Source: Ignavibacteriota bacterium (GTDB taxonomy: Bacteria > Bacteroidota > Ignavibacteria > Tepidaquicellales > Tepidaquicellaceae). From it: DNA of 64,000 nucleotides. Position 1 is the first letter of the stretch; each line of letters starts with the position of its first letter. The position numbers and the translations under genes were made by a program. The stretch covers positions 1-64,000 of the forward strand of contig JACREY010000011.1 in NCBI GenBank assembly GCA_016218085.1, given 5' to 3'. This document shows positions 1 through 64,000 of this stretch, piece by piece. The notes beneath the pieces were generated by a model, which saw nothing but the letters and a program-made list of their open reading frames with translations, searched no databases and was not told where the DNA came from.

Positions 1-584
1 CCTGCTCCCAGCACATATCCGCAATATTCTCCGTTATATTTTTCTTTAAAGAAATACAATGTTGCCGGTGTTCCACCGCCGCCGGTGGATATTTGCTCAA
101 GCGTTTGAAATCCATTGGTTGTTCTGAGAGTAACTTGCGAAGGTAAATAAAAAGCATTTACCCACCCGGTATCAGCATTAACCATATAAAATCCGCTATA
201 AACATAAGAGAAAGAAGATTGCATAACAGTCCAGTTATATCCGCTGTTTGTTGTCTTTGAAATTAAATGAAATCCATTTGAATAACCCATTGCATATCCC
301 AATGTATCATTTATAAACTGGAATTTTCCAACCTTTGAAGAATCGGAATAAATAACAAACCAATTAGTCCCCTGATTTGTTGTCCTGATTAATATATAAC
401 CAACACCGGATTGAGATATTGTTGCCCATCCTGTATTACTATTTATAAATTGCATATGAAATATACTGCCCGAAACAGGCAGATTGATTTGGTACCATTG
501 CGCAGAGCAATGCTCAATGTACAGTGTGCAATGTGCGATTAAGAAAAGGATTAAAGCAAAAACGAATATTGTAAATTTTTTCAT
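1..584 (-). CDS. Secreted YCF48/BNR-like beta-propeller protein, 3' end cut by window edge
   Basis: The minus strand is open from an ATG at 582-584 to the first base of the window, about 194 codons, so the C-terminus lies outside. The product starts MKKFTIFVFALILFLI, a signal-peptide core, and the mature part repeats blocks of the type TGW...RTTNGG / TTNSGYNW, as in YCF48-type photosystem-assembly-like or BNR propellers. It closely resembles the 659-1936 product directly upstream on the same strand (74 bp apart), so the two are probably a tandem duplication. Residues 17-26 of the signal peptide are encoded by a degenerate 7-bp tandem array (508-535). A T9SS tail is expected by analogy but cannot be seen. 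Ligand or enzymatic role unknown. Confidence 0.78.
   Translation of the reverse strand, partial: MKKFTIFVFALILFLIAHCTLYIEHCSAQWYQINLPVSGSIFHMQFINSNTGWATISQSGVGYILIRTTNQGTNWFVIYSDSSKVGKFQFINDTLGYAMGYSNGFHLISKTTNSGYNWTVMQSSFSYVYSGFYMVNADTGWVNAFYLPSQVTLRTTNGFQTLEQISTGGGGTPATLYFFKEKYNGEYCGYVLGA
508..535. repeat. Degenerate heptamer array inside signal-peptide codons
   Basis: Four 7-bp units of the form CARTGYR (caatgct, caatgta, cagtgtg, caatgtg) run without gaps on the plus strand, next to an AGAGCAA word at 504-510. Read on the minus strand they encode part of AHCTLYIEHCSAQ, the end of the signal peptide of the first gene. Confidence 0.7.
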
Positions 585-658
585 TTTTTAATTATAATAT
601 TAAAAATCCATTTATAATTATCCTGCCCGGAGATTATATGTGGTAACCCTGCCCTTTT

Positions 659-1936
659 TTATTTAACAAATAACATTTTTTTTGTTTGTGAAAAGATAAT
701 ATTATCCCTTATATTTAATGCCTCAAATCTATAGAAATAAACACCGCTTGACAGGTTCCATCTTGAAAAATCAAGTACAATTTTATAATTACCTGATTTC
801 ATTTCTTCATTTTTTACAGGTCTCAACATCTCTTTTCCTGTAATATCATATAATATTAAATTTATTACAGAATTTTTCTTAACAGAAAAATCAATTGTGG
901 TTTGCGGATTAAACGGGTTTGGGTAGTTTTGAGATACGTAATAATTCTGCGGAATTTGTTCGTTGGTATTCGTTATTTGCGTTATCGGTCCGCCTCCATC
1001 GGTTGTTCGAATTAAAGAAAAACTGCCTCCCCAACCATATAAACTATCAACAAAAAACAATCTATTCGCGCCCAAAATAGGTATCGATTGTTTTCCCCAA
1101 ACATCTCCTCCATTTGATGTTGCATATATATAATACGGACCTCTCGCACCCCAACCTTTTCTGGGATTTGAAAAATATATAGAATAGACGACATTATTAT
1201 TAGGTAAGTATTCGGTTAACCAGTTTAAACCAGCATTAATTGTTTTTAGCATACCTCCATTATTAGTAGACACCCATCCGGTATCTTTGCTCAAGAAAAA
1301 CATAGATTGTATATAAAGTAATGATGTCATAGTCCAGTTAAACCCACTGTTTGTAGTCTTGGATATTACACCGCTTTCATTTATCCAGCCGTAATATTGA
1401 CCTCCTACCGGTGGCTTTGTAAAAAGTATATCATCTACGCCTTGCCCGGGGCCTGTCCAAATTGTTTGGAAATTTTGACATCCGTTTGTGGTTCGTTTTA
1501 TTAGAGAGTTATTTGCCCCGTCAAACATACCAATCCACCCGGTATCAGGATTAATAAAATAAAAGCAAAGAATAGGTTGAGAACTGGTTAATAGTGTAGT
1601 CCAGTTAAATCCGCAATTTGTTGTTTTTGAAAGCACCGAATTGCTTCCTGAAACTCCTAACCCATAACCAAGTGAGTCATTAAAAAAATAAAACTTACCA
1701 ACATTCTGGGGGCCTATTATTGTAAAATTATTTCCTCCGTTTGTAGTTCTTAAAATATATGCATTTTGATTTGCAGTATCATTCATCCTTATCCAGCCGA
1801 GATTATGATTAAGAAACTGTATATTCCAGATTGTTCCGTTCATAGGAAGAGGCACCTGATACCAGCCGGACTGGGAAAAGCAAACATCAAACGAAGAAAG
1901 AAATATTAATACAAAAAGAAATGATTTTTTTTTCAT
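659..1936 (-). CDS. Secreted YCF48-like beta-propeller protein with T9SS type A tail
   Basis: 425 aa. Residues 1-22 form a signal peptide ending VCFSQ. The middle has several propeller blades with the pattern TGW/LGW...TTNGG...W, as in YCF48/BNR-like domains. Residues about 336-425 form a T9SS type A sorting domain that opens with QNYPNPFNP and closes with SSGVYFYR...KKMLFVK; such tails send proteins across the outer membrane and usually onto the cell surface. No catalytic signature is visible, so a surface or extracellular binding role is an inference. The start is the only ATG that gives the signal peptide. It lies upstream of, and is paralogous to, the truncated gene at 1-584. Confidence 0.88.
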   Translation of the reverse strand: MKKKSFLFVLIFLSSFDVCFSQSGWYQVPLPMNGTIWNIQFLNHNLGWIRMNDTANQNAYILRTTNGGNNFTIIGPQNVGKFYFFNDSLGYGLGVSGSNSVLSKTTNCGFNWTTLLTSSQPILCFYFINPDTGWIGMFDGANNSLIKRTTNGCQNFQTIWTGPGQGVDDILFTKPPVGGQYYGWINESGVISKTTNSGFNWTMTSLLYIQSMFFLSKDTGWVSTNNGGMLKTINAGLNWLTEYLPNNNVVYSIYFSNPRKGWGARGPYYIYATSNGGDVWGKQSIPILGANRLFFVDSLYGWGGSFSLIRTTDGGGPITQITNTNEQIPQNYYVSQNYPNPFNPQTTIDFSVKKNSVINLILYDITGKEMLRPVKNEEMKSGNYKIVLDFSRWNLSSGVYFYRFEALNIRDNIIFSQTKKMLFVK

Positions 1937-2244
1937 AACATCTAAATTCTAAAATTTGAAATCGCTAATCATAATTTATAGAAAAATAAATTGATTTAAT
2001 ACTATATTCAAGTTACAATTTCCGAATATGCGCGATTCTGAAAAACCAGACTCATAAATATGATATAAGATAAAATTACATGAAAATCATATTTTTCTTT
2101 TTAATGCTTTATTTTGGGTTTAGGCATTGAAAAATCTATTTAAAAATTAACGTGAAAAAAGTAAAATAATGTTTTCTGGTATAATATATTCAAGAAAAGA
2201 CTATCCGTCTTTTCTACCCCAAATTAACGGAAAGGAGTAACATT
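1937..2244. other. Gene-free AT-rich stretch with a promoter-like site and small hairpin
   Basis: No convincing ORF. A TATAAT hexamer lies at 2180-2185 on the plus strand, followed by a perfect 8-bp stem, GAAAAGAC / GTCTTTTC, at about 2194-2214 and then a strong Shine-Dalgarno (GGAAAGGAG, about 2229-2237) before the mini-ORF at 2245. The upstream part probably holds the promoter of the 659-1936 gene, which I could not pinpoint. Confidence 0.35.
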
Positions 2245-2340
2245 TTGTACAGTCCTCAAATCGACCCCGCACTTGTTTGTTATTTAAATTTCCCCGGAAA
2301 CTCTTCTTACCTCCTCGGCATGGAAGAAATAATCCCGTAA
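2245..2340 (+). CDS. Possible 31-aa mini-ORF or gene remnant with a strong ribosome binding site
   Basis: A TTG at 2245-2247 follows GGAAAGGAG by about 7 nt, a much stronger Shine-Dalgarno than most genes here have. The reading frame encodes 31 aa beginning MYSPQIDPAL and stops at 2338-2340. It overlaps the 3' end of the minus-strand small gene at 2307-2516, so both may not be real. The opening resembles short proteins starting MYSP that I recall only loosely, so it could be a decayed copy of such a gene. No function can be assigned. Confidence 0.3.
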   Translation: MYSPQIDPALVCYLNFPGNSSYLLGMEEIIP

Positions 2341-2516
2341 AGTTTATCGTCAAGTGAGGCATTAATATTTTTAAGCCGAACATTTGTTGTGTCAATACTG
2401 CTCCGTATCGACTGTATGTTCTGCTCTGTAACCTTGAAAGTGCGGTATGAATAAAACGCTATAACACCGAATATTACAGTGTTTACAATTACTATAAGTG
2501 TAATAAAAAATTTCAT
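2307..2516 (-). CDS. Small single-pass membrane protein with coiled-coil tail
   Basis: 69 aa. Residues 3-24 (FFITLIVIVNTVIFGVIAFY) form one transmembrane segment; the rest, about residues 28-60, is polar with heptad spacing and looks like a short coiled coil ending in PRR. No family recognised. It stands alone between the T9SS gene and the divergent CPBP protease and has no obvious Shine-Dalgarno. Composition and membrane topology support a real gene more than a shadow ORF, but the mini-ORF on the other strand overlaps its end. Confidence 0.5.
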   Translation of the reverse strand: MKFFITLIVIVNTVIFGVIAFYSYRTFKVTEQNIQSIRSSIDTTNVRLKNINASLDDKLYGIISSMPRR

Positions 2517-2663
2517 TTGTATAAATTATTAGTTTTCAATAATAAAATATAAATAATATAGGGAATTATCAATTATATTTGTCTTTTCCTTTTTTATGCT
2601 GAGCGGTTAACCTGCAACCTTATTTTTTACATTTCGTCAAAAATAATAACTTACCGTTAAACA

Positions 2664-3503
2664 ATGGATCTGAAAAGAGAAATACTTAAACAGTTGTACT
2701 TATTCCTTGCCCTCGTCGTTATCCTTACTACAGGACTTTTCCTTTGGCTGTTCCTTGGCTCTAAAGAGAATATGACCGCCGTATTGTTAATGATGTGGAC
2801 TCCGGGACTTTCTGCGTTGTTTACTTCTATTATTCTAAAAGATAAAATACGCGATTATGGATGGAAACCCGGAAAAATTAAATTCCTGGGCTTCGCCTAT
2901 TTACTCCCGTTAATTGTTTCCGCCATAGCTTACGGTATTTTCTGGCTTGGCGGCTTTGGGGAATTTACTGCTCAACAGGTTGTTAATTACAAATGGGCTA
3001 AGATGCTCGGTTTTGAGCTTCCTGCTCCGTTTATTATCGGTGCTCTTTCTAAAATGTCCCTTGGCTTTCTTCTTACCTGCCTCCCTGTTCTTGGTGAGGA
3101 AATCGGATGGAGCGGTTTTCTTACCCCAAAACTGCTGAAAATATCTTCCATCCACGTCACTTCACTTATAGTCGGTATTTTCTGGTCTGCCTGGCATTAT
3201 CCCGCTATCATCGGCGGATTTTACGGTACTGGAACACCGCTGTGGATTGCTCTTCCGGGTTTTACTTTGGTGCTTACCGGATATTCTTTTATGAGAACTG
3301 TTCTGGTATCAAAATCAAATAGCTTGTGGACAGGGGTTGTTCTTCATTCAAGCGGAAACATAATTTTAATGGGTATGTTCTGGGAAATGACCGTACAAAA
3401 GAATTACGCCGCTTACTTTGTTTCTGAAACCGGAATATTAACGGGGATTGTCTCCTTATTTGTTTCTTTTTTGTTCATGAAATCCCAGAAAAAAAACAAT
3501 TAA
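2664..3503 (+). CDS. CPBP family intramembrane metalloprotease (CAAX/bacteriocin-processing type)
   Basis: 279 aa, strongly hydrophobic with about 7-8 membrane segments. The CPBP (former Abi/CAAX) motifs are all present: motif 1 GEEIGWSGFL with the glutamate pair E145-E146; motif 2 FWSAWHYP with H178; and a third His in VVLHSSGN near residue 228. Family members are membrane-embedded glutamate/histidine-dependent proteases or, in part, scaffolds; bacterial ones serve in bacteriocin maturation or self-immunity or have no known substrate. No bacteriocin gene is nearby, so the substrate is unknown. It is a single gene, separate from its neighbours. Confidence 0.9.
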   Translation: MDLKREILKQLYLFLALVVILTTGLFLWLFLGSKENMTAVLLMMWTPGLSALFTSIILKDKIRDYGWKPGKIKFLGFAYLLPLIVSAIAYGIFWLGGFGEFTAQQVVNYKWAKMLGFELPAPFIIGALSKMSLGFLLTCLPVLGEEIGWSGFLTPKLLKISSIHVTSLIVGIFWSAWHYPAIIGGFYGTGTPLWIALPGFTLVLTGYSFMRTVLVSKSNSLWTGVVLHSSGNIILMGMFWEMTVQKNYAAYFVSETGILTGIVSLFVSFLFMKSQKKNN

Positions 3504-3674
3504 ATTAATACTTTCGGATACCGTATTATTCTTTATTTACTTGACTAATTCACTAATTCTCTATACATTACTATAATTGCAGTTATTGTTATTTACATCT
3601 ATTCTTTTTACGGAGGCACATATAAAAGAAATATAAAAATATTTTTAATAAATGTTTTATAAAATTTTTTTTCT

Positions 3675-6200
3675 ATGAAAAAAATAATTTTTACAATCAT
3701 GCTTATTATCCTTTTGGTTTCCGTGTCTTACTCTCAATACGGATACCGCTGGATTCAAAAACAAAGCGGAACTGCAAGCAGCTTTTATGGCTCTTATTTT
3801 TCAAATAATTCTTCTAATAATTATGCGGGATTTATCTGCGGAGCTAACGGCACAGTCTTCTTCTCAAATGACGGATATAATACCTGGCTCTCAAAATCTG
3901 TCGGAATAAACGTAAATCTGTATTCAATTGCTTCTGCCTCACCAAATTACAACTCAATTGTCTGCTGTGGTGACGACGGAACCGTTTTATATTCATCTAA
4001 TGCAGGAACAAACTGGATTCAGCTGAACTCAGGTACAACCGCAAAGTTAAACTGCATAGTTCGTTCAGGTACAAAACTATTTGCCACAGGAAACAACGGA
4101 ACCATTATTTCTTCAAGCTGGTCAGGGACTGCTTACTCCCCCTTCACTCAGATTTCATCCGGAACCACACAAAATCTCAAAAGTATTTATATTAACTCAG
4201 AATTTTTTGCTTGCGGTGACAATGGTACAGTTTTAAAGTCAACAAATCTTGGTGTGAACTGGTCTGCTGTTCCCTCTCCTGCTTCTGTTAGCCTTAATTC
4301 TGTATATGGATATTCAACCGAAATAAATGTCTGCGGTAACAACGGGCTGTATTATAAAACTACTAACAACGGGCTCATTTGGACAAGCTACCCGACTGGG
4401 GTTACAAACAATTTGAATTGCCTCAATTTATATTATTATATTTTTGGAAACTCGGGCACAATCTTGTATAATAAATATACGGGGTCGGGGCAAATAGAAT
4501 GGGAAAAAATGATTTCACCCGTAACCGAAAATTTATATTATGGATTGCAGACCTCGAATAATATATTTTTTACCTTCGGCTCAAATGGAACTATATTGAA
4601 AAGAGAAATGGACTCTTCTTTAATAGCCCGGAAAATAAGCGGAAATAATATCAGCACATATATGATTTATAGAGGAATATTTGACCAGAATATTTTTTCA
4701 ACAAATACACCCGGTTTCGAGTGGCCTGCCGGCTCAAATAAACACGCCGTTTTTACAACCGGTTTATCTGCTGGCTGCCGCATAAACGGTCAGCTTGCCC
4801 AGACAATGTGCTCTTATATGGGCGAGTATCAGCCCGGATGTATTATAAACGGTCAACTGAATGATAGTGATATTTTCAAAATTTATAAAGTCAGCAAAAC
4901 TGAAAACCCGCCGGGGCAGGACTGGATGAACTGGGGATGTATGGTTCCTTTCGGCGCTCCTTATGTCGATGTCAATCACAACGGAATCTATGAACCCCTT
5001 ATTGATACTCCGGGAGTCAAAAATGCAGCACAGACTCTCTTCGTCTGCCTGACCGATATAAACCCGTCTACTCATAGTGCCGGAGAAGGATTCGGCGGCG
5101 GCATTACGTCCCCCTTAATGGGAATTGAATTGCACCTTACCAAATGGACATACAATTATCCGAGTTTCAATGATGTTGTTTTTACTAAATTCGATATATT
5201 AAATAAATGCGGCTCCGCCTGGAATAATACTCACTTTGCAATCGTTTCAGACCCCGATATTGGCGATGCAAGCGACGACTGGGTTGGGTGCGATACAATC
5301 AGAAATATGGGTTATTGCTATAACTATGATAATGATGACCCGCAATATGGTACAGCTCCCCCTGCGGTTGGCTTTGATATTTTAAAAGGACCACTGAATA
5401 AAAGTGTAGTTCCTAATGTCAGGTATAATATGTCATCATTTATCAGGTTTGTTTCACCAAATGCAACACCTCCCAATGAAGGCGACCCTAACGGAGAACC
5501 TTATCCTGCTTATTTAATGCTGAAAGGATTAAAAAAAGATTCCTCCGCCTGGGTGGATAAAACACAACCAACACCCTGGGGAAGCTATAAAAGAACAAAA
5601 AAGATTTTTTACGGAGACCCGGAAACTAACGAAGGCTGGACTTCGCAAAAAGGATATATTTCCACCTGGACACCAAACGATTCAACTGGAATTGAACTCC
5701 CTGAAACACCAGGTGATAAAAGAATCGTAATAGGTATCGGTGCGGATAATTATTCCGTCTATCACGGCGATACTGCCACCATCTGGCTCGCCCAGCTTGT
5801 TGCGCGCGGATCAAATAATCTGAACTCGGTTACAAAACTAAAACAACTGTCCGATATTACACAGATGTTTTTTGAAAGCAATTTTACCATCGGAATAAAT
5901 CAGATTTCATCCGAAATTCCCGATAAATATTCACTTGAACAAAATTATCCGAACCCGTTTAACCCCGCAACAAAAATTAAATACTCTGTTGCAAAGTTTT
6001 CTGACGTAAAACTCGTTGTATATGATATCCTCGGAAGAAAAATCAGGGAGCTCGTAAATGAAAAACAGGCACCGGGAGTATATGAAGTTCTTTTCGATGC
6101 ATCATCGGATAAACTGAAATCTCTTGCCAGCGGTGTCTATTTTTACAGATTAAATACCGGTAACTTCTCCGATACAAAACGAATGCTCCTGATTAAATAG
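3675..6200 (+). CDS. Large secreted YCF48-like propeller protein with T9SS tail
   Basis: 841 aa. Signal peptide at residues 1-20 (ends VSVSYSQ). Residues about 25-310 hold repeated CGDNGTV / SSNAGTNW blades, a YCF48-like propeller. The central 300-740 region is a different globular part with calcium-loop-like stretches (DVNHNGIYEP, DPDIGDASDD) and no family I recognise. The last 86 residues start with QNYPNPFNP and end SGVYFYRL...KRMLLIK, a T9SS type A sorting domain. Probably an extracellular or cell-surface protein. The short space before the next gene (71 bp) allows co-transcription with it. Confidence 0.85.
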   Translation: MKKIIFTIMLIILLVSVSYSQYGYRWIQKQSGTASSFYGSYFSNNSSNNYAGFICGANGTVFFSNDGYNTWLSKSVGINVNLYSIASASPNYNSIVCCGDDGTVLYSSNAGTNWIQLNSGTTAKLNCIVRSGTKLFATGNNGTIISSSWSGTAYSPFTQISSGTTQNLKSIYINSEFFACGDNGTVLKSTNLGVNWSAVPSPASVSLNSVYGYSTEINVCGNNGLYYKTTNNGLIWTSYPTGVTNNLNCLNLYYYIFGNSGTILYNKYTGSGQIEWEKMISPVTENLYYGLQTSNNIFFTFGSNGTILKREMDSSLIARKISGNNISTYMIYRGIFDQNIFSTNTPGFEWPAGSNKHAVFTTGLSAGCRINGQLAQTMCSYMGEYQPGCIINGQLNDSDIFKIYKVSKTENPPGQDWMNWGCMVPFGAPYVDVNHNGIYEPLIDTPGVKNAAQTLFVCLTDINPSTHSAGEGFGGGITSPLMGIELHLTKWTYNYPSFNDVVFTKFDILNKCGSAWNNTHFAIVSDPDIGDASDDWVGCDTIRNMGYCYNYDNDDPQYGTAPPAVGFDILKGPLNKSVVPNVRYNMSSFIRFVSPNATPPNEGDPNGEPYPAYLMLKGLKKDSSAWVDKTQPTPWGSYKRTKKIFYGDPETNEGWTSQKGYISTWTPNDSTGIELPETPGDKRIVIGIGADNYSVYHGDTATIWLAQLVARGSNNLNSVTKLKQLSDITQMFFESNFTIGINQISSEIPDKYSLEQNYPNPFNPATKIKYSVAKFSDVKLVVYDILGRKIRELVNEKQAPGVYEVLFDASSDKLKSLASGVYFYRLNTGNFSDTKRMLLIK

Positions 6201-6271
6201 AAATTATTTTTCTGCATTTCAACTGAAACTTTTGGGGTTTATTTTAGTTAAAAAATAAAACCAAAAAAGTT

Positions 6272-7345
6272 ATGAATAAAATTTCAGGAATTTATTCGGT
6301 CTGCATCGGTTTAATTTTTGCAGCTTTGCTAAACACAAATGCTTTTTCACAGAACGATACCGTATCCTGCAATACCTACGATTCCCTCTATAATACAATT
6401 AAAACCGGAAATTCTGCGTCAATTAATAAAACTGCCTATATATCCGAATTTTCACTCGTGGAAAAAAGCATAGTCACTGTCGTTCCCCTTGGTGCACCCG
6501 AATTCGGATACAAAGTAACTTATTTTATTAAAAACCTCGAATACGGAGAAAACGAAATTGAGTACGAAAAAAGCTCTGTGCTCGGATTTATGGTCGCTGG
6601 ATGCAAATCATTCAAAAGCAAATATAAAAGCTTTGTAAATACTTCCTGCTCACTCGTTGCATTCTCGCCCGAAGAAGCAAGAGATGCAGCTAAGAACGGA
6701 ATAGATTATCTGGTCGACGTCAGCTACAGTATCGAAGGAAGCCTCGTAAAGGTTTTCGAAAAAAACTGTAAAGCCGAACTCAATAATACTGTCGTAAAAA
6801 AACCCGCAGTTTATCTTTACCCCGAAAAAGAAATGAATGTAAGAGTAAATGTAATTGTTAACGGCAAACTGACTTATACGGAACCGGAATACATCACCGG
6901 CTGGAATGTTAATGTAAAACCTGACGGAACAATTGACAACAAATATGATTATCTTTTCTATGAAGCCGACCTTAATAAAATTGAATTACCCGACGAAGGA
7001 TGGATAGTTGAATTCAGCAAACTCGAAAACTGGTTCGACGAATACCTGCCTCAAATGGGTCTTAATAAAAAAGAAACAGAACAATTCAAGGATTACTGGA
7101 TGAAAGACTTGAAAAAGGCAAATTACTATGAAATAAAATTACTCGGCGATCAATTCCTTGAAGAAAATATGCGGCTGCAAATTTCACCCGAACCGCAGAT
7201 AATTTTAAGATTAAATTTCTTCTTTAAACCTTTATCTGAAAAAAAAGAACTCAAATCCCCCGAAATTAAAAAGTTCGAAAGAAAAGGTTTTACCGTTATC
7301 GAATGGGGAGGAATTAATGCTTCAGATTCTCAAATCATTCCCTAA
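6272..7345 (+). CDS. Exported protein of an uncharacterised KPAVYLYPEK-type family
   Basis: 357 aa. Residues 1-26 are a signal peptide (ends NAFSQ). An N-terminal part contains a Cys-bearing segment (CKSFKSKYKSFVNTSC) and a short alpha/beta stretch with ARDAAKNGIDYLVDVSY. From about residue 182 comes KPAVYLYPEKEMNVRVNV, then TGWNVNVKPDGTI and YDYLFYEAD. I recognise this order (K-P-x-h-Y-L-Y-P, then G-W-x-V...P-D-G-T, then Y-x-Y-L-F-x-E) from hypothetical secreted proteins of many bacteria; no activity is known to me. It lacks the T9SS tail carried by its neighbours, so it may stay in the periplasm. Confidence 0.8.
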   Translation: MNKISGIYSVCIGLIFAALLNTNAFSQNDTVSCNTYDSLYNTIKTGNSASINKTAYISEFSLVEKSIVTVVPLGAPEFGYKVTYFIKNLEYGENEIEYEKSSVLGFMVAGCKSFKSKYKSFVNTSCSLVAFSPEEARDAAKNGIDYLVDVSYSIEGSLVKVFEKNCKAELNNTVVKKPAVYLYPEKEMNVRVNVIVNGKLTYTEPEYITGWNVNVKPDGTIDNKYDYLFYEADLNKIELPDEGWIVEFSKLENWFDEYLPQMGLNKKETEQFKDYWMKDLKKANYYEIKLLGDQFLEENMRLQISPEPQIILRLNFFFKPLSEKKELKSPEIKKFERKGFTVIEWGGINASDSQIIP

Positions 7346-7427
7346 CCTTACATAAATTATTAGTTTTTATGGGATTATTTTGATTCTTCGGTGTCAAATC
7401 ATCACTCTCTTTATTTAATCTATTGAA

Positions 7428-7454
7428 AAATCATGTCTCATTGTGAGATTTTTT
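7428..7454 (+). terminator. Weak intrinsic terminator-like hairpin
   Basis: TCTCA-TTG-TGAGA followed by TTTTTT, with an A/T-rich extension of the stem, about 85 bp downstream of the 6272-7345 gene. The stem is short, so this is tentative. Confidence 0.4.
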
Positions 7455-7582
7455 CCTCATAATTATACCTCCCCTTAATATAAAACCTTAATTATTACAA
7501 AATAAACAAAGATTTCTTCTGGCATGTAATTTGTAAAAAATAACGGAAATAATTGTCTGTTTAATTTAATATAAAAAAAGGT

Positions 7583-10423
7583 ATGAAAAACCCAAGTAAT
7601 AAATCAAAGACCGGATTTGCAATATTGCCGGGGTTATTTTGCAACGGAAAAAAAATGCTTTATGTTTTACTTTTTGCAATATCAGTTTTCCTTTTTGCTA
7701 AGGCAGGAATTGCGGGAACAATTTATGTGAATTACAGCACTGGAAATGATGCCACAGGAAATGGTACATCGGGAAATCCCTATAAAACATTCTATAAGGG
7801 CTATACGATGGCTGTCAACGGAGACATTTTAAACCTGACCGGTACATTTTGCTGGGCTAATGCCGATGAAACCGGCGATGCCGCAACTTCAGGATACACA
7901 ATCAGCAAAAACATTACAATTACCGGACAGGGTGCTGGTGTTACTATTGTTCAGGCGGAAACAACCGAAAAAACTGCCAATAGAAGAGTGTTTACCATTG
8001 GAAGCGGATATACAGTTACAATACAAAACATTACTGTTCGACACGGCTATCTTGCAGCAAGTCCCGGCGGTTCTGGTATCTACGTCTCAGGTACATCAAC
8101 CCTTAATCTCACAAGCTGCATTATAGAAAAAAATCACAGGTACTATAACGAAACAGATGGAAGATATTCGGGAGGAGCAATACAAGTTTATATGCTTTCA
8201 ACGGGAAATGTAACAATTGATAAATGTTTAATACAATATAATTCAGACCTTGGCGGCTCTAGTAATTACGGAGGTGGAATTCATTGTACTAATTGCAATA
8301 GCAACTCTGGAACTTTGTACATTACCAATTCAACTTTTGCATACAATACTTCGACAAGAGCATCCGCAATATTTGGTTCATATCCGAGAATAAAGGTTTC
8401 TAATACGACTATGTGCTATAATACCGGTTATTGTACTTTTTATTCTTATTCTTTCAGCGGCACTTACCTTGCTCACGTATACCTGACTAATGTCACAATC
8501 GCATATAATAACACGGGAACAGGTTATGGGTTATATACCTGGGGTATGGCAGAAGGTAGCTTAACACCAAAGGGCACTATGGTAAAAAATATAATATTGG
8601 CACAAAACAGAAAAAGTGATAATTCACAAGCGGATTATTATTATTATAATGCGGCATCATTGACCAATAACGGATATAATTTAGTTGAAACGCAAAGTGC
8701 GGCAGGTCATTTTACAAACGGAGTTAATGGATGTATTGTCGGAGTGCAGGCAAATCTCAGACTCAGCAGTGTACTGGCTTATAGCAATACCCTTAATGGA
8801 ACTCCAACACTTGCACTTTACGGAGGAAGCGTTGCAATTAATGCCGGAAATAATACAGCAAACGGAACGGAAAGTATTCCTGCAACCGACCAGAGAGGAA
8901 AAAACCGAAACGGAAATTATGATATGGGTGCATTCGAGTATAATGCGCGTATTTGGAAAGGAACAGTTTCAAATGATTTTAATACACCGCTTAACTGGTA
9001 TGATACCTTGGTTCCGCCAAGCGGTGATGATATTGCTTTCGATACTGATGCAAGTAATAATTGCGTATTAGATGCAGACAGGACTCTCGGAAGTATTTAC
9101 AACTCACACGCAACTTATGCCTTTGTTTTAAACGGTAAAAATTTGACTCTTCAGGGTGACATTGGATTATCCGGTAGCGGTCAGATTAATGCTTCGGACG
9201 GTAATATTATTTTTTCCGGAGGAAGTTATACAAATACAATTACTCCTTCTTCTTCTGCTCTGACGATTAATAATATGACCGTAAACAATGCAAATGGAAT
9301 TTCTCTCGGAGGTAATTTAACCGTTTCAAACTTGCTTACATTAACAAACGGTCTCCTGAATTTAGGAGCTTACAATCTTACCCTTGATGCCTCTGCAACC
9401 ATTTCCGGTACACCATCGGCATCTAATATGATTGTTCCCTCAAGCACAGGCGAGTTGAGAAAAGTGTTTACCGGAGCAGGTGAATTTACATTCCCGGTCG
9501 GCGATAATACAGGAACAGCCGAATATTCACCGATTACACTGAACTTTACAAGCGGAACTTTTTCTTCCGCTTATGCAGGAGTTACTCTCGGTAATACAAA
9601 ATATGCAAATAACACAAGTGCAATTGATTATCTTAACAGGTACTGGACTGTTAATCAAAGCGGCATCTCCGACTTTTCCTGCGACGTAACAGGGCAATAC
9701 CTCCCCGCTGATGTTGTCGGAACCGAATCAAATATCTACGGCGGTAAATATAACACAAGCTGGACTATCCTGAATCAGGCAGACGTCGTTAACCACAGGA
9801 TTACAGGTACTGTCACAGGATTCAGCACTTTCACCGGCGGCCAACAGGGCGTTATGCCGGTAAACCTGATGTCATTTAATTCCACGGTGATTTCTCGCGA
9901 TGTAAAACTCCACTGGGCAACCTCATCCGAATTGAATAACTGCGGATTCGAAGTGCAAAAACTCGTATCCGGCTCTCAGGAATGGACAGCAATAGGTTTC
10001 GTTAACGGAAACGGCACAAAAAATACCGTATCGGAATATAACTTCATTGATTTCAAGTTGAATAAAGGAAGCTATCAGTACAGACTGAAACAGATTGATA
10101 ATAACGGCGGATTCACCTACCATAACCTTAACGGTTTTGTGGAAGTCGGTACTCCGCAAAAATTCTCGTTGTCTCAAAACTACCCCAATCCGTTCAACCC
10201 TGTTACCAAAATTGATTTCCAGATTCCATATGATACAAGAGTCACGCTCCAGATATTCGATATCTCGGGAAGAAAAATTACGACCCTCATCAATAACGAA
10301 CTCAAAAAAGCAGATTACTATTCCGTTGAATTTAATGCATCTAACCTTGCCAGCGGAGTTTACTTCTATAAAATAATTACAGATAAGTTTTCAGAAACCA
10401 AAAAATCCATCTTGTTGAAATAA
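7583..10423 (+). CDS. Secreted right-handed beta-helix protein with T9SS tail
   Basis: 946 aa. A hydrophobic export signal lies near residues 20-45 (LYVLLFAISVFLF) behind an unusually polar start. The mature N-terminus reads TIYVNYSTGNDATGNGTSGNPYKT, the typical entry into a Pel/Pme-like parallel beta-helix with choice-of-anchor architecture, and the helix runs to about residue 450. The next part resembles an adhesin-like beta domain, then the linker PVNLMSFNSTVISRDVKLHW that often precedes the tail in these bacteria. Residues 865-946 are the T9SS type A domain (QNYPNPFNP...). Could be a polysaccharide-binding or lyase-like surface protein; no catalytic residues are clear. A strong terminator follows. 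Confidence 0.87.
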   Translation: MKNPSNKSKTGFAILPGLFCNGKKMLYVLLFAISVFLFAKAGIAGTIYVNYSTGNDATGNGTSGNPYKTFYKGYTMAVNGDILNLTGTFCWANADETGDAATSGYTISKNITITGQGAGVTIVQAETTEKTANRRVFTIGSGYTVTIQNITVRHGYLAASPGGSGIYVSGTSTLNLTSCIIEKNHRYYNETDGRYSGGAIQVYMLSTGNVTIDKCLIQYNSDLGGSSNYGGGIHCTNCNSNSGTLYITNSTFAYNTSTRASAIFGSYPRIKVSNTTMCYNTGYCTFYSYSFSGTYLAHVYLTNVTIAYNNTGTGYGLYTWGMAEGSLTPKGTMVKNIILAQNRKSDNSQADYYYYNAASLTNNGYNLVETQSAAGHFTNGVNGCIVGVQANLRLSSVLAYSNTLNGTPTLALYGGSVAINAGNNTANGTESIPATDQRGKNRNGNYDMGAFEYNARIWKGTVSNDFNTPLNWYDTLVPPSGDDIAFDTDASNNCVLDADRTLGSIYNSHATYAFVLNGKNLTLQGDIGLSGSGQINASDGNIIFSGGSYTNTITPSSSALTINNMTVNNANGISLGGNLTVSNLLTLTNGLLNLGAYNLTLDASATISGTPSASNMIVPSSTGELRKVFTGAGEFTFPVGDNTGTAEYSPITLNFTSGTFSSAYAGVTLGNTKYANNTSAIDYLNRYWTVNQSGISDFSCDVTGQYLPADVVGTESNIYGGKYNTSWTILNQADVVNHRITGTVTGFSTFTGGQQGVMPVNLMSFNSTVISRDVKLHWATSSELNNCGFEVQKLVSGSQEWTAIGFVNGNGTKNTVSEYNFIDFKLNKGSYQYRLKQIDNNGGFTYHNLNGFVEVGTPQKFSLSQNYPNPFNPVTKIDFQIPYDTRVTLQIFDISGRKITTLINNELKKADYYSVEFNASNLASGVYFYKIITDKFSETKKSILLK

Positions 10424-10449
10424 ATCTCATTACTTCCTGATATCCCCTC

Positions 10450-10490
10450 GGGCATCCGGTTTACCTTTTCCGGATGCCCTTGTTATTTTA
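10450..10490 (+). terminator. Intrinsic terminator of the beta-helix gene
   Basis: A 10-bp perfect stem, GGGCATCCGG / CCGGATGCCC (10450-10479), with a T-rich loop and a T-rich tail (TTGTTATTTTA), 26 bp after the stop codon. Confidence 0.85.
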
Positions 10491-10570
10491 GAATCTTAAT
10501 TGAACAAATTACGTTTCATTTTTATTGGGATTAATCTAATTTTAAAAATAAAATAAATTAAAACAGAGAT

Positions 10571-11614
10571 ATGACAAAAGCAAAAGGATATGCTGTGCAC
10601 GATGCCAAATCCGAACTTGGCCCTTGGAATTTCGAAAGACGCGAAGTAGGACCGCACGATGTACAGTTCGATATTTCATACTGCGGAGTCTGCCACTCAG
10701 ACCTGCATCAGGTAAGAAATGAATGGGGCAATTCCATTTACCCGATGGTTCCCGGACACGAGCTCGTCGGTAAAGTGGTAAAAGTAGGCAGCCACGTGAA
10801 AAAATATAAAGCAGGCGACCTTGTCGGCGTAGGCTGTATGGTCGAATCCTGCCGCACCTGCAAAAACTGCAAGGAAGGCCTCGAGCAGTTCTGCGCGGAA
10901 GGTGCCGTTATGACTTACAACGGATATGAGCGCGATAAAAAAACTCCTACATACGGCGGATACTCTAATATCGTCGTTGTTAATGAAGACTTCGTTCTTA
11001 AAGTCTCGGATAAATTAAATCTTGCCGCAGTAGCACCGCTTCTTTGCGCGGGTATTACGACATATTCACCTTTAAGACACTGGAAAGTCGGCAAGGGGCA
11101 CAAGCTCGCAGTACTCGGACTCGGCGGACTCGGACATATGGCGGTAAAATTCGGCGTTTCTTTCGGAGCGGAAGTAACCGTATTAAGCTCTTCACCTTCG
11201 AAAAAAGATGATGCCCTTAAACTCGGCGCACATAAATTTGTCGTAACATCAGATGAAGAACAAATTAAAAGTGTCTTAGGTTACTTCGATTTTATACTCG
11301 ATACTGTATCGGCAGAACACGATTACAGCAAGTATATCTCTCTGTTGAGTACAAACGGGGTTCACATTTGCGTTGGCGCTCCGCCTACACCCTCGCAGAT
11401 TCATTCGTTCAGCCTGATTATGGGCAGGAAAAGTCTTGCCGGCTCTCTTATCGGCGGCATTCCCGAAACGCAGGAAATGCTCGACTACTGCGCCGAGCAT
11501 AACATAGTATCCGATATCGAACTCATTGACATAAAGGACATAAACAAAGCTTACGAGCGTATGCTTAAAAGCGATGTGAAGTACCGCTTCGTGATTGATA
11601 TCGCAACTCTTTAG
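10571..11614 (+). CDS. Zinc-dependent NAD(P)-alcohol dehydrogenase, CAD/YahK-like
   Basis: 347 aa, the usual length of medium-chain zinc dehydrogenases. Catalytic-zinc ligands: C38 in CGVCHSDLH and H63-E64 in PGHE. Structural-zinc cysteines: C94, C97, C100 and C108. The Rossmann motif GLGGLGHMAVKFG lies near residue 180. The spacing and the CHSD motif match the cinnamyl-alcohol-dehydrogenase-like group (E. coli YahK, AdhA), which reduces aldehydes with NADPH; cofactor and substrate here are inferred. Cytoplasmic, no signal peptide. It stands between a terminator and a hairpin repeat, so it is probably monocistronic. Confidence 0.93.
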   Translation: MTKAKGYAVHDAKSELGPWNFERREVGPHDVQFDISYCGVCHSDLHQVRNEWGNSIYPMVPGHELVGKVVKVGSHVKKYKAGDLVGVGCMVESCRTCKNCKEGLEQFCAEGAVMTYNGYERDKKTPTYGGYSNIVVVNEDFVLKVSDKLNLAAVAPLLCAGITTYSPLRHWKVGKGHKLAVLGLGGLGHMAVKFGVSFGAEVTVLSSSPSKKDDALKLGAHKFVVTSDEEQIKSVLGYFDFILDTVSAEHDYSKYISLLSTNGVHICVGAPPTPSQIHSFSLIMGRKSLAGSLIGGIPETQEMLDYCAEHNIVSDIELIDIKDINKAYERMLKSDVKYRFVIDIATL

Positions 11615-11628
11615 AGTAAATAAATCTT

Positions 11629-11657
11629 CCTCGTTCCCACGCTCCTGCGTGGGAACG
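11629..11657. repeat. Palindromic hairpin repeat CCTCG + CGTTCCCACGC/GCGTGGGAACG
   Basis: Perfect 11-bp arms around TCCT, introduced by CCTCG, 15-18 bp after the alcohol dehydrogenase stop. The same layout (CCTCGTTACCAAGCT-GA-AGCTTGGTAACG, written in parts) occurs at 49345-49373. There is no T-run, so it is better seen as a dispersed palindromic repeat than as an ordinary terminator. Confidence 0.7.
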
Positions 11658-11726
11658 TATTTGAATATCAACGATTTTCCATTTCAATTACACTGATTTT
11701 ATCTTAATTTTTCAAATAAGATAAAA

Positions 11727-12515
11727 ATGAATCACTCATACGAATTCCAAAATATTCCCAAATCAAGAATAGCCACCTTCGATGTCTATCAAATGGGACT
11801 GCAAAAGCATCACGTAGCCGCTCTTCTCGAATTCGACGTAACCGAAAGCAGGTCTGAACTGCGCGAACTGAAAAGAAGCGGAAAGAAAATATCTTTTAAC
11901 GCATTCCTGATAAAAGCAATAAGCAAAGCTGTCGAACTCCACCCTGAAGCCGCGGGATACATTTACAGCAAAAAAAAATTAATGCTCTTTAAAGATGTAA
12001 ACATTTCTTTCATAGTCGAAAAAACAATCGGCGGAAAAAAAGTCCCTATGCCCGTAGTAATAGAAAAGTCAAATGAAAAAACAGCAGAGGATATAACGCG
12101 GGAAATCGAAGACGCTAAAAATTACGAACTGACGGAAAAAGACATCATACTGAATAAAAAATCTCAGGCAAACGAAAAAATATATTACCGGCTCCCGAAA
12201 TTTTTAAGAATAATGTTCTGGCGCTATATGCTCTCCCATCCGAAATTCGCATACGAAAAAATGGGAAACGTAATCGTAACCTCTCTTGGTGCAGCGGGAA
12301 AAATCAACGGCTGGTTCGTGCATAAATCGGTTCACCCGCTATCGTTTGGCATCGGCTCCGTGCTGAAAAAACCCGTTGTAATAAAAGATGAAATTAAAAT
12401 CAGGGAAATACTGAATATGACCATCCTCATTGACCATGACCCCATTGACGGCGCCCCGATGGTAAGATTCATCGGTGACCTCACAGATTATATTGAAAAT
12501 TTCAGCCGTGATTAA
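11727..12515 (+). CDS. Stand-alone 2-oxoacid dehydrogenase E2-type acyltransferase catalytic domain
   Basis: 262 aa, only the chloramphenicol-acetyltransferase-like catalytic domain of E2 proteins: no lipoyl domain, no subunit-binding domain and no E1/E3 genes nearby. The E2 active-site motif DHRxxDG appears as D236-H237-D-P-I-D241-G, keeping the catalytic His and the Asp but replacing Arg with Asp. SFNAFLIKAISKAVE and GNVIVTSLGAAGKINGWFVHKSVHPLSFGIGS (both split here for reading) match the family fold. Such lone domains occur in Bacteroidota and are thought to acylate an unknown acceptor; the acyl donor here is unknown. Confidence 0.85.
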   Translation: MNHSYEFQNIPKSRIATFDVYQMGLQKHHVAALLEFDVTESRSELRELKRSGKKISFNAFLIKAISKAVELHPEAAGYIYSKKKLMLFKDVNISFIVEKTIGGKKVPMPVVIEKSNEKTAEDITREIEDAKNYELTEKDIILNKKSQANEKIYYRLPKFLRIMFWRYMLSHPKFAYEKMGNVIVTSLGAAGKINGWFVHKSVHPLSFGIGSVLKKPVVIKDEIKIREILNMTILIDHDPIDGAPMVRFIGDLTDYIENFSRD

Positions 12516-12540
12516 GAACTGCAAAACAACCAGTTAAAAC

Positions 12541-13390
12541 AAAAGGGAAACGTATGTGCAATTCTTACTTTAAAAGCCTTAAAATTCGCAAAAAAAACAA
12601 CAATACCGATGCATTTTTTTATGGTGAACTTTTGTAGTACTTTTGTTGTCCGATTTTCTCACAACGAGACGTATATTTAAAAGAGCTTGTACCATAATAT
12701 TATATGGTATTAAAAAACAAATATCAAGGGGGAAAGTGTTTATAAGATTTATAAAGTAAGAGCAATAACTTTCAACACAAAGGCACGAATTTTTTTTATA
12801 GGTTAAGAGTGAAGAATAAGAGCTTTGCACATGGAAAATGCGGAAAGAGAATGATTTTTTTAAGGGTAAGAGTCCCGACAAGCCGGGACAGGCGGAATTT
12901 TACGCCCCCTGTTTGTCATCCCGGCGTCCCGTTATGTTTTAAAACGGGATCAGGCCGGGATCCAGCTCTTGCTTTTGTTCTTCATTTCAGCCCATCGCTC
13001 TTTCGCTTTTGATCCCGGTGCTTTTTTTATCGGGACACTTTAAACTGTGGGTTGAATTGGTTTTTCTTTAAAACCGTTTAAACGGTTTAATAGCTCTTGG
13101 ATTTTCTTTTCCCACGGATAAATCCGTGGGCTGAACGGAAGAGCGTAAAAGAAAATTATTATATTTTATGTCGGGAGTCCACAAAGCGGAGACTCCCCGA
13201 CACGAGAAGTAATAATCTCAAAATTTATTCTGAATGAAGAGCGATGTTATTGTTTGTGGATCCCGGCCTAAAATCCGCCGGGATGACAGGGGGGGCTGGA
13301 GAGCAAGAACGAGACCCCTGCCTAAAACATACAGGGGTGACAAACGTGTTGGAGAGCAAGCTCCCCCTCTCTTTTTTTCATTTAATATCA
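12541..13390. repeat. Composite palindromic repeat island, no genes
   Basis: About 850 bp between two genes with no credible ORF. In order: a 108-bp element shared with the island at 49.5 kb (12629-12736), an AGAGC word (12818-12822), a CCCG-rich hairpin (12915-12963), the module TTCAGCCCATCGCT (12986-12999), an AAACCGTTT/AAACGGTTT palindrome (13071-13088), CCCACGGAT-AA-ATCCGTGGG (13111-13130), a GTCGGGAGTC hairpin (13170-13201), and two hairpins of the GATCCCGGCCTAAAA type, each ending in GGAGAGCAA (13256-13306, 13312-13360). Most palindromes are followed within 30 bp by AGAGC or its complement. Confidence 0.85.
12629..12736. repeat. Element shared with the 49.5-49.8 kb island
   Basis: Contains CTTTTGTAGTACTTTTGTTG + TCC (12629-12651), then TATTTAAAAGA (12674-12684), TATATGGTAT (12701-12710), exactly 14 bp, and CAAGGGGGAAAG (12725-12736). 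The same four words in the same order, with the same 14-bp gap between the last two, lie at 49474-49496, 49714-49724, 49746-49755 and 49770-49781. Confidence 0.8.
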
Positions 13391-13435
13391 AAAAAATTTG
13401 TTACATCTTACAGGGCTTAATTAAAATTCGATATA

Positions 13436-14977
13436 ATGAAAAAATATATTATAATATTATTTGTTCTGGCTTTTGCATTTCCCGCTTTTGCGCAGGAATC
13501 CGGTAATCAGGATGTGAAGGAGCTTATTATACTGCACTGGAATGACTTCCATTCGAGGAATATGCCCTACAAGGTGAATAAAAAAGATTCGACAGGCGCG
13601 CAGACTCAGATATACGTTGGCGGAACGGCAAGTATGCTCGGCTACCTGAATAAATACAGGGACGATAAATCACTCGTGCTTAACGGCGGCGATGACTACC
13701 AGGGAACTCCGATTTCCTCCATCACGAGAGGATATTCGCAAATCGAGCTTCTTAATTTATACAATCTCGATGCATTCGTACTCGGCAATCACGATTTTGA
13801 TTACGGAATGTACACGCTCGACTCCGCTCTCAAAGGCGCAAACTTCCCCTTCCTTGCCGCTAATATTGCTGTTAAAGGAACAAATAAAACATTCGGCAAA
13901 CCTTACCTGGTAAAGGAAGTCAACGGAATAAAAATCGGCATTATAGGCGTGGTTCCGAAAGATTTAATGACTCTTACACTTCCTAAAAATGTCGGTGACC
14001 TCACTATGCTGAATACCGATTCCGTAATAGCGGCGGGTATCACAATCCTGAAAAAGGAAAACTGCAACCTGATTGTTCTGCTCTCGCATAACGGAGTTGA
14101 CCGCGACAGGGATTTTGCGGAAAAGTTTCATAAGGATATAGATGTCATAATCGGCGGACACTCGCATTCGGTTATATTCAAGCCTGAAATAGTAAACGGA
14201 GTGATTATCTGCCAGGCAGGCTCATACGGACGCGACCTCGGCAAGCTGGATTTGAAAGTAGATATTACAAAGGATACCGTGGTAAAATATTTCGGGAAAC
14301 TTTATGAAACAAAACTCGATTCGAATATATTCGATAAACCTGCAATGGAAAAGGTCGAGGGTATGATATCCGCTATCGAGCCCGAAATGAAAAAGCCCAT
14401 AGGCAAACTGCTCTCCGACTGGAAGAAAAGCAGTCTGGGACAGTGGGAAGCCGATGCCATCAGGGATAAACTTCAGACCGATATTTCTTTCCTCAACGGC
14501 GGAAGCATCAGAAAGACTATGATAGCAGGCGATATTACGGTCGGCGATATCTGGGAAATAAATCCTTTCGGAAATTCGATGATGAAATTTTCCGTCAGTG
14601 GAAAATCAATCAGGAAAATGCTGGCGTATAATTTAAGGTCGCTTTCCAAAATTAAGGATAATCCCGAATACGACAACATTCTGGTATCAGGATTATATGT
14701 TGAATTAAATTCAAAAGAAATAACCGAAGATTCCGGGGATTTCATCAAAAAAATTCTTGTGAACGGAAACCCTCTGGATGAAAACAAACAATATACCGTT
14801 TCATCGAATAATTACGTGGTTTCACAGATGAAAAAATATTTCGGTGAAATTCCGGACAAAATAGAAGCAGAAGATACAAACATTCTCGACAGGGATTTAA
14901 TAATCGAAGCGGTGCAGAAACAAAAGGAAATAAATTCCGTATTTGAAAAGAGGATAGTTGACCTTAGTGCGGAATAA
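13436..14977 (+). CDS. Periplasmic 5'-nucleotidase/UshA-family metallophosphatase
   Basis: 513 aa. Signal peptide at residues 1-20 (FAFPAFAQ). The N-terminal calcineurin-like metallophosphatase domain has the dimetal motifs HWNDFHSR (D37, H39), NGGDDYQG (D86) and LGNHDFDYG (N118, H119), then LLSHNG and GGHSHS. The C-terminal 5'-nucleotidase domain (from about residue 320) has FLNGGSIR and GDIWEINPFGNSM. The family hydrolyses nucleotides, UDP-sugars or 2',3'-cyclic nucleotides outside the cytoplasm; the exact substrate is not clear from sequence. The gene follows the repeat island and leads a run of three same-strand genes (yggX 26 bp downstream, then the phosphatase). Confidence 0.92.
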   Translation: MKKYIIILFVLAFAFPAFAQESGNQDVKELIILHWNDFHSRNMPYKVNKKDSTGAQTQIYVGGTASMLGYLNKYRDDKSLVLNGGDDYQGTPISSITRGYSQIELLNLYNLDAFVLGNHDFDYGMYTLDSALKGANFPFLAANIAVKGTNKTFGKPYLVKEVNGIKIGIIGVVPKDLMTLTLPKNVGDLTMLNTDSVIAAGITILKKENCNLIVLLSHNGVDRDRDFAEKFHKDIDVIIGGHSHSVIFKPEIVNGVIICQAGSYGRDLGKLDLKVDITKDTVVKYFGKLYETKLDSNIFDKPAMEKVEGMISAIEPEMKKPIGKLLSDWKKSSLGQWEADAIRDKLQTDISFLNGGSIRKTMIAGDITVGDIWEINPFGNSMMKFSVSGKSIRKMLAYNLRSLSKIKDNPEYDNILVSGLYVELNSKEITEDSGDFIKKILVNGNPLDENKQYTVSSNNYVVSQMKKYFGEIPDKIEAEDTNILDRDLIIEAVQKQKEINSVFEKRIVDLSAE

Positions 14978-15003
14978 AAAATAAAATTAAAATAAAAGAA
15001 CAA

Positions 15004-15279
15004 ATGGCAGAAGAAAGAATAGTTCATTGCGTAAAGCTCGGCAAAGACCTTCCCGGCATTGCAAAACCGCCCGTACCGGGTGAACTCGGACAAATGATTT
15101 ATGAAAAAGTATCCAAAGAAGCTTTTAAAAACTTCATGGATTACTTCAAAATTATTGTGAACGAATACAGGATAGACCTTACATCTCCGGAATCCGACAA
15201 GATCTTTATCGACCAGATGAAGGAATACTTTTTCGGTAAAGGAGGCGAAATGCCGGAACAGTTTTCACCCGGAAAATAA
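15004..15279 (+). CDS. yggX: YggX-family Fe(2+)-trafficking / oxidative damage protection protein
   Basis: 91 aa, exactly the length of E. coli YggX. Conserved features: an early Cys (VHCVKLGKD), PGELGQMIYEKVSKEAF, INEYR-like INV/IVNEYRIDL, and the tail FFGKGGEMPEQFSPGK. The family is cytoplasmic, binds or transfers ferrous iron and protects Fe-S clusters from oxidation. Its place 26 bp after the nucleotidase gene and 10 bp before the phosphatase suggests an operon but no shared pathway. Iron-sulphur enzymes are common in this window (Kor, ferredoxin, radical SAM). Confidence 0.92.
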   Translation: MAEERIVHCVKLGKDLPGIAKPPVPGELGQMIYEKVSKEAFKNFMDYFKIIVNEYRIDLTSPESDKIFIDQMKEYFFGKGGEMPEQFSPGK

Positions 15280-15289
15280 ATATTTTTAA

Positions 15290-16741
15290 ATGAGCAAATA
15301 TACGGATTTATCTTATACTTTCGATAAATATCTCGGGCTTCCTAAAGGGGATGCATACAATCTTTACAGGGATGAAAAAAATATTGTAATCCTTAAAAGG
15401 CTTGCAATAGTAATTGCATTGATTTTCGGTATCACTTCGATAGTTCACGTTTTTGATAAGGGTGTGCTCCATCCGATTACCATTAGTTATTCTGTTGTTT
15501 TGTTTTCATCTCTTGTTTTTATTTTTCTTTACAAGAAAAAAATTGACCTTTCCAATATACGAAGATACCTTTTCATATTCCTTGTTACCATTTTGATTAT
15601 CAGAACTTCTATCGATATTATAAAAAGCGTAACCATAACAGAGGAAGACAAAAAAGAAAACACGGAAAAAATCGAAAAGGCAAATAAAGATTTTAACATT
15701 ACAATTAAAGATGAGGATGCCGAAAAAGACAGTGTCGCCTCGCTCGTTTTCTTTTTCTGTTTGATGATTGTGTTTTTCAAGCTTTCCCGAAACGAAATCG
15801 TACAGCTTTTCACTCTTGCATTTGGTATACCTATTATTACGGAACTTCTGGTTTACAATAATTTTTCAATCTGGGATAAAGTAGCAAGTCTTATTATTGC
15901 CCTGGTATTTTTTATTTTTGCATACTCTGCAGAAACAAAAAGAAAAAAGAAATTTCTCGCAAGGCTGGACTCATATTCCAAACGACACATGGAAACGCAC
16001 AGGATGAAGCGTGAGCTTGACTATGCGCGCGAAATCCAGCTCTCAATGCTGCCTCCCGGCGAAGCTAAATTCGGTGACCTCGAAATAGCGGGTACATCCG
16101 TTCCGACATACGAAGTTGGCGGGGATTATTTCGATTATTTTAAAATATCAGACAATCTAATTGGTATTTTTATTTGTGACGTTTCGGGACACGGAGTTGC
16201 AAGCGCGCTTCTGCTATCGGGTCTGAGAAGCTGTATGCACTTAATTCTCGAAGATACAAATAATCCGAAGGAAGTTTTCGTCAAGCTGAACCGCATGATA
16301 AGAAAAACGCAAAGCAAGAAAATGTTTGTAACGGCAATTTTTGCAGTGATTGATTTGGAAAAAAATACCTGCTCTCTATTTAATGCGGGGCATTTACCGC
16401 CTTATAAAATTTCCGGTGATTCGAGCGAGCTTTTTAAAATAAGAAGACACGGCATCACGCTCGGCGCTGTCGAAAATATCGTTCAGGATATGGAAGAAAC
16501 CGAAGTAGTTTTTGAGTTCAATAAGAACGACAAACTCGTGCTCTATACAGACGGCGTGAGCGAAGCTATGGATTCAGAAAAAAAAGAATACGGCTTCGAG
16601 AGACTCGAATCTTTTCTCAATTCTAAAGCAGATAAAAATCCTTCCGAACTGCTTGACCTGCTGCTGAAAGACGTAAAAGATTTCACAAAAGAAACCGAGC
16701 AAAAAGACGATATGTCCGTAATGATAATCGGAAGAAATTAA
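15290..16741 (+). CDS. Membrane-anchored SpoIIE/RsbU-type PP2C serine phosphatase
   Basis: 483 aa. Residues about 30-200 hold roughly six membrane segments, broken by a charged loop (TEEDKKENTEKIEKANKDFN). A linker with coiled-coil character (residues 205-235) leads into a SpoIIE-type PP2C domain with GGDYFDYF, CDVSGHGVASALLLSG, NAGHLPPYK, LYTDGVSEAMD and DDMSVMII, the aspartates that hold the two metal ions. RsbU-like enzymes dephosphorylate anti-sigma-factor antagonists (STAS proteins). No STAS or anti-sigma gene is next to it. The start sits 10 bp after yggX, so it is probably co-transcribed. Confidence 0.92.
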   Translation: MSKYTDLSYTFDKYLGLPKGDAYNLYRDEKNIVILKRLAIVIALIFGITSIVHVFDKGVLHPITISYSVVLFSSLVFIFLYKKKIDLSNIRRYLFIFLVTILIIRTSIDIIKSVTITEEDKKENTEKIEKANKDFNITIKDEDAEKDSVASLVFFFCLMIVFFKLSRNEIVQLFTLAFGIPIITELLVYNNFSIWDKVASLIIALVFFIFAYSAETKRKKKFLARLDSYSKRHMETHRMKRELDYAREIQLSMLPPGEAKFGDLEIAGTSVPTYEVGGDYFDYFKISDNLIGIFICDVSGHGVASALLLSGLRSCMHLILEDTNNPKEVFVKLNRMIRKTQSKKMFVTAIFAVIDLEKNTCSLFNAGHLPPYKISGDSSELFKIRRHGITLGAVENIVQDMEETEVVFEFNKNDKLVLYTDGVSEAMDSEKKEYGFERLESFLNSKADKNPSELLDLLLKDVKDFTKETEQKDDMSVMIIGRN

Positions 16742-16828
16742 TAAAAATCTTAAATACTACCACGTTTTATTTTACAAACTTTTTATCCTTGAAGATAGGA
16801 AAAACTTGTAAAAACCTGAAATGATGCC

Positions 16829-16869
16829 GCTCTTTACTTTACAAACTTTATAAACCTTATAAACTTTTA
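16829..16869. repeat. 9-bp tandem array plus AGAGC word at the tag stop codon
   Basis: AAACTTTAT, AAACCTTAT, AAACTTTTA follow each other at 16843-16869, after GCTCTTTACTTTACAAAC (reverse complement GTTTGTAAAGTAAAGAGC). The tag stop codon (16857-16859) lies inside the array, and the last residues VKSL are encoded by it. Near-identical GTTTGTAAAGTTAAGAGC occurs at 29811-29828. Confidence 0.7.
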
Positions 16870-17438
16870 ACTTTTTTATGCCTGAAGCAATATGTCAGGT
16901 GGTCGTTCACCATTCCTGCCGCCTGCATAAATGCATAGCAGATAGTAGAGCCGACGAATCCAAATCCCCTTGCTTTCAAATCCTTACTCATCGCATCGGA
17001 TTCATTTGAGGTAACCGGCATTTTTTTTAAATCGGATAATTTATTATCTATAGTTTTACCGCCGGTAAACTGCCAGATGTATTTATCGAAACTTCCGAAC
17101 TCTTTTTTTATATCAAGAAATGCTTTTGCATTCTGCACTGTTGCATTAATTTTCATTTTATTCCTGATAATACCTTCATCATTTAATAGCTCCTTAATTT
17201 TCTTTGCATCGTACTTTGCGATTTTATTTGCATTAAAATTATCAAATGCCTTCCTGAAATTTTTTCTCTTGTTTATAATCGTGTTCCAGCTTAACCCCGC
17301 CTGGAAAGCATCCAGTATGATAAATTCAAACAGCTTCCTGTCATCGTGAAGTGGCACCCCCCACTCTTCATCGTGATATTTAATCATTAAAGGATTTGTT
17401 GAAGTCCACGGGCACGATTTTTTTTCTTCTTTTTTCAT
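16857..17438 (-). CDS. tag: DNA-3-methyladenine glycosylase I (Tag)
   Basis: 193 aa, standard length. Removes 3-methyladenine from alkylated DNA in base excision repair. The HhH-fold core is recognised by CPWTSTNPLMIKYHDEEWG, LFEFIILDAFQAGLSW, RNKMKINATVQNAKAFL and GFGFVGSTICYAFMQAAGMV-N-DH. The Tag zinc-snap ligands are present: C9, H22, and the C-terminal pair in NDHLTYCFRH. The start lies 1 nt after the stop of the rhomboid gene on the same strand, so the two form an operon. The stop codon lies within a short-repeat array. Confidence 0.95.
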   Translation of the reverse strand: MKKEEKKSCPWTSTNPLMIKYHDEEWGVPLHDDRKLFEFIILDAFQAGLSWNTIINKRKNFRKAFDNFNANKIAKYDAKKIKELLNDEGIIRNKMKINATVQNAKAFLDIKKEFGSFDKYIWQFTGGKTIDNKLSDLKKMPVTSNESDAMSKDLKARGFGFVGSTICYAFMQAAGMVNDHLTYCFRHKKVKSL

Positions 17439-17439
17439 A

Positions 17440-18159
17440 TTAATTTTTATTTTTTCTTTTCTTGTAATTTGTGTTCACAAACCAAACGGGTTGTGCGTCT
17501 TCCTTAATCTTAACATCATCGGGATTAACTTCGCCATTATAATCATAATTAATTTCAATATCCTCATCTTCCTCGTCTTCCTCTTCCGGCTTCGGCGGCA
17601 AAGGGTCGTATTTCCTGAAAATAACCGAACACATTAACCCGATCACTCCGCCTGCAAGGTGCGCCTCGAATGAAACTCCCGGGTCTGTCGGCAATACACC
17701 CCAAACAAGACCGCCGTATAAAAAAACCACAAGTAGCGACAGCGCAATCGAGCGTGAATCCTTCCTGAATACTCCGATAAAAAACAGGTAACTTGCAAAT
17801 CCGTAAACCAGTCCGCTCGCACCGATGTGATATGCCTCCCTTGCAAAAAGCCATACGGCAAGTCCGTGAAATATATAAACAATCGGAAAGACCCAGAGAG
17901 AAGAGCGCGTATATAAAGCAAAAAGTGAAAATGTAAGAATAAACAGTGAAGTTGAATTTGAAATTAAATGTGTAAAATCCGAATGAATAAACGGAGAAAA
18001 AAGTATCCCCCGCAAACCCTTTGCCTGATGAGGGAATACGCCGTATTCGGTCAAATCTATTCCTGTATATACTTCAAATATCTTTACCAGCCATATAACC
18101 AGTAAAAATACAGACGCAATAAATAAACCGATTTTTATTCTGGCTTTATCGTCTTCCAT
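17440..18159 (-). CDS. Rhomboid-family intramembrane serine protease
   Basis: 239 aa with about six membrane segments. The catalytic serine is S115 in GASG and the catalytic histidine H167 in EAHLAGG; an early DFTHLISNS matches the oxyanion-hole His/Asn motif. Rhomboids cut single-pass membrane proteins within the membrane. The C-terminal 50 residues after the last helix are a cytosolic, strongly acidic tail (EEEDEEDEDIE), not part of the core. First gene of a two-gene operon with tag. A 9-bp repeat array lies immediately upstream, where the promoter should be. Confidence 0.93.
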   Translation of the reverse strand: MEDDKARIKIGLFIASVFLLVIWLVKIFEVYTGIDLTEYGVFPHQAKGLRGILFSPFIHSDFTHLISNSTSLFILTFSLFALYTRSSLWVFPIVYIFHGLAVWLFAREAYHIGASGLVYGFASYLFFIGVFRKDSRSIALSLLVVFLYGGLVWGVLPTDPGVSFEAHLAGGVIGLMCSVIFRKYDPLPPKPEEEDEEDEDIEINYDYNGEVNPDDVKIKEDAQPVWFVNTNYKKRKNKN

Positions 18160-18163
18160 TTAT

Positions 18164-18212
18164 AGATTCATAAGATTCGTAAGATTCGTAAGATTCATAA
18201 GATTCGTAAGAT
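18164..18212. repeat. Five 9-bp tandem repeats upstream of the rhomboid gene
   Basis: AGATTCRTA repeated five times without gaps (18164-18208) plus a partial sixth, starting 5 bp before the rhomboid start codon. It must therefore be in the 5' leader or promoter of the rhomboid-tag operon. A second repeat module, TTCAGCCTATCGCT (18245-18258), and a CGCTCTTT (AGAGC complement) follow further upstream. Confidence 0.8.
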
Positions 18213-18288
18213 TTAATGTTTCAATTCATTTTTGAAATTATCCGTTCAGCCTATCGCTATTTACTTTTTACGCTCTTTCATTCAGAAT

Positions 18289-18636
18289 TCATAATTTTAT
18301 TCGGTATTTCTTTACGGGTTTATCGTTAATTATGTGCTCCTGCAAAATCTCTTCTATAACCTTCGGAGTGCACGAATGATACCAGACACCCTCCGGATAA
18401 ACAACCATTAGCGGACCTTTTGAGCAAATCCTGAAGCAGTCTGCCTTAGTTCTGAAAACGCCGTCCTTACCGATAAGGTCAAGCTCTACAAGTCTTTTCT
18501 TCAGGTACTTCCAGGACTTTTCACCTTCTTCGCGATTTATGCATTTGTCATCCTTCGCGTCACAGCAAATGAAAATATGCTTTTTTATTTTGTCTATTCC
18601 AAGGTCTTCAGCTTTTTTCTTTAATTTTTTGCTCAT
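18289..18636 (-). CDS. Thioredoxin-like [2Fe-2S] ferredoxin
   Basis: 115 aa from the ATG at 18634-18636 (an upstream in-frame ATG at 18678 would add 14 unlikely residues). Two cysteine clusters, [15 protein letters not shown] and [11 protein letters not shown], with VWYHSCTP near the end, fit the thioredoxin-like [2Fe-2S] ferredoxin family (Cys-x10-Cys...Cys-x3-Cys). A small cytoplasmic electron carrier; partner unknown. It is divergent from nrnA and a single gene. The Fe-S type differs from the 2x[4Fe-4S] ferredoxin of the kor operon. Confidence 0.85.
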
Positions 18637-18777
18637 AGGTTTAAGTTGTATAATTAATTTTCCTGTAAAATCTAACAAATTTATTTCATATAAAATCCTT
18701 AAATATTAATTCAGGTTAAATGGAACATCTGCGCCTTTTAAGTTGTTATAAAAAGGTAATTTTACTAAATTTAATCA

Positions 18778-19776
18778 ATGACAAAAGATTTTACACAATT
18801 AAGAAGGCTGATATCGAAGAACAAAAACTTCGTTATCACAACGCACCTGATTCCCGACGGTGATGCGTTGGGCTCCGAGCTCGCAATGTACAGCTACCTT
18901 AAAGCAAAAAAGAAAAATGTTAACATAATAAATCATTCGGTTACTCCCGATAATCTGCTCTTCCTTGACCCCGGTAAAAAAATCAATGTGTTTCTTCATA
19001 ACCGGGAAAAGCACTGCAAACTGATAGACAATGCGGATATTATTTTCATACTGGATACAAACGAATACGCACGCACAAAAACAATGCAGAAGCACATTTC
19101 CGAATCGAAAGCAAAAAAAATCTGCATAGACCATCACCTCGGAACAAATAAAAAACTTTTTGACCTTGTAATTTCAGATACAAACTGCCCCGCAACATCC
19201 CAGATACTCTATGACTTTTTAATCAAAGAAGGTAAAAAATTCATAACTCCCTTTGTTGCTCAGGCGCTTTATGCGGGTATAATGACCGATACAGGCTCCT
19301 TCCGCTATCCCAGAACGGATGAAAAAACTTTCTCCATCTGCGCAGACCTGATTAAAAGAGGTGCAGACCCTGTTTACGTTTACGACAAAGCTTATTGCAA
19401 TGTGGCTCCGGGAAAAGTGAAACTCCTTTCGAGATTCATTAACAGCTTCTCTTTTCACTTTGACGGAAAACTTGTCGTTGGAAAAGTTACCCAAAAGGAT
19501 TTCTGCGATTTCCATTCAGATGTCCAGGATGTAGAAGGGTTCTCTTCTTTCCTTATGAATATTAAAAAAGTGGAAGCCGGTGTTGTTCTTGTAGAACTTA
19601 AAGACACGGTCAAAATGTCATTCCGCTCAAAAGGTGAAATTAAAATTAATGAATTTGCAAAAATCTACGGCGGCGGCGGACATAAAAATGCTGCGGGAGC
19701 TACTGTGCAGAAAATAAAATTAACCTCTCTTGAAGAAAACGTCGTGAAGCAATTCAGAAAATTTAAATCTTCCTGA
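18778..19776 (+). CDS. nrnA: DHH/DHHA1 phosphoesterase, NrnA-like nanoRNase / pAp phosphatase
   Basis: 332 aa. The DHH domain carries the Mn-binding motifs in order: HLIPDGDALGS, FILDTNEY, CIDHHLGT and GIMTDTGSFRYP; the DHHA1 domain ends with GGGGHKNAAGATV, which binds RNA. NrnA degrades 2-5 nt RNA fragments and also 3'-phosphoadenosine 5'-phosphate, and replaces Orn in many bacteria. The start is the first ATG, with conserved residues beginning soon after. It converges with the following outer-membrane gene, 3 bp apart. Confidence 0.92.
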   Translation: MTKDFTQLRRLISKNKNFVITTHLIPDGDALGSELAMYSYLKAKKKNVNIINHSVTPDNLLFLDPGKKINVFLHNREKHCKLIDNADIIFILDTNEYARTKTMQKHISESKAKKICIDHHLGTNKKLFDLVISDTNCPATSQILYDFLIKEGKKFITPFVAQALYAGIMTDTGSFRYPRTDEKTFSICADLIKRGADPVYVYDKAYCNVAPGKVKLLSRFINSFSFHFDGKLVVGKVTQKDFCDFHSDVQDVEGFSSFLMNIKKVEAGVVLVELKDTVKMSFRSKGEIKINEFAKIYGGGGHKNAAGATVQKIKLTSLEENVVKQFRKFKSS

Positions 19777-19779
19777 TTA

Positions 19780-20631
19780 TTAAAAGGGTATTGTAGCGGA
19801 AATCGAAGAACCGATAAAATAAAATCTTTTTATATTAAACGACGTTCCGCCGTAAACATCAAAAATCAAATTGTCGTTAATGGCAAACGACAGGTCAACG
19901 TCAAATCTGTTGTCAGGTGAATATCCCTTCTGATATAATCCCGTAAAATCAAGATATGCTCCAAATACTTCCGAAAAAGTATATCCTGCGCTGATATTGT
20001 AATTGTATGAATTATCCGGATCATCTTTGTATCCGCTCCATACCGTTCCTAAACCGTACGAAACATCAATTTCATCATTTAGCGGATTGTAAAAATTTAA
20101 TCCGATATCAAATCCCGGATTATCCGGAGTAAAAGCCGGATTCCCTATCCCCGGTATGGTTACAAGTCCCGTAAACGAAGCGCTTGGTCTCCAATTCTTG
20201 TTTGCCATCAGCCCGACTTTAAATCCCGCGCTTAATGAACTCAGTCCCGTTGTGTTATTACTTGCAGATATTACACGGCTCTTTTTCGTTTTTATTGTCG
20301 CAGTTGCATCGGTCAATACTCCCGTGTATCCTGTTAAAACCTGAAATTCAAGATTCTTGATTATTCCGTATCTTATAGTTATCGAAGGTGCATTAAAATA
20401 TTTCAAATCTGCCTGAATGTTTAACTGCACACGTTTTGCGTTCGCATTTGTGTTTGTATAATAATGCTCAAGATTTAAATCCAGGTCTATTTCCAGCGTT
20501 TTTGGGTCAACAACATCATAAACATAGCCGTCGTCTTCCTGCGCTCCGTTGCTTACCTGGGAAAAGGAAAAACTGGGAGCAATTAAAATTAAGGTGATTA
20601 ATATTGCAAACAGAGTAATTTTTGATTTCAT
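19780..20631 (-). CDS. Outer-membrane beta-barrel protein (transporter-like)
   Basis: 283 aa. Signal peptide at residues 1-25 (APSFSFSQ). The rest is alternating beta strands with aromatic girdles (YNYNISAGYTFSEVFGAYLDF, written as two strands) and ends in ISATIPF, with a C-terminal Phe as expected for BAM-inserted barrels. The sequence resembles the MetA-pathway/transporter-type barrels common in Bacteroidota; substrate unknown. No clear operon partner: the next gene upstream on the same strand ends? none closer than 91 bp (the esterase lies beyond its start). Confidence 0.75.
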   Translation of the reverse strand: MKSKITLFAILITLILIAPSFSFSQVSNGAQEDDGYVYDVVDPKTLEIDLDLNLEHYYTNTNANAKRVQLNIQADLKYFNAPSITIRYGIIKNLEFQVLTGYTGVLTDATATIKTKKSRVISASNNTTGLSSLSAGFKVGLMANKNWRPSASFTGLVTIPGIGNPAFTPDNPGFDIGLNFYNPLNDEIDVSYGLGTVWSGYKDDPDNSYNYNISAGYTFSEVFGAYLDFTGLYQKGYSPDNRFDVDLSFAINDNLIFDVYGGTSFNIKRFYFIGSSISATIPF

Positions 20632-20722
20632 GATAAAAAAATATTCACTGCTTTTAAAGTAGTGAATATTATAAAATTATAAAAGAGTTACAAGTAATTA
20701 ATATTTATTGTGTCGCAGATTC

Positions 20723-22036
20723 TTACTTCATCAATATCATTTTCCTGACATCACTGAAATCCCCTGAAGACAATCTGTAAAAATAAACTCCGGAAGATAA
20801 TCCCGAGCCATTGAATATAACTTCATATTCGCCCGATTCTTGTTTTTCATTTACGAGGGTCACCACCTCTTTTCCGAGTAAATCATATATTTTCAATGAA
20901 ACAAAACCTGTGCTGGAAATCTGATATTTTATATTCGTTGTCGGATTAAAAGGATTAGGGTAATTCTGAAACAGTTCGAATTTGTCCGCTGTTTTTTCTC
21001 CGCTGTTGTTAGCGTTTGTCACCGTACTTAGCAGTGTATCGAGCAGTGTTGTATAATTTTCGATTATAATCTGCCTTGGCTGATTGCATAAAACTCTTTT
21101 AAGAAATTTAATAGACCTTGACTGAATGTACTCTATTGGATAATAACCTTCGTGCCCCCCTCCCGGCACGTAATCAAGCTCAAATGGCTTAGATAAATTA
21201 CGGAACCTCTTCCTCAGTTCATCCGAGCCTTCTGTCCTGACATAGTTAGTGCAGGAATATGCATATCCCGTTCCGTATGGCACAACAACATCCGATGTGC
21301 CGTGAAACATTATAGTCGGCACCGCATTTGTGTTTTTTATAAAAACTGTATCGAGAAGTCCTCCCGATGCACTTATTACTCCCTTAATCTTAAACGAAGT
21401 CCTGTATGAATTTGTAGCTGTATCTAGAAGCCCTAATTGCAGAGCAAGATTCGGATTAAATGCGTTTACATCCTCCTGAGTTGCAAATGAAATCATCAGG
21501 CTCGTTACTGCGCCAGCACTAAGTCCTCCCGCAAAAAAATAATTCGTGTCAATTCTGTACAACCCTGAATTTGATTTGAAATACCTGAATGCCGCCTTAG
21601 AGTCCTGCATTGCTCTGTAAATTGCCTTCTGTAATGTTAATCCGTCTCCGTTGCAGTTTGATGGAATTCCGCCTAAATTCCATCCTGTTCTGTAATCTAT
21701 TGAGGCGCAGACATATCCCCTCATTGAAAGGTCCAGCATTACAGGCTGTAGCTCATATTTATCTCCGGTGTAAAATCCCCCTCCGTGCATTAAAAGTATA
21801 AATGGTCTTTTTCGTAAATTGTCGGCAGATGTTTTCGGATAAGAAATAATAAATTTCAGAGAGACTGTATTCCCAAGCCAGTCTGTATTCTGACCGTATA
21901 CTATTCCGCCGAGCGTGTCTATCTGGTCCGGGCGGAAATAATACGTTGTGTCAAACCTCCCCGGAATGCAGTACTGCTGTGCGCTTACATTGGCTATTAT
22001 AAGAAAGAAAAATAATATTATTACTGCAGGTTTCAA
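20723..22036 (-). CDS. Secreted alpha/beta-hydrolase (carboxylesterase-like) with T9SS tail
   Basis: 437 aa. Signal peptide at residues 1-20 (ANVSAQ). Alpha/beta-hydrolase features: oxyanion HGGGF (H84-G87), nucleophile S173 in GGLSAGA, acid D249 in HGTSDVVVP and His295 in GGGHEGYY. This is close to the esterase/lipase (BD-FAE, feruloyl-esterase-like) group; the actual ester substrate is unknown. Residues 357-437 form the T9SS type A sorting domain (QNYPNPFNPTT...KMILMK). It sits 13 bp after the secreted subtilase on the same strand, so both may be expressed and exported together. Confidence 0.9.
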   Translation of the reverse strand: MKPAVIILFFFLIIANVSAQQYCIPGRFDTTYYFRPDQIDTLGGIVYGQNTDWLGNTVSLKFIISYPKTSADNLRKRPFILLMHGGGFYTGDKYELQPVMLDLSMRGYVCASIDYRTGWNLGGIPSNCNGDGLTLQKAIYRAMQDSKAAFRYFKSNSGLYRIDTNYFFAGGLSAGAVTSLMISFATQEDVNAFNPNLALQLGLLDTATNSYRTSFKIKGVISASGGLLDTVFIKNTNAVPTIMFHGTSDVVVPYGTGYAYSCTNYVRTEGSDELRKRFRNLSKPFELDYVPGGGHEGYYPIEYIQSRSIKFLKRVLCNQPRQIIIENYTTLLDTLLSTVTNANNSGEKTADKFELFQNYPNPFNPTTNIKYQISSTGFVSLKIYDLLGKEVVTLVNEKQESGEYEVIFNGSGLSSGVYFYRLSSGDFSDVRKMILMK

Positions 22037-22049
22037 CTCTACGCTATCT

Positions 22050-25000
22050 TTATTTTATCAAAAGCATTTTTTTAACAGCCGTAAATTCACCTGCTTCGAG
22101 CCTGTAAAAATATACGCCGCTCGCAAAACTGCCGGAACTGAATTCAACAGTGTAATATCCCGCAGATTTTTTTTCGTTTACCAGTGTTTTTATTTCCCTT
22201 CCTGTAATATCATATACTTTCAGCACTACATTAATGTCTGACGGAATATCAAAATCGATTTTTGTAACCGGGTTAAACGGGTTAGGATAATTCTGGTATA
22301 AAGAAAAACTCTTCGGTGCGGTTACATCAACCTCGCCGTTTAGATTATAGTACCTGAAATTACCGTTCAAATCAACCTGCTTCAGCCTGTATTTGTATAT
22401 CCCGGGCTGTACCTTCATATCGGAGTAACTGTACCTTGTTATCTCTCCCTGCCTGCCTATCCCTTTTGCAAAACCAATTTTAATAAAATCTGTTCCCGTA
22501 TTGCCTGTCTTCGCTCTTTCAATGTCAAAACCGTAGTTGTTAATCTCCCAGGATGTTGCCCAGCTTAAGTTTACATCCCTCCTGTTGACCGATGAACTGA
22601 ATGATATCAGCTCAACAGGTGTTGGGCTGTTCGACTGGAGCGAAACTCGAAAAGTCGTCTTTGACGGGTCATTCGTTTCAATATTTAAAACTGCATTTTC
22701 CAGATTATCGGGTAAGGTATTTCCGCCCACTTTATTCGCCGATCCGGGCAAGCTCATCTGTATGCTGAATAATCCGCTGTCACCTGTATTTATAGACGAA
22801 GGAGAAGACAATAGTGTAAAATACCCGGGGTATAATCCCGAAAAGGAAGTCGCTCCGATAGTTAAAGTTGTATTGCCTGTGTTCTTGAGATAAAAATCTT
22901 TCTGATAAGTATTCCCGTAAAAGACATCGCCGAAATTACAGACAGAGTCTGCTTCGTAATCCAGTCTTGCACAAGCGCTAACCGTTCCGGTCATTGTCAG
23001 GAAAGTTACACGCAAGCTGTCAAAATAAGGAATATCACCTGCGTATGCATCAAGATTGACAAATCTCCAGTTGCCGTTTGAATTTGTACCGTTATATCCC
23101 CTGAAATTGCACTCGCCTTTGTAATATCCGTTTGAAAAAGGCTGTGTACCGTCTTTCCAGAATTTTGATGCGCTGTCTGTAACCGTTGCGCTTGTAATTC
23201 CGGTTGTCACTCCCGTGATAAAGCTTGTCCCAATTAGCTGTTTCCTGTTGTTGTTTGCATCGGAAATCGGAGACCAGAGATAAAGCATTTCTTCGTCAGC
23301 AAGATATGTGTGCCGAAGATTAATTTTAATCCACGTGTTTAATATTGTATAACTCGAAAAAGCAAAAGTTGAAGAAATTGTGTATGCATTATCACCTGCC
23401 GTCCACGCAGACAATTTATTGGATACATTTGTAAGGTAACCGACTGCAAAATAACAAAGTGTATATGAATATGAAGTGCTTGCGTTTCTCGGGAATGTAG
23501 TCGTGTTTGCGGAATTATCGTAAGCTCTTATGTAATATTGTATTTCCGTCTGCCTTCCTACGCAGGGAATCTGAAACATAAATGATGAATCACCGCTAAT
23601 TGTCGTTGCATAGGCAGAGTCAAAATTCGACCACCCGGCTCCGTTTCTGTTCCACCTGTATAATATTCTCGGCTGGCTGCTTCCGGTAGTCGGCACACCG
23701 CTACCGCTCTGGTCCCTGATAATTGTATATATCTTCGTCGGATATGTGCTGGAATCGGAATTCACATTATTGTGCACTATCGTCGGGGGAGTCACATCCA
23801 CTCCCATCGCAAGCTGAACGGAATTGTATGCATTTACCCTGCCGTATCCGTAATATGAATTCCATTTCCCGTATGTTTTCGAATAATTGTAAGAAACATT
23901 ATCAATTTTGTCGCAACCTCTTAAAAGATATTCCTTTACCTGTGTTGAAGTAAAATTCGGATTCACGCTGAATATCAGACCTGCTACTCCTGCTGCGTTC
24001 GGACAAGAACACGATGTTCCGTTAAAATTACTTTCGTAATCACCCGTGGCATATCCTCCTGTACCGCTTATGTCGGTTGTCGGGCAAATTGTCGGAGCGA
24101 CACACTCAAGGTCCCCGTTCGTACTTTCTCCGTAATTCCCCCCCCACCAAAACTGGTTACCTGAACCGGAATATTTTGATTGGTCGTTTGCAGAGGAAGC
24201 TCCCACGCATATTACCGTAGACAGATATGAGGGATATGCGGGAGGATTTTTTGCGTCATTACCCGATGAAAATAAAATTACCGTACCGCTTCCGCTTCTT
24301 CCGTTATTTGCACAGTTGTTAATTGCATTTGTCAGCGTTGTATTCACAGTCCCGCCACCCCAGCTGTTGCTCGAAACGTGAATGCCCCTGACCCTCGCAG
24401 TGTCAAATGCTCTTGCTATGTTCACGCTTGTTGTAAAATTCCCTGCGTTATCCACGAGCCTGAAAGACATCATTTTGCAGTTACTGCTTGCCGTGTTGTC
24501 CCCTCCGCAGATTCCCGCTACCCCGACTCCGTTGTTTGAACGCGCTCCAATCAGTCCCAGCGTGCAAGTGCCGTGGCTTCCGGGGTCTGTTGCGACTGTG
24601 TTTGTATTTGCATAAGCATTATACCCGGTAATCAGGTTCGGTGCAAGGTCTGGATGAATAGAATCCACTCCCGTATCGAATACCCCTATTATCACTGAAT
24701 AATTTCCTCTTACTATATCCCACGCTTTATCTACATCCATGTCGGCATTTGGAATTCCGTTGTTGCTCGTCACATCTCCATATGATGTATAACCCGCCGT
24801 CGTTATTGACTGACCGGTATTATTCAAAGTCCATTGGACGGAATACATCGGGTCATTCGGTGTCCAGTGAAAAAATCCAATTGCAGGAATCAGAAAATTT
24901 GGCTCTGCATATTCAAAGTAACCGGTGTTGTAATAAATTTCCGAAAGCTCAAGCGCGTTCTTCGATACTCCGTCATTTGTCTTGAGTAAAAAACCCTTGC

Positions 25001-25466
25001 TGTCAGAAATTGGTCCGATAACCCGAACATTATACAGAGCGTTGAGTTTATCCAGCTCAACCCTGTCCTTAAAATTTCTGAGTCTGACTATAAATTCATC
25101 GGTAACTGCCTGTGTTACCTTCCTGGATTCTCCGTAGTACGTATAAGCGGAAAATTTTATAATATCAGGACGACGCGAAAAAATATCTATGTAACTCCGG
25201 ATTCTGGTCTGAAACTTATCGGGCGAAAAGCTTATCACGTAAAAATTTTCCGTGCTTTTTATCGTATCACCCGAAAATACCAGCGTCTGAATCTGCCTGT
25301 CAAGGTACTCTTTTGCATATACACCGGTGTTTACAACTAAAGCCACCCTGTCGTTTCTTTTTTCCAACTCTACCTGTTTCCCAAAGTAATAATAATAATC
25401 TGAAGCAAAAGTGCTGCTAAAGACTGCAAAAAGACAAATAATTGTGAAGAAATTCCTCATTTTCAT
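22050..25466 (-). CDS. Secreted subtilisin-like (S8) serine protease with P-domain and T9SS tail
   Basis: 1138 aa. N-terminal signal peptide to about residue 22, then a prodomain-like region to about 200. Catalytic triad of the S8 fold: D264 in GVFDTGVDS, H298 in GSHGTC and S485 in NGTSCSCPNAAG. After the protease come a beta region with a proprotein-convertase-like P-domain (about 680-840, NTWIKINLRHTY), an Ig-like stretch (about 850-940), the linker PVELISFSSSVNRRDVNLSW and the T9SS type A domain (1058-1138). An extracellular or cell-surface protease. First gene of a pair with the esterase. The last 81 residues closely resemble those of the other T9SS cargo here. Confidence 0.95.
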   Translation of the reverse strand: MKMRNFFTIICLFAVFSSTFASDYYYYFGKQVELEKRNDRVALVVNTGVYAKEYLDRQIQTLVFSGDTIKSTENFYVISFSPDKFQTRIRSYIDIFSRRPDIIKFSAYTYYGESRKVTQAVTDEFIVRLRNFKDRVELDKLNALYNVRVIGPISDSKGFLLKTNDGVSKNALELSEIYYNTGYFEYAEPNFLIPAIGFFHWTPNDPMYSVQWTLNNTGQSITTAGYTSYGDVTSNNGIPNADMDVDKAWDIVRGNYSVIIGVFDTGVDSIHPDLAPNLITGYNAYANTNTVATDPGSHGTCTLGLIGARSNNGVGVAGICGGDNTASSNCKMMSFRLVDNAGNFTTSVNIARAFDTARVRGIHVSSNSWGGGTVNTTLTNAINNCANNGRSGSGTVILFSSGNDAKNPPAYPSYLSTVICVGASSANDQSKYSGSGNQFWWGGNYGESTNGDLECVAPTICPTTDISGTGGYATGDYESNFNGTSCSCPNAAGVAGLIFSVNPNFTSTQVKEYLLRGCDKIDNVSYNYSKTYGKWNSYYGYGRVNAYNSVQLAMGVDVTPPTIVHNNVNSDSSTYPTKIYTIIRDQSGSGVPTTGSSQPRILYRWNRNGAGWSNFDSAYATTISGDSSFMFQIPCVGRQTEIQYYIRAYDNSANTTTFPRNASTSYSYTLCYFAVGYLTNVSNKLSAWTAGDNAYTISSTFAFSSYTILNTWIKINLRHTYLADEEMLYLWSPISDANNNRKQLIGTSFITGVTTGITSATVTDSASKFWKDGTQPFSNGYYKGECNFRGYNGTNSNGNWRFVNLDAYAGDIPYFDSLRVTFLTMTGTVSACARLDYEADSVCNFGDVFYGNTYQKDFYLKNTGNTTLTIGATSFSGLYPGYFTLLSSPSSINTGDSGLFSIQMSLPGSANKVGGNTLPDNLENAVLNIETNDPSKTTFRVSLQSNSPTPVELISFSSSVNRRDVNLSWATSWEINNYGFDIERAKTGNTGTDFIKIGFAKGIGRQGEITRYSYSDMKVQPGIYKYRLKQVDLNGNFRYYNLNGEVDVTAPKSFSLYQNYPNPFNPVTKIDFDIPSDINVVLKVYDITGREIKTLVNEKKSAGYYTVEFSSGSFASGVYFYRLEAGEFTAVKKMLLIK

Positions 25467-25631
25467 TAAAATTATGATCTTATTATAAATTTATCTGTAA
25501 TTTTCATAAAATGATATACATATTTTATATAACAATAATCAGTGAATATAATTGACGTTTTATTGTATTTTACATTTAAAAAAAGTTTTTATTAATTTAA
25601 ATTGCTATAATTAATATTTTTATAAGATTTT

Positions 25632-28678
<3,047 letters not shown>

Positions 28679-28708
28679 AACATTTTTTTAAATTTTACAA
28701 TTTAAGAA

Positions 28709-29401
28709 ATGAAAACAAAAATTCTTTTTCCTGTAATAATCTTTTGTTTATTATATTCCTGGCAAGTACAGGCACAGGAATTTTCCTACCAGTTTTTCGG
28801 AGGTGGTAATATATCCTACCAGTCTGTTAATTATGACTTCGGAATAAAAGGTATCGACACATCCTATACAACCGACCCGAGATTTACTGCTAATTTAGGT
28901 TTCGGGATTAAATTCGACATCAAGAATTTCGGTATAAAACTGGAAGCGCAATACCTGAAAAAATCAGGGAAAATAACGACCGGACGTGTCGGGGAAGTGC
29001 CCGGATTTACGGCTGTTCAGAGGGAATATATTAACTCAAACGATTATATCCAGCTGGCTCTCCTGCCGCAGCTGAATCTCCCCGTGATTACCAAATCACA
29101 TATATATATCAATGCAGGACCGTATTATTCCTTCACTCTCGCCGCAAATGAAACTGTTTATGAAACTACCCTGCTGCAAAACAGATCTTACAGCAAGGAT
29201 ATATCGGGCAGTATCCGCTCGTATGATGCGGGACTGATTTTCGGCACCGGACTCGAATACACCGAAGCACCGTATATCGGGTTCACGGTCGGCTTCCGCT
29301 ATTCGATGGGACTTCAGAATATATTGAATATTCCGGATAAAGATAAAATTTCAATGAAAAATAATTCTTTTAATTTCGGTGTCGGAATAATTCTTAAATA
29401 A
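28709..29401 (+). CDS. Outer-membrane beta-barrel (porin-like) protein
   Basis: 230 aa. Signal peptide at residues 1-22 (WQVQA). The mature part consists of amphipathic beta strands (FGIKFDIKNFGIKLEAQYL; IGFTVGFRYSMGLQNIL) and fits the 8-strand outer-membrane protein fold of PF13568-like Bacteroidota proteins. Ligand unknown. It lies 30 bp after surE and 12 bp before a lipoprotein gene, so the three may share a transcript. Confidence 0.8.
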   Translation: MKTKILFPVIIFCLLYSWQVQAQEFSYQFFGGGNISYQSVNYDFGIKGIDTSYTTDPRFTANLGFGIKFDIKNFGIKLEAQYLKKSGKITTGRVGEVPGFTAVQREYINSNDYIQLALLPQLNLPVITKSHIYINAGPYYSFTLAANETVYETTLLQNRSYSKDISGSIRSYDAGLIFGTGLEYTEAPYIGFTVGFRYSMGLQNILNIPDKDKISMKNNSFNFGVGIILK

Positions 29402-29413
29402 ATTATTAAGAAA

Positions 29414-29809
29414 ATGAAAAAGTATATTATATTACTCTCACTGATTTTTTTATACGGCTGCGAAACCCCTTTGAATGATATTGTTGCATTCAGCGGGTAC
29501 TGGAGAATTATCTGTCAAAATAATACAGGCACCCAGCTTCCCGAATTTTCGATTGTCATAAATGACGACGGGACTTTTTCCAATAAAATGAAAATTTATC
29601 CGAACGTCGATACAGTTTTTGTAAAAGGTGCCGTCGATAATAACGGCACACTGGTCGGACAGTTCTGCGACAGTCTTGCCACTTATACAACCGGAAACTT
29701 TTCCGGCACGCTTACCGAAATCAACGGAATCAGGTACGGCTCAGGAACCTGGATTGATACCGTCAGGGGCGCAAACTCCCGCGGTACCTGGACCGGAAAA
29801 AGCAACTGA
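29414..29809 (+). CDS. Small predicted lipoprotein
   Basis: 131 aa. The signal ends in the lipobox LYGC (Cys near residue 16), so lipidation at the membrane is likely. The rest is beta-rich with GYWRI near the start and a GTWIDT...GTWTGKS end, resembling small lipocalin-like domains; no specific family recognised. It follows the barrel gene by 12 bp. A short repeat array starts directly at its stop codon (TGA at 29807-29809). Confidence 0.75.
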   Translation: MKKYIILLSLIFLYGCETPLNDIVAFSGYWRIICQNNTGTQLPEFSIVINDDGTFSNKMKIYPNVDTVFVKGAVDNNGTLVGQFCDSLATYTTGNFSGTLTEINGIRYGSGTWIDTVRGANSRGTWTGKSN

Positions 29810-29810
29810 G

Positions 29811-29890
29811 TTTGTAAAGTTAAGAGCAAAATAAAAAAAGGTTATAAAGAACCAAAGTTTTTTAACTTTATGAACTTTATAACCTTACAA
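29811..29890. repeat. Short-repeat array with inverted repeat, abutting a stop codon
   Basis: GTTTGTAAAGTTAAGAGC starts 2 bp after the lipoprotein stop; then AAGGTTATAAAG (29838-29849) and its perfect complement CTTTATAACCTT (29875-29886), with ACTTTATGAACTTTAT units between. It can fold as a hairpin and may work as a terminator, but it shares words with the arrays at 16.8, 41.4 and 46.2 kb. Confidence 0.65.
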
Positions 29891-30031
29891 ACTTTATGCG
29901 TTCTTTGTATCCGCAGTGGCAGATTTATAAAAAAAAGAAAAAATTATGTGAAAAGGTCATCCTAATGGAAGACTTTAAAGTAAATAAATCTAAAATGATT
30001 TTTTGAGTGAAAACAATTTCACAAACACAAT

Positions 30032-31534
30032 TTATTTTTTGTAAATAGCTGAATAATAGCTATATATTTTATTAAAATATTTAACTATATTTTTTTTGAC
30101 CTCTATATCTGTGCTGTCTAAATTATAAGCTTTTTCAAAATATTTACCTGCGGGTATAAAGTCGTTTTTAATACTCATTACAATTCCATAATTACAATTT
30201 AAGCCCACAGAATTTGGAAATAGTTTTATTGCGAATTTTAAAAGGTTTTCAGCTTCTTCAATCTGGTTTAAATAAATAAGCAATGAAGAATAAAATATAA
30301 AACCAGAATGACTTTTATTTAGTCTGTTATCTAATTTATAATACTCTATAGCTTTTGTGTAATTTTTGCTTTCTTCGTAAGCTCTCGCCAAATTAACTAA
30401 AATGCTAGAATCCCTATGACCATTTTCTATTGCTTTTTCCAAAGAATTTATCGCGGAATTTGTATTTCCTACATTAACATATGAAAGAAATATTTTTTCA
30501 TATGTAATAAAATCACTTTTGGGGTCAATTTTTAATGATTTTTCTAAATAAGTAATGGCCTCTTTGAACGCTTCGTTCTTAAAAAATATAAGCCCCATAT
30601 TGCGATATATTTTTTCTGGGTAGAGTTTTAATTCTTGACGAAAAGAACTATCTGATGTATATCCACTTCCGTCTACCATAAGCAATGAATACTCACTACC
30701 CCACGAAATCGCAAAATTATGAGAAATTGAACTATTAAACAATAAAGGTTGAGATATTATTACCCCGATACTATCCTTATAAAGTCTATTAAAATAAATT
30801 TTGTTTTCTTTTTTACTAAATAGAACTTGTTTCTGTCCCCCGGTAATAATTATTGATAATCCATTAGAGTAAAAATCAGGATTAAAGAAAATCAATAACG
30901 AACCTTCTTCTCTAGATAATTTATCGGAAAAATTACACAGTTTATTTAATAAGCTGTCAATATTTGATACTTTTTCGGCCTCAGATGTACTGACAGGGAA
31001 TAATGTCTGTGATTTTGTGTTTAAAGAAGGGCTATAAAAAGTATATTTCATATAATAAGTTTCTTCTTTTTCGTTAATTGTTACATCATAAAACAAATAC
31101 AATGTTGAACTAAAATCCATATTAACGCTATCAAAGTTTTTTCTTGCAACACTATATAATGTCATTTTCGAGCCAAAAACAACTTCGTTCTTTGAGTCAA
31201 GCATATCTGTAAATATATTATCCTCATAAAGCGATATTTGTCTAATATTTCTTACGGGTGTATTAAATTCATTAGTTATAATATATGTTAAAAAAAGTGA
31301 ATCATTTTTAAAGTCACAAATAAGATTTTCTGCTTTAAGTTTTGGTACTTTATCGTGTTTATTAATATTAACCTCGGATTGGAAGGCTTTTCCGAGAAAA
31401 AAAATAAACAAGCCCGTTGCAATCATATAAATAAGTCTTCTGATTTCTTCTCTCTCATTATCTCTTATCAATTTATAAATTAAAATCACAAAGCATAGTA
31501 CGCATATTGCCGCTATTAACCACAAATAGTTCAT
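30032..31534 (-). CDS. Membrane-anchored tetratricopeptide-repeat protein
   Basis: 500 aa. Two N-terminal membrane segments (residues 3-20 and 33-50). The middle region (60-300) is a beta-rich domain without a recognised family. Residues about 310-490 hold four to five TPR units (for example AITYLEKSLKIDPKSDF, AIEYYKLDNRLNKS), which usually serve protein-protein contact. It lacks a signal-peptide cleavage site. Codon and base composition look more AT-rich than in the neighbouring citrate synthase, so recent arrival is possible. It follows citrate synthase on the same strand but with a terminator between. Confidence 0.85.
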   Translation of the reverse strand: MNYLWLIAAICVLCFVILIYKLIRDNEREEIRRLIYMIATGLFIFFLGKAFQSEVNINKHDKVPKLKAENLICDFKNDSLFLTYIITNEFNTPVRNIRQISLYEDNIFTDMLDSKNEVVFGSKMTLYSVARKNFDSVNMDFSSTLYLFYDVTINEKEETYYMKYTFYSPSLNTKSQTLFPVSTSEAEKVSNIDSLLNKLCNFSDKLSREEGSLLIFFNPDFYSNGLSIIITGGQKQVLFSKKENKIYFNRLYKDSIGVIISQPLLFNSSISHNFAISWGSEYSLLMVDGSGYTSDSSFRQELKLYPEKIYRNMGLIFFKNEAFKEAITYLEKSLKIDPKSDFITYEKIFLSYVNVGNTNSAINSLEKAIENGHRDSSILVNLARAYEESKNYTKAIEYYKLDNRLNKSHSGFIFYSSLLIYLNQIEEAENLLKFAIKLFPNSVGLNCNYGIVMSIKNDFIPAGKYFEKAYNLDSTDIEVKKNIVKYFNKIYSYYSAIYKK

Positions 31535-31659
31535 TAAATAGAGATATTTTGATTAATTAATTCAAAAAGTGATAAATAATGAAAATTGGTTAACATAATT
31601 TAAATTATCAAGTTAGTTCTTTGGTAATTGAAATGTTTTTATTTGTGGAATACTTAAAT

Positions 31660-31700
31660 TTTTTAAAAAAAAGGGTCAGAATAGTATTTCTGACCTTTTT
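31660..31700 (-). terminator. Intrinsic terminator of citrate synthase
   Basis: 8-bp stem GGTCAGAA / TTCTGACC (31674-31695), loop of 6 nt, then a run of T's on the minus strand (complement of aaaaaaaag). It lies 37 bp beyond the gltA stop; on the other strand it also has a T-run, so it can act in both directions. Confidence 0.85.
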
Positions 31701-31731
31701 AATTTTATTAATCTAATTTCCTAAAATTATT

Positions 31732-33033
31732 TTATTTTGCTACCTTTTTCTCTTCTTTTTTAGGCGTCACAGCATTCTTCACGAATTTTGTCGTTACTGA
31801 TTTCGGCCTGATAATCGGTGCCATCATAGCCCTGTTGATTACCAGTTGTGCCGCAAGTCCGATTATTCTCGATACCGAGAAAAGAACCGTGTAATATTCA
31901 AATTCAGTCATGCCGTAATGGAAAAGAAGTGCGCCGCTTGCCGCATCTACATTCGGCCACGGGTCCTTTACTTTGCCCTGCTCAGTTAAAATCGGAGGGA
32001 CAACCTTGTATAACTGTCTCACTATCCTGAATATTTCATCATCCTTCATCACCTGCTCTCCGAAATCGCAGAAAGCCGTGAAACGCGGATCGGTTACGCG
32101 GAGAACCGCATGCCCGTATCCTGATATTACTTTTTTATTATTCAGTAAATTAATTGCATAATTTTTTACTTCTTCGTCACTCGGCGGATGTCCGATATCA
32201 TCTCTTAACTTAAGAATGAATCTCAGGCATTCCTGGTTTGCAAGTCCGTGCAATGGCCCCGCAAGCCCGTTCAGTCCTGCCGATATTGCAAAGTACATGT
32301 CCGAAAGTGCCGAACCTACAGTCTGTGTTGCCATGGCGCTGACATTGCCGCCTTCATGGTCGCTGTGCAAAACCAAATAGAGTTTCATTAATTTAGCAAA
32401 GGAACCATCGGGGTCGTTTATTCCCAGAAGTCTTGCATAGTTTGATGCCCAGTCAAGCGAAAAATCAGAATTGATTCTCGGACCTTTGTTGAATTTTCTC
32501 CTGTATATGTATGCAGCTATTACGGGAATTCTTGCAAGTAAATTCAATGCGTCCCAGAACATCGGTTCCCAGAGATGGTCTTTGGGCATTCCCTCTTCAT
32601 ATCTTTTCTTGAAGAAAGATTCGTTTTCCATAACAAGTACGGCTGTATTGAGCATTACCATCGGATGCGTTTCCATCGGCAGACCGTTAATTACATTCCA
32701 TACATAAAAAGGAACATCCATTCTTCTCTTCAGCTCATTCTGCAAGTCAACAAGCCCTTCGTGGTCGGGAAGTTCACCCGTTAAAAGAAGGTAAAATATT
32801 TCTTCGGGCAGTTTGTCAGTAAGCTCGAGAATGGGTATGCCCCTGATTATTAAACCTGTATCCAGTCCGACCTCGGAAGTATCGCACATCAATCCCTTGA
32901 TGCCCCGCATACCTCCGTAAATCTGCTCAACCGTTACTTCGCCTATAACAGCAGAACCGTTTTTTGATACAATGTTCTTTGCCTCCTCGCGCAGCTTTGG
33001 TATCTGCGCCGCAAGTTTGTCCTTAAGTATCAT
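31732..33033 (-). CDS. gltA: Citrate synthase, eukaryotic-like (long) type
   Basis: 433 aa. Condenses oxaloacetate and acetyl-CoA into citrate. Active-site histidines lie in HSDHEGGNVSA, LAGPLHGLANQE and GYGHAVLRVTDPR, with a catalytic Asp in the region DPWPNVDAASG. The N-terminal MILKDKLAAQIPKLREEAKN and the overall length point to the type also found in mitochondria rather than the 360-aa type II form. It ends with a Lys-rich tail (TPKKEEKKVAK). It is monocistronic. With the korDABC genes 7-11 kb away it gives two TCA steps, but no further TCA gene is in the window. Confidence 0.96.
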   Translation of the reverse strand: MILKDKLAAQIPKLREEAKNIVSKNGSAVIGEVTVEQIYGGMRGIKGLMCDTSEVGLDTGLIIRGIPILELTDKLPEEIFYLLLTGELPDHEGLVDLQNELKRRMDVPFYVWNVINGLPMETHPMVMLNTAVLVMENESFFKKRYEEGMPKDHLWEPMFWDALNLLARIPVIAAYIYRRKFNKGPRINSDFSLDWASNYARLLGINDPDGSFAKLMKLYLVLHSDHEGGNVSAMATQTVGSALSDMYFAISAGLNGLAGPLHGLANQECLRFILKLRDDIGHPPSDEEVKNYAINLLNNKKVISGYGHAVLRVTDPRFTAFCDFGEQVMKDDEIFRIVRQLYKVVPPILTEQGKVKDPWPNVDAASGALLFHYGMTEFEYYTVLFSVSRIIGLAAQLVINRAMMAPIIRPKSVTTKFVKNAVTPKKEEKKVAK

Positions 33034-33189
33034 AGTTTTAAATATTTATTGTTAGGGTGTAAATATATATTTATTTTTGTTAACTAAAAAGCTATGTTTG
33101 ATTCCCTTTGTGGAGTCAATAATAAAATTGAAATAATTCCTTTTATATATTAATTTAACATAATCTTAAATTTAAAAGTTTAATTTACC

Positions 33190-33864
33190 ATGAAAATTAT
33201 ATATCACGGACACTCTTTTGTTCAGGTGCAAAATAAAAATCATTCTGTATTAATTGACCCGTTTATCAGCGGAAATCCAACAGCAATTACTAAACCCGAA
33301 GAATTCAAATGTGATTATGTAATATTAACTCACGGACACGGAGACCATATCTCGGATGCGATTTCGGTTGCAAAAAAAAATAACGCCACTATCATTTCGT
33401 CTTTTGAAATCGCAAATTATGCCGCGGCCAATGGTATTACATCCCATCCGCTTGGAATCGGCGGTAGCTTCAATTTCCCGTTCGGAAGAGTGAAACTTAC
33501 AATTGCACATCACTCCTCTTCGTTCCCGGACGGCGCATATGCGGGAAATCCTGCCGGAGTCCTGCTTACAATTGACGGTAAAACAATTTATCATGCGGGA
33601 GATACGGGACTTTTTTATGATATGAAACTTATCGGGGAAATGAATAAAATCGATTTGGCATTTCTGCCTATCGGGGATAACTTTACTATGGGAATCGATG
33701 ATGCGGTGAAAGCGGCTGAATTTGTAAATGCAGGGGTTGTCGTGCCGATTCACTATAATACATTCGATATCATTAATGCCAACCCCGAAGACTTTAAAAA
33801 GAAAGTCGAATCAATCGGAAAGAAATGCCGTATTATTAATATCGGTGAAAGTGTCGAATTATAA
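33190..33864 (+). CDS. UPF0173 metal-dependent hydrolase (beta-lactamase fold)
   Basis: 224 aa, full length for the family. Metallo-beta-lactamase motifs: LTHGHGDHISDA (the HxHxDH site), then IAHHSSSFPDG, YHAGDTGLF and VPIHYNTF. The family (for example B. subtilis YtkL) is cytoplasmic and its true substrate is not known. It stands 40 bp upstream of parA on the same strand, so it may be co-transcribed with the parAB genes, though a functional link is doubtful. Confidence 0.93.
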   Translation: MKIIYHGHSFVQVQNKNHSVLIDPFISGNPTAITKPEEFKCDYVILTHGHGDHISDAISVAKKNNATIISSFEIANYAAANGITSHPLGIGGSFNFPFGRVKLTIAHHSSSFPDGAYAGNPAGVLLTIDGKTIYHAGDTGLFYDMKLIGEMNKIDLAFLPIGDNFTMGIDDAVKAAEFVNAGVVVPIHYNTFDIINANPEDFKKKVESIGKKCRIINIGESVEL

Positions 33865-33903
33865 TTATAGATTGCTTAAAACTTATTGAACAGCCGGAAA
33901 ATT

Positions 33904-34686
33904 TTGACTAAAATAATATCAATCTCGAACCAGAAGGGCGGCGTCGGTAAAACCACGACTGCTGTGAATCTTTCAGCGTGCATAGCAGAACTCGGGAAAA
34001 ATGTTCTGCTGATTGATGCTGACCCGCAGGCAAATGCTACTACGGGTATCGGCATCGAAGCTAAAGACGACGGGAAAACAATATATGAGATTTTAATATC
34101 TGACCAGGTTGCCGGAGAGTGCATCAAACCCACTCAGGTGGAAAAACTTGATATCATTACTTCCCATATAAATCTTGTCGCTGCTGAAATCGAACTTGTG
34201 GGACTTCAGTCAAGGGAAAGTATCCTCAGACAGAAAATCGAAAGCTACGTGAAAGATGAATCAAGCGAAAAGAAATATGATTATGTGTTTATTGACTGTC
34301 CGCCGTCTCTGAGTTTGATTACACTGAACTCGCTGAACTGCGCCCACACCGTGCTAATTCCCGTGCAATGCGAATATTATGCTCTTGAAGGACTTACTCA
34401 GCTTCTTACTACAATTAAAATGGTGAAAAATTCCTTTAATCCTGGATTGAATATAGAAGGATATCTGTTGACAATGTTTGACTCCAGACTGAGACTCTCT
34501 AACCAGGTGGAGGCAGAACTCAGAAAATATTTCGGCGATAAGGTGTTCAATACGAAGATTTCCCGAAATGTAAAACTCGGCGAAGCACCAAGCTACGGAA
34601 AACCTATTACGGTCTATGACCCGCTTTCTGTCGGTGCAAAAAATTATATGGAATTGGGAGAAGAATTTGTAAAACGAAATCAATGA
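33904..34686 (+). CDS. parA: Chromosome-partitioning ATPase ParA/Soj
   Basis: 260 aa from the TTG at 33904, giving MTKIISISNQKGGVGKTT as in most Soj proteins; a TTG at 33886 would add six residues. Deviant Walker A KGGVGKTT, Walker A' LLIDADPQANATTG and Walker B DYVFIDCPPSL are all present. Forms ATP-dependent patterns on the nucleoid and moves ParB-parS complexes apart. Followed by parB 108 bp downstream. In many bacteria this pair lies near the origin; no DnaA-box cluster was noticed here. Confidence 0.95.
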   Translation: MTKIISISNQKGGVGKTTTAVNLSACIAELGKNVLLIDADPQANATTGIGIEAKDDGKTIYEILISDQVAGECIKPTQVEKLDIITSHINLVAAEIELVGLQSRESILRQKIESYVKDESSEKKYDYVFIDCPPSLSLITLNSLNCAHTVLIPVQCEYYALEGLTQLLTTIKMVKNSFNPGLNIEGYLLTMFDSRLRLSNQVEAELRKYFGDKVFNTKISRNVKLGEAPSYGKPITVYDPLSVGAKNYMELGEEFVKRNQ

Positions 34687-34794
34687 TTTTATTTTTGTTC
34701 ATTTATTTTACAAAAATAATGCATTCACGATTGACTTGTTGTAAACCCGGGTAATTTTAAATTAAGATTTATTAAATAGAATTAAAAAAAGATA

Positions 34795-35688
34795 ATGGAA
34801 ATAAAAGGTGGTTTGGGAAAAGGCTTGTCTGCTCTGTTCGACCAGAAAAATGTCGATATGAATGCAATATCAAAAATAGCCGAACAGGACAAGGTCTTAT
34901 TTGAGGTTGAAATCGATAAAATAAAAGTCAATCCGTTTCAGCCCAGAGAAGATTTCAACGAAGATAAGCTGAAAGAGCTCGCAGATTCAATTAAGACGAA
35001 AGGATTGCTGCAGCCCGTAACGGTTAAAATTTCAGCAGATAAAACCGGTTTTGATTTAATATCGGGTGAACGAAGAGTCAGGGCTGTAAAAAAACTCGGA
35101 TACAAAACTATTCCTGCTTACTTATACAAGACCGAGGATAACAGCAAGGAAAATATGCTCGAGCTTGCTCTTATCGAAAACATTCAGCGTGATGACCTTA
35201 ACCCTATGGAGCTTTCTGATTCCTTCCAGAGACTGCTCGATGAATGCGATCTTACACAGGAAGAAATCGCCGAAAAAGTTTCCAAGCAGAGAAGTACCGT
35301 TGCAAACTACCTCAGACTTCAGAAGCTCCCCATCGATATAAAAATATCTTTAAGAAAAGGCGAAATCTCAGAAGCCCACGCCAGAACCCTTTTGCGCGTG
35401 GATGATATCGATGAGCAGATAATTCTGTGGAAGAAAATAATCTCGGACAGCATGTCTGTAAGGCAACTCGAAAATATTACAAAACCCCACGCCAAACCGA
35501 AAAAGAAAAAGGATTCATCAAAGCTAAGAGAGAATGATTCATACTATAAGTCTGTCGAGGAAAAATTAAGATTGTTTTTCGGAACACAGGTTAAAGTAAA
35601 AAGCAAAACAAAATTCACCGGGGAAATAATTATCGAATACTATTCCGACGATGACATCGAAAGAATTCTCGAAAAAACAGAAAAGTAA
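34795..35688 (+). CDS. parB: Chromosome-partitioning protein ParB/Spo0J
   Basis: 297 aa. Starts GGLGKGLSALF, the usual N-terminus that touches ParA. The CTPase/ParB core has VNPFQPREDF and LISGERRVRAVKKLG, with the family motif GERR; the helix-turn-helix is in LTQEEIAEKVSKQRSTVANYLRL. A C-terminal dimerisation region follows. Binds parS and spreads as a CTP-dependent clamp. No consensus parS (TGTTNCACGTGAAACA-like) was found by eye in this window. ridA starts 11 bp after its stop. Confidence 0.95.
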   Translation: MEIKGGLGKGLSALFDQKNVDMNAISKIAEQDKVLFEVEIDKIKVNPFQPREDFNEDKLKELADSIKTKGLLQPVTVKISADKTGFDLISGERRVRAVKKLGYKTIPAYLYKTEDNSKENMLELALIENIQRDDLNPMELSDSFQRLLDECDLTQEEIAEKVSKQRSTVANYLRLQKLPIDIKISLRKGEISEAHARTLLRVDDIDEQIILWKKIISDSMSVRQLENITKPHAKPKKKKDSSKLRENDSYYKSVEEKLRLFFGTQVKVKSKTKFTGEIIIEYYSDDDIERILEKTEK

Positions 35689-35699
35689 ATTAAAGAGTA

Positions 35700-36074
35700 A
35701 TGAAAAAAAAATTAACAGCCTCAAAAGCCCCAAAACCTATCGGACCTTATTCCGTCGCCGTAAGCTATGGTGATTTGATTTATACCTGCGGTCAGATTCC
35801 GCTCGACTTAAACGGAAATATCGCCGGCGAAGATATAAAAACACAGACCAGACAGGTTATTGAAAACCTGAAAAACATACTGGAAGAAAACGGCTCCTCT
35901 CTCGATAAAGTTATCAAGACAACGGTTTACCTGAAAGATATCACCGAGTTTATGGGAATGAATGAAGTTTATAACGAATACTTCGCAGAGTCCACTCCTG
36001 CGCGCAGCACGCTCGAAGCTGCCCGGCTCCCAAAAGATGCGAAAATAGAAATGGATGTGATTGCCGCCCGATAA
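35700..36074 (+). CDS. ridA: RidA-family enamine/imine deaminase
   Basis: 124 aa, typical length. Opens with IGPYSVAVSYGDLIYTCGQIPLD and contains VYLKDITEFMGMNEVYNEYF and PARSTLEAARLPKDAKIEMDVIA, which carry the conserved Arg and Glu of the Rid active site. Hydrolyses reactive 2-aminoacrylate and related enamines that arise from PLP enzymes. Cytoplasmic trimer. It lies 11 bp after parB, so it probably rides on the same transcript without sharing its role. Confidence 0.94.
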   Translation: MKKKLTASKAPKPIGPYSVAVSYGDLIYTCGQIPLDLNGNIAGEDIKTQTRQVIENLKNILEENGSSLDKVIKTTVYLKDITEFMGMNEVYNEYFAESTPARSTLEAARLPKDAKIEMDVIAAR

Positions 36075-36113
36075 TAAAAAAAGAGCAACTCCCCTTTTTA
36101 AAGGAACTGCTCT
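36075..36113 (-). terminator. Intrinsic terminator of rpsT
   Basis: AGAGCA / TGCTCT outer stem with a longer inner pairing (36082-36113) and seven T's on the minus strand. It lies between the converging ridA and rpsT genes and may serve both. Confidence 0.8.
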
Positions 36114-36138
36114 GTAATATTTTATAGGATATAAAGCC

Positions 36139-36396
36139 TTACTTGGCTTTATTGATACGCTTTGCTAATTTTGATTTTACGTTTGCTGCCTTCTTCTTGT
36201 GAATTACACCCTTTGCGGCTGCCCTGTCAAGAATCTTTGTCGTCTGCTTGAATTCCTTTACAGCTGTCTCTTTATCTTTTGTTTCGATTACTTTTTTCAC
36301 CGTTCCCTTGATTAGAGCTTTTATTTTCTTGTTTCTGTCTGTGATTTTCTTTGTCTGTCTTGCTCTCTTCTGAGCGGATTTATGTCTTAATGGCAT
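36139..36396 (-). CDS. rpsT: 30S ribosomal protein S20
   Basis: 85 aa, strongly basic, all helical: MPLRHKSAQKRARQTKKITDR at the start and DRAAAKGVIHKKKAANVKSK near the end, the S20 signature that contacts 16S rRNA helices at the bottom of the 30S body. Monocistronic, with its own terminator. The region upstream (36397-36627, 231 bp) must hold divergent promoters for rpsT and for the 36628 gene; no clear site was identified there. Confidence 0.96.
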   Translation of the reverse strand: MPLRHKSAQKRARQTKKITDRNKKIKALIKGTVKKVIETKDKETAVKEFKQTTKILDRAAAKGVIHKKKAANVKSKLAKRINKAK

Positions 36397-36627
36397 TTTA
36401 TATCTTTAATTTACAAAAACTAAAGATACTTAATTTATGCTATATTTTCAATTCGATATTTTTACCGTTTTTTAATACCCTGCAAAACCTCAAAATTGTT
36501 AATATTTTAGATGTTGATTGTTAATAAAGTTTTAGTAAAATTAGGAAAAATGATAAAATCAGCAGATAATTTAATAAAAAATATGTTTTTTACAAAAAAG
36601 ACTAACTTTTGAACATTTATTGATATT

Positions 36628-37662
36628 ATGAAACTACTAAATTTTATATACTTATTCTTATTCGCCCTTACTGCCGCCTGCAGCCCGGGAAGCCAGCACT
36701 TTTCCGCTAATCACAAAAAAATCCTGCCGCCTGATTACGGTATCTATAACGGGGCTTTCCCCGATATGGGCAGCACCGAAGACAGTGTTACCTTCGCAAG
36801 ACTTAAAGCATTTGAAAACCTGACAGGTAAAAAACCTGCCTGGGTTTACTTCTCGGATAACTGGTTCTCGGGTATCAAATTCCCCGTACAAAAAGCTGAA
36901 ATAATCAGGAGCTATGGCTCTGTTCCGTTCATTCGCCTTATGCCGCGTAAAGACTTTCATGAAAATAATTCAGATCCATTTTACTCGCTTAAAAAAATTG
37001 CAGACGGTAATTTCGACGGTGAATTAACCGAATATGCAAATGACGTTAAAAAATTCGGCGGACCTGTTATGATTGAGTTCGGTACCGAAATGAACGGAGA
37101 CTGGTTTCCGTGGAGCGGAGTCTACAGCAATGGAAATCCCGGAATATTTAAAAATGCATATATACATATCATCGAAATCTTCAGAAAACAAAAAGCTGAA
37201 AATGTTACCTGGGTATTCCACGTAAACTACGACTCCTCCCCTAAAGAAAACTGGAACAGGATGTCCGATTATTATCCGGGCGATGAATATATCGACTGGA
37301 TTGGAATGAGCATTTACGGAGCACAGCACCCTAATGATGAATGGGTAAATATTTCCGGTATTTTTGAAACTGCATATAAAGAGCTTGCGGCCGTTTCTGT
37401 AAATAAACCGCTCGCCGTATTTGAATTCGGTGTTATTGAAAATAAACTGAAACCTGAATGGATAAAAGATTTTTTCTCAATTATCAAAGATAAGAAATTT
37501 TCACGCATAAAAGGAATAAGCTACTGGCACTCTAACTGGGATAATCAAGACGGCTCTTATTCGTTTATGCGTATCGACTCTTCACCGGAATCGCTTGAAG
37601 AGTACAAAAAGAATATCTCGGATAATTTTTTTCACAATCAGATAAACCTAAAAGAACAATAA
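36628..37662 (+). CDS. GH26-like glycoside hydrolase lipoprotein (beta-mannanase-like)
   Basis: 344 aa. Lipobox TAAC with C18, so anchored in a membrane. The rest is a single TIM-barrel domain of clan GH-A. The likely acid/base is E154 in EFGTEMNGDWFPW and the likely nucleophile E266 in AVFEFGVIE, an order and spacing that fit family GH26 (mannanases, some lichenases and xylanases). Substrate not decided by sequence; beta-mannan or mixed-linkage glucan is possible. The next gene begins 1 bp after its stop, so the pair is an operon. Confidence 0.85.
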   Translation: MKLLNFIYLFLFALTAACSPGSQHFSANHKKILPPDYGIYNGAFPDMGSTEDSVTFARLKAFENLTGKKPAWVYFSDNWFSGIKFPVQKAEIIRSYGSVPFIRLMPRKDFHENNSDPFYSLKKIADGNFDGELTEYANDVKKFGGPVMIEFGTEMNGDWFPWSGVYSNGNPGIFKNAYIHIIEIFRKQKAENVTWVFHVNYDSSPKENWNRMSDYYPGDEYIDWIGMSIYGAQHPNDEWVNISGIFETAYKELAAVSVNKPLAVFEFGVIENKLKPEWIKDFFSIIKDKKFSRIKGISYWHSNWDNQDGSYSFMRIDSSPESLEEYKKNISDNFFHNQINLKEQ

Positions 37663-37663
37663 T

Positions 37664-37954
37664 ATGGAAACACAGGACAAAGAAAGACTCGTAACGGTAT
37701 TTAAAACCGGACATCACGGTACAATAGCCGTTGTTAAATCAATACTCGATGAAGCAGGACTGCAGTTCAATGTAAAAGGCGAAGGAATACAGGATTTAAT
37801 AGGCGCAGGTATATTCGGAGTCGGATATAATCCAATTACAGGACCTGTCGAATTCCAGGTGCTCGAAGAAAATGCTGAATATGCCAGAGAACTGCTGAAG
37901 GATGTATCGGATAATCCCCCTGAAACTGAAAATGATGAAACTGAAGAATCCTGA
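37664..37954 (+). CDS. DUF2007-type putative signal-transducing protein
   Basis: 96 aa. VTVFKTGHHGTIAVVKSILDEAG and VGYNPITGPVEFQVLEENAEYARELL are typical of the DUF2007 family, an ACT-like small domain of unknown function. The C-terminal 15 residues are acidic (PETENDETEES). Cytoplasmic. It starts 1 bp after the GH26-like gene and overlaps the following flavoprotein gene, so all three are likely one transcript. Confidence 0.85.
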   Translation: METQDKERLVTVFKTGHHGTIAVVKSILDEAGLQFNVKGEGIQDLIGAGIFGVGYNPITGPVEFQVLEENAEYARELLKDVSDNPPETENDETEES

Positions 37955-39167
37955 TAATTTAAGAATCGGAATTATTGGAGGCGGAGCGGCAGGTTTTTTT
38001 GCCGCAGTTGAAATTGCATCTATAAAAACGGGTTGCAGTGTTGTAATTCTTGAAAAATCCGATAAACTGCTTTCAAAAGTGAAAATATCGGGAGGGGGGA
38101 GGTGCAATGTTACTAATGCCTGCTTCGATATTAACGAACTTGTAAAAAATTATCCGCGCGGAAGCAAAGAACTGAAAAGCGTTTTTCACCGCTTCAGCCC
38201 TGCCGATACTATAAACTGGTATGAATCAAAAGGTGTCAAATTAAAAACCGAAAGAGATAACCGTGTATTCCCAGAAAGCAATAATTCTGAAACAATTATA
38301 AACTGTTTTCTTTCGCAATCAAAAAAATACAATATAGAAATAATCAAAAATTATCCCGTTAAAGAAATTGAAAAAACAGAAAAAGGGTTTTTGTTAAATC
38401 CGTTTTCAAAGTTCGCTATCGAATTTGATAAAATAATTTTTGCACAAGGCGGAAACTCAAATCCCGACTTTTATAAACTCGTTGTTAATCTTGGGCATTC
38501 TATAGTTCCGCCTGTTTCTTCCCTGTTTACCTTTAATATAGACCATCACCCGCTTAAGGGACTCGAGGGAATATCCGTTGATGATGCGGAAATAAAATTA
38601 AAAGATTCAAAAATATCGGAAAAAGGGGCTATACTTATAACCCATCAGGGTTTCAGCGGACCTGCAATTTTGAAACTGTCCGCATTCGGCGCAAGAATAA
38701 TGAATGAGAGAAAATATAATTTTACTATTAATATTAACTGGCTTCCGCACATCAAAAACATTAATAGCGAACTGCAGAAATTAAAATCTGTAAACAAAAA
38801 TAAAAAAATATCCGCACACTCGCAATTCGGACTGCCTTTCAGGTTGTGGCAGAGATTTACAGAGCTTGCAAAAATCAATGAAGACCTGAAATGGACGGAG
38901 GCATCAAAGGAAAAACTTTACTCCCTATCGGAGATTCTGGTTAACTGTGTATTCGGCATTACAGGAAAAAATATTTTCAAGGAAGAGTTTGTTACTGCCG
39001 GCGGGATTAACTTAAAAGAAATTGATTTCAAAACAATGGAAAGTAAAATCTGCAAAGGTCTCTACTTTGCGGGCGAGGTACTCGATATTGACGGCATTAC
39101 GGGTGGCTTCAATTTCCAATCCGCCTGGAGCACTGCATTCATTGCGGCAAGAAATATTTCTATTTAA
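37932..39167 (+). CDS. BaiN/HI0933-family NAD(P)/FAD-dependent oxidoreductase
   Basis: 411 aa from the ATG at 37932 (the ATG at 37935 is equally possible; 37902 lies too far inside the DUF2007 gene). FAD-binding GIIGGGAAGFFAA near residue 8, ISGGGRCNVTN, and the C-terminal FAD contact GLYFAGEVLDIDGITGGFNF match the HI0933/BaiN group. Members reduce double bonds or remain uncharacterised; substrate unknown. Its 5' end overlaps DUF2007 by about 20 nt. The HigBA genes converge on it, 6 bp apart. Confidence 0.92.
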   Translation: MMKLKNPDNLRIGIIGGGAAGFFAAVEIASIKTGCSVVILEKSDKLLSKVKISGGGRCNVTNACFDINELVKNYPRGSKELKSVFHRFSPADTINWYESKGVKLKTERDNRVFPESNNSETIINCFLSQSKKYNIEIIKNYPVKEIEKTEKGFLLNPFSKFAIEFDKIIFAQGGNSNPDFYKLVVNLGHSIVPPVSSLFTFNIDHHPLKGLEGISVDDAEIKLKDSKISEKGAILITHQGFSGPAILKLSAFGARIMNERKYNFTININWLPHIKNINSELQKLKSVNKNKKISAHSQFGLPFRLWQRFTELAKINEDLKWTEASKEKLYSLSEILVNCVFGITGKNIFKEEFVTAGGINLKEIDFKTMESKICKGLYFAGEVLDIDGITGGFNFQSAWSTAFIAARNISI

Positions 39168-39173
39168 TTTTTT

Positions 39174-39479
39174 TTACATTTCCACACTTAATTTTAAATT
39201 ACCTCCAAATCCCTCATGAATTATGCGCATTAGTGTGGATAGCCGAATATCAGAAGCATCGTTTTCTATTCTGGAAATATAATTTTTTGTTGTTCCGCAC
39301 TTTTCTGCGAGTTGCTCCTGTGTTAACTGCTTTTGTTTTCTGAGTTCCTGTAATATTACACCCAGCTTAAAAGATTCAAATCCCTGTTCGTATTTTTCCC
39401 TTCGGTTAGTCCCTTTTTTCCCATATTCTTTGTTGAGATGCTCTTCAAAAGTAGTGATTTTATTTTTTTTGTTCTTCAA
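39174..39479 (-). CDS. higA: HigA-like antitoxin with XRE helix-turn-helix
   Basis: 101 aa. Helix-turn-helix at about residues 48-85: LRKQKQLTQEQLAEKCGTTKNYISRIEND. The N-terminal part is charged and probably contacts the toxin. The stop codon of the toxin gene lies 20 nt inside its start, the toxin-first order typical of higBA. It should neutralise HigB and repress the shared promoter at the dyads just upstream of higB. Confidence 0.9.
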   Translation of the reverse strand: MKNKKNKITTFEEHLNKEYGKKGTNRREKYEQGFESFKLGVILQELRKQKQLTQEQLAEKCGTTKNYISRIENDASDIRLSTLMRIIHEGFGGNLKLSVEM

Positions 39480-39795
39480 AATACAACTCCTTAATTTTAA
39501 TTGCTCTTTGAATTTCTTGTTTAGGTGTTTTTTGTGATTTCTTTTGAAATCCGTTTAAAACGACAACGAGATTTCCTTTATCGAAAAAACAGAATATTCG
39601 GAATATATTGTTACCTATACTTACCCTTATTTCATATAAGTTGGTTCCTTCAATATGTTTAAAATATTTTTCCGGAATTATGTCTAAATCCCGGATAATT
39701 CCTAAAGTCCAGTTTATTTTTTCTCTGACTTTTTTGTTTTGCCGGTTGTAAAAGTCGTAAAAATAATTTCCGAAAAATATTATTTTCCTTCTCAT
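39460..39795 (-). CDS. higB: HigB/RelE-superfamily toxin (phage Gp49-like)
   Basis: 111 aa. NWTLGIIRDLDIIPEKYFKHIEGTNLYEIRVSIGNNIFRIFCFFDKGNLVVVLNGFQKKSQKTPKQEI (given in parts, key words LYEIR, IFRIFCFF, NGFQKKSQKTP) is the Gp49/HigB-type RelE fold with its conserved Arg and the Lys-rich end. Such toxins cut mRNA at the ribosome. First gene of the operon. Its start lies 14 bp from a 22-bp dyad. Confidence 0.92.
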   Translation of the reverse strand: MRRKIIFFGNYFYDFYNRQNKKVREKINWTLGIIRDLDIIPEKYFKHIEGTNLYEIRVSIGNNIFRIFCFFDKGNLVVVLNGFQKKSQKTPKQEIQRAIKIKELYFEEQKK

Positions 39796-39808
39796 ACTTT
39801 ATTTTATA

Positions 39809-39844
39809 AAGTTACCTAATTAGATAACTTATGTCAAGACATAA
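39809..39844 (-). promoter_or_regulatory. higBA promoter and operator dyads
   Basis: Two adjacent dyads: AAGTTA-CCTAATTAGA-TAACTT (39809-39830, one mismatched symmetric pair) and TTATGTC-AA-GACATAA (39829-39844, perfect). On the minus strand a TTGACA (39832-39837) is followed 17 bp later by TAACTT (39809-39814), a sigma-70-like pair overlapping both dyads, with the start codon about 14 bp beyond. This is what autoregulation by HigA would need. Confidence 0.65.
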
Positions 39845-39852
39845 TTATTTTT

Positions 39853-39892
39853 TCAAAAAAATAGCTTTGGTTTTATTAAACCAAAGCTATTA
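39853..39892 (-). terminator. Intrinsic terminator of the korDABC operon
   Basis: 14-bp stem AATAGCTTTGGTTT / AAACCAAAGCTATT (39860-39892) followed on the minus strand by seven T's. It lies 36 bp after the korC stop and insulates higBA. Confidence 0.9.
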
Positions 39893-39927
39893 ATAATTAC
39901 TATTTATATAAAAGTCTTTTTTCGTAA

Positions 39928-40482
39928 TTACGCTTTTACCGAAAGACTTTCCATAAGCTCTTTACCTTTTTCGAGGGCTTCGCGGTTGAGCGGAAGTGTG
40001 TTGTGGTATCTTTCAGGTAAAACTTTTTTCAAAGCTTCTATTATTGAGTCCAGTTTTACTATCGAGCGCTTTGCAAGGTATGCACCTAGCATAACCATAT
40101 TGGCTACTTTAATGTTATTAAGTTTATTTGCCGCATCAGATGCCGGGATTGCGCAAACATCGATGTCGGTCCTTTCGGAAGCATGAATTATGTTTGTTGA
40201 TTCATATACAATCAATCCGCCCGGTTTCACCTTGCTCTCGAATTTTTCCATCGAGGGCTGGTTGAGTATGATTGCAGTATCGAATCTCGAAAGAATCGGA
40301 GAGCTGATTGTCTCTTCAGATACTATCGTTATGCAGTTTGCCGTTCCGCCTCTCATTTCCGGACCGTAGGACGGCATCCAGGTTACATTCTTATTCTCTA
40401 CCATTGCAGCGTAGCCGAGTGTCTGACCCATGGATAATACTCCCTGTCCGCCAAACCCTGCTATGATTATTTCTTCGGTCAT
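39928..40482 (-). CDS. korC: 2-oxoglutarate (2-oxoacid):ferredoxin oxidoreductase gamma subunit
   Basis: 184 aa from the ATG giving MTEEIIIAGFGGQG (an ATG four codons earlier is possible). The motifs GFGGQGVLSMGQTLGYAAM and SYGPEMRGGTANCITIVS are diagnostic of the gamma domain, which helps bind CoA and transfers electrons within the complex. Last gene of the minus-strand operon korD-korA-korB-korC, with its own terminator. 2-oxoglutarate as substrate is inferred from gene order; a branched-chain 2-oxoacid would also fit. Confidence 0.93.
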   Translation of the reverse strand: MTEEIIIAGFGGQGVLSMGQTLGYAAMVENKNVTWMPSYGPEMRGGTANCITIVSEETISSPILSRFDTAIILNQPSMEKFESKVKPGGLIVYESTNIIHASERTDIDVCAIPASDAANKLNNIKVANMVMLGAYLAKRSIVKLDSIIEALKKVLPERYHNTLPLNREALEKGKELMESLSVKA

Positions 40483-40538
40483 AACTTTCTCCAATTAAAA
40501 TTATTCTTGTTTATAATTGTTCGTTTTAAATTTTTAAC

Positions 40539-41360
40539 TTATTTAAGTCCTGCTAAATCTTCTTTGCTTGGTAATTTTATATCTCCAAGCGGATAATATG
40601 GAAGCATTTCTTTTTCTATGAACTCATTCGATTTTACAGGAGTCATCTTCCAATTACTTGGACAGTTCGAAATTACCTCTATAAACGTTACTCCCTTTTT
40701 CAACTGCTGATACTTGAATCCGTTTGTGATTGCTTTCTTAAGTTTTCTTACATTGCCGGGCGTGTGTACCGAATGCCTTGTTACATAAAACGCTCCTTTA
40801 AGAGGTGCAATCAGTTCGCTGACTTTAATCGGCATTCCCGCAAAATCTGCATCTCTTCCGTAAGGACTCGTTGTGGACTTCATTCCAACCAGTGTTGTAG
40901 GTGCCATCTGTCCGCTTGTCATTCCATATACTGCATTGTTTATAAATATTATCATTATATTTTCGCCTCTGTTAATGCTGTGAATGGTTTCGGCAGTACC
41001 TATTGCCGCAAGATCGCCGTCTCCCTGGTAAGTGAATACATATTTATCGGGCAGTACTCTTTTAATTCCCGTTGCTACTGCGGTTGCCCTGCCGTGTGCG
41101 GCTTCCTGCATATCAATGTTTAAATAATCATATGCAAACACTGAACAGCCTACAGGTGCTACACCGATTGTTTGTTCCTGTATTCCCAGCTCTTCTATCA
41201 CTTCCGCAAGTACCTTGTGCGCCGTGCTGTGTCCGCAGCCCGGGCAGTAATGCATCCTTGTTCCTGTTAAAGTAGTTAATGGTTTCTCATATACCAGTTC
41301 ATAAACTTCGCCGTCTTCTATTATACAGTCTTTTTCTCCGGTTAACATCTCTTTTTCCAT
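40539..41360 (-). CDS. korB: 2-oxoglutarate (2-oxoacid):ferredoxin oxidoreductase beta subunit
   Basis: 273 aa. Thiamin-diphosphate-binding subunit: CPGCGHSTAHK near residue 38, APVGCSVFAYD, and the TPP/Mg motif GDGDLAAIG...NNAVYGMTSGQMAPT. It decarboxylates the 2-oxoacid, passing electrons through a Fe-S cluster to ferredoxin. Length and motifs agree with the KorB/VorA group. The gap to korA upstream (156 bp) is filled with short-repeat words rather than a promoter. Confidence 0.94.
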   Translation of the reverse strand: MEKEMLTGEKDCIIEDGEVYELVYEKPLTTLTGTRMHYCPGCGHSTAHKVLAEVIEELGIQEQTIGVAPVGCSVFAYDYLNIDMQEAAHGRATAVATGIKRVLPDKYVFTYQGDGDLAAIGTAETIHSINRGENIMIIFINNAVYGMTSGQMAPTTLVGMKSTTSPYGRDADFAGMPIKVSELIAPLKGAFYVTRHSVHTPGNVRKLKKAITNGFKYQQLKKGVTFIEVISNCPSNWKMTPVKSNEFIEKEMLPYYPLGDIKLPSKEDLAGLK

Positions 41361-41430
41361 TATTCTAAAATTAATTTATTTATTAAACTCTTTTTTTTAT
41401 GCTTTTTTAATATTAATCTAAAAAGAATTC

Positions 41431-41509
41431 AGGAGTTATAAAGTTAAGGAGTTATAAATAGAAACTTATAAAATATTTTCTTTAACTTCTTTTAACTTCT
41501 CTAACTTCT
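41431..41509. repeat. 8-bp repeat words between korA and korB
   Basis: AGGAGTTATA twice (41431-41440, 41447-41456) and TAACTTCT three times (41483-41490, 41493-41500, 41502-41509), the latter 8 bp from the korA stop codon. TAACTTCT is the complement of the AGAAGTTA unit repeated at 46239-46262. It sits inside an operon, so it is transcribed in the kor mRNA. Confidence 0.65.
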
Positions 41510-41516
41510 TAGCTTT

Positions 41517-42581
41517 TTATTTTATCTTTGCAAGTTTTTCGAAGTTCTCGAGAACTTCTTCAGGACTCGGAATTATTCCGCCCATCCTGCCGTAATGCCA
41601 TACGGGAACTTTACCTTCAACCGAAAGCTTCACGTCTTCTATCATCTGTCCTGCGTTAAGTTCGAGCGTCAGTATTCCTTTTAACTTATTCGCAAGTTCA
41701 TTTAATCTCTTGTAAGGATATGGATAAAGCGTTATAGGTCTTAATAATCCGAGCTTTATTCCTTTTTCCCTGGCAAGGATTACTGTCTTATGGCTGATTC
41801 TCGAAGATAATCCGTATGCAACTATTAAATATTCCGCATCATCGGTGAAAATCTCTTCGTATCTAACTTCGTTCTTACTTATTTCTTCGTATTTTTTATT
41901 CAGTGACAGGTTTACCTGTTCCATTTTTTCCGGCTGAATGAAAAGTGATGTGATAATATTTCTTTCCCTGTCTTTAGTTTTTCCTGTTGTTGCCCAGTCT
42001 TTTTTGATTGCAGGTACTTCCCTTTTCTTAAACACAACTCTTTCCATCATCTGCCCGATTGCTCCGTCGGAAAGCATGCACACGGGATTTCTGTATTTAT
42101 CCGCAAGTTCAAATCCCAGAAATACAAAATCTGCCATTTCCTGCACGCTGTTCGGAGCCAGCACGATTAAGTGATAATCTCCGTGGCCGCCGCCTTTTGT
42201 TGCCTGAAAATAATCTCCCTGAGATGGCTGTATCGTTCCGAGTCCAGGACCACCTCTGTTTACGTTTACAAGTAAACACGGTAGCTGTGCAGATGCTATG
42301 TATGATATACCTTCCATCATTAAACTGAATCCCGGTGAAGAGGAAGATGTCATAACTCTTTTGCCTGCTCCTGCCGCTCCGTAAACCATATTAATAGATG
42401 CTACTTCGCTTTCTGCCTGAAGCGGTATTCCGTATCTGCCCGGCATTTCTCTTGATAAATATTCAAGCACTTCCGACTGAGGAGTTATCGGGTAACCAAA
42501 GTATGCATCGCACTTAGCCTGAATCGCAGCCTCTGCCATGGCTTCATTGCCCTTCATTAATCTTATGTCAAGTTCTTCCAT
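41517..42581 (-). CDS. korA: 2-oxoglutarate (2-oxoacid):ferredoxin oxidoreductase alpha subunit
   Basis: 354 aa. KGNEAMAEAAIQAKCDAYFGYPITPQSE and AESEVASINMVYGAAGAGKRVMTSSSSPG (each given as a motif in pieces: GYPITPQSE, SEVASINM, GAGKRVMTSSS) define the alpha subunit (pyrimidine domain plus domain II). No fused gamma domain, which is separate as korC. Ends with a Rossmann-like region DAEYLIVAYGLSSR. The subunit resembles VorB/KorA; substrate choice is an inference. Confidence 0.94.
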   Translation of the reverse strand: MEELDIRLMKGNEAMAEAAIQAKCDAYFGYPITPQSEVLEYLSREMPGRYGIPLQAESEVASINMVYGAAGAGKRVMTSSSSPGFSLMMEGISYIASAQLPCLLVNVNRGGPGLGTIQPSQGDYFQATKGGGHGDYHLIVLAPNSVQEMADFVFLGFELADKYRNPVCMLSDGAIGQMMERVVFKKREVPAIKKDWATTGKTKDRERNIITSLFIQPEKMEQVNLSLNKKYEEISKNEVRYEEIFTDDAEYLIVAYGLSSRISHKTVILAREKGIKLGLLRPITLYPYPYKRLNELANKLKGILTLELNAGQMIEDVKLSVEGKVPVWHYGRMGGIIPSPEEVLENFEKLAKIK

Positions 42582-42663
42582 TGTATAAAAATTTATTAAG
42601 TTTGTATATTATATTTTATTTTGTCTGATTCCGGTTAATTTCCTCCGAACCGGCTTTGGATAG

Positions 42664-42978
42664 TTATTTATCAATCTTGATTTTCATATCAGACTGAACA
42701 TTCTTTATCTCCGCTACAAGTTCCTTTTTCTTTGCACTTGTGCGATATACTTTTATTACGCCGTCAGGACAAACCAGAGCGCAGTTTGTGCATCCTGTGC
42801 ATAAATCATCTACTATAACGGCATATCTATACCCTAAGTTATTAATTTCTTTAGAAAGCTTTATCCCGTTTTCACTGCAGGCTGTAATACAGATTTCGCA
42901 TCCTTTGCATTTCTGAATATCAACTACGGTTTTGCCTTTTACTTTGCGGGGCTTCTTTGCGGTTGTATTGTCACTCAT
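42664..42978 (-). CDS. korD: 2x[4Fe-4S] ferredoxin-like delta subunit
   Basis: 104 aa from the ATG at 42976-42978 (an ATG at 43032 adds 18 residues outside the family). Two clusters: CKGCEICITACSENG and CTGCTNCALVCPDG, each binding a [4Fe-4S] centre. First gene of the korDABC operon; transfers electrons from KorB to the ferredoxin pool. The Lys-rich stretch TTAKKPRKVKGK before the first cluster is unusual but not unique. Promoter not identified. Confidence 0.9.
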   Translation of the reverse strand: MSDNTTAKKPRKVKGKTVVDIQKCKGCEICITACSENGIKLSKEINNLGYRYAVIVDDLCTGCTNCALVCPDGVIKVYRTSAKKKELVAEIKNVQSDMKIKIDK

Positions 42979-43151
42979 ATTATTGATTTTATTTGGAATG
43001 TATTTATAAAAATAACTGTATAAATTATCCAAAATTTAACTAAAATAAAAGTTAGAAAGAAATAACCATCTATTAAATAGTGGTTTTGAAAAACGATATA
43101 AAAATGCCCCTATTTGCAAAAAAACTGCGTTTTCACAAAAACTTCTTAACA

Positions 43152-45008
43152 TCATAAAGCGGGCAATTCAAAATAAAATTTGCTGCCCCCACCCTTTTCA
43201 CTCTCAGCTTTCAGATCGCTTCCGACAAGTAAAAGCATATCCCTGCACAGTGTAAGCCCAAGCCCGGTTCCTTCTTCATTTGCCGTGCCCTTTGTTGAAA
43301 TTTTGTATTCTATGCCGAAAAGCTTTTCGATATCCTCCGTTTCTATTCCTATACCTGTATCTGTAATGCAAATAATTATTTTATTATTCTTAAACCCGGA
43401 TTCCAAAATAACTCTTCCGCCTGCGTTCGTAAACTTAACGGCATTATCCAGCAGATTCCTTATTACCGTATCGAGTACATTCCTGTCGGATTCGGTGAAT
43501 ATGTCTTCGCTTATGTTGTTCTCAAGGATTATTCCCTTTTTTATTGCGTTTGGCTTCTGAAGCCCGACCGCAACCATAGCAATTTCCTTCAGGTTGATTC
43601 TTTCCTTTTTTATTTGGAAGTTACCTCTTTGTAGCCTTGACCATAACAGTACCCTGTCAACAAGTCTGAAAAGTGATTTTGCAGAGGTATTAAGATAGCC
43701 CAAAAATTCTCTTCTCTCCTTTTCGTCAATTTTTTCGTAATCTCTCTCAAGTATATCCGTTAAACCCAGAATTCCGTTCAGCGGATTTCTGATATCGTGC
43801 GAAAGAATCGAAATGAATTTGTCTTTATCTGCATTCGATTTTGCCAGTTCTTCCTTTTGTGCGGAAATAAGTTCGTTACTTTTTTCCAGCGTACTGTTAA
43901 CGGATATCAACTGCCTGTGCCTTAAATACAATCCGGTTCCGATTAACAGTATAACAACAAATACCGCAGTTCCGAGAATCTTTAAGCGGGTGGTTTTCAA
44001 CTCTTCTTCTCTTGTGCTTAAATCTAATTCGTGTTCTTTCTGCAGCCCGTAAATTTCGGAGGTTTTTTTATCGTCGAAAAGTCCGGTGCTGAGATTGGCA
44101 GCTTCCTCCAGATACCTGAATGCATTTTTATAATCACCTGTGCCCGCATAAGCCGTCGTCAACTGCCTTGCGGCCCCTACTAAATATATTTTAATTCCGG
44201 ATTTTTTTGAAATGCTGTAACTCAAAGATGCATAATAAATTGCTTTATCGAATTCCTTCTTTACATTATAGAGAGAGGCGATGTTATTTAAGATATTGGG
44301 TTTGTCCGAATTGGAAGTGTCTTTATCCGTGTAATCGAGCGCGAGAAAAAGATATTTAAGCGATTCATCATACCTGCCCTGGAAATGATATGCGGCGCCG
44401 ATAATATTATAATTGTTTATAATATTTGCCGGATTGTTCATCTGTCCGTATAATTCAAGGCTCTTATTGGAATATTCGACTGCCTTATAACTGTATGAAG
44501 TGTCGGGCTTCCTGTATGACAGCTCGTGATAAACCGACGCAAGTCTGTTAAATGCGTAGGCTATGTCTTTAATGTTGTTGTTTTTTTGTGCAAGTTTCAG
44601 GCTTTTGTTCAGGTATTCTTCGGAAAGGTCGTAGCTTCCTATCGCCCTGTATGATTCACCTATGTATGCGTAAACATTGCTGACCGAAGAGTTTTCCCAG
44701 CCGGGATTACTTTCCCTTAAATTCAATTCCTTCCAGAAGGCCTCGAGTGCAACCTTGTATTCACCCATCCTAAGGTTTATGCTTCCCTTTTTGTTTAATG
44801 CATCGGCTTCACCCTGCGGAAAATTTATTTTTTGAGATAATGATATTGCTTCCTCGATAATTCTTGCGGATTCTTCCAGCCCCCTGCTCCTGTCCGTTGC
44901 AGTGTTAATCAATTCTTTTACTTTTGCTGTGTCGGCCTGTGAAAATGATTTTTCATTACAAAGAAATAAAACCAACAGGAAGAAAATAATTACGGCAGAA
45001 TATTTCAT
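43152..45008 (-). CDS. TPR-domain sensor histidine kinase
   Basis: 618 aa from the ATG giving MKYSAVIIFFLLVLFL, a signal peptide ending KSFSQ; an upstream ATG would add 30 residues without a signal. Residues 30-330: several TPR units (GEYKVALEAFWKELNL, YDLSEEYLNKSLKLAQ), probably periplasmic. One membrane segment near 345 (ILGTAVFVVILLIGTGL), a coiled coil, then HisKA with the phospho-acceptor in SHDIRNPLNGILG, and the ATPase boxes VIRNLLDNAVKFTN, CITDTGIGIE and EGTGLGLTLC. No response regulator lies next to it. The design matches other Bacteroidota TPR kinases. Stimulus unknown. Confidence 0.93.
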   Translation of the reverse strand: MKYSAVIIFFLLVLFLCNEKSFSQADTAKVKELINTATDRSRGLEESARIIEEAISLSQKINFPQGEADALNKKGSINLRMGEYKVALEAFWKELNLRESNPGWENSSVSNVYAYIGESYRAIGSYDLSEEYLNKSLKLAQKNNNIKDIAYAFNRLASVYHELSYRKPDTSYSYKAVEYSNKSLELYGQMNNPANIINNYNIIGAAYHFQGRYDESLKYLFLALDYTDKDTSNSDKPNILNNIASLYNVKKEFDKAIYYASLSYSISKKSGIKIYLVGAARQLTTAYAGTGDYKNAFRYLEEAANLSTGLFDDKKTSEIYGLQKEHELDLSTREEELKTTRLKILGTAVFVVILLIGTGLYLRHRQLISVNSTLEKSNELISAQKEELAKSNADKDKFISILSHDIRNPLNGILGLTDILERDYEKIDEKERREFLGYLNTSAKSLFRLVDRVLLWSRLQRGNFQIKKERINLKEIAMVAVGLQKPNAIKKGIILENNISEDIFTESDRNVLDTVIRNLLDNAVKFTNAGGRVILESGFKNNKIIICITDTGIGIETEDIEKLFGIEYKISTKGTANEEGTGLGLTLCRDMLLLVGSDLKAESEKGGGSKFYFELPAL

Positions 45009-45210
45009 TTTTATTAAACAATTTATTTGATTTAAAAAAACTATCATGCATATCCCCCGGAGTATATAATCTGCTTGTTTGAGACGTAAAAATAGCAATT
45101 ATCACGAATACTATGCAACTGATTAATATATCGCATAAAATAATACCTGATTCGTATTCGCCTTTAAATTTTAAGACTATTGTTTTAAGTTGCATTAATA
45201 ATTTGAAAAA

Positions 45211-45567
45211 ATGAACCTCGAATTTTTCCGCGAATATGCACTTAAGAAAAAAGCGGCTTCGGAAAGCCAGCCCTTCGGAGAAGATGTGATTGTATATAAG
45301 GTTGCCGGGAAGATTTTTATGATGATGAATTTCGAAACCCCGTTTCAGATTAGTTTAAAATGTGACCCCGAACTTGCTATCGAACTTCGGGAAAAATATT
45401 CCGCTATCAGACCGGCGTATCATATGAATAATAAACACTGGAATATGATTGATGCGGACGGCTCCGTGCCTGTAAACGAAATTCTGAATATGATTGACCA
45501 TTCGTATGAATTGGTGGTGAGGAAGTTGACAAAAAAAGAAAAAGAAATTTATAAGAACAGTAGATAG
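45211..45567 (+). CDS. MmcQ/YjbR-family protein
   Basis: 118 aa. The YjbR fold is seen in FREYALKKKAASESQPFGEDVIVYKVAGKIF, LKCDPELAIELREKY and PAYHMNNKHWNMI (short pieces). The family is a small alpha/beta domain that resembles the CyaY fold; some members bind DNA, but the biological role is not settled. The last residues NSR and the stop TAG are encoded by the start of a heptamer array. Divergent from the sensor kinase. Confidence 0.92.
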   Translation: MNLEFFREYALKKKAASESQPFGEDVIVYKVAGKIFMMMNFETPFQISLKCDPELAIELREKYSAIRPAYHMNNKHWNMIDADGSVPVNEILNMIDHSYELVVRKLTKKEKEIYKNSR

Positions 45568-45652
45568 TAGTCAGTAGTTAGTAGACAGTAGAAGAGCATA
45601 TCGCAAAAAAAGCTTGTATGCTGACTACTAACTACAATCTACTAACTACTTC
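45561..45652. repeat. Heptamer array and its inverted copy at the yjbR stop codon
   Basis: TAGATAG, TAGTCAG, TAGTTAG, TAGACAG (45561-45588) then TAGAAGAGCA, followed about 20 bp later by CTGACTACTAACTACAATC and TACTAACTACTT (45621-45652), the inverted copy. The two can pair into a long imperfect hairpin, which may end the yjbR transcript. The stop TAG (45565-45567) lies in the first unit. Confidence 0.8.
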
Positions 45653-45690
45653 TTGACAAATAAATTGATTCTAAAATTATAATTAACTTT

Positions 45691-46233
45691 ATGCTGATAC
45701 TCACAGATATGGACGACGTCCTCTCCGATTTTGACGGAGAGTTTTACAGAAAATGGAATAACGTTCATCCCGAAAAACCAATCACTCCGCCGCACGAGAG
45801 GACAAAGTTTTATTTAAGCGACGAGTCGCCCGAAGAATATCTCGAGCTTATCCGCGGAATATATACCGCGCCTGGATTCGTGAAGAACCTGCCTGAAATT
45901 CCGGGAGGTGTGCAGGCAATAAAAGAAATTGCGGAAAGAGGACATACGGTTTTTATCTGCACAACCCCGCTGAACCATTATCAAAACTGTGTACTGGAAA
46001 AATACGAATGGATTGAAGAACATCTCGGATATGAATGGACAAAAAAAATAATTTTAACCAAAGATAAAACTCTTGTGCAGGGTGACATACTAATTGACGA
46101 TAAACCCGAAATCACGGGAGCCGCAAAACCCGTGTGGGAGCATATTGTGTTTGATAAGCCGTATAACAGGCATACGAATCACGCAAAAAGAATGACATGG
46201 AAGAATTACAAAGAAATTTTGTTTAAAGAATAG
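45691..46233 (+). CDS. 5'(3')-deoxyribonucleotidase-like HAD phosphatase
   Basis: 180 aa. HAD motif I TDMDDVLSDFDG (nucleophile and acid Asp pair), motif II CTTP, motif III around KDKTLVQG and motif IV LIDDKPE. Size and the DMDDVL...YTAPGF signature match the NT5C-type deoxynucleotidases, which remove 5'- or 3'-phosphate from dNMPs and help keep dNTP pools balanced. Cytoplasmic. Single gene. An octamer array starts 5 bp after its stop codon. Confidence 0.93.
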   Translation: MLILTDMDDVLSDFDGEFYRKWNNVHPEKPITPPHERTKFYLSDESPEEYLELIRGIYTAPGFVKNLPEIPGGVQAIKEIAERGHTVFICTTPLNHYQNCVLEKYEWIEEHLGYEWTKKIILTKDKTLVQGDILIDDKPEITGAAKPVWEHIVFDKPYNRHTNHAKRMTWKNYKEILFKE

Positions 46234-46238
46234 TTTTT

Positions 46239-46262
46239 AGAAGTTAAGAAGTTATGAAGTTA
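46239..46262. repeat. Three 8-bp tandem repeats after the nucleotidase stop
   Basis: AGAAGTTA, AGAAGTTA, TGAAGTTA, then AGAAAAAA. Same unit as the complement of the korA-korB array. Confidence 0.7.
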
Positions 46263-46322
46263 AGAAAAAAAGTTCTTGCGAATTACATTTTTCGGTTTTA
46301 TACTGATTACAACAACATTATT

Positions 46323-46610
46323 TTACTTATCTGCTACCGAGCTTGCTAATTCATCAGAGCTGTTTTTATAAGTAATAAAGTTTTTAATATACTCACGTAA
46401 AAAATTCGGACAGAAATCAAAACCGTTTTTCCAGGAAATTCCATTGAAATCATCAACTTTAACATCTTTAAAAAATTCTTTCTCTTTTAATGCATCGGAA
46501 ATTCCACCCTTAATAAACGGCTTAATATCGACATCAGCAGAAAATCCGTCCGCAAATTTAACCCATACTTTAAAATTATCTAAAGGTTTTACTTGTACTA
46601 TTCTTTCCAT
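46323..46610 (-). CDS. DUF2442-domain protein
   Basis: 95 aa. VKPLDNFKVWVKFADGFSADVDIKPFI and ISWKNGFDFCPNFLRE are typical of DUF2442. No catalytic residues known. It starts right at the stop codon of the DUF4160 gene (46611), so translation is coupled. This partnership recurs in bacteria and is often suspected to be a toxin-antitoxin-like module; that is inference, no activity is known to me. Confidence 0.85.
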   Translation of the reverse strand: MERIVQVKPLDNFKVWVKFADGFSADVDIKPFIKGGISDALKEKEFFKDVKVDDFNGISWKNGFDFCPNFLREYIKNFITYKNSSDELASSVADK

Positions 46611-46871
46611 TTAATCCAAAGGTTTAATTTTCTTAATTTCTTTCATTTGCTGTGCAAGCTCCCAGTTTTCTAAAAGTTCTGCTCTGTGCTCTTCAGCCCA
46701 CTCTAAAATTAACGCCTTAGCTCGCTTGGGAATTTTCCCGTTTATTATTTCAAGAGTGCTAATATTTACTTCGATTTCATATTCACCGTATTTTGCGTGG
46801 AAATGCGGAGGCAAGTGTTCGTTATAAAACATTCCGATTATAATACCATAAAATCTGCAAATCTCCGGCAT
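46611..46871 (-). CDS. DUF4160-domain protein
   Basis: 86 aa. ICRFYGIIIGMFYNEHLPPHFHAKYGEYEIEVNI (key parts: HLPPHFHAKYGEYE, then GKIPKRAKALILEW and HRAELLENWE) is the DUF4160 signature with its HFHA histidines. Start at the ATG 46871, only about 12 bp from a -10-like element, so the mRNA would be nearly leaderless. Forms a two-gene unit with DUF2442, in opposite direction to tex. Confidence 0.88.
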   Translation of the reverse strand: MPEICRFYGIIIGMFYNEHLPPHFHAKYGEYEIEVNISTLEIINGKIPKRAKALILEWAEEHRAELLENWELAQQMKEIKKIKPLD

Positions 46872-46883
46872 ATTTTTTCAATA

Positions 46884-46912
46884 AATTTAAGATAATTAAA
46901 TTTAACTGTCAA
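46884..46912 (-). promoter_or_regulatory. Candidate promoter of the DUF4160-DUF2442 pair
   Basis: TTGACA (complement at 46907-46912), 17 bp, TAAATT (46884-46889) on the minus strand, with the start codon 12 bp beyond. A TTAAATTTAA palindrome lies in the spacer. Sigma-70-like; not verified. Confidence 0.45.
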
Positions 46913-47029
46913 TTACACTTATGCTATATTTACTTAGTATAAACATAAATGACAAAATTTATATAACTATTATTAAATTCATATTTATTAATTTTGTTCT
47001 TTAATCGATTTTTAAGTTAAAATAAAACA

Positions 47030-49291
47030 ATGAACGAAAAACACATTGAAAAAATTTCAAAAGAACTGAACCTAAAAGAAAACCAGATTTTTGCCACGGC
47101 AAAGCTGCTGAGCGAAGACGCCACGGTGCCGTTTATAGCAAGGTACAGAAAAGAACTGACGGGAAGCCTCGATGAAGTGATTATCACTGCAATACGCGAC
47201 CGCCTTGCACAACTCGATGAACTCGACAAACGCCGCGAAGCAATTCTTAAATCACTCGAAGAGCGCGAACTGCTGACCGATGAACTTAAAGAAAAAATTG
47301 ATGCGGCTGAAACTCTTACCGAACTCGAAGATATTTACCTTCCCTTCCGCCCGAAGAAACGTACACGCGCCACGATTGCAAAAGAAAAAGGACTCGAGCC
47401 GCTTGCCGTGATGATATTCGAACAGGAGAATATTGACGTAATCGCCGAAGCGGAAAAATTCATAGACGAAGAAAAAGGCGTGAAGTCTGCAGAGGATGCA
47501 CTCGCAGGCGCACGCGATATTATGGCAGAGTGGGTTAACGAAAATAAACTCGCCAGGGAAAAAACGCGAGACCTCTTTGAGCGAAAAGCATTCGTTTTCT
47601 CAAAGGTTGCAAAAGACAAGGAAGAAGAAGGAATAAAGTATAAGGATTACTACGACTGGAAAGAACTTGCAAAAGACGCTCCCTCGCACAGACTGCTTGC
47701 AATGTACCGCGGAGAGAATGAAGGTTTCTTAAGACTTAACATATGTCCCGACGAAGAAGAAGCAATTGAAATACTTGATAAAATGTTTGTAAAAAATTTC
47801 GCATCTGTAGAAAGCGTTCAGAAAAATTCTGCGCAGGAACAGGTTTTAATTGCAGTAAAAGACTGCTACAAGCGACTGCTCTCGCTTTCGATTGAAACAG
47901 AATTCAGAGGACTTCTGAAAGAGAAAGCCGACCGCGCCGCAATAATAGTATTTGCTGATAATCTCAGACAGCTTCTGCTCGCTCCTCCGCTCGGCGAAAA
48001 AAATATTCTTGCTCTCGACCCGGGATTCAGAACGGGGTGCAAGGTTGTATGCCTCGACCGCCACGGAAAACTTCTGCACAACGAAACAATTTATCCTCAC
48101 ACAGGAGCCGCTCTTAAACTACAGGCGGCGGAAAGAATAATCGACCTCGTGGAAAAATTTCATACGGAAATAGTTGCAGTCGGAAACGGCACAGCAGGCA
48201 GAGAGACAGAAGAATTTGTACGCTCGGTTTTTGAAAAGACAGGAAAGAAAGATATTCCGGTTGTGATGGTGAACGAAAGCGGCGCTTCAATTTATTCCGC
48301 ATCGGAAGTTGCACGAGAAGAATTTCCCGATTACGATGTAACCGTGAGAGGCTCTGTCTCAATCGGCAGAAGACTTATAGACCCGCTTGCAGAGCTTGTG
48401 AAGATTGACCCGAAATCAATCGGAGTGGGGCAATACCAGCACGACGTGAACCAGACAATGCTTAAGCAGAAACTCGACGATGTGGTAATGTCCTGCGTAA
48501 ACGGAGTCGGCGTGGAAGTAAACACTGCCAGCAAACAGCTCCTGACCTACGTTTCCGGGCTGGGTCCGAAACTTGCACAGAGCATAGTGGAATTCAGAAA
48601 TGAAAACGGCGCATTTAAATCACGCGAAGAATTGAAAAAAGTACCTCGTCTGAAAAATAAAGCATTCGAGCAAGCCGCAGGATTTTTAAGAATCCGCAAC
48701 GGTGAAAATCCGCTCGATGCATCGGCTGTTCACCCCGAAACTTATCACATCGTTGAAAAAATGGCAACGGATATCGGGTGCACCGTGAAAGAATTAATTA
48801 CATTCCCGCAGAATCAGGCTAAGATAGACGTGAACAAGTACATCAGCGATACGGTTGGACTTCCGACACTCGAAGACATACGTGCTGAGCTTGCAAAACC
48901 CGGACGCGACCCGAGAGAGAAATTCGAGATATTCGAATTTGCAAAAGATGTCGGAAAAATCGAAGACCTGAAACCCGGAATGAAACTCCCCGGAATAGTT
49001 ACCAACATTACAAACTTCGGTGCGTTCGTGGATATCGGGGTTCATCAGGACGGGCTTGTGCACATAAGCGAAATAGCAGACGGCTATATAAAAAATCCTG
49101 CAGACGTTTTGAAAGTTTCGCAGAAAGTTACCGTGAAAGTTCTGGAAGTTGACCTTGCAAGAAAACGCATACAGCTCTCGCTCCGCACGGGAAGCGGCGA
49201 AAAGAAAGTGGAGAAGAAACCCAAGACATCTTCAAAAGAAGAAGCGGATAAGAAACTGAAAATGCTGATGGAGAAATTTAAAAAGCAGTAG
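47030..49291 (+). CDS. tex: Tex-family transcription accessory / RNA-binding protein
   Basis: 753 aa, full length. N-terminal helical Tex domain (VPFIARYRKELTGSLDE), YqgF/RuvC-like fold (ILALDPGFRTGCKVVCLD), helix-hairpin-helix region (AQSIVEFRNENGAFKSREEL...VPRLKNKAFEQAAGFLRI, in pieces) and a C-terminal S1 RNA-binding domain (GIVTNITNFGAFVDIGVHQDGL, in pieces). Tex binds nucleic acids and affects transcription and virulence gene expression in several bacteria; the exact job is unsettled. The stop TAG lies in the first unit of a heptamer array (49289-49323). Confidence 0.95.
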   Translation: MNEKHIEKISKELNLKENQIFATAKLLSEDATVPFIARYRKELTGSLDEVIITAIRDRLAQLDELDKRREAILKSLEERELLTDELKEKIDAAETLTELEDIYLPFRPKKRTRATIAKEKGLEPLAVMIFEQENIDVIAEAEKFIDEEKGVKSAEDALAGARDIMAEWVNENKLAREKTRDLFERKAFVFSKVAKDKEEEGIKYKDYYDWKELAKDAPSHRLLAMYRGENEGFLRLNICPDEEEAIEILDKMFVKNFASVESVQKNSAQEQVLIAVKDCYKRLLSLSIETEFRGLLKEKADRAAIIVFADNLRQLLLAPPLGEKNILALDPGFRTGCKVVCLDRHGKLLHNETIYPHTGAALKLQAAERIIDLVEKFHTEIVAVGNGTAGRETEEFVRSVFEKTGKKDIPVVMVNESGASIYSASEVAREEFPDYDVTVRGSVSIGRRLIDPLAELVKIDPKSIGVGQYQHDVNQTMLKQKLDDVVMSCVNGVGVEVNTASKQLLTYVSGLGPKLAQSIVEFRNENGAFKSREELKKVPRLKNKAFEQAAGFLRIRNGENPLDASAVHPETYHIVEKMATDIGCTVKELITFPQNQAKIDVNKYISDTVGLPTLEDIRAELAKPGRDPREKFEIFEFAKDVGKIEDLKPGMKLPGIVTNITNFGAFVDIGVHQDGLVHISEIADGYIKNPADVLKVSQKVTVKVLEVDLARKRIQLSLRTGSGEKKVEKKPKTSSKEEADKKLKMLMEKFKKQ

Positions 49292-49323
49292 TTAGTAGAT
49301 AGTAGTTAGTATTTAGTAGAAGA
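49289..49323. repeat. Heptamer array overlapping the tex stop codon
   Basis: Five units: TAGTTAG, TAGATAG, TAGTTAG, TATTTAG, TAGAAGA, ending in AGAGCA. The tex stop is the first three bases. Same consensus as the yjbR array, where TAGAAGAGCA also closes the row. Confidence 0.8.
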
Positions 49324-49804
49324 GCAAAAACTCTATCTCATTTGCCTCGTTACCAAGCTGAAGCTTGGTAACGCACAACACGCTCTCCAACACCCGCCGC
49401 GGCGGGTCATCCCCGCGTCCCGTTATGTTTTAAAACGGGATCCGGCATGGATCTCGTTTTTAAAAGTGTTGCACTTTCGTAGCACTTTTGTTGTCCATTT
49501 CACCCTTTTTTCACTCACAAAATTGAAAAAACATATCTTTACCCAAAAAATCCGCTGGGGGGAGGGGGTTGAAAAAAAATTTTGTGTTATTTTGTTATCG
49601 GTTTTGCTTAACTGCTATATAATAATAAGAGTTACACGATAACATTTGTTATCGGATGCGTTATTGGTGTTATTGTTTTTAATTTTCTTGCCACAGAGCC
49701 ACAGAGAAAATTCTATTTAAAAGAACGAGAATATACCCGTATTAATATATGGTATACGGTTGAGAAAAGCAAGGGGGAAAGAGGAGGAGAATATATACGA
49801 AAGT
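49324..49804. repeat. Gene-free composite repeat island between tex and the Gabija-like pair
   Basis: Contains the CCTCG palindrome (49345-49373), CGCTCTCCAACACCCGCCGCG (rc ends in GGAGAGCG), the GTCATCCCCGCGTCCCG hairpin with TTATGTTTTAAAACGGGAT (49406-49442, nearly identical to 12915-12963), the 23-bp GTAGCACTTTTGTTGTCC word (49474-49496), a perfect 8-bp-arm palindrome CGATAACA/TGTTATCG (49637-49654), a direct repeat of TTTGTTATCGG (49591-49601, 49645-49655), and the TATATGGTAT-N14-CAAGGGGGAAAG block (49746-49781). No ORF. Tex and gajB converge here. Confidence 0.8.
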
Positions 49805-51250
49805 TTATTCGCTGTAAGGATTTAATTCCATTGATTCGGAAAAAATAATTAATCTTTTGCATGCTCTTGTAATTGCTACATAGAAATTCTTTTTGTCCTT
49901 AAATTTATGGGCATCAATAATGGCTACAGTATCGAATTCGAGACCTTTTGTTAGTAATGTCGTACCAATATATTTTCCATATATTTTTCTTCCTATCCTT
50001 CTAACAATATTCCTTGTTTCAACCATAGCTTCGTATACAGTAATTTTTTTATTAGCCGCAATTTTCAATGCGTTGCAAACTGATAATAACATCTCAATTC
50101 TATGACATCTTACTTTTGGCAGTTTTTTAACATCCATTAAAATACTTGAAATTATATTAAAATCTATTTTTGTATTTAAAGTATTAAATTTAACAATTAA
50201 AGGCTCAATAATTATTTTTTCTTTTTCTTTTTGCTTTTTTTTAATTTTTTTATCATTAAACCAATCTGATATATTATAAAACAAAATATTTATTACATCA
50301 ATAATATTTTTGTCAAAATTATTTAAATTTATATTGTCAATTATTTTTGCAATTTTATAAAACTCTTTATTATCAATTGGTTCTAACATCATAAAAAATT
50401 TATAATTCTTTACTAATTTTTTTCTTAAATTATCGTTTTTACTTTCCGGGTCAATTATTAATAAACTATTTTCTGAGTCAAGATTTTTTAGTTTTTCTCT
50501 ATATATGTTTTCTATTTTATTGAAATCATACTTATCATATTCTAATATTTTGTATGTTTCTATTATGTTTTTATATAAAAATAATTCGATTTTTTCATTT
50601 TTCTCTAATTTACTTCTTATGTCTTTCAGTGCCATTCCTAAATCGTTTTTTCCTTCTTTTTTCCATCTCCAAGGAGTTTCAAGTTCTGTTTTATTCAATA
50701 GAAATTCTCTCATCTCGTTTTTTTCTTCCATATTTATTATTGGATCATTTTTAAATCCAAATATGCCTTGTAATGGATCTCCTAAAATATGCGTGGGTAA
50801 AATGTCTGCCAAAGTAAGAATAAATTTATGTTGTTTTTGAGTACAATCCTGATATTCGTCAACAAATAGTCCGGTATATGTAATTTTAACTATATTAGAT
50901 ATTAACTTAATTTTCAATAATTCTGTTGCTTTATCAATAATAAAACTAAAATATTCTTTATCATCTTGTTTGGGAAGTTTTCCTGTGTGAAAAGCAAAAA
51001 CATATTTTTGAGCAAAGCTCGAAATTGTTTCGACTTTATAATTTTTGTGAGGAATATTTAATTTATTGATTTTTTCTTTAATGGATGCAACACCTGCGTG
51101 TGTATGTGTAAGAATTAATTGCTTTCCATCTGTATATTTCAAACATTCCGCTATAGTGTGAGTTTTACCATAGCCTGCCGGAGCAATTAAATAACTTTTT
51201 TGCTTTGAAATAAAATCTTGTATATTGAATTCATTATCGGATTCCATCAT
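49805..51250 (-). CDS. gajB: UvrD-like superfamily 1 helicase, Gabija GajB-like
   Basis: 481 aa (the B. cereus GajB is about 494 aa). Walker A APAGYGKT (23-30), Walker B DEYQD (131-135), motif III GDPLQGIFGF (157-166), motif IV-like TPWRW (192-196), motif V TKGLEFD and motif VI AITRACKRLII near the end. The first residues overlap the last 17 nt of the OLD nuclease gene, so translation is coupled. In Gabija, GajB assists the GajA nuclease in nucleotide-sensing antiphage defence. AT-richer than tex, its neighbour; likely acquired. Confidence 0.88.
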   Translation of the reverse strand: MMESDNEFNIQDFISKQKSYLIAPAGYGKTHTIAECLKYTDGKQLILTHTHAGVASIKEKINKLNIPHKNYKVETISSFAQKYVFAFHTGKLPKQDDKEYFSFIIDKATELLKIKLISNIVKITYTGLFVDEYQDCTQKQHKFILTLADILPTHILGDPLQGIFGFKNDPIINMEEKNEMREFLLNKTELETPWRWKKEGKNDLGMALKDIRSKLEKNEKIELFLYKNIIETYKILEYDKYDFNKIENIYREKLKNLDSENSLLIIDPESKNDNLRKKLVKNYKFFMMLEPIDNKEFYKIAKIIDNINLNNFDKNIIDVINILFYNISDWFNDKKIKKKQKEKEKIIIEPLIVKFNTLNTKIDFNIISSILMDVKKLPKVRCHRIEMLLSVCNALKIAANKKITVYEAMVETRNIVRRIGRKIYGKYIGTTLLTKGLEFDTVAIIDAHKFKDKKNFYVAITRACKRLIIFSESMELNPYSE

Positions 51251-52979
51251 CTATCCAATCAGATAGTTTATCTAAATTCTGTTTTAATTCGTTATCTAAT
51301 AATTTATCATAATACTTAAAAATTAAATCTCCTAACTTCTCTCCTCTAGAAATACTTTTAAACCACTCCTTTTTCTTTACAATGGAGGCTTCGCTTATTG
51401 CGTTTCGCAACTCAGGAGTAATTGTTTCCGGGTTAATTTTTACAGGGGTTACGCCAACATTTTTACTTTTGATTGTTTCGTAAACTCTTGCTTTTATTTC
51501 ATTCTTATTTATTTGGGGTTTCTCATATACTTCGATTAAATCTACAACAAGATTAAGAATCTCAACTAATATTTCAGAAGGAATATTATTAATTATTGCA
51601 AATTCGGTATATTCACCTTTGTTCCAATCAATAATGTATACTCCTATTCTTTTTAATTCTTCTTTTTTATCGTTTATTCCGTGTTTATCTTTAATATCAG
51701 AATCACAAAACAGGCATACTTTGTAACCGATTCTAGTTAATTCCTTGCAATATTCCACGATAGTAGATCCGTGCCCATCTGCAAAACTAACACCTAAAAA
51801 TGTTGCACAATTTTCATATTTTCCCATTCTAAAAGTATTTAATGCTCTGCAAATACCAACCTCGGTTGCTCCTTCACAAACAATGATTTTACCAGAGAAG
51901 AATACCTCCGGGTTTGTTCTTAAACATCCTTGTATATCCTTATTAAGTATTGTAAGTTCAGTAGCTCCCTTTTTTAGTAAAAATAAATTGTCATAGAAAA
52001 GTTCGGTAATTACATTTCTAGAATGTGTTGTGATAAAGATTTGTCCTTTGAAATTCTTTTTCAAAATATTCACAAGGTGTTGAACTCTATCTGGTTCTAA
52101 GCCCTGTTCGATTTCATCTATCAAAACAATTCCATTTTCTTCAGCTAGTGCCATTTGAATTGCCAAAGAAATCAATCTCTTTGTTCCCTTTCCCTTTAAT
52201 CGAAAAGGAATTTTTTCGTCTTCATCATGTAAAGATACCTTACCGTCTTTAACTGCAATATCTTTTAAATCTATAGATGTATTAATATTCGAAATATCTA
52301 CACCTAATATTTTTGTTTGCGATTTAATTTTGTTGGTTGTATTTAAAAATTGCTCAAAACTGCTTTTTGCATCAATTTCAGATTTAATACTTCTTATAGC
52401 GTCAATTATTGTGTTTTTATTTTCGTTTCCAGACACTACATCTTCTCTTTTAAGAAGTGAATACAAAGGATTTCCTTTATTCCATGAAAAATGCCTGTCA
52501 ATATAATCAGAAATCATATATACGTTTAATTTTGCTCTGTCATAATGTGAAATTTGTATTTCAATATCTCTTCCATTAAAAACATACCATTTTGGCTCTA
52601 AATACTTATCTACGATTAATTTAATAGACAAAACGTCATTTTCGGATTCTTCACTAATTTCATCCATGACTTCTTTTGTGATTGGATTTAAAGTTCTTTT
52701 ATATAATCCAAATTTATCTTCAGATAATAATTCATCAGGCAAATCCAATAATGATACCTCAATTTCAATATTGTTTTCCACCTCACATTTATAAAAATCG
52801 CTGTCAAAAAAAGTTAAATTCCAATTAGGGTACAGCACGTATGATATTGCTTCTAAAATTGTCGTTTTTCCAGAATCTCCCCGACCTATTAAACATATAA
52901 AATTTGATTTATTAAATATATGTGAGAAATCTTTTATACCCCTGAAATTTTTAATAGATAGACTATGTATTTTTGCCAT
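51234..52979 (-). CDS. gajA: OLD-family ATPase-TOPRIM nuclease, Gabija GajA-like
   Basis: 581 aa (GajA of B. cereus is about 578 aa). ATPase half: Walker A GRGDSGKT (32-39), signature GKGTKRLIS (263-271), Walker B IVLIDEIEQG (284-293), switch His TTHS (H319). TOPRIM half: E369 in VCEGATEVG, then DGHGS and CDSDIKD with D426 and D428 that should bind the catalytic metals. The class 2 OLD plus UvrD-like partner, in this order with a 17-nt overlap, is the Gabija layout. GajA nicks phage DNA when nucleotides are depleted. PARIS was considered but needs two separate genes for ATPase and TOPRIM. Confidence 0.9.
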   Translation of the reverse strand: MAKIHSLSIKNFRGIKDFSHIFNKSNFICLIGRGDSGKTTILEAISYVLYPNWNLTFFDSDFYKCEVENNIEIEVSLLDLPDELLSEDKFGLYKRTLNPITKEVMDEISEESENDVLSIKLIVDKYLEPKWYVFNGRDIEIQISHYDRAKLNVYMISDYIDRHFSWNKGNPLYSLLKREDVVSGNENKNTIIDAIRSIKSEIDAKSSFEQFLNTTNKIKSQTKILGVDISNINTSIDLKDIAVKDGKVSLHDEDEKIPFRLKGKGTKRLISLAIQMALAEENGIVLIDEIEQGLEPDRVQHLVNILKKNFKGQIFITTHSRNVITELFYDNLFLLKKGATELTILNKDIQGCLRTNPEVFFSGKIIVCEGATEVGICRALNTFRMGKYENCATFLGVSFADGHGSTIVEYCKELTRIGYKVCLFCDSDIKDKHGINDKKEELKRIGVYIIDWNKGEYTEFAIINNIPSEILVEILNLVVDLIEVYEKPQINKNEIKARVYETIKSKNVGVTPVKINPETITPELRNAISEASIVKKKEWFKSISRGEKLGDLIFKYYDKLLDNELKQNLDKLSDWIDDGIR

Positions 52980-53086
52980 ATCTCGTATTTTTATATTTGA
53001 AGAGCAAATAAATATACTAATAACAATATTTATTATCTACGCTTATTGCATAATATTATTAATAAAATTATTAAAATACTTACAAA

Positions 53087-53145
53087 AACGAGATCCCCGC
53101 TTAAAACATGCGGGGATGACACGCCGCGGCGGGGTTGGAGAGCAT
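53087..53145. repeat. GC-rich hairpin repeat upstream of gajA
   Basis: GATCCCCGCTTAAAACATG + CGGGGATGAC, then CGCCGCGGCGGGG, TTGGAGAGCA. Same family, but opposite orientation, as 49380-49442; also matches 13256-13306 and 13312-13360. Stem CCCCGC/GCGGGG. Confidence 0.8.
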
Positions 53146-53232
53146 TTTAAGAACGGGGTTTCACTTACTTCCGAATTTTGTATTGCATTATTAAACAATA
53201 TTGTTTAAGATAGCATAAACAAAACGGTGATT

Positions 53233-53754
53233 ATGAAAAATATAATTTATGCAAGAAATATAATTTTTATACTTCTGATTTTTTTATCTTGCAAGTCCTC
53301 CGCGCAGAACAGCTGGGAAAAGCTCGAATATTATTACAATGTAGGCTCTCTGCCGCCGCCGTATCATTACAGCTACACCATTACAATAGATAAAGACGGC
53401 AAGGGTAACCTGAAATATATGGGCGGATATGAATCAACGGATAAGAACACATCGGAATATGCTTTTGAACTCAACGCAGGTGAACTGAAAAAACTCAAAA
53501 AGGAAATTAAGAAAAGCGATATACTAAACCTCGACATTAAACAAAGACCAAACGAGGAAATTCCGGACGGCGGGCATTCGGATGGTCTGCAAATATTCGG
53601 CAAAGATGATGACGGAAAATTCATAAGCATAAAAAGCATTCCATCTTATCCCGATTTGAAATACGAAAAAACTCTTGACAAACTTTACGACACGATTAAA
53701 AAATCCGTTCCTGAAAATATATGGAAAGAAGTCGATTCAAAGAAGAGTAAATAA
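53233..53754 (+). CDS. Predicted lipoprotein of unknown function
   Basis: 173 aa from the ATG at 53233 (the ATG at 53227 adds two residues). The lipobox LSCK places the modified Cys near residue 20. The rest is a globular alpha/beta domain: HYSYTITIDKDGKGNLKYMG near the start, an acidic middle and YDTIKKSVPENIWKEV at the end. I recognise no family. Lone gene between the Gabija-like and AbiE pairs, so it may be accessory. Confidence 0.75.
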   Translation: MKNIIYARNIIFILLIFLSCKSSAQNSWEKLEYYYNVGSLPPPYHYSYTITIDKDGKGNLKYMGGYESTDKNTSEYAFELNAGELKKLKKEIKKSDILNLDIKQRPNEEIPDGGHSDGLQIFGKDDDGKFISIKSIPSYPDLKYEKTLDKLYDTIKKSVPENIWKEVDSKKSK

Positions 53755-53884
53755 AAACCCGCTCTTTTTTTCAAACTTCGGTTGGTGTAAAAAACAATTA
53801 TTATTGTTTCTTTTCTGAGGCTCGAAAGACGTACTTATAAAGTTATCTTTGGGATTTTCAAAACCCACGAAATTAGTATAAGCC

Positions 53885-54580
53885 TTATCTCACCTGACTT
53901 TTCAGGTTTTCCATCAAAAACACTGTATCAGAAATTAAATTTCGTTTTACCCATTCTTTTTTTTCAGGTGTCAGAAGTTCGCCGATTCCTGCCAGAAGGT
54001 TGCGGCTTGATTTATCTTTAACAATCTTAATACACTTTCCAATAAATTCTTTTGTTTTAAGACCAGTTCTTGTTTTTATAATATCTTCGTTAAAGCCCCA
54101 ATTGCATTTCAGAAAATAATTCACATCAAAAATATCACGCGCGGATTTTCCTTTTCTCTCATAAAGAGCAACGAGCTTATGTGCAAACATATCTTCCTTA
54201 ACCATTACGTTTAAGCTTAACCCGAGAAAATTTTTTAATTCATATTTGGAATTAAAATTTCTTGTACTTATTTCAACTTTTATATTCTGAGTTTCTTCCG
54301 CATAGGAAACCATATAAAAAATAGTGTTTTTCTTTTTGTGGTTTTCTTTAAGCGCTCCATAATTTTTTAATATTTTTTCCAGCAAGCCGAAAACTATCTC
54401 CGCTTTTTCCTGATTCAATAAATCCAGGTCAATATCAACAGAAAACCTGCCAAGCCCGTAGAGCAAGTATGCCGCCGTACCGCCTTTAAAACCAAGTATT
54501 GGGGAAATTTCGGGATTTGTATAAATATCTTTTAAAATTCTGACTATGTAGTTTCTATGTATATCAATTTCTTTTAACAT
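53885..54580 (-). CDS. abiEii: AbiEii-type nucleotidyltransferase toxin
   Basis: 231 aa. LGFKGGTAAYLLYGLGRFSVDIDLDLL carries the nucleotidyltransferase GG-T...DxDhDh motif (key parts: KGGTAAYLL and SVDIDLDLL); VKVE-like IKVEISTR and MFAHKLVALYERKGKSARDIFD complete the AbiEii/DUF1814 fold. Such toxins add nucleotides to tRNA or similar targets and cause phage abortive infection. It overlaps the antitoxin gene by 17 nt. Somewhat shorter than the classical AbiEii (about 300 aa), but length varies. Confidence 0.9.
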   Translation of the reverse strand: MLKEIDIHRNYIVRILKDIYTNPEISPILGFKGGTAAYLLYGLGRFSVDIDLDLLNQEKAEIVFGLLEKILKNYGALKENHKKKNTIFYMVSYAEETQNIKVEISTRNFNSKYELKNFLGLSLNVMVKEDMFAHKLVALYERKGKSARDIFDVNYFLKCNWGFNEDIIKTRTGLKTKEFIGKCIKIVKDKSSRNLLAGIGELLTPEKKEWVKRNLISDTVFLMENLKSQVR

Positions 54581-55148
54581 AATTAATTGTTTTATAAAGT
54601 TTTTTTATTTCTCTTTCTAATCTTATTTTTTTATAAATTTGAGACAGGCTGAAAACCTTTTCCCAGTTTAACGGATTCAGGTTGTCAAAGTAATAATCTT
54701 TATTGAGATATATGGTGTCGAGGAATGCTCTTTCAGGTGAAGCAACGGAATATTTCGAGACATTAATTCCCAGCGGGTTATTCAGTATTTCGTTTTTAAT
54801 TTTTTTATAATTATAAAACTGCCCGTCAACCATCAATTCTCTGGAAGTGTACGAGATTAAAAAAACACTGTCGAATTTTTGAAAAATTATACCGCTGTCG
54901 AATAAAACAGTTTCAAGGCTAATGTAGGAGGGTCTCAGAATCCGATTTGCAAGTTCATATTTGTTATAATTATTGTGCGTTGCATAAAGACCATTTCTTA
55001 AACTGATTAGCTCTCCCTTTTTCACATAATAATTGATTTTTACTCTTGCGTTATTGAGATTGGTCTCATTCCACAAGATGCAAATATCGGCGAAAGAAAA
55101 TACTGTTTTCTCTGTTCTAATTAATGCAGATATTGGGTTATACTTCAT
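54564..55148 (-). CDS. abiEi: AbiEi-type antitoxin (transcriptional regulator)
   Basis: 194 aa from the ATG at 55146-55148; an ATG at 55160 (four more residues) lies in the middle of the inverted repeat. N-terminal winged-helix (FSFADICILWNETNLNNARVKINYYVKKGELISLRNGLYA, in pieces FSFADICILW and KGELISLRNGLYA) and the AbiEi C-terminal domain (SPERAFLDTIYL). Type IV antitoxin: it opposes AbiEii without binding it directly and represses its own promoter through inverted repeats. Confidence 0.88.
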   Translation of the reverse strand: MKYNPISALIRTEKTVFSFADICILWNETNLNNARVKINYYVKKGELISLRNGLYATHNNYNKYELANRILRPSYISLETVLFDSGIIFQKFDSVFLISYTSRELMVDGQFYNYKKIKNEILNNPLGINVSKYSVASPERAFLDTIYLNKDYYFDNLNPLNWEKVFSLSQIYKKIRLEREIKKLYKTINYVKRN

Positions 55149-55219
55149 ATTATTAACCATACATTAGTAAATAACTAATGTATAGTTAATAATATAGTAA
55201 TTTGTAATTATTGTTTCAA
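55147..55219 (-). promoter_or_regulatory. abiE promoter with a 49-bp inverted-repeat operator
   Basis: Arms of 21 bp (55147-55167 and 55175-55195) are perfect complements except at one pair; the spacer is 7 bp. On the minus strand TTGAAA (complement at 55214-55219) is followed 17 bp later by TATATT (55191-55196), so the operator covers the -10 element up to the start codon region. AbiEi of Streptococcus represses via two 23-bp inverted repeats, a good match. Confidence 0.75.
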
Positions 55220-55229
55220 GTAATTATTA

Positions 55230-57773
55230 TTAAAATCCAACTTTCATATTAAAGAAAATATTTCTTTCGGCTGCGGGAATCCAGTTGGGAGTGCCCGTCC
55301 AGTCAACTCCGCCTGTTGTTTCGTATAGCCTGTCAAAAATATTGTTCACCTTCAGAGAGGCTTCGAGTGTACGGAAATATTTGCTTAAATTTTTTGAGCC
55401 AATAAGCGGAACAATATCCAGCGATACACCTGCATTGAAAACAGTATAGGGATTTATAATTTTATCCACATAGCCGGCAACCTGCGTGGCGGCAGGATTT
55501 TTTCTTTCGTTTTCGGAGTTATCGAGGTACTGCTTTCCGATATATTGCATAGTAAAGTATGCGCCGAGTCCGAAATCCGAATTGAAGTTAAGAGAAAGAT
55601 TTCCGATGATTTGCGGATTCAATAAAATTTTATTTCCCGAATAATCATTTCCGTAAATAATTTTTCCTGCTGAGTCCACTCCGTTGATTTCTGTGTATTC
55701 CCTGAAATAATTATCCGTGAGCGCAAGGTTTCCGTTTAAAGTAAGTATGGGATTTTTATACCTGATGCCGCTGTAAATCTGGGCAATTAAATCATATTCA
55801 AACTCAAATTCTATTCCGCGGTGAACGGACTTGCCCGCATTGCCGTTGATGGGCTGTCCTACATTATCGAGCTGTCCGTTGTTTACGATTTCATTTGTAA
55901 AGTTCATCCAGTAGAAATTCAGATTTGCCTTGAGCAGGTTTGTGCTGTATCCGAAGCCGAGCTCGAAGTTTGTCATTTCTTCCGGCTTGATAAGCGGGTC
56001 GGAATAAGTGCCGCTTAGCGTATCCACAACCCTGAAGTTCGGGCGCGAGTAAGGGCTTTCGGCATCATAAATATCTTTCAGACGCGGTTCGCGGCGCGCC
56101 ATAGATACATTTGCAAACACGCGGAAGTCATTATTGATATTATAATTCAGTCCGAGGCGGGGAGTGAAGAAATTATAATCAACGTCGAACTTATACGGCT
56201 TGTTCGCATCGTTATCTATAGAATACCTGTGGAATGCAAACTGCAGACCGAGCATTGCCGTGAAGTTTTTATTGAAACTGTATATTTCGTTTACATAAAG
56301 AGACGCGGTTTTTTTCTTTCCCTCATAGTAGTAATACCTGTAATTAGCCAGAGTATTGGGAGGAAGCACGCTTCCGAAAGAAACCTCACCGTAATGCTCG
56401 GAGCTGTGAATGCGAAGTTCGCCGCCGATAAGAAGATTTCCTTTATCACCTGAGTGCTTCCATTGCACCTTCGGATACCATCCGTAGTCGTTGTTGTTAA
56501 CGAAAAGATTCACAACCATGTCGCTCCTTCCGACTTCATATCCCTTCCCTGGTACAAAAACAATCGTGCCGTCGGGATTCCGGTTGAAATACGCGGGATT
56601 AAACGAAGCGGAATCGTGAGTATAAAAATTCGGCAGGCGGAAATAAGAAAAATCCGCTCCATAAGAAATCGGATAATTTGTAATAAAATATCCTTCACCG
56701 CGCATATAGCTGAGCGTATTCGATATAAAAAGATTTTTTGTCGCCTGAAGATTATAGACCAGCTCGTAATGCGGCTGGTTGTAATTGTCGGTTTCGTTTG
56801 GGTATTCGAGAGGATTGTAACGCCTGTCTTTGCGCGCATCGCCCGAGATTTTTCCGTCGAGATAATCTTTTGAAACTCCGTAATATGCAAGATGATTTTT
56901 TATCGGCGAGCCGTAGAAATTCATTTTAATTACGGAATTTGCTCCGAGCATTTTTCCTGCGCTTAAAAAATAGGACCAGTGGTCCGACCATGATAAATTC
57001 CTGTAGCCGTCCGATTTTGTCTTTGAAAATTTTCCGTAGAAACCAAAACCGTTATCGAGCAATCCGGACGAGTATTCCATTGAATATCTTCTTGAATTAT
57101 AATCCCCTGTTCCTGCATTCAGGTTTATGAATTTATTTTTAAAATAATCCAGAGTCTGTATATTAATCACTCCGCCTATGCTGGATGTGCCGTAAAGCGC
57201 CGTGCCTATTCCGCGCTGAAGCTGTATGCTCTCTACCGAAGAACCGATATCCGATAAATCCACCCAATACACCTGATGGTCTTCGGCATCGTTTTGCGGA
57301 GTTCCGTTTATAAGGATTGCTATTCTTTTCTGGTCGAATCCGCGTATCGAAAAATAAGAGTACCCGATTGATGCTCCCGATTCCGAATATGCGTTAATGT
57401 TCGTGCTGCCGTTTATGAACATCGGCAAATCCTGCATCCAGTAACGCCTTTCTATTGTTTCCCTTTTTATGTTTTCGAATGTAATAGGCGTAAGCCTTTC
57501 CACTCCCCTGAGGGCATCCACCTCTATGGTGTTCGTTTCGTATTTGATAGTGTCTTTATCCTGAGAATTTGCATATCCGGTAAATAGTAAAATGCCCGCC
57601 ACGGCGGGTGCAAAGAGCGCATAAATAGTAAATAGTAAAACGTGAATCGTGAATCGTGAATCGTGAACAGAAAAGCGCGAACTTTTTTTTCCTTCTGACT
57701 CCTGACTTCTGACTCCTGACTTCTTTCCTGTTTTCTTTGCTTTAAGAAAAGCAGTTTTAATTAATGTTCCCAT
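55230..57773 (-). CDS. TonB-dependent outer-membrane receptor under TPP riboswitch control (thiamin-related uptake)
   Basis: 847 aa from the ATG at 57771-57773. The ATG at 57830 lies in the riboswitch terminator and is rejected. The plug domain spans about residues 100-210 (WMQDLPMFINGSTNINAYSESG, in pieces; RGFDQKRIAILINGTPQND; GGVINIQT) and the beta-barrel runs to the terminal ERNIFFNMKVGF with its final Phe. Residues about 17-64 are encoded by repeat units (57582-57724) and include the apparent signal-peptide core VLLFTIYALFAPAVAGILLF. Bacteroides OMthi, behind a TPP riboswitch, is the precedent for thiamin import; here the cargo is inferred. Tandem paralogue at 58005-60455. Confidence 0.93.
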   Translation of the reverse strand: MGTLIKTAFLKAKKTGKKSGVRSQESEGKKSSRFSVHDSRFTIHVLLFTIYALFAPAVAGILLFTGYANSQDKDTIKYETNTIEVDALRGVERLTPITFENIKRETIERRYWMQDLPMFINGSTNINAYSESGASIGYSYFSIRGFDQKRIAILINGTPQNDAEDHQVYWVDLSDIGSSVESIQLQRGIGTALYGTSSIGGVINIQTLDYFKNKFINLNAGTGDYNSRRYSMEYSSGLLDNGFGFYGKFSKTKSDGYRNLSWSDHWSYFLSAGKMLGANSVIKMNFYGSPIKNHLAYYGVSKDYLDGKISGDARKDRRYNPLEYPNETDNYNQPHYELVYNLQATKNLFISNTLSYMRGEGYFITNYPISYGADFSYFRLPNFYTHDSASFNPAYFNRNPDGTIVFVPGKGYEVGRSDMVVNLFVNNNDYGWYPKVQWKHSGDKGNLLIGGELRIHSSEHYGEVSFGSVLPPNTLANYRYYYYEGKKKTASLYVNEIYSFNKNFTAMLGLQFAFHRYSIDNDANKPYKFDVDYNFFTPRLGLNYNINNDFRVFANVSMARREPRLKDIYDAESPYSRPNFRVVDTLSGTYSDPLIKPEEMTNFELGFGYSTNLLKANLNFYWMNFTNEIVNNGQLDNVGQPINGNAGKSVHRGIEFEFEYDLIAQIYSGIRYKNPILTLNGNLALTDNYFREYTEINGVDSAGKIIYGNDYSGNKILLNPQIIGNLSLNFNSDFGLGAYFTMQYIGKQYLDNSENERKNPAATQVAGYVDKIINPYTVFNAGVSLDIVPLIGSKNLSKYFRTLEASLKVNNIFDRLYETTGGVDWTGTPNWIPAAERNIFFNMKVGF
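57582..57724. repeat. Composite short-repeat island inside the receptor's N-terminal codons
   Basis: In plus-strand order: AAATAGT (57582-57588); CCCGCC-AC-GGCGGG hairpin (57595-57608); AGAGC (57614-57618); AAATAGT twice (57623-57636); GTGAATC three times plus GTGAACA (57642-57669); GACTCCT and GACTTCT alternating, four units (57697-57724). The same modules occur in intergenic islands of the window. All are in frame, so the reading frame survives. Confidence 0.88.
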
Positions 57774-57779
57774 GATTAA

Positions 57780-57847
57780 AATTAATAAAAATAAAAAACG
57801 CCTAAACTTTTCCCGAACCTGATAAAACAAGGAAAAATTTAAGCGTT
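57780..57847 (-). terminator. Riboswitch-controlled terminator hairpin
   Basis: On the minus-strand RNA, AACGCTTAAATTTTTCC (57847-57831) pairs with GGAAAAGTTTAGGCGTT (57813-57797) with 15 of 17 pairs matched, followed by a T-rich run (TTTTTTATTTTTATT). The loop holds ATCAGGTTC (57815-57823), the exact complement of the aptamer core GAACCTGAT. Confidence 0.85.
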
Positions 57848-57857
57848 GAAAATAATT

Positions 57858-57945
57858 TGTAGTTTCCTACGGCGGCATTACCCGCATCAGGTTCTATGGG
57901 TCTTGTCTCAGCCTTTCCCGGAACGGGGAAAAGCACCCCAATACA
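57858..57945 (-). ncRNA. TPP (THI-box) riboswitch
   Basis: Minus-strand RNA carries, in order, GGGGTGC (57934-57940), a GC hairpin, GGCTGAGA (57906-57913), ACCC, GAACCTGAT (57886-57894), GCGGGTAATGCCGCCGTAGG + AAAC (about 57863-57885). These are the conserved segments of the THI box. The expression platform is the terminator about 11 nt downstream; the anti-terminator can form between GAACCTGAT and the terminator loop. In the bound state the terminator should form and switch the receptor off. Confidence 0.95.
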
Positions 57946-57968
57946 GCTATTATGCAAAAAGAACTAAA

Positions 57969-57999
57969 CAAAATTATTCACAATCGAATCAATTTGCAA
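57969..57999 (-). promoter_or_regulatory. Candidate Bacteroidota-type promoter of the riboswitch RNA
   Basis: TAATTTTG (complement at 57969-57976) matches the -7 consensus TAnnTTTG; a TTG lies 20 bp upstream (57997-57999). The transcript would start just before the aptamer, so the second receptor has its own promoter, independent of the upstream receptor gene. Confidence 0.5.
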
Positions 58000-58004
58000 G
58001 TGAT

Positions 58005-60455
58005 TTAAAATCCTACTCTCATATTAAAAAACAAATTCCTATCTGCAGCCGGAATCCATAACGGAACACCGTTTGCGCTCATCCCGCCAGTGCTTTCATA
58101 CAGCACGTCAAAAATGTTGTTAATCCTGAAAGAAACCTCGAGCGTCCTGAAAAACCTTCCGAGCCTGTCCGATTTGAAGAGCGGAATCAAATCCAGCGAA
58201 ATCCCTGCATTGAAGACCGTATGAGCATTAATAATCTTGTCAACATAACCGGGTGCGTTTCTTCGCTCCGGGTTTTTCCTCTCGTTTTCCGAATTGTCCA
58301 GGTATTGCTTCCCTATGTACTGCATTGCAATATATCCGCTTAATCCGATTTCCGAGTTGTAATTAAAAAGGAGATTCCCGATTATCTGCGGATTCAGCAG
58401 AATTTGGTTTCCTGAATAGTCGTTTCCGTAAATGTTTCCAAGCGAATCGATATAATTTTTTTCAAGATATGTGATAAAATAATTATCTGTCAGACTCAGG
58501 TTTCCGCTTAAAGTTATTTCGGGATTGCGTCCCGCCTTTCCGTTCTGAAATTTTCCTCCCATGTTGTATTCAAATTCAATCTCTATTCCCTGATGAACGG
58601 ATTTCCCCGCATTCCAGGTCATCGGCTGCCCGAAAATATCCAGCTGACCGTTGCTTACAATTTCATTCGTGTAATCCATCCTGTAGAAATTCAGGTTGGC
58701 CCTCAGCAGGCTTCCGCCGTATCCGAAACCAAGCTCATAATCATTCATCTCCTCATAAGTTACAAGCGGGTCCCTGTAAATTCTGTTTACTGTATCTATA
58801 GTTTTGAAATTTGGTTTCGCAGTCAGGCTTGTTCCGTCGTATAAATCGCTCAGCCTCGGCTCCCGCCTTGCAATGGATGCGTTCACAAAAGCCCGGAAGT
58901 ATTCATTGAAATTATAATTAAATCCAACCCTCGATGTCAGAAACTTGTAATCAACATCGAAATTGTAAGGTGTGTATGCCGAATTGTCAACTGAATACTT
59001 GTGATATGTGAACTGTATCCCGAACATGCCTGAAAGCTTTTTTGCCATGTTCGTGAATTCATTCAGATAAATCGAATAAGTGTTTTTATTTCCTTTGTAA
59101 AAATAATATTTGTAATCATCCGGCGTACCGGGCGGAAGCGCATTTGCAAAATCAATCTCCCCGCAGTTTTCCGAACGGTGCAGACGGAACTCGCCGCCAA
59201 TCAGCAGATTCCCGATATCCCCTGTGTGTCTTATGTGTACCTTCGGAAACCAGCCATAGTCGTTGCTTTTCGTGTTCAGTTTTGCAACCAGATCTGTGCG
59301 AGCAACCGTGTAACCTAATCCAAGTATTGTGTCTATTCTTCCCCTCTGATTGCGCAGGTAATAATTTATATTATAAGTGAAAGTGTCCCTTGCGTAAAAA
59401 TACGGAAGTCTGAAATGATGTAAATCATATCCCGCACTTATCGGATAGTTTGTCGTGAAAAATCCATCCCGTCTGATGTAATTAAATGTATTAGAAATGA
59501 AAACTGTTTTCGCCGCCTGAAGGTTGTAAACAAGTTCATAATGCGGCTGGAAAAAATCCGAAACTTCATTTATGTATTCAATCGGGTTGTACCGCCTGTC
59601 TGTGCGGATATCTCCGGTCACCTGTCCGTCGAGATATCTTTTTGTTATGCCCTTATATGCTGTGTGATTCTTCACGGGGGATCCGTAAATGTTCAGCTTT
59701 ATAACGGAACTTTCCCCCAGAATTTTTCCCGCACTAAGAAAATACGACCAGTGATCTGACCACGAAAGGTTTCTGTACCCGTCCGTCTTTGTCTTCGAAA
59801 ATTTTCCGTAAAATCCGAATCCGCCCTGCGTGAGACCAGACGAGTATTCTGCGGAAAACCTTTTCGAATTATATGCGCCGTAACCCGCATTAAGATTTAT
59901 GAATTTATTTTTGAAATAATCTATCGTTTGCAGGTTTACAACACCGCCGATTCCGGACGTGCCAAAAAGCGCCGTGCTTATCCCCCTCTGAATCTGTATG
60001 TTCTCTATGGATGAGGTAATGTCCGAAAGCTCTACCCAGTTCACCTGGTGGTCCATCGGGTCGTTCTGCGGCGTGCCGTTAAGCAGGATTGAAAGCCGCC
60101 TCTGGTCAAAACCGCGTATAGTAAAATATGAATAACCGACCGAAGCACCTGATTCTGAATAAGCGTAAATGTTAGTGCTCCCGCTCAGGAACATCGGTAA
60201 ATCCTGCATCCAGTAACGCTTTTCAATTGCTTCCTTCTTTACCGTCTCAAGAACAATCGGTACAACTTTTTCTATCCCCTTGATAGCATCCACCTCAATT
60301 GTAGGAGTCCTGTATGTGTTTGTATCTTCTGCTTCCTGTGCATCCGCTCTTATTGAAAACCCAAAGTTAAAAAGAAAAAAAACTGAAATCAGCAGTAAAA
60401 CTTTAAACTTCAAACCGCCGGCGGCCGGCCGCACCGCCTTTCTGTATGTTTTCAT
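58005..60455 (-). CDS. TonB-dependent outer-membrane receptor, paralogue of the thiamin-linked receptor
   Basis: 816 aa. Signal peptide core LLLISVFFLFNFGFSI with a GC-rich, repeat-like stretch before it (RPAAGG, coded by CGGCCGGCCGCCGGCGG). Plug domain with SGSTNIYAYSESGASVGYSYF and RGFDQRRLSILLNGTPQND, then a barrel ending AADRNLFFNMRVGF. Very similar along the full length to the 55230-57773 receptor, so the two arose by tandem duplication. It has no riboswitch in front; the aptamer lies after its stop codon and serves only the downstream copy. Its ligand may differ or its expression be constitutive. Confidence 0.93.
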   Translation of the reverse strand: MKTYRKAVRPAAGGLKFKVLLLISVFFLFNFGFSIRADAQEAEDTNTYRTPTIEVDAIKGIEKVVPIVLETVKKEAIEKRYWMQDLPMFLSGSTNIYAYSESGASVGYSYFTIRGFDQRRLSILLNGTPQNDPMDHQVNWVELSDITSSIENIQIQRGISTALFGTSGIGGVVNLQTIDYFKNKFINLNAGYGAYNSKRFSAEYSSGLTQGGFGFYGKFSKTKTDGYRNLSWSDHWSYFLSAGKILGESSVIKLNIYGSPVKNHTAYKGITKRYLDGQVTGDIRTDRRYNPIEYINEVSDFFQPHYELVYNLQAAKTVFISNTFNYIRRDGFFTTNYPISAGYDLHHFRLPYFYARDTFTYNINYYLRNQRGRIDTILGLGYTVARTDLVAKLNTKSNDYGWFPKVHIRHTGDIGNLLIGGEFRLHRSENCGEIDFANALPPGTPDDYKYYFYKGNKNTYSIYLNEFTNMAKKLSGMFGIQFTYHKYSVDNSAYTPYNFDVDYKFLTSRVGFNYNFNEYFRAFVNASIARREPRLSDLYDGTSLTAKPNFKTIDTVNRIYRDPLVTYEEMNDYELGFGYGGSLLRANLNFYRMDYTNEIVSNGQLDIFGQPMTWNAGKSVHQGIEIEFEYNMGGKFQNGKAGRNPEITLSGNLSLTDNYFITYLEKNYIDSLGNIYGNDYSGNQILLNPQIIGNLLFNYNSEIGLSGYIAMQYIGKQYLDNSENERKNPERRNAPGYVDKIINAHTVFNAGISLDLIPLFKSDRLGRFFRTLEVSFRINNIFDVLYESTGGMSANGVPLWIPAADRNLFFNMRVGF

Positions 60456-60474
60456 TTTACTATAAATTGAATTA

Positions 60475-60498
60475 CCGCAACAGATTAATCTGTTGCGG
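60475..60498. repeat. Perfect 24-bp palindrome between receptor and membrane-protein genes
   Basis: CCGCAACAGATT-AATCTGTTGCGG, self-complementary. Followed by TTTTTG on the plus strand, so it looks like a terminator for plus-strand transcription although the genes on both sides are on the minus strand; no T-run on the minus side. It lies in the likely promoter region of the 58005-60455 receptor and could be an operator or a dispersed palindrome. Confidence 0.6.
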
Positions 60499-60523
60499 TT
60501 TTTGTTTAAAATCCGGATATAAG

Positions 60524-62338
60524 CTATTTCAGTCTGAGCAGTATGTCAGTGTTGAATGAACTGATTTTATTTCTATCATTTTCCCTTTCGCCGTTAATAT
60601 TCTCGAATATAATCCGGTATTTAAGCATTTCGTTCTCCCCTTCCGTACTCATCTCTTTTATTGTCATCTCTTTTTTTGATGTCCGCAAATCCTCGAAGTA
60701 TTTTTCCAGCTTTACCCTGCAAATCTCATTTTCATTTTTATAAAAAATCATTTCCTGCAAATCGGCAGTGTACTCTATCCTGATATTTGCCGAATCAAGC
60801 GTAAAGCGGTTTCCCTTTTCCTGCTTTTCGTAGCTTTGGTATTTGTAGTCAACCAGATGGTCATAGCCTTTCACGCTCATGTTCCCGAAGTCTTTCAGGT
60901 TCAGGTAAAAATATTTATCACCCTGCACGAAGTTTTTCCTGTAAAGCGAATACTCAATTCCCATAAGCTCTGTAATCTTTGCTTCCTTGCTCTTGTAAAT
61001 ATTATTTACCGTTCCTGCAGTCAATGTGTCGATTTTTATATCGAACCACGGCTGGATTTTATCAAGTGATTTTCTCTCGCTCAGATATTGAATAACCGAG
61101 CTTACATCCTGTGATTCCTCTTCGGACACGGGATTCACGGCTTTCACTATCTTTCCGTTTACAAGAATGTTGTTCTTCACAAGTATCTCCTCCAGCCTCG
61201 AAAGCTGGCTGCGCTCCGACATGCTGAATGCGCCCCACGGACCGAATGAAGTGAGAAATGCAATTATGCAGAGCGAGTAAGGAATTATTCTTATGTTCTT
61301 TATCTTGCTTATCGAAAAATAAAATGCAATGAAAGTCAGCCATAATGCAAGCACGAAAACAAAATACCTTCTCTCCGTTATACCGTATTCACCCGTACGG
61401 CGGAGAATTGCTACAAACAACAGAATAATCAGCGGAAACAGAATCAGATAAAACCAACGAAGGAATTTTTTAATCCAGTTTATTCCCTCCATCTCCCTGA
61501 GCGGTTCGATTAAAAGTAAGGAAAAAATTCCCGTAGTGGAAAATCCGAGAATCAGGTAAGACACCCATCCCATCGGAAGCTGCCACTGTATTATGATTTT
61601 TCCAGCGTACAGGTATAATATCAGAAGGTATATAATTACCAGCGGCAAAAGGACATATTGCGTGAATATCTTTAAACCTTTCGGATAGAAATCCCTGCTC
61701 TCAAGCTCTTCCAGATTCTCCGGCATTCCCGAAAGGAAAAACCAGGTGTTGAAAACTCCGAGTATGAAAAAGAAAAGCTGCCCGTAAATTTCACCTTTGA
61801 ATTCAATATTAAACAGCTTGTCAAATGAAAGTATCGCAACCGATAATCCGATATATAAAACTCCCGAATATACTCCGGTTAGCAGTATCCTCATGAAAAG
61901 ATTCAGGTTGAACTGCCAGAATCCGTTTCTCTCCCGGGAAAAACCGCTGCTCACAAAAGGCGAGAACGATACCAGCAGGTGTGTGCCTGTCATGAAAAGC
62001 AAATAACGCGTAGTATCCGTAAATCCGGGCTTTTCCGGTAAAGTGAAATAATACAGTACAAGCATCACTATACCGGTCGCCTGAACAAAAAGTGAAACTG
62101 CATTCGAAACTTTTATCCGTTCCGTTATGAATTTAAGCGAAAGAAGAAATGATATTCCTAGCGAGCATACCATTACTATCTTGTAAAGGTGTTCCGTTTC
62201 TTCGCGCCTGTCAAACGGCTGCCCCATCAGGTAAATCATGAATGCCGAACCTATAAGCGAAACCAGAATTACAAAGGGAAACCGCAATAGCGTCTGTTTT
62301 GTGCTTTCTAAAAGTGCTTTTAATGAGGGTATTTTCAT
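60524..62338 (-). CDS. Polytopic membrane protein, DUF4153-like
   Basis: 604 aa. About 11-12 hydrophobic segments in residues 15-370, then a C-terminal soluble domain of 230 residues (DTLTAGTVNNIYKSKEAKITELMG). The N-terminus SLKALLESTKQTLLRFPFVIL and the helix pattern fit the DUF4153 family, of unknown function. No catalytic motif seen. Upstream of the two receptors on the same strand, 68 bp away, but with the palindrome between. Confidence 0.8.
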   Translation of the reverse strand: MKIPSLKALLESTKQTLLRFPFVILVSLIGSAFMIYLMGQPFDRREETEHLYKIVMVCSLGISFLLSLKFITERIKVSNAVSLFVQATGIVMLVLYYFTLPEKPGFTDTTRYLLFMTGTHLLVSFSPFVSSGFSRERNGFWQFNLNLFMRILLTGVYSGVLYIGLSVAILSFDKLFNIEFKGEIYGQLFFFILGVFNTWFFLSGMPENLEELESRDFYPKGLKIFTQYVLLPLVIIYLLILYLYAGKIIIQWQLPMGWVSYLILGFSTTGIFSLLLIEPLREMEGINWIKKFLRWFYLILFPLIILLFVAILRRTGEYGITERRYFVFVLALWLTFIAFYFSISKIKNIRIIPYSLCIIAFLTSFGPWGAFSMSERSQLSRLEEILVKNNILVNGKIVKAVNPVSEEESQDVSSVIQYLSERKSLDKIQPWFDIKIDTLTAGTVNNIYKSKEAKITELMGIEYSLYRKNFVQGDKYFYLNLKDFGNMSVKGYDHLVDYKYQSYEKQEKGNRFTLDSANIRIEYTADLQEMIFYKNENEICRVKLEKYFEDLRTSKKEMTIKEMSTEGENEMLKYRIIFENINGERENDRNKISSFNTDILLRLK

Positions 62339-62407
62339 TTGCTTTTTATTTTAAATTTATTTTATAAAACAAATGATAACAAGTGCCTTTATTTTCTCCT
62401 TTTGGGT

Positions 62408-63349
62408 TCAGGAATTGACTTTATTAATCTTGTACGTATAACTTTCACCGCTTGTTTCAGCTGATTCTCTTGTTGATGATATGTATTGCCCGCAGTTGCT
62501 GCCTATCCTGTTTTCTTCGAGTTCCCCGATGCTGACCAGTGTCTCGTATCCGTGTAAATTTAGCTTTTCAATAAGCCCAAACTTTTCTATTCCCGGCCTT
62601 ATGTATGATTTGTAATTATTCCTTATTACCTTTGCAGTCGGATTTAGCGGTGTGAATTTCAAAAGGAAAATTTCGGGATTGAAATATTTTTCCAGCACAT
62701 CCGCTTCCACGGGACTGCTTTCCTCGAGCGCAAAATTCAGAGTGATTTTCTTCCCGCCCTTCCCGTAAAATCTTTCGGAGTAATCCGCAATTTCCCCAAA
62801 ACTCCATTTTTTTACTGGAATCATTTCGTCCCGCCTTTTCCTGTCCGTTGTGTGAAGCGAAAACTGCAGTTGGAAATTTTCAGGGTATAAACTGTTTTTA
62901 ATATCAAGCAGTTTTTCGAAAAAATTTTCCGCTCCCTTCGGAGCTATTGTCGAAACAGACGGAATAAAATTCTCCGTTTCATACCTTTCGTAAAATTTCC
63001 CCAGCACCTCCAGGACAGCAGGATTGAAAGACGGCTCGCCAATCCTTGCAAATTGAATCTTGAATTTTTCTGTCCTTATTTTCCTGTCGGGAAATTTTCC
63101 GGAAACTATATAATCTATCTGTGAAAAAATTTCTTCTACGGAAAGTTTTTTTCTAAAACTGCCGCCTGCATCGCAGAACGTGCAGTCTACCGGGCACCCG
63201 CATAATGTGGATACTATTAAAACCCATTTTTTTTCTAACGGAAGCGGAGGCTGAATTGACTCCACAAACTCGATTACCCCGCCGTTTTCGAGTTCGGCTA
63301 TGTAAACCGTTGCAATATCTTCCGTCCCTGCTTTGGCTCTAATTTTCAT
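62408..63349 (-). CDS. RlmN/Cfr-like radical SAM protein
   Basis: 313 aa. The radical SAM cluster is CPVDCTFC, with GEPSFNPAV (a GEP motif variant) and FSLHTTDRKRRDEMIP as in RlmN/Cfr. A C-terminal Cys in GSNCGQY matches the catalytic C355 of RlmN. But the position of RlmN's methyl-carrier C118, seven residues before the first cluster Cys, is Ile; a Cys instead sits two residues before. It lacks the N-terminal domain of RlmN and is shorter than RlmN (about 380 aa). Methylation of rRNA is therefore not assured. The start lies 11 nt inside the flavoprotein gene, so coupled. Confidence 0.87.
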   Translation of the reverse strand: MKIRAKAGTEDIATVYIAELENGGVIEFVESIQPPLPLEKKWVLIVSTLCGCPVDCTFCDAGGSFRKKLSVEEIFSQIDYIVSGKFPDRKIRTEKFKIQFARIGEPSFNPAVLEVLGKFYERYETENFIPSVSTIAPKGAENFFEKLLDIKNSLYPENFQLQFSLHTTDRKRRDEMIPVKKWSFGEIADYSERFYGKGGKKITLNFALEESSPVEADVLEKYFNPEIFLLKFTPLNPTAKVIRNNYKSYIRPGIEKFGLIEKLNLHGYETLVSIGELEENRIGSNCGQYISSTRESAETSGESYTYKINKVNS

Positions 63350-64000
63350 TTTTTATTTTTCCGTATATCTCCATCGCCGTGCGTATTCCGTCCCCGATGC
63401 TTATTGCCGCCTGGCGGTAAATTTTGTTTTTAACATCCCCGGCAAAATACAAAGAATTTTTTCTTAATGCGTTATATTCTTTTTTGCTTATGCTTTTTAA
63501 AAAATCAGCCTGGGGCTCCCTGCCAACCGCCGCTATCAATATATCCGATATAAAAATCTTTTTGCGCCCGCTTATTATGCAGTGTATAAGTACCCTGTCT
63601 CCCGATTCTACAACCTTTATCGTTTCAGCATTTCTGTTAATAGTAATGTTTTCTGATTTCCGGACTTTTTTTAGCAGTGCGGGAATGCACGAAGGAGAAC
63701 CGCCGCGCATCAGAATGTTAATTTTGTTATCCCTCCCTGCAAGATTGTATGCATAGTCAAAAGCCGCATCACCTCCGCCTATTATCGCTATCGCTTTGTT
63801 TTTTGTTTCCCTAAGTTCGTGAACTTCATAGTAGAAGTTTTTCTTCAGCAATCCAGAGGGCTCGTATTCAATTGGTTTTGTGCCTGTGGCTATAACAACA
63901 CGGCGGGATAATAAAATATTTTTTTTCGTAATGACACTGTAAATATTTTTTTTGTGTTTTACGTCAATTACTCTTTCCTTTCTTGCTTTTATCCCGTATG
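63339..64000 (-). CDS. Thioredoxin-reductase-like FAD/NAD(P)-dependent oxidoreductase, 5' end outside window
   Basis: Open to the last base of the window, so the start is missing; 220 codons are visible. An ATG at 63851 is internal: the frame continues upstream with VVIATGTKPIEYEPSG, the ATG motif of this fold. NAD(P)-binding AIIGGGDAAFDYAYNL, then AAVGREPQ and the C-terminal FAD contact LYFAGDVKNKIYRQAAISIGDG (in pieces LYFAGDV and RQAAISIGDG). No CxxC disulphide motif is seen in the visible part. Overlaps the radical SAM gene by 11 nt; it may supply electrons to it, an inference. Confidence 0.88.
   Translation of the reverse strand, partial: YGIKARKERVIDVKHKKNIYSVITKKNILLSRRVVIATGTKPIEYEPSGLLKKNFYYEVHELRETKNKAIAIIGGGDAAFDYAYNLAGRDNKINILMRGGSPSCIPALLKKVRKSENITINRNAETIKVVESGDRVLIHCIISGRKKIFISDILIAAVGREPQADFLKSISKKEYNALRKNSLYFAGDVKNKIYRQAAISIGDGIRTAMEIYGKIKNEN

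Follow-up and report, generated by a model that had tools for sequence, protein, structure and literature searches.

The closest described relatives of the sequence studied here are dispersed repeats of bacterial spacers, together with the transposases that accompany some of them. In REPtrons, GTAG REPs, which are palindromes with an NNAG/GTAG foot, flank a Y1 (HUH) transposase gene, TnpA_REP or RAYT, on either side, with dispersed non-autonomous copies in spacers and C|T steps 5' of the foot. The accessible text of PMC8266576 reports cleavage at C|T by the TnpA_REP enzymes of both E. coli and S. maltophilia, the E. coli enzyme requiring a C as the attacking 3' end, and it calls the mechanisms of REP dissemination poorly understood. 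TnpA_Y1 proteins of subclass 1.2, reported mainly from Bacteroidetes and Cyanobacteria, are low in copy number, about 150 aa long, carry Y---Q--HH and WQ motifs, and are described as generally without typical terminal secondary structures (PMC6006769). CGTC REPs, as defined in the accessible part of PMC3733652, have a CGTC or TGTC head, a stem of 8-9 bp that starts with AT, a CCA tail, and loops usually of 4-5 nt, with exceptions listed. In its accessible description, the Neisseria NIME system (dRS3 plus RS) builds spacer mosaics of interchangeable modules around one recurring boundary element, a 20-bp inverted repeat that is a CGTC-1 REP. Finally, heptamer repeats such as TAACTGA are direct repeats found mainly in spacers and scattered among distant bacteria, according to the available text of PMC4679880.

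The DNA analyzed here, a 64,000-nt window from an environmental Ignavibacteria genome (G000; 3.31 Mb in 22 contigs), belongs to a genome in which REPs, Y1 transposases, heptamer arrays and NIME-like mosaics, all already known kinds, occur together. Like REPtrons, the genome has palindromes on both sides of a Y1 gene, most of the copies with an NNAG-type foot, lone copies in spacers, and C|T steps 5' of the foot; unlike them, it has a subclass 1.2 protein with Y---Q--HH, where class 2 RAYTs have YIxxNP, two different hairpins at each end, and a five-base tip that is common to unrelated modules genome-wide. The protein matches subclass 1.2 in motifs, length and copy number, but its gene carries two conserved hairpins per end, with lone copies elsewhere. 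Whereas the NIME boundary is an inverted repeat, the boundary here is a 5-nt asymmetric word, AGAGC, and many modules are tandem arrays; no ATTCCC(N)8GGGAAT repeats flanking RS units of 50-150 bp are present in the island. The accessible text of PMC4679880 contained no description of a common terminal word for heptamer repeats, whereas AGAGC stands at array ends here. In the literature searched, we found neither a strand-locked five-base punctuation uniting these known parts nor a report of two-hairpin ends on subclass 1.2 genes. The island in the window is best explained as one of many intergenic mosaics in which AGAGC serves as a directional junction within head-to-tail chains of REP-type hairpins and short tandem arrays: the word is over-represented, behaves as a module boundary, is locked in strand, is restricted to a few related genomes, and sits as a fixed tip at 9-10 nt on an element flanking a Y1 gene.

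The island occupies the spacer at 12516-13435, between an E2-like acyltransferase ORF (11727-12515, plus strand) and a 5'-nucleotidase family ORF (13436-14977, plus strand), whose named relatives are Ignavibacteria MAGs. An earlier note, made from the sequence alone, had described an AGAGC-rich repeat island here, and that observation is confirmed. By motif count it holds ten AGAGC over both strands, seven on plus (12682-12686, 12759-12763, 12819-12823, 13140-13144, 13238-13242, 13300-13304 and 13353-13357) and three on minus (12965-12969, 12997-13001 and 13093-13097), whereas in 2000 dinucleotide shuffles the average is 0.78 and the highest count 5, none reaching 10. The ten are not co-oriented, which counts against the Y1 transposase proposal given below. 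A minus-strand ORF of 100 aa covers 12579-12881, and this part was left out of the genome-wide intergenic counts given below. The stretch at 12691-12735 (CCATAATATTATATGG...CAAGGGGGAAA) matches positions 4940-4984 of a relative's locus, L073, in inverted orientation (46 nt, 83%), and similar text occurs near 49730-49790 and in spacers of contigs C3 and C21, a second dispersed family.

Seven hairpins lie in the island when the composite at 12914-12964 is taken as one, and six have AGAGC within 30 nt by coordinates, as the note had said of most of its palindromes: those at 12914-12964, 13071-13088, 13111-13130, 13173-13197 (28 nt upstream only), 13260-13284 and 13314-13338, with 12872-12889 as the one without. 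They are known kinds, namely CGTC-type REPs plus two hairpins that form one element. The composite CGTC REP, TGTCATCCCGG...CCGGGATCCA (12914-12964, plus), contains a nested hairpin at 12927-12949 and touches the minus-strand AGAGC at 12965; a second CGTC-type REP (13257-13288, minus) reads TGTC-ATCCCGGC...GCCGGGAT-CCA on its strand and is followed by the AGAGC at 13300. Both have the TGTC head, the AT-starting stem and the CCA tail of the definition in the accessible part of PMC3733652, and depart from it in the loop, which is 9 nt long (13260-13284) or holds a second hairpin. A second CGTC-like hairpin, ACCCCTG..CAGGGGT (13314-13338), runs into GACA and then the AGAGC at 13353, the final module before homology to L073 resumes at 13372. 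The two-hairpin element consists of an inner hairpin, AAACCG..CGGTTT (13071-13088, plus), recognized from the hairpin list, relatives' loci and an alignment, the minus-strand AGAGC at 13093, and an outer hairpin, CCCACGGATAAATCCGTGGG (13111-13130, plus), with the foot TCAG on the opposite strand, where other copies have GTAG; the AGAGC tip follows 9 nt past it at 13140, placing GCTCT on the foot-bearing strand. Between these groups lie the hairpin GGGAGTC..GACTCCC (13173-13197), of a family with no genome-wide AGAGC association, and a TTCTGAATGA unit of the GAATTAT array family followed by the AGAGC at 13238. Within the window, GGAGAGCAA occurs at 13298 and 13351 only.

Similar modules recur elsewhere in the window. 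Two plus-strand arrays of TAG heptamers end in AGAAGAGC, at 45557-45597 (heptamers 45557-45592) and 49287-49325 (heptamers 49287-49319), bearing out the suggestion that AGAGC terminates such arrays; further REPs and a minus-strand AGAGC at 49382 lie downstream of the latter. A CGTC-like REP, ATCCCCGC..GCGGGGAT-GACA followed by TTGGAGAGC, is found at 53093-53143 (plus), and a separate palindrome, CGTTCCC..GGGAACG (11632-11657), lies directly upstream of the acyltransferase ORF. The sole match of the Rfam scan of the window is a TPP riboswitch (57846-57950, minus), over the gathering score. The relative's locus L073 has orthologous flanks (74% identity from window position 13372 onward, 78% over the dehydrogenase), and a search there for an empty site gave no clean before/after pair because its spacer lacks the acyltransferase gene and has other REPs; the relatives are too distant. 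The acyltransferase gene (11727-12515), which L073 lacks at the corresponding position, has a relative of 62% identity in another genome, G016.

Genome-wide counts place AGAGC first among words. In 105 kb of spacers within the 1.08 Mb read, it occurs 243 times against 72.5 expected, rank 1 of 512 5-mers, while the coding remainder holds 1344 against 1268 and is not enriched; for this reason a Chi or uptake signal was rejected. Intergenic DNA was defined as the remainder after a greedy set of ORFs of >=90 aa, so some 'intergenic' blocks are truly coding (C2:36075-36627 looks so). Without the five richest spacers the count is 191 against 67.6 (rank 2), and spacers with at most one copy hold 64 against 44.2. 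A second sample of the same genome taken alone gave 60 against 29.8 at only rank 16, and the islands are therefore unevenly spread. The sites cluster, 144 of the 243 having a neighbour within 100 nt where 72 would be expected if uniform.

When the richer spacers are read along the strand of AGAGC, they resolve into modules, namely TAG heptamers, CACTAAG, TATAAAG and GAATTAT units and REPs, that each close with the word. Where the DNA upstream of an AGAGC site is homologous between spacers, the homology crosses the site in 15 cases and stops in 36, so that 0.29 of these sites are crossed, whereas the median of 177 words is 0.57 and AGAGC comes ninth; among the words below it, GAGCA and AGCAA are shifts of AGAGC, and TGACA, ACGAG and AACGA read as REP ends. 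The repeat families before and after the word form 35 combinations. Not every palindrome is a module of its own: AAACCGTTT and CCCACGGAT belong together as a single two-hairpin element.

Short tandem arrays are marked by AGAGC more than palindromes are. Against a background of 14%, the word lies within 40 nt of 23 of 31 TAG heptamer places, 19 of 23 CACTAAG, 9 of 16 GAATTAT and 25 of 51 CACAAAG places. The corresponding figures for REPs are 13/29 (CCCACGG), 8/36 (CGTC REPs), 9/49 (GACTCCC), 7/31 (GTTACC) and 9/56 (other transposase-flanking REPs), so that most REP families are near background. The comparison that the note had proposed as a test, of AGAGC beside palindromes and in random intergenic DNA, gave a modest excess: 14 of 54 GC hairpins in the 1.08 Mb have the word within 30 nt, where random places in the same spacers give 9.1 (16 of 500 draws reach 14) and random places in any spacer 6.2 (1 of 500 draws), and on these figures we regard the tie as real but modest. 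Its idea of a punctuation mark is supported by the genome-wide rank, the stops of homology, the 35 family combinations and the co-orientation described next; that the mark belongs mainly to palindromes is not.

Neighbouring AGAGC tend to share a strand. Pairs within 150 nt are on the same strand in 82 cases and on opposite strands in 26 (62 and 26 without the richest island), a preference that is gone at 150-400 nt (8 and 11). Across eight array families in G000, array and AGAGC strands agree 162 times and disagree 15 times, a comparison that is not blind, since AGAGC contexts in the first sample had been read before the array patterns were drawn up. With the patterns left as written on G000, agreement to disagreement was 47/14 in G040, 12/4 in G005, 7/6 in G020 and 6/4 in G001; pieces of G005 and G002 were chosen partly for arrays. 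The main exception in G040 is a locus on its contig C18 (L247), where inverted ACGGATT arrays enclose AGAGC. Once the letters of the arrays are masked, AGAGC still shows 101 same against 14 opposite (38 against 11 by spacer), third of 177 words and below only its shifts GAGCA and AGCAA, while other orders of its letters, GAGCA included, total 402/228. The GGGATGAC side of CGTC REPs is locked to the AGAGC strand as well (4/0 in G000, 9/1 in G020 and 12/1 in G040, the pieces of the latter two being chosen for carrying GGGATGAC motifs), and pieces of G040 chosen without AGAGC in the search pattern hold 46 AGAGC against 17.5 expected (rank 5). Adjoining arrays of different families agree in strand by only 36 to 21. 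The density of AGAGC is highest between convergent genes (3.9 per kb) and lowest between divergent ones (1.5 per kb). Replication-strand bias was set aside as a cause, GC skew being unusable here as it follows the local gene strand.

The window contains no Y1 transposase, in agreement with the note's finding of no RAYT or transposase there, and the mobilizer that it proposed to seek elsewhere has a candidate: the genome has six matches to the Y1_Tnp profile, five above the Pfam cut-off. The candidate gene, on contig C12 (119687-120136; E 3.5e-26, 92.1 bits), encodes a protein with the HUH (DHIH), WQ and Tyr motifs of a single-tyrosine HUH transposase, whose closest solved structure by sequence is the ISHp608 transposase. 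Its Tyr motif, YIENQKKHH, follows Y---Q--HH and not the YIxxNP of class 2 RAYTs, which assigns it to subclass 1.2. CCCACGG palindromes flank the gene, the outer side running into AGAGAGC. Its relatives are 69% identical in G001, 59% in G040, 57% in G041 and G020, and 51-52% in G025, G026 and G028, and at the relatives' loci a CCCACG palindrome on the outside and an AACCGTT..AACGGTT hairpin on the inside are separated by ~20 nt; at the transposase locus of G040 the inner hairpin alone was seen. The two-hairpin element stands beside the Y1 gene in seven Ignavibacteria genomes (G000, G001, G041, G020, G025, G026 and G028), flanking it as REPs flank the gene of a REPtron, and the window hairpins at 13071-13088 and 13111-13130 are exactly this pair, forming a lone copy at 13071-13144. 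In 20 aligned copies 96.3% of cells are paired, and two-sided changes occur in 18 cells against a shuffle mean of 4.3 (0 of 500 shuffles). The two window hairpins differ and their order is fixed, which sets them apart from REP dimers (BIME/REPIN), where a single REP is present twice in opposite orientations. The foot 5' of the palindrome is GTAG, ATAG, TTAG or TCAG in 12 CT-tailed copies (TCAG in the window copy), and two further palindromes have none. The other Y1 genes of the genome lie at loci L067, L069, L070, L071 and L072, several with flanking palindromes of their own (AACCCCTACGGGGTT, CTCGTTCCC..GGGAACGAG, GTTGTTGGTG..CACCAACAAC).

On this element AGAGC has a fixed place. It stands 9-10 nt past the outer hairpin in 8 of the 17 listed copies of G000, and another 5 have it with one mismatch; the 17 do not include the three copies next to the C12 gene, because the pattern misses copies with G at the last position. 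At a gap of 6-12 nt the tip is present in 4 of 8 listed copies in G040, 2 of 10 in G041 and 1 of 8 in G001, and in none of those listed for G020 (0/11), G008 (0/7) and G042 (0/5), counts that leave aside most of G010, two of its listed copies and all of G015. A second family of the order, f2, has the tip in 0 of 82. A second Y1-flanking REP family has AGAGC directly after the palindrome in 4 of 28 listed TATTAACAGG places, of which ~14 look REP-like, and a third REP family at 0 of 17 places. The complement, GCTCT, contains two C|T steps on the strand with the GTAG-like foot, as read from sequence only. The genomes with tips include those with the strongest punctuation, imperfectly: G005 has 17 AGAGC against 6.9 expected, yet its best Y1 match is only 37% identical, and G020 has a 57% identical Y1, yet only 42 AGAGC against 29.9. 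Over 12 genomes, with samples partly selected, punctuation and a close transposase correlate at rho 0.61 (p 0.03). The punctuation need not have started from the REP tips, whose AGAGC could be just a further example of it.

We tentatively propose, as the likeliest of the explanations though with somewhat less than even confidence, that a subclass 1.2 Y1 transposase nicks single strands at GCTCT and joins the intervening DNA into chains of fixed polarity. Having bound the foot and hairpin on single-stranded DNA, the enzyme would nick GCTCT, which is AGAGC read on the other strand, at its C|T steps; transfer of strands from one such site to another would then move any DNA lying between two of them. 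The outcome would be unrelated modules chained with locked polarity and only the cut site in common, and arrays without hairpins may be mobilized too. Against this proposal, the tandem arrays carry AGAGC most, yet offer the enzyme no hairpin. We know of no demonstration of C|T cutting by subclass 1.2 Y1 enzymes.

The main rival, possible if rather unlikely, is that AGAGC is a mere short direct repeat: slippage or recombination between copies would duplicate and delete pieces, with ordinary REP insertion and array growth supplying the rest. Direct repeats of five to six bases can mediate slippage, and tandem duplications bounded by AGAGC are plain at C3:140677-140917 and at C3:147539-148606, a spacer of 1 kb in which 21 AGAGC share one orientation, modules are repeated and a long CTTTGTGA run occurs. 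Slippage between copies of the word surely plays a part in some islands, the latter among them. This rival leaves unexplained the unrelated modules that carry AGAGC at many loci in so many family combinations, the strand lock across loci and genera, and the fixed 9-10 nt spacing on the two-hairpin element. A wider form of the Y1 transposase proposal, which we consider doubtful, would make the subclass 1.2 enzyme a general cut-and-join enzyme at GCTCT that reshuffles mosaics from any intergenic DNA, tandem arrays included, and would account for a genome-wide, strand-locked punctuation that arose in a few Ignavibacteria lineages.

It is unlikely, in our judgment, that AGAGC is instead the insertion target of another enzyme (an integrase, another transposase, or a nuclease plus repair), with modules, ends of the Y1 element among them, inserted beside it. 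Repeated insertion at an asymmetric site would yield locked polarity and chains, and CGTC REPs are without a known dedicated transposase in the accessible part of PMC3733652. No candidate gene was identified, however, and within homologous copies of the Y1 element, instead of only next to them, AGAGC keeps a constant distance of 9-10 nt. RVT_1 reverse transcriptases gave no match in the assembly, and a reverse-transcriptase origin of the arrays was rejected. It is very improbable that the system is NIME-like, with recombination at CGTC REPs and AGAGC as a by-product: the island does have CGTC REPs, of the superfamily of the Neisseria dRS3 repeats, and CGTC REPs are strand-locked to AGAGC, but few of their places lie near the word and most AGAGC chains inspected contain none. 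An RNA-level signal in spacer transcripts (terminator, processing or pausing) has hardly any likelihood, for although some single AGAGC lie in terminator-like hairpins beside T runs (C4:17661, C8:11402), we reject it because no strand preference relative to genes is seen, neither for sites between co-directional genes (55 sense, 66 antisense) nor for arrays (67 and 77).

The punctuation is narrow in its distribution. TAG heptamers occur in 14 of the 44 genomes of the order, and one of 40 relatives has the exact form of array plus AGAGC, a similar end being present in G001, a member of this genus; beyond the order, a search for AAGAGCAAGAGCWWW in 395 genomes of the phylum gave 7 here and no more than 3 elsewhere. 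Two other genomes stand out: in G010, for example at its locus L312, the CCCACG palindrome pattern has separately expanded to 55 places, many of them clustered closely in tandem (GCCCACGAATTCATTCGTGGGC), and G002 has 72 places with the GTAGnnA heptamer pattern, far above any other genome of the order.

These findings touch the open question of how REPs spread and whether REP transposases act beyond their own hairpins. If the Y1 transposase proposal is true, a five-base strand-locked junction would be the genomic footprint of single-strand cutting and joining, with gene, site and substrate named, and chained intergenic tandem repeats would gain a source besides slippage. Through the two-hairpin element, subclass 1.2 Y1 proteins gain terminal structures.

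What the first reader, a model, noticed from the sequence alone, without database searches (positions are those of the whole stretch)
57582..57724. A repeat island has been exapted to encode a signal peptide
Residues about 17-64 of the riboswitch-controlled receptor are encoded entirely by short-repeat modules: GACTCCT/GACTTCT x4, GTGAATC x4, AAATAGT x3, an AGAGC word and a CCCGCC/GGCGGG hairpin. The apparent export core, VLLFTIYALFAPAVAGILLF, is translated from these. The paralogue has a short ordinary signal peptide with no such insert. The modules otherwise occur in intergenic islands (12.5-13.4, 49.3-49.8, 53.1 kb). A mobile or expanding repeat that landed in a tolerant N-terminus and now provides the export signal would be a neat case of new coding sequence from repeats.
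Basis: partly seen in the sequence, partly recalled or inferred. Interest (0 to 1): 0.85.

Follow-up and report, generated by a model that had tools for sequence, protein, structure and literature searches.

The report
Export signal rebuilt from DNA repeats
In a bacterium of the Ignavibacteria group, the address label that sends a vitamin-uptake receptor out of the cell is spelled by short DNA repeats that normally sit between genes, and relatives have rebuilt the same label from other repeats, which suggests how junk-like repeats can become working protein parts.

Summary
Observation confirmed, with small corrections. The TPP-riboswitch-controlled TonB receptor (55230-57773, minus strand, ATG at 57773) has a ~70-residue signal peptide whose extra n-region and entire hydrophobic core (residues 18-64, 57582-57722) are encoded by heptad arrays and a palindromic element that are dispersed, mostly between genes, in this genome. 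Start and cleavage site look genuine: the ATG lies 19 nt after the riboswitch terminator, as in orthologues, and ANS|Q lies in conserved flanking sequence. Removing the block leaves no hydrophobic core. The event is not unique. The same-genus orthologue has arrays in the same place with turned-over sequence and no palindrome. Counting that shared case as one, heptad arrays in the leader arose at least four times in the receptor family; near-identical mature receptors (G002/G017/G024; G026/G027) carry unrelated leaders. Other copies of such repeats inside genes lie mainly in type IX sorting-tail loops and one membrane-protein linker. Best reading: repeats insert widely, are tolerated in export signals because only hydrophobicity and charge matter, and T-rich heptads open on one strand already encode hydrophobic peptides. 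Repeat-to-signal-peptide conversion has a precedent (Yersinia YPO1552, RPE elements), so this is a new variant. Export by the repeat core is predicted, not shown.

The parts
55230..57773 (-). TonB-dependent receptor gene, ATG at 57773
   Evidence: Pfam TonB barrel 3.3e-35 and Plug 9.1e-14; translation; start lies 19 nt after the riboswitch terminator T-run, as in orthologues
57723..57773 (-). residues 1-17, original n-region MGTLIKTAFLKAKKTGK, not repeat-coded
   Evidence: alignable with the same-genus orthologue MRKKNFNNFVKAGEAGKN
57692..57724 (-). heptad array GACTCCT/GACTTCT x4, coding KSGVRSQESE
   Evidence: TRF score 66; match at C18:1120-1159; in register with GAATTCA x4 of the G001 orthologue
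57641..57667 (-). heptad array GTGAATC (coding strand GATTCAC), coding HDSRFTIH
   Evidence: TRF score 54; 44 genome sites with up to 3 mismatches, 0 in control
57622..57639 (-). heptad array AAATAGT (coding strand ACTATTT), coding LLFTIY
   Evidence: TRF score 36; intergenic matches
57596..57620 (-). palindromic dispersed element GCGCTCTTTGCACCCGCCGTGGCGG, coding ALFAPAVAG
   Evidence: 26 sites in the genome, 0 in control; absent from the G001 orthologue
57580..57593 (-). second AAATAGT unit flanking the palindrome, coding ILLF
   Evidence: the composite heptad-palindrome-heptad recurs at C2:77294-77344, 94% identity over 51 bp, between genes
57582..57641 (-). predicted hydrophobic core VLLFTIYALFAPAVAGILLF, residues 45-64
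   Evidence: best 14-residue Kyte-Doolittle mean 2.26, orthologue range about 1.8-2.8; 0.21 when the repeat block is left out
57558..57581 (-). c-region and predicted cleavage site TGYANS|QD
   Evidence: DNA GCAAATTCTCAGGA identical in G001; signal peptidase I cleavage before Gln is usual in Ignavibacterium album, Q-value 77% (PMC5837995)
57798..57847 (-). riboswitch expression-platform terminator hairpin AACGCTTAAATTTTTCC...GGGAAAAGTTTAGGCGTTTTTT
   Evidence: read from sequence, conserved in orthologues
57846..57950 (-). TPP riboswitch aptamer
   Evidence: Rfam RF00059, 70.6 bits, E 1e-12
58005..60455 (-). tandem paralogue with signal peptide MKTYRKAVRPAAGGLKFKVLLLISVFFLFNFGFSIRADAQ
   Evidence: 64% identical to the finding's receptor; n-region 18 aa, core mean 2.47; the same-genus counterpart G001_par is heptad-coded

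Best explanation
The leader of this receptor is a Sec signal peptide in which dispersed repeat DNA replaced or overgrew the ancestral n- and h-regions, while the receptor's own first codons and cleavage region (ANS|Q) stayed. It works like any signal peptide: the translated repeats give a long basic n-region (residues 1-44) and a hydrophobic core (45-64), and signal peptidase I cuts before Gln71. It was possible because of three properties. A 7-bp unit reads the same seven-residue peptide in all three frames, so an array in the open orientation cannot be out of frame. The T-rich strand of these heptads has no stops and encodes hydrophobic peptides (LLFTIYY, FYFLLFT). And a signal peptide needs only charge and hydrophobicity, not sequence. 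Repeats therefore persist in export signals and in sorting-tail loops but are purged from the rest of proteins, and in this receptor family leaders are renewed from repeats again and again. Shown: repeat nature, dispersal, start position, orthologue comparison, recurrence. Inferred: export by the repeat core, cleavage site, purging, and the route by which repeats enter.
For: Dispersed repeats in this leader; shuffle test and mature controls. Start conserved relative to the TPP terminator and core present only with the block. Same-genus orthologue G001 has arrays in register with the same copy number but different units, and lacks the palindrome; both its n-region array and its core array are dispersed in its own genome. 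Recurrence: lag-7 arrays with 0 of 500 shuffles in G000, G001 (both copies), G002 and G026; own-genome dispersal of leader inserts in G026, G027, G024, G014, G001 and G002, G016, weakly G020. In G002 the dispersed TTTTTGA array lies in the core itself, while its close sisters G017 and G024 (end branches 0.02-0.05) have unrelated leaders. Ordinary leaders of G008, G019, G010, G003, G012 have no own-genome repeats. Tolerance: in 864 kb of this genome, 40 lag-7 arrays between genes against 8 in genes; of those 8, two are this leader and five are loops of type IX sorting tails. The only coding lag-7 array in 400 kb of G014 is again in such a tail, and a coding palindrome there sits in another apparent signal peptide. 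Of 40 intergenic arrays 29 are open on at least one strand and 22 of those encode a heptapeptide of mean hydropathy 1.0 or more (counted).
Against: No protein data; no SignalP-type program was available, so the signal peptide call rests on hydropathy, charge and orthologue position. A 44-residue n-region is unusually long. Preservation of hydrophobicity is only weak evidence of selection: random change of 30-40% of the core's bases leaves it open and hydrophobic in 4-8% of trials. No empty site for the heptad arrays and no mobilising enzyme was found. In the same sample only this one of about 173 crudely predicted signal peptides carries a heptad array, so it is rare per gene. Leader inserts of G009, G013, G017 and G022 were not dispersed in their own genomes.
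Confidence: 0.78

Rival explanations
1. Contingency locus: the heptad arrays in the 5' coding region of a surface receptor change copy number by slippage and switch the receptor on and off by frameshift (phase variation).
For: Tandem repeats with a unit not divisible by three, near the start of an outer-membrane receptor gene, are the classic layout; short repeats are over-represented near N-termini in prokaryotes (cited in PMC4692102).
Against: Arrays are short (four units or fewer, partly degenerate); copy number of the first array is the same in G001; the gene is in frame in both genomes; most copies of these repeats lie between genes or in sorting-tail loops, where switching makes little sense.
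Confidence: 0.1
2. Harmless passenger: the repeats only lengthen the leader; they are neutral, and 'exaptation' is too strong a word because any T-rich DNA would have served.
For: Several relatives have inserts upstream of an ordinary core (G027, G020, G024). Neutral survival of an open hydrophobic core is not very unlikely.
Against: In this gene, in its G001 orthologue, in G001_par and in G002 the core itself lies in the arrays, and without the block no core remains, so here the repeats are needed if the receptor is exported at all.
Confidence: 0.15
3. The repeats act as DNA or RNA elements (mRNA structure, regulator binding near the riboswitch), and their translation is incidental.
For: The block directly follows a TPP riboswitch; heptads upstream of start codons have been proposed as regulatory sites in Beggiatoaceae (PMC4679880).
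Against: The repeat families differ completely between orthologues behind the same riboswitch, and many orthologues with the riboswitch have none.
Confidence: 0.04
4. Wrong start, pseudogene or assembly error: the repeat block is not translated.
For: The genome is a 22-contig assembly; tandem repeats are a known cause of errors.
Against: Open through all repeats with no stop over 847 codons; ATG spacing to the terminator matches orthologues; an independently assembled same-genus genome shows the same layout; no downstream in-frame start yields a signal peptide.
Confidence: 0.03

Closest known systems
RU-2/YPAL element in Yersinia gene YPO1552 (Delihas 2007, PMC2759123, PMC2229807)
   Different: RU-2 is a 168-bp MITE in a small uncharacterised protein, one locus; here short heptad arrays plus a 25-bp palindrome supply the n-region extension and the entire core of a conserved outer-membrane receptor, with independent repeats in orthologues
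Rickettsia palindromic elements in protein genes (Ogata et al. 2000, as reviewed in PMC2229807)
   Same: Dispersed repeat inserted in frame in conserved genes and tolerated
   Different: RPEs are 105-146 bp palindromes of one kind, inserted in many enzymes, not concentrated in export signals, and reported as neutral or slightly harmful; here unrelated repeats converge on the same functional spot
Heptanucleotide repeats of bacteria (GGGAATC in Xanthomonas and Nostoc, PMC4692102; TAACTGA in Beggiatoaceae and some Bacteroidetes, PMC4679880)
   Same: 7-bp unit, a few copies, mostly between genes
   Different: Different units; those papers discuss DNA or RNA roles, not coding use in export signals
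[quoted passage not shown] 2020, PMC7005711)
   Same: T-rich noncoding DNA already encodes hydrophobic membrane segments
   Different: Yeast, whole new genes; here a bacterial gene's leader is replaced

Membership tests
Sec / signal peptidase I signal peptide | basic n-region | tested here: met
   net charge +8 over residues 1-44; length unusually long
Sec / signal peptidase I signal peptide | uncharged hydrophobic core | tested here: met
   14-residue mean 2.26, within the orthologue range
Sec / signal peptidase I signal peptide | small residues at -3 and -1 of the cleavage site | tested here: met
   ANS|Q, conserved with G001; Q at +1 fits the clade (PMC5837995)
Sec / signal peptidase I signal peptide | export and cleavage in the cell | not testable with these tools
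   needs proteomics or a reporter
TonB-dependent receptor | plug and barrel domains | tested here: met
   PF07715 and PF00593
TonB-dependent receptor | transport of thiamin or a precursor | not testable with these tools
   suggested only by the TPP riboswitch
MITE or RPE-type mobile element | terminal inverted repeats and target-site duplication | tested here: inconclusive
   a CCGCC/GGCGG palindrome in a 25-bp core is dispersed, flanked on both sides by heptads; no duplication or ends could be defined
Phase-variable contingency locus | copy number differing within a species | not tested
   no strain-level data; same copy number in the G001 orthologue

The most novel reading that the evidence does not exclude
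In this clade, export signals at both ends of secreted proteins (N-terminal Sec leaders and C-terminal type IX sorting tails) are general sinks for dispersed short repeats, and repeats whose T-rich strand encodes open hydrophobic heptapeptides act as a standing supply from which signal peptides are rebuilt, so that leaders turn over by repeat capture rather than by point mutation.
Probability: 0.45. Interest if true: 0.78.

Novelty: new variant of a known kind. Interest (0 to 1): 0.62.

Why it matters
How new coding sequence arises from noncoding DNA, and why signal peptides diverge so fast, are both open questions. Here the source DNA can be identified, the before-and-after states exist in sister genomes, and the function (export) is easy to assay. 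The three-frame property of 7-bp units and the hydrophobic reading of their T-rich strand give a concrete, testable reason why repeats can become export signals.

Tried and rejected
Start downstream of the block: no in-frame ATG or TTG, and GTG at the AVAG codon leaves no basic n-region or usable core. Upstream TTG start at 57830: lies in the terminator hairpin. Protein-level search for the same leader in family genomes: only the own gene and the G001 orthologue gave open matches of note, so the peptide itself is not a shared domain. The neutrality simulation of the core was too weak to prove selection (its second half stopped on a script error). Literature search for a description in Ignavibacteria: none found.

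Full report
What was checked. The finding says that residues 17-64 of a riboswitch-controlled receptor are spelled by short repeats and form its export core. The minus-strand frame from ATG 57773 reads MGTLIKTAFLKAKKTGKKSGVRSQESEGKKSSRFSVHDSRFTIHVLLFTIYALFAPAVAGILLFTGYANSQD. The block 57582-57722 holds GACTCCT/GACTTCT x4, GTGAATC x3 plus one degenerate copy, AAATAGT x3 and a CCCGCC/GGCGGG palindrome. The gene encodes a TonB-dependent receptor behind a TPP riboswitch at 57846-57950.

The repeats are real and dispersed. A 401-bp query around the block has 26 matches in the own genome (including itself); apart from the tandem paralogue they fall in the repeat block. Of the 19 regions examined, nearly all put the repeat between genes. 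The palindrome motif has 26 sites against 0 for a reversed control, and GATTCAC x3 has 44 against 0. The exact composite heptad-palindrome-heptad that encodes the core recurs at C2:77294-77344 with 94% identity, between genes. The leader's lag-7 score was not reached in 500 dinucleotide shuffles.

Start and signal peptide. In nearly all orthologues with the riboswitch, the ATG follows the terminator T-run by 9-22 nt; here it is 19. The best 14-residue hydropathy of the leader is 2.26, inside the orthologue range; leaving out the repeat block drops it to 0.21. The c-region GCAAATTCTCAGGA (ANSQ) is identical in the same-genus relative, and cleavage before Gln is the rule in Ignavibacterium album (Q-value 77%, PMC5837995). 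So the most likely cut is ANS|QDKD. This is a prediction.

The sister species. G001, same genus, has the same tandem pair of receptors; the second copy lies behind a TPP riboswitch at the end of a contig. Its leader, MRKKNFNNFVKAGEAGKNSEFRIQNSELKESFIFHIFRFTILLFIFHYSLFINSANSQ, aligns in register: four GAATTCA units face four GAAGTCA/GGAGTCA units, so the arrays differ by changes repeated in every unit, and the palindrome is absent. The simplest reading is an old array, homogenised differently in each species, with the palindrome added later in the window's lineage. Both arrays of G001 are dispersed in its own genome.

Recurrence in the family. Among the family's orthologues most leaders are ordinary, with n-regions of 2-11 residues; several have n-regions of 31-47. 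Significant lag-7 arrays (0 of 500 shuffles, score 14 or more) occur in G000, G001 (both copies), G002 and G026; no mature-region control scored above 6. Counting G000 and G001 TPP copies as one, that is at least four origins. Other inserts are different dispersed elements: palindromes or hairpins in G027, G024, G014 and G016, AT-rich repeats in G020. Those of G009, G013, G017 and G022 were not dispersed, and five ordinary leaders used as controls had no own-genome repeats, a sixth (G011) one weak match. The tree shows how fast this goes: G002, G017 and G024, and G026 and G027, have nearly identical mature receptors (end branches 0.02-0.05) but unrelated leaders.

Where else such repeats enter genes. 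In 864 kb of this genome (26%), lag-7 arrays number 40 between genes and 8 in genes, 0.304 against 0.011 per kb. Two of the 8 are this leader; five lie in the same loop of the type IX C-terminal sorting domain, between the strands TxIxYxI and VxLKVYDILGKEV; one lies elsewhere. With about 3.7% of coding DNA in leaders and tails, six of seven independent gene loci in such DNA has a binomial probability of 1.6e-8; leaving out the finding itself it is about 4e-7 (by hand). Caveats: the gene caller and signal peptide call are crude; part of the first 400 kb was chosen around known repeats, which inflates the intergenic rate; the second 400 kb was chosen blind and gave 12 arrays between genes and 2 in genes, both in sorting tails (compare); sorting tails are paralogous, so the five are not fully independent. 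In 400 kb of G014, the only coding lag-7 array is again in a sorting tail, and one coding palindrome is in another apparent leader, MNKTYGIGIPAFAGMTSLILFIVLIFPFEAKSQ. A transporter that resembles ChrA (from its sequence, not tested) carries the FAPAVAG element in the linker between its halves.

Why these repeats suit a leader. Because 7 and 3 share no factor, a heptad array reads one seven-residue cycle in all three frames. Of 40 intergenic arrays 26 are open on exactly one strand and 3 on both; 22 of those 29 encode a cycle of mean hydropathy 1.0 or more, such as LLFTIYY, FYFLLFT and ICYLLFV. An array in the open orientation is thus a ready hydrophobic segment whatever the frame. This matches the TM-first idea for thymine-rich DNA in yeast (PMC7005711).

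Known and new. [quoted passage not shown] PMC2759123, PMC2229807), and Rickettsia palindromic elements sit in frame in many genes. Heptad repeats are known from several phyla, mostly between genes. I found no description of heptads building a whole export core, of recurrent independent repeat capture in orthologous leaders, or of the shared concentration in Sec leaders and type IX tails. Hence: new variant of a known kind.

What is not shown. Export, cleavage and need for the block; how the repeats move; selection on the core (the simulation is weak); phase variation, which lacks strain data.

Noticed in passing
L086:11931-11960 and 13395-13422, L103:13606-13638, L116:4448-4475, L123:11668-11695, L065:1120-1159: Heptad arrays in frame in the same loop of type IX secretion C-terminal sorting domains; the genome has at least 150 such domains.
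   Followed up: partly
L095:8979-10208 (same gene in L062:1380-2612): ChrA-like transporter (by eye) with the same palindrome element, read FSAFFAPAVAGFA, in the linker between its two halves.
   Followed up: partly
L160:2636-3511 (G014): Apparent signal peptide MNKTYGIGIPAFAGMTSLILFIVLIFPFEAKSQ with a very common ATTCCCGC..GCGGGAATGAC palindrome in its n-region.
   Followed up: partly
window 57695-57722 and L014 array near 4160-4190: Orthologous four-unit arrays differ by the same base changes in every unit, as if homogenised separately in each species.
   Followed up: partly
window 55230-60455 and L014: Tandem pair of related TonB receptors in which only the downstream copy has the TPP riboswitch; the upstream copy groups with second copies of G020, G026 and G027.
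   Followed up: partly
L089:18682-19668: Predicted gene with a heptad array coding ENGKRKMENGKE in its middle, outside any export signal.
   Followed up: no
window 45557-45592, 45624-45650, 49287-49319: Intergenic AGTAGTT/AGTAGAT-type heptad islands close to gene ends, some next to CCCGCC hairpins.
   Followed up: no
window 18164-18213 and 16836-16867: 9-bp tandem arrays (AGATTCGTA x5.6; ACTTTATAA x3.6); 9-bp arrays are the second most common intergenic class in this genome.
   Followed up: no

Follow-up and report, generated by a model that had tools for sequence, protein, structure and literature searches.

The question raised by this locus was how a TonB-dependent receptor gene with a TPP riboswitch ahead of it is controlled, and what the receptor carries. 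The receptor (copy A, 55230-57773, minus strand) lies in the window, which is the whole 64-kb stretch of DNA that was analysed. The reading we favour, with a probability of about 0.8, is a TPP-off riboswitch that attenuates transcription at the outer-membrane step of thiamin uptake. Receptor transcription would very probably be stopped when enough vitamin B1 is present.

Aptamer and terminator ahead of the receptor

The earlier note had read a THI-box core in front of this receptor, and a search with the Rfam model bore this out. RF00059 matched 57846-57950 (minus strand) with 70.6 bits against a gathering score of 54.3 (cmscan, E 7e-12 for the 64-kb window), and the match ran over the full length of the model (positions 1-105 of 105). 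It was the sole TPP riboswitch found in the window's own genome (3.3 Mb, 98% complete). The motifs GGCTGAGA (57913-57906) and GGGTAATGCC (57883-57874) stand on either side of the core GAACCTGAT (57894-57886) on the minus strand, and the Rfam structure line assigns the core to J2/4, the 5' strand of P4 and J4/5. The box TTAGTTCTTT (57958-57967, minus strand) is located 18 nt upstream of GGGGTGC. A GTTCTTT-type box recurs 12-21 nt upstream of the aptamer in most family members, and this recurrence suggests a promoter role.

An intrinsic terminator, consisting of a 17-pair stem and a U-tract, sits between the aptamer and the start codon. The arms AACGCTTAAATTTTTCC (57847-57831) and GGAAAAGTTTAGGCGTT (57813-57797) pair at 17 of 17 positions on the minus strand, with a predicted hairpin energy of -20.6 kcal/mol, and the U-tract TTTTTTATTTTT occupies 57787-57798 on the same strand. 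The previous count of 15 paired positions out of 17 with a T-run was correct for Watson-Crick pairs, and the remaining two are G-U pairs. ATG 57773 is the first in-frame ATG and follows the U-tract at 20 nt; in most relatives, the first ATG is found 12-23 nt beyond it. Therefore, the longer ORF from 57830 was rejected as an artefact of reading across the terminator, and the receptor start at 57773, as suggested before, is supported.

The leaders of 26 genomes of one Ignavibacteria family were aligned. Two-sided changes were found in 11 of the 17 terminator pairs; none of 500 shuffles reached a covariation as high, and slid controls were far lower. The whole leader structure also scored above all 500 shuffles and the slid controls.

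Predicted pairing between the aptamer core and the terminator loop

The loop segment ATCAGGTTC (57823-57815, minus strand) is the exact 9-nt reverse complement of GAACCTGAT, as the earlier note had stated. An exact complement of the core arose by chance in 22 of 100,000 shuffles of the platform. The segment lies wholly within the terminator loop, adjoins the 3' arm at 57813 and shares no stem bases. Across the alignment, GGTTC directly before the 3' arm was invariant (26/26), and the rest of the loop varied in both sequence and length. The complementarity between core and loop exceeded that of shuffled loops at p<0.05 in 24 of the 26 genomes. It reached 7-10 nt in most genomes, extending beyond GGTTC as in TTCAGGTTC for GAACCTGAA and TATCAGGTTC for GAACCTGATA. 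The core is fixed and five of the nine pairs never vary, so the core-loop helix yields no covariation evidence and the argument rests on the conservation of the partner. In one aptamer subclade (L033, L040, L043, L044, L047, L050, L051 and L053), GAACCTGCT and CGAAGG replace GAACCTGAT and CGTAGG; the two changes, around J4/5 and P4, occur as a pair. The core-loop helix is down to about 5-7 pairs in this subclade, which counts against the favoured reading.

Because GAACCTGAT holds J2/4, the 5' strand of P4 and J4/5, pairing with the loop would destroy the TPP site. When transcripts were cut at GGTTC, the core-loop helix was predicted with a probability of at least 0.76 in 25 of the 26 genomes, and P4 was lost or minor. 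For the window leader, the minimum-energy fold was this helix once the growing transcript had reached about 142-150 nt, and the terminator did not appear before about 154 nt. P4 gives way to the helix in the predicted folds, thereby excluding the ligand-bound aptamer. At full length, the terminator fold (-53.3 kcal/mol) was about 8 kcal/mol better than the antiterminator fold (-45.7 kcal/mol) at nearly equal length, in a folding program that cannot treat the helix and the terminator together; this also counts against the favoured reading.

These results divide the antiterminator proposed in the earlier note into two parts. The competition between the core-loop pairing and the aptamer stands, but there is no strand exchange, since the complement uses no bases of the terminator stem. 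With the complement in the loop and not in the stem, an antiterminator must act kinetically or topologically. Furthermore, because no stem bases are shared and the terminator fold is better at full length, read-through would depend on kinetics.

In the mechanism that we propose, transcription would begin just upstream of the aptamer. Without TPP, the loop AUCAGGUUC would pair with the aptamer core GAACCUGAU as soon as it is out of the polymerase, P4 would be destroyed, and a closed loop of about 60 nt would hold the 5' arm of the terminator. The helix would delay the terminator by keeping the 5' arm closed in this loop while the polymerase holds the 3' end. The terminator would then form too late to keep the polymerase from continuing into the receptor gene. 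When TPP is bound, the core would be locked in the aptamer and the loop would be free, so that the 17-pair terminator could form and end transcription ahead of the ATG. The aptamer, the terminator, the conserved complement, the predicted folding order, the target gene and the auxotrophic setting are established by sequence and comparison, whereas TPP binding, termination in the cell, and a kinetic or topological block are inferred. That the whole family uses an unusual antiterminator, in which a core complement in the terminator loop blocks the terminator topologically and without strand exchange, is a tentative suggestion. A loop-directed antiterminator may be an unusual variant, and no survey was found that shows a lack of precedent.

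Two extensions of the helix were considered and dropped. A longer antiterminator, in which CTTTTCCC of P3 also pairs with GGGAAAAG of the 3' arm, can be drawn for the window and, in part, for G001, the second species of the genus; it was not adopted because it is missing from the other genomes. An extra pair between the base before GAACC and the base after GGTTC is not conserved among the leaders, as judged by eye.

Thiamin metabolism and the two receptor copies

A TPP element was found in 113 of 119 related genomes. Within the window's own Ignavibacteria family, it precedes the same TonB-dependent receptor wherever the downstream sequence suffices. In several other families of the class, a TPP element is also located ahead of the receptor, with different leaders. 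Outside the own family, CAGGTTC was present in the leader of G064 only, and it was absent from the leader of G055, a second member of the G064 family. The sister family f2, which belongs to the same order, has ThiC, and its TPP element precedes thiC. At locus L059 of G031 (minus strand), the thiC leader seemingly contains two near-identical tandem terminators just 3' of the aptamer.

No match to ThiC, ThiE or PnuC/PnuT was found in the window's own genome. Among the 18 family genomes searched, ThiC and ThiE were missing in 17 and PnuT in all 18. The only genome with ThiC and ThiE (G015) has neither the TPP element nor this receptor. On contig C12 of the own genome, a thiamin pyrophosphokinase gene and, 6 nt downstream, an SSF sodium:solute symporter gene together occupy L183 7929-9977. 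These two genes are adjacent in nearly all of the 18 genomes, and they lie near each other in each family genome in which both were detected. The symporter is the probable inner-membrane partner of receptor A, and the family members look like thiamin scavengers, a setting in which a TPP-dependent shut-off of the receptor makes sense. Judged from the sequences compared, the switch design is common to a whole family that mostly lacks thiamin synthesis.

Copy A contains the plug and beta-barrel domains (PF07715 and PF00593), and its start at ATG 57773 is backed by relatives. It is led by a TPP riboswitch in a genome with thiamin salvage, as expected of an OMthi-type receptor, and this genome context makes thiamin its likely cargo. 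Some homologues in Chitinophagaceae and other Bacteroidetes, 28-30% identical, are also TPP-led. Most Flavobacterium homologues (about 28% identity) had no TPP element upstream in a pattern search, and they were not used as evidence.

Two arrays of heptamer repeats, of the ATTCACG and GTCAGGA/GTCAGAA types, were observed at 57641-57667 and 57692-57724 (minus strand) in the N-terminal coding region of the receptor, before and in the signal peptide. At the same site, the sister species G001 has the heptamer TTCAGAA, and G026 has another repeat type. Directly 3' of the receptor, an AbiEii-like nucleotidyltransferase and an overlapping upstream gene (53885-55160, minus strand) form a probable type IV toxin-antitoxin pair; the TPP loci retrieved from other family members gave no match to this pair.

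The paralogous TonB-dependent receptor (copy B, 58005-60455, minus strand) was identified by Pfam and is 61% identical to copy A. The earlier note had described it as lacking an aptamer, and the searches agree. Within the window, no TPP element upstream of copy B reached the gathering score, and a relaxed search returned only other families at chance level, including weak sRNA matches. A perfect 11-pair inverted repeat (60474-60499), located 18 nt upstream of the copy B ATG, was rejected as an attenuator because its T-run is on the plus strand, opposite to the gene.

Two receptor copies at the set threshold were found in the window's genome only, among the 18 family genomes searched. In G001, a copy is flanked by the same DUF4153 gene on one side and by the TPP element on the other; a downstream copy is not visible because the contig stops 271 nt past the element. 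In the tree, copy A branches first, and copy B groups with the G001 copy and a stray copy (L083) with 100/100 support. Based on this tree, the duplication dates to the genus level, with copy A keeping the ancestral switch. The stray copy is a B-like receptor (L083 6001-8514) on a separate contig of genome JAQTLX, whose TPP-led copy is placed elsewhere in the tree; it may reflect transfer or mis-binning. The path from the A/B fork is 0.18 changes per column to copy A and 0.59 to copy B, so by branch length B diverged about 3-fold further. The previous statement that duplication gave one regulated and one unregulated copy is thus true of the aptamer, but copy B may not carry thiamin. It possibly has another substrate, and the same function should not be assumed.

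Alternative readings and known systems

The core-loop pairing could coexist with the terminator as a pseudoknot that blocks nothing, with the leader serving as a constant attenuator or with regulation at another level, such as translation or RNA stability. Loop-linear pseudoknots of 7-9 pairs are sterically possible, and the complement is confined to the loop at 0-2 nt from the 3' arm. However, an invariant complement of the TPP-binding core, kept next to the 3' arm in 26 genomes, is not something that a constant attenuator would require, and the helix precedes the terminator in the predicted folding order. We regard this reading as unlikely. The OMthi transcript of B. thetaiotaomicron, which gave no significant response to thiamin (PMC5613172), speaks for it and against the favoured reading, since it implies that control by a TPP switch in front of such a receptor is not necessarily transcriptional. 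GGTTC could also owe its conservation to something else, such as contact of the loop with a protein or NusA, with a secondary match to the core. The invariance of five of the nine pairs, which leaves the pairing without covariation proof, agrees with this. It is nevertheless very doubtful, since the complement extends past GGTTC in most genomes, and the families of the class with other platforms have no GGTTC-type complement, bar one genome.

The switch could also operate as described while receptor A carries a thiamin precursor, thiamin phosphates or a similar cargo. A sequence search of the PDB with copy A returned no homologue, and an NCBIfam search returned only general receptor matches below the cut-off, both of which leave room for another cargo. 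However, a thiamin pyrophosphokinase is retained beside the symporter, and precursors alone would not help a genome without ThiC and ThiE, which makes such a cargo rather improbable. For the TPP-off switch that we favour, we infer thiamin as the substrate.

The arrangement of a TPP riboswitch with a TonB-dependent receptor is already known, and the OMthi precedent named in the earlier note is supported. Such riboswitches were predicted in Bacteroidetes and genetically tested in B. thetaiotaomicron (PMC5613172), where OMthi (BT2390; Rodionov 2002 as cited in PMC5613172), a TonB-dependent receptor with an implied role in thiamin uptake, is likewise immediately preceded by a TPP riboswitch. Bacteroides combines this arrangement with PnuT and keeps biosynthesis, whereas PnuT, ThiC and ThiE are absent here and an intrinsic terminator is part of the leader. 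The TPP riboswitch, the receptor, a sodium-solute symporter and thiamin pyrophosphokinase form one locus in Caldithrix abyssi (Cabys_3975-3977; PMC5317091). Here the same components are divided between the window, which has the receptor, and contig C12, where the kinase and symporter are neighbours.

Antiterminators have also been described for transcriptional TPP switches (PMC7237195). In Neisseria thiC (PMC7237195) and in Bacillus tenA as modelled (PMC3280964), TPP favours the terminator, as proposed here, and the antiterminator formed without TPP uses aptamer sequence. The same order of folding windows was described for the tenA switch as kinetic control (PMC3280964). The Neisseria antiterminator blocks the 5' branch of the terminator, whereas in the present leader it is the terminator loop that serves as partner, with the J2/4-P4-J4/5 core on the aptamer side.

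The level at which TPP riboswitches act in Bacteroidetes has been called uncertain (PMC5613172), and a 2019 preprint, going by its title as cited in PMC7366714, has Bacteroides TPP riboswitches acting on transcription or translation. Given this uncertainty, it helps to have a related lineage in which the terminator design is clear. One TPP-controlled terminator is available here in 26 natural versions whose blocking helix contacts the loop only, and these would show cleanly whether shared stem bases are required for antitermination. Furthermore, an Ignavibacteria family represented here mostly by metagenome assemblies gains a well-supported thiamin-scavenging system together with its regulator.
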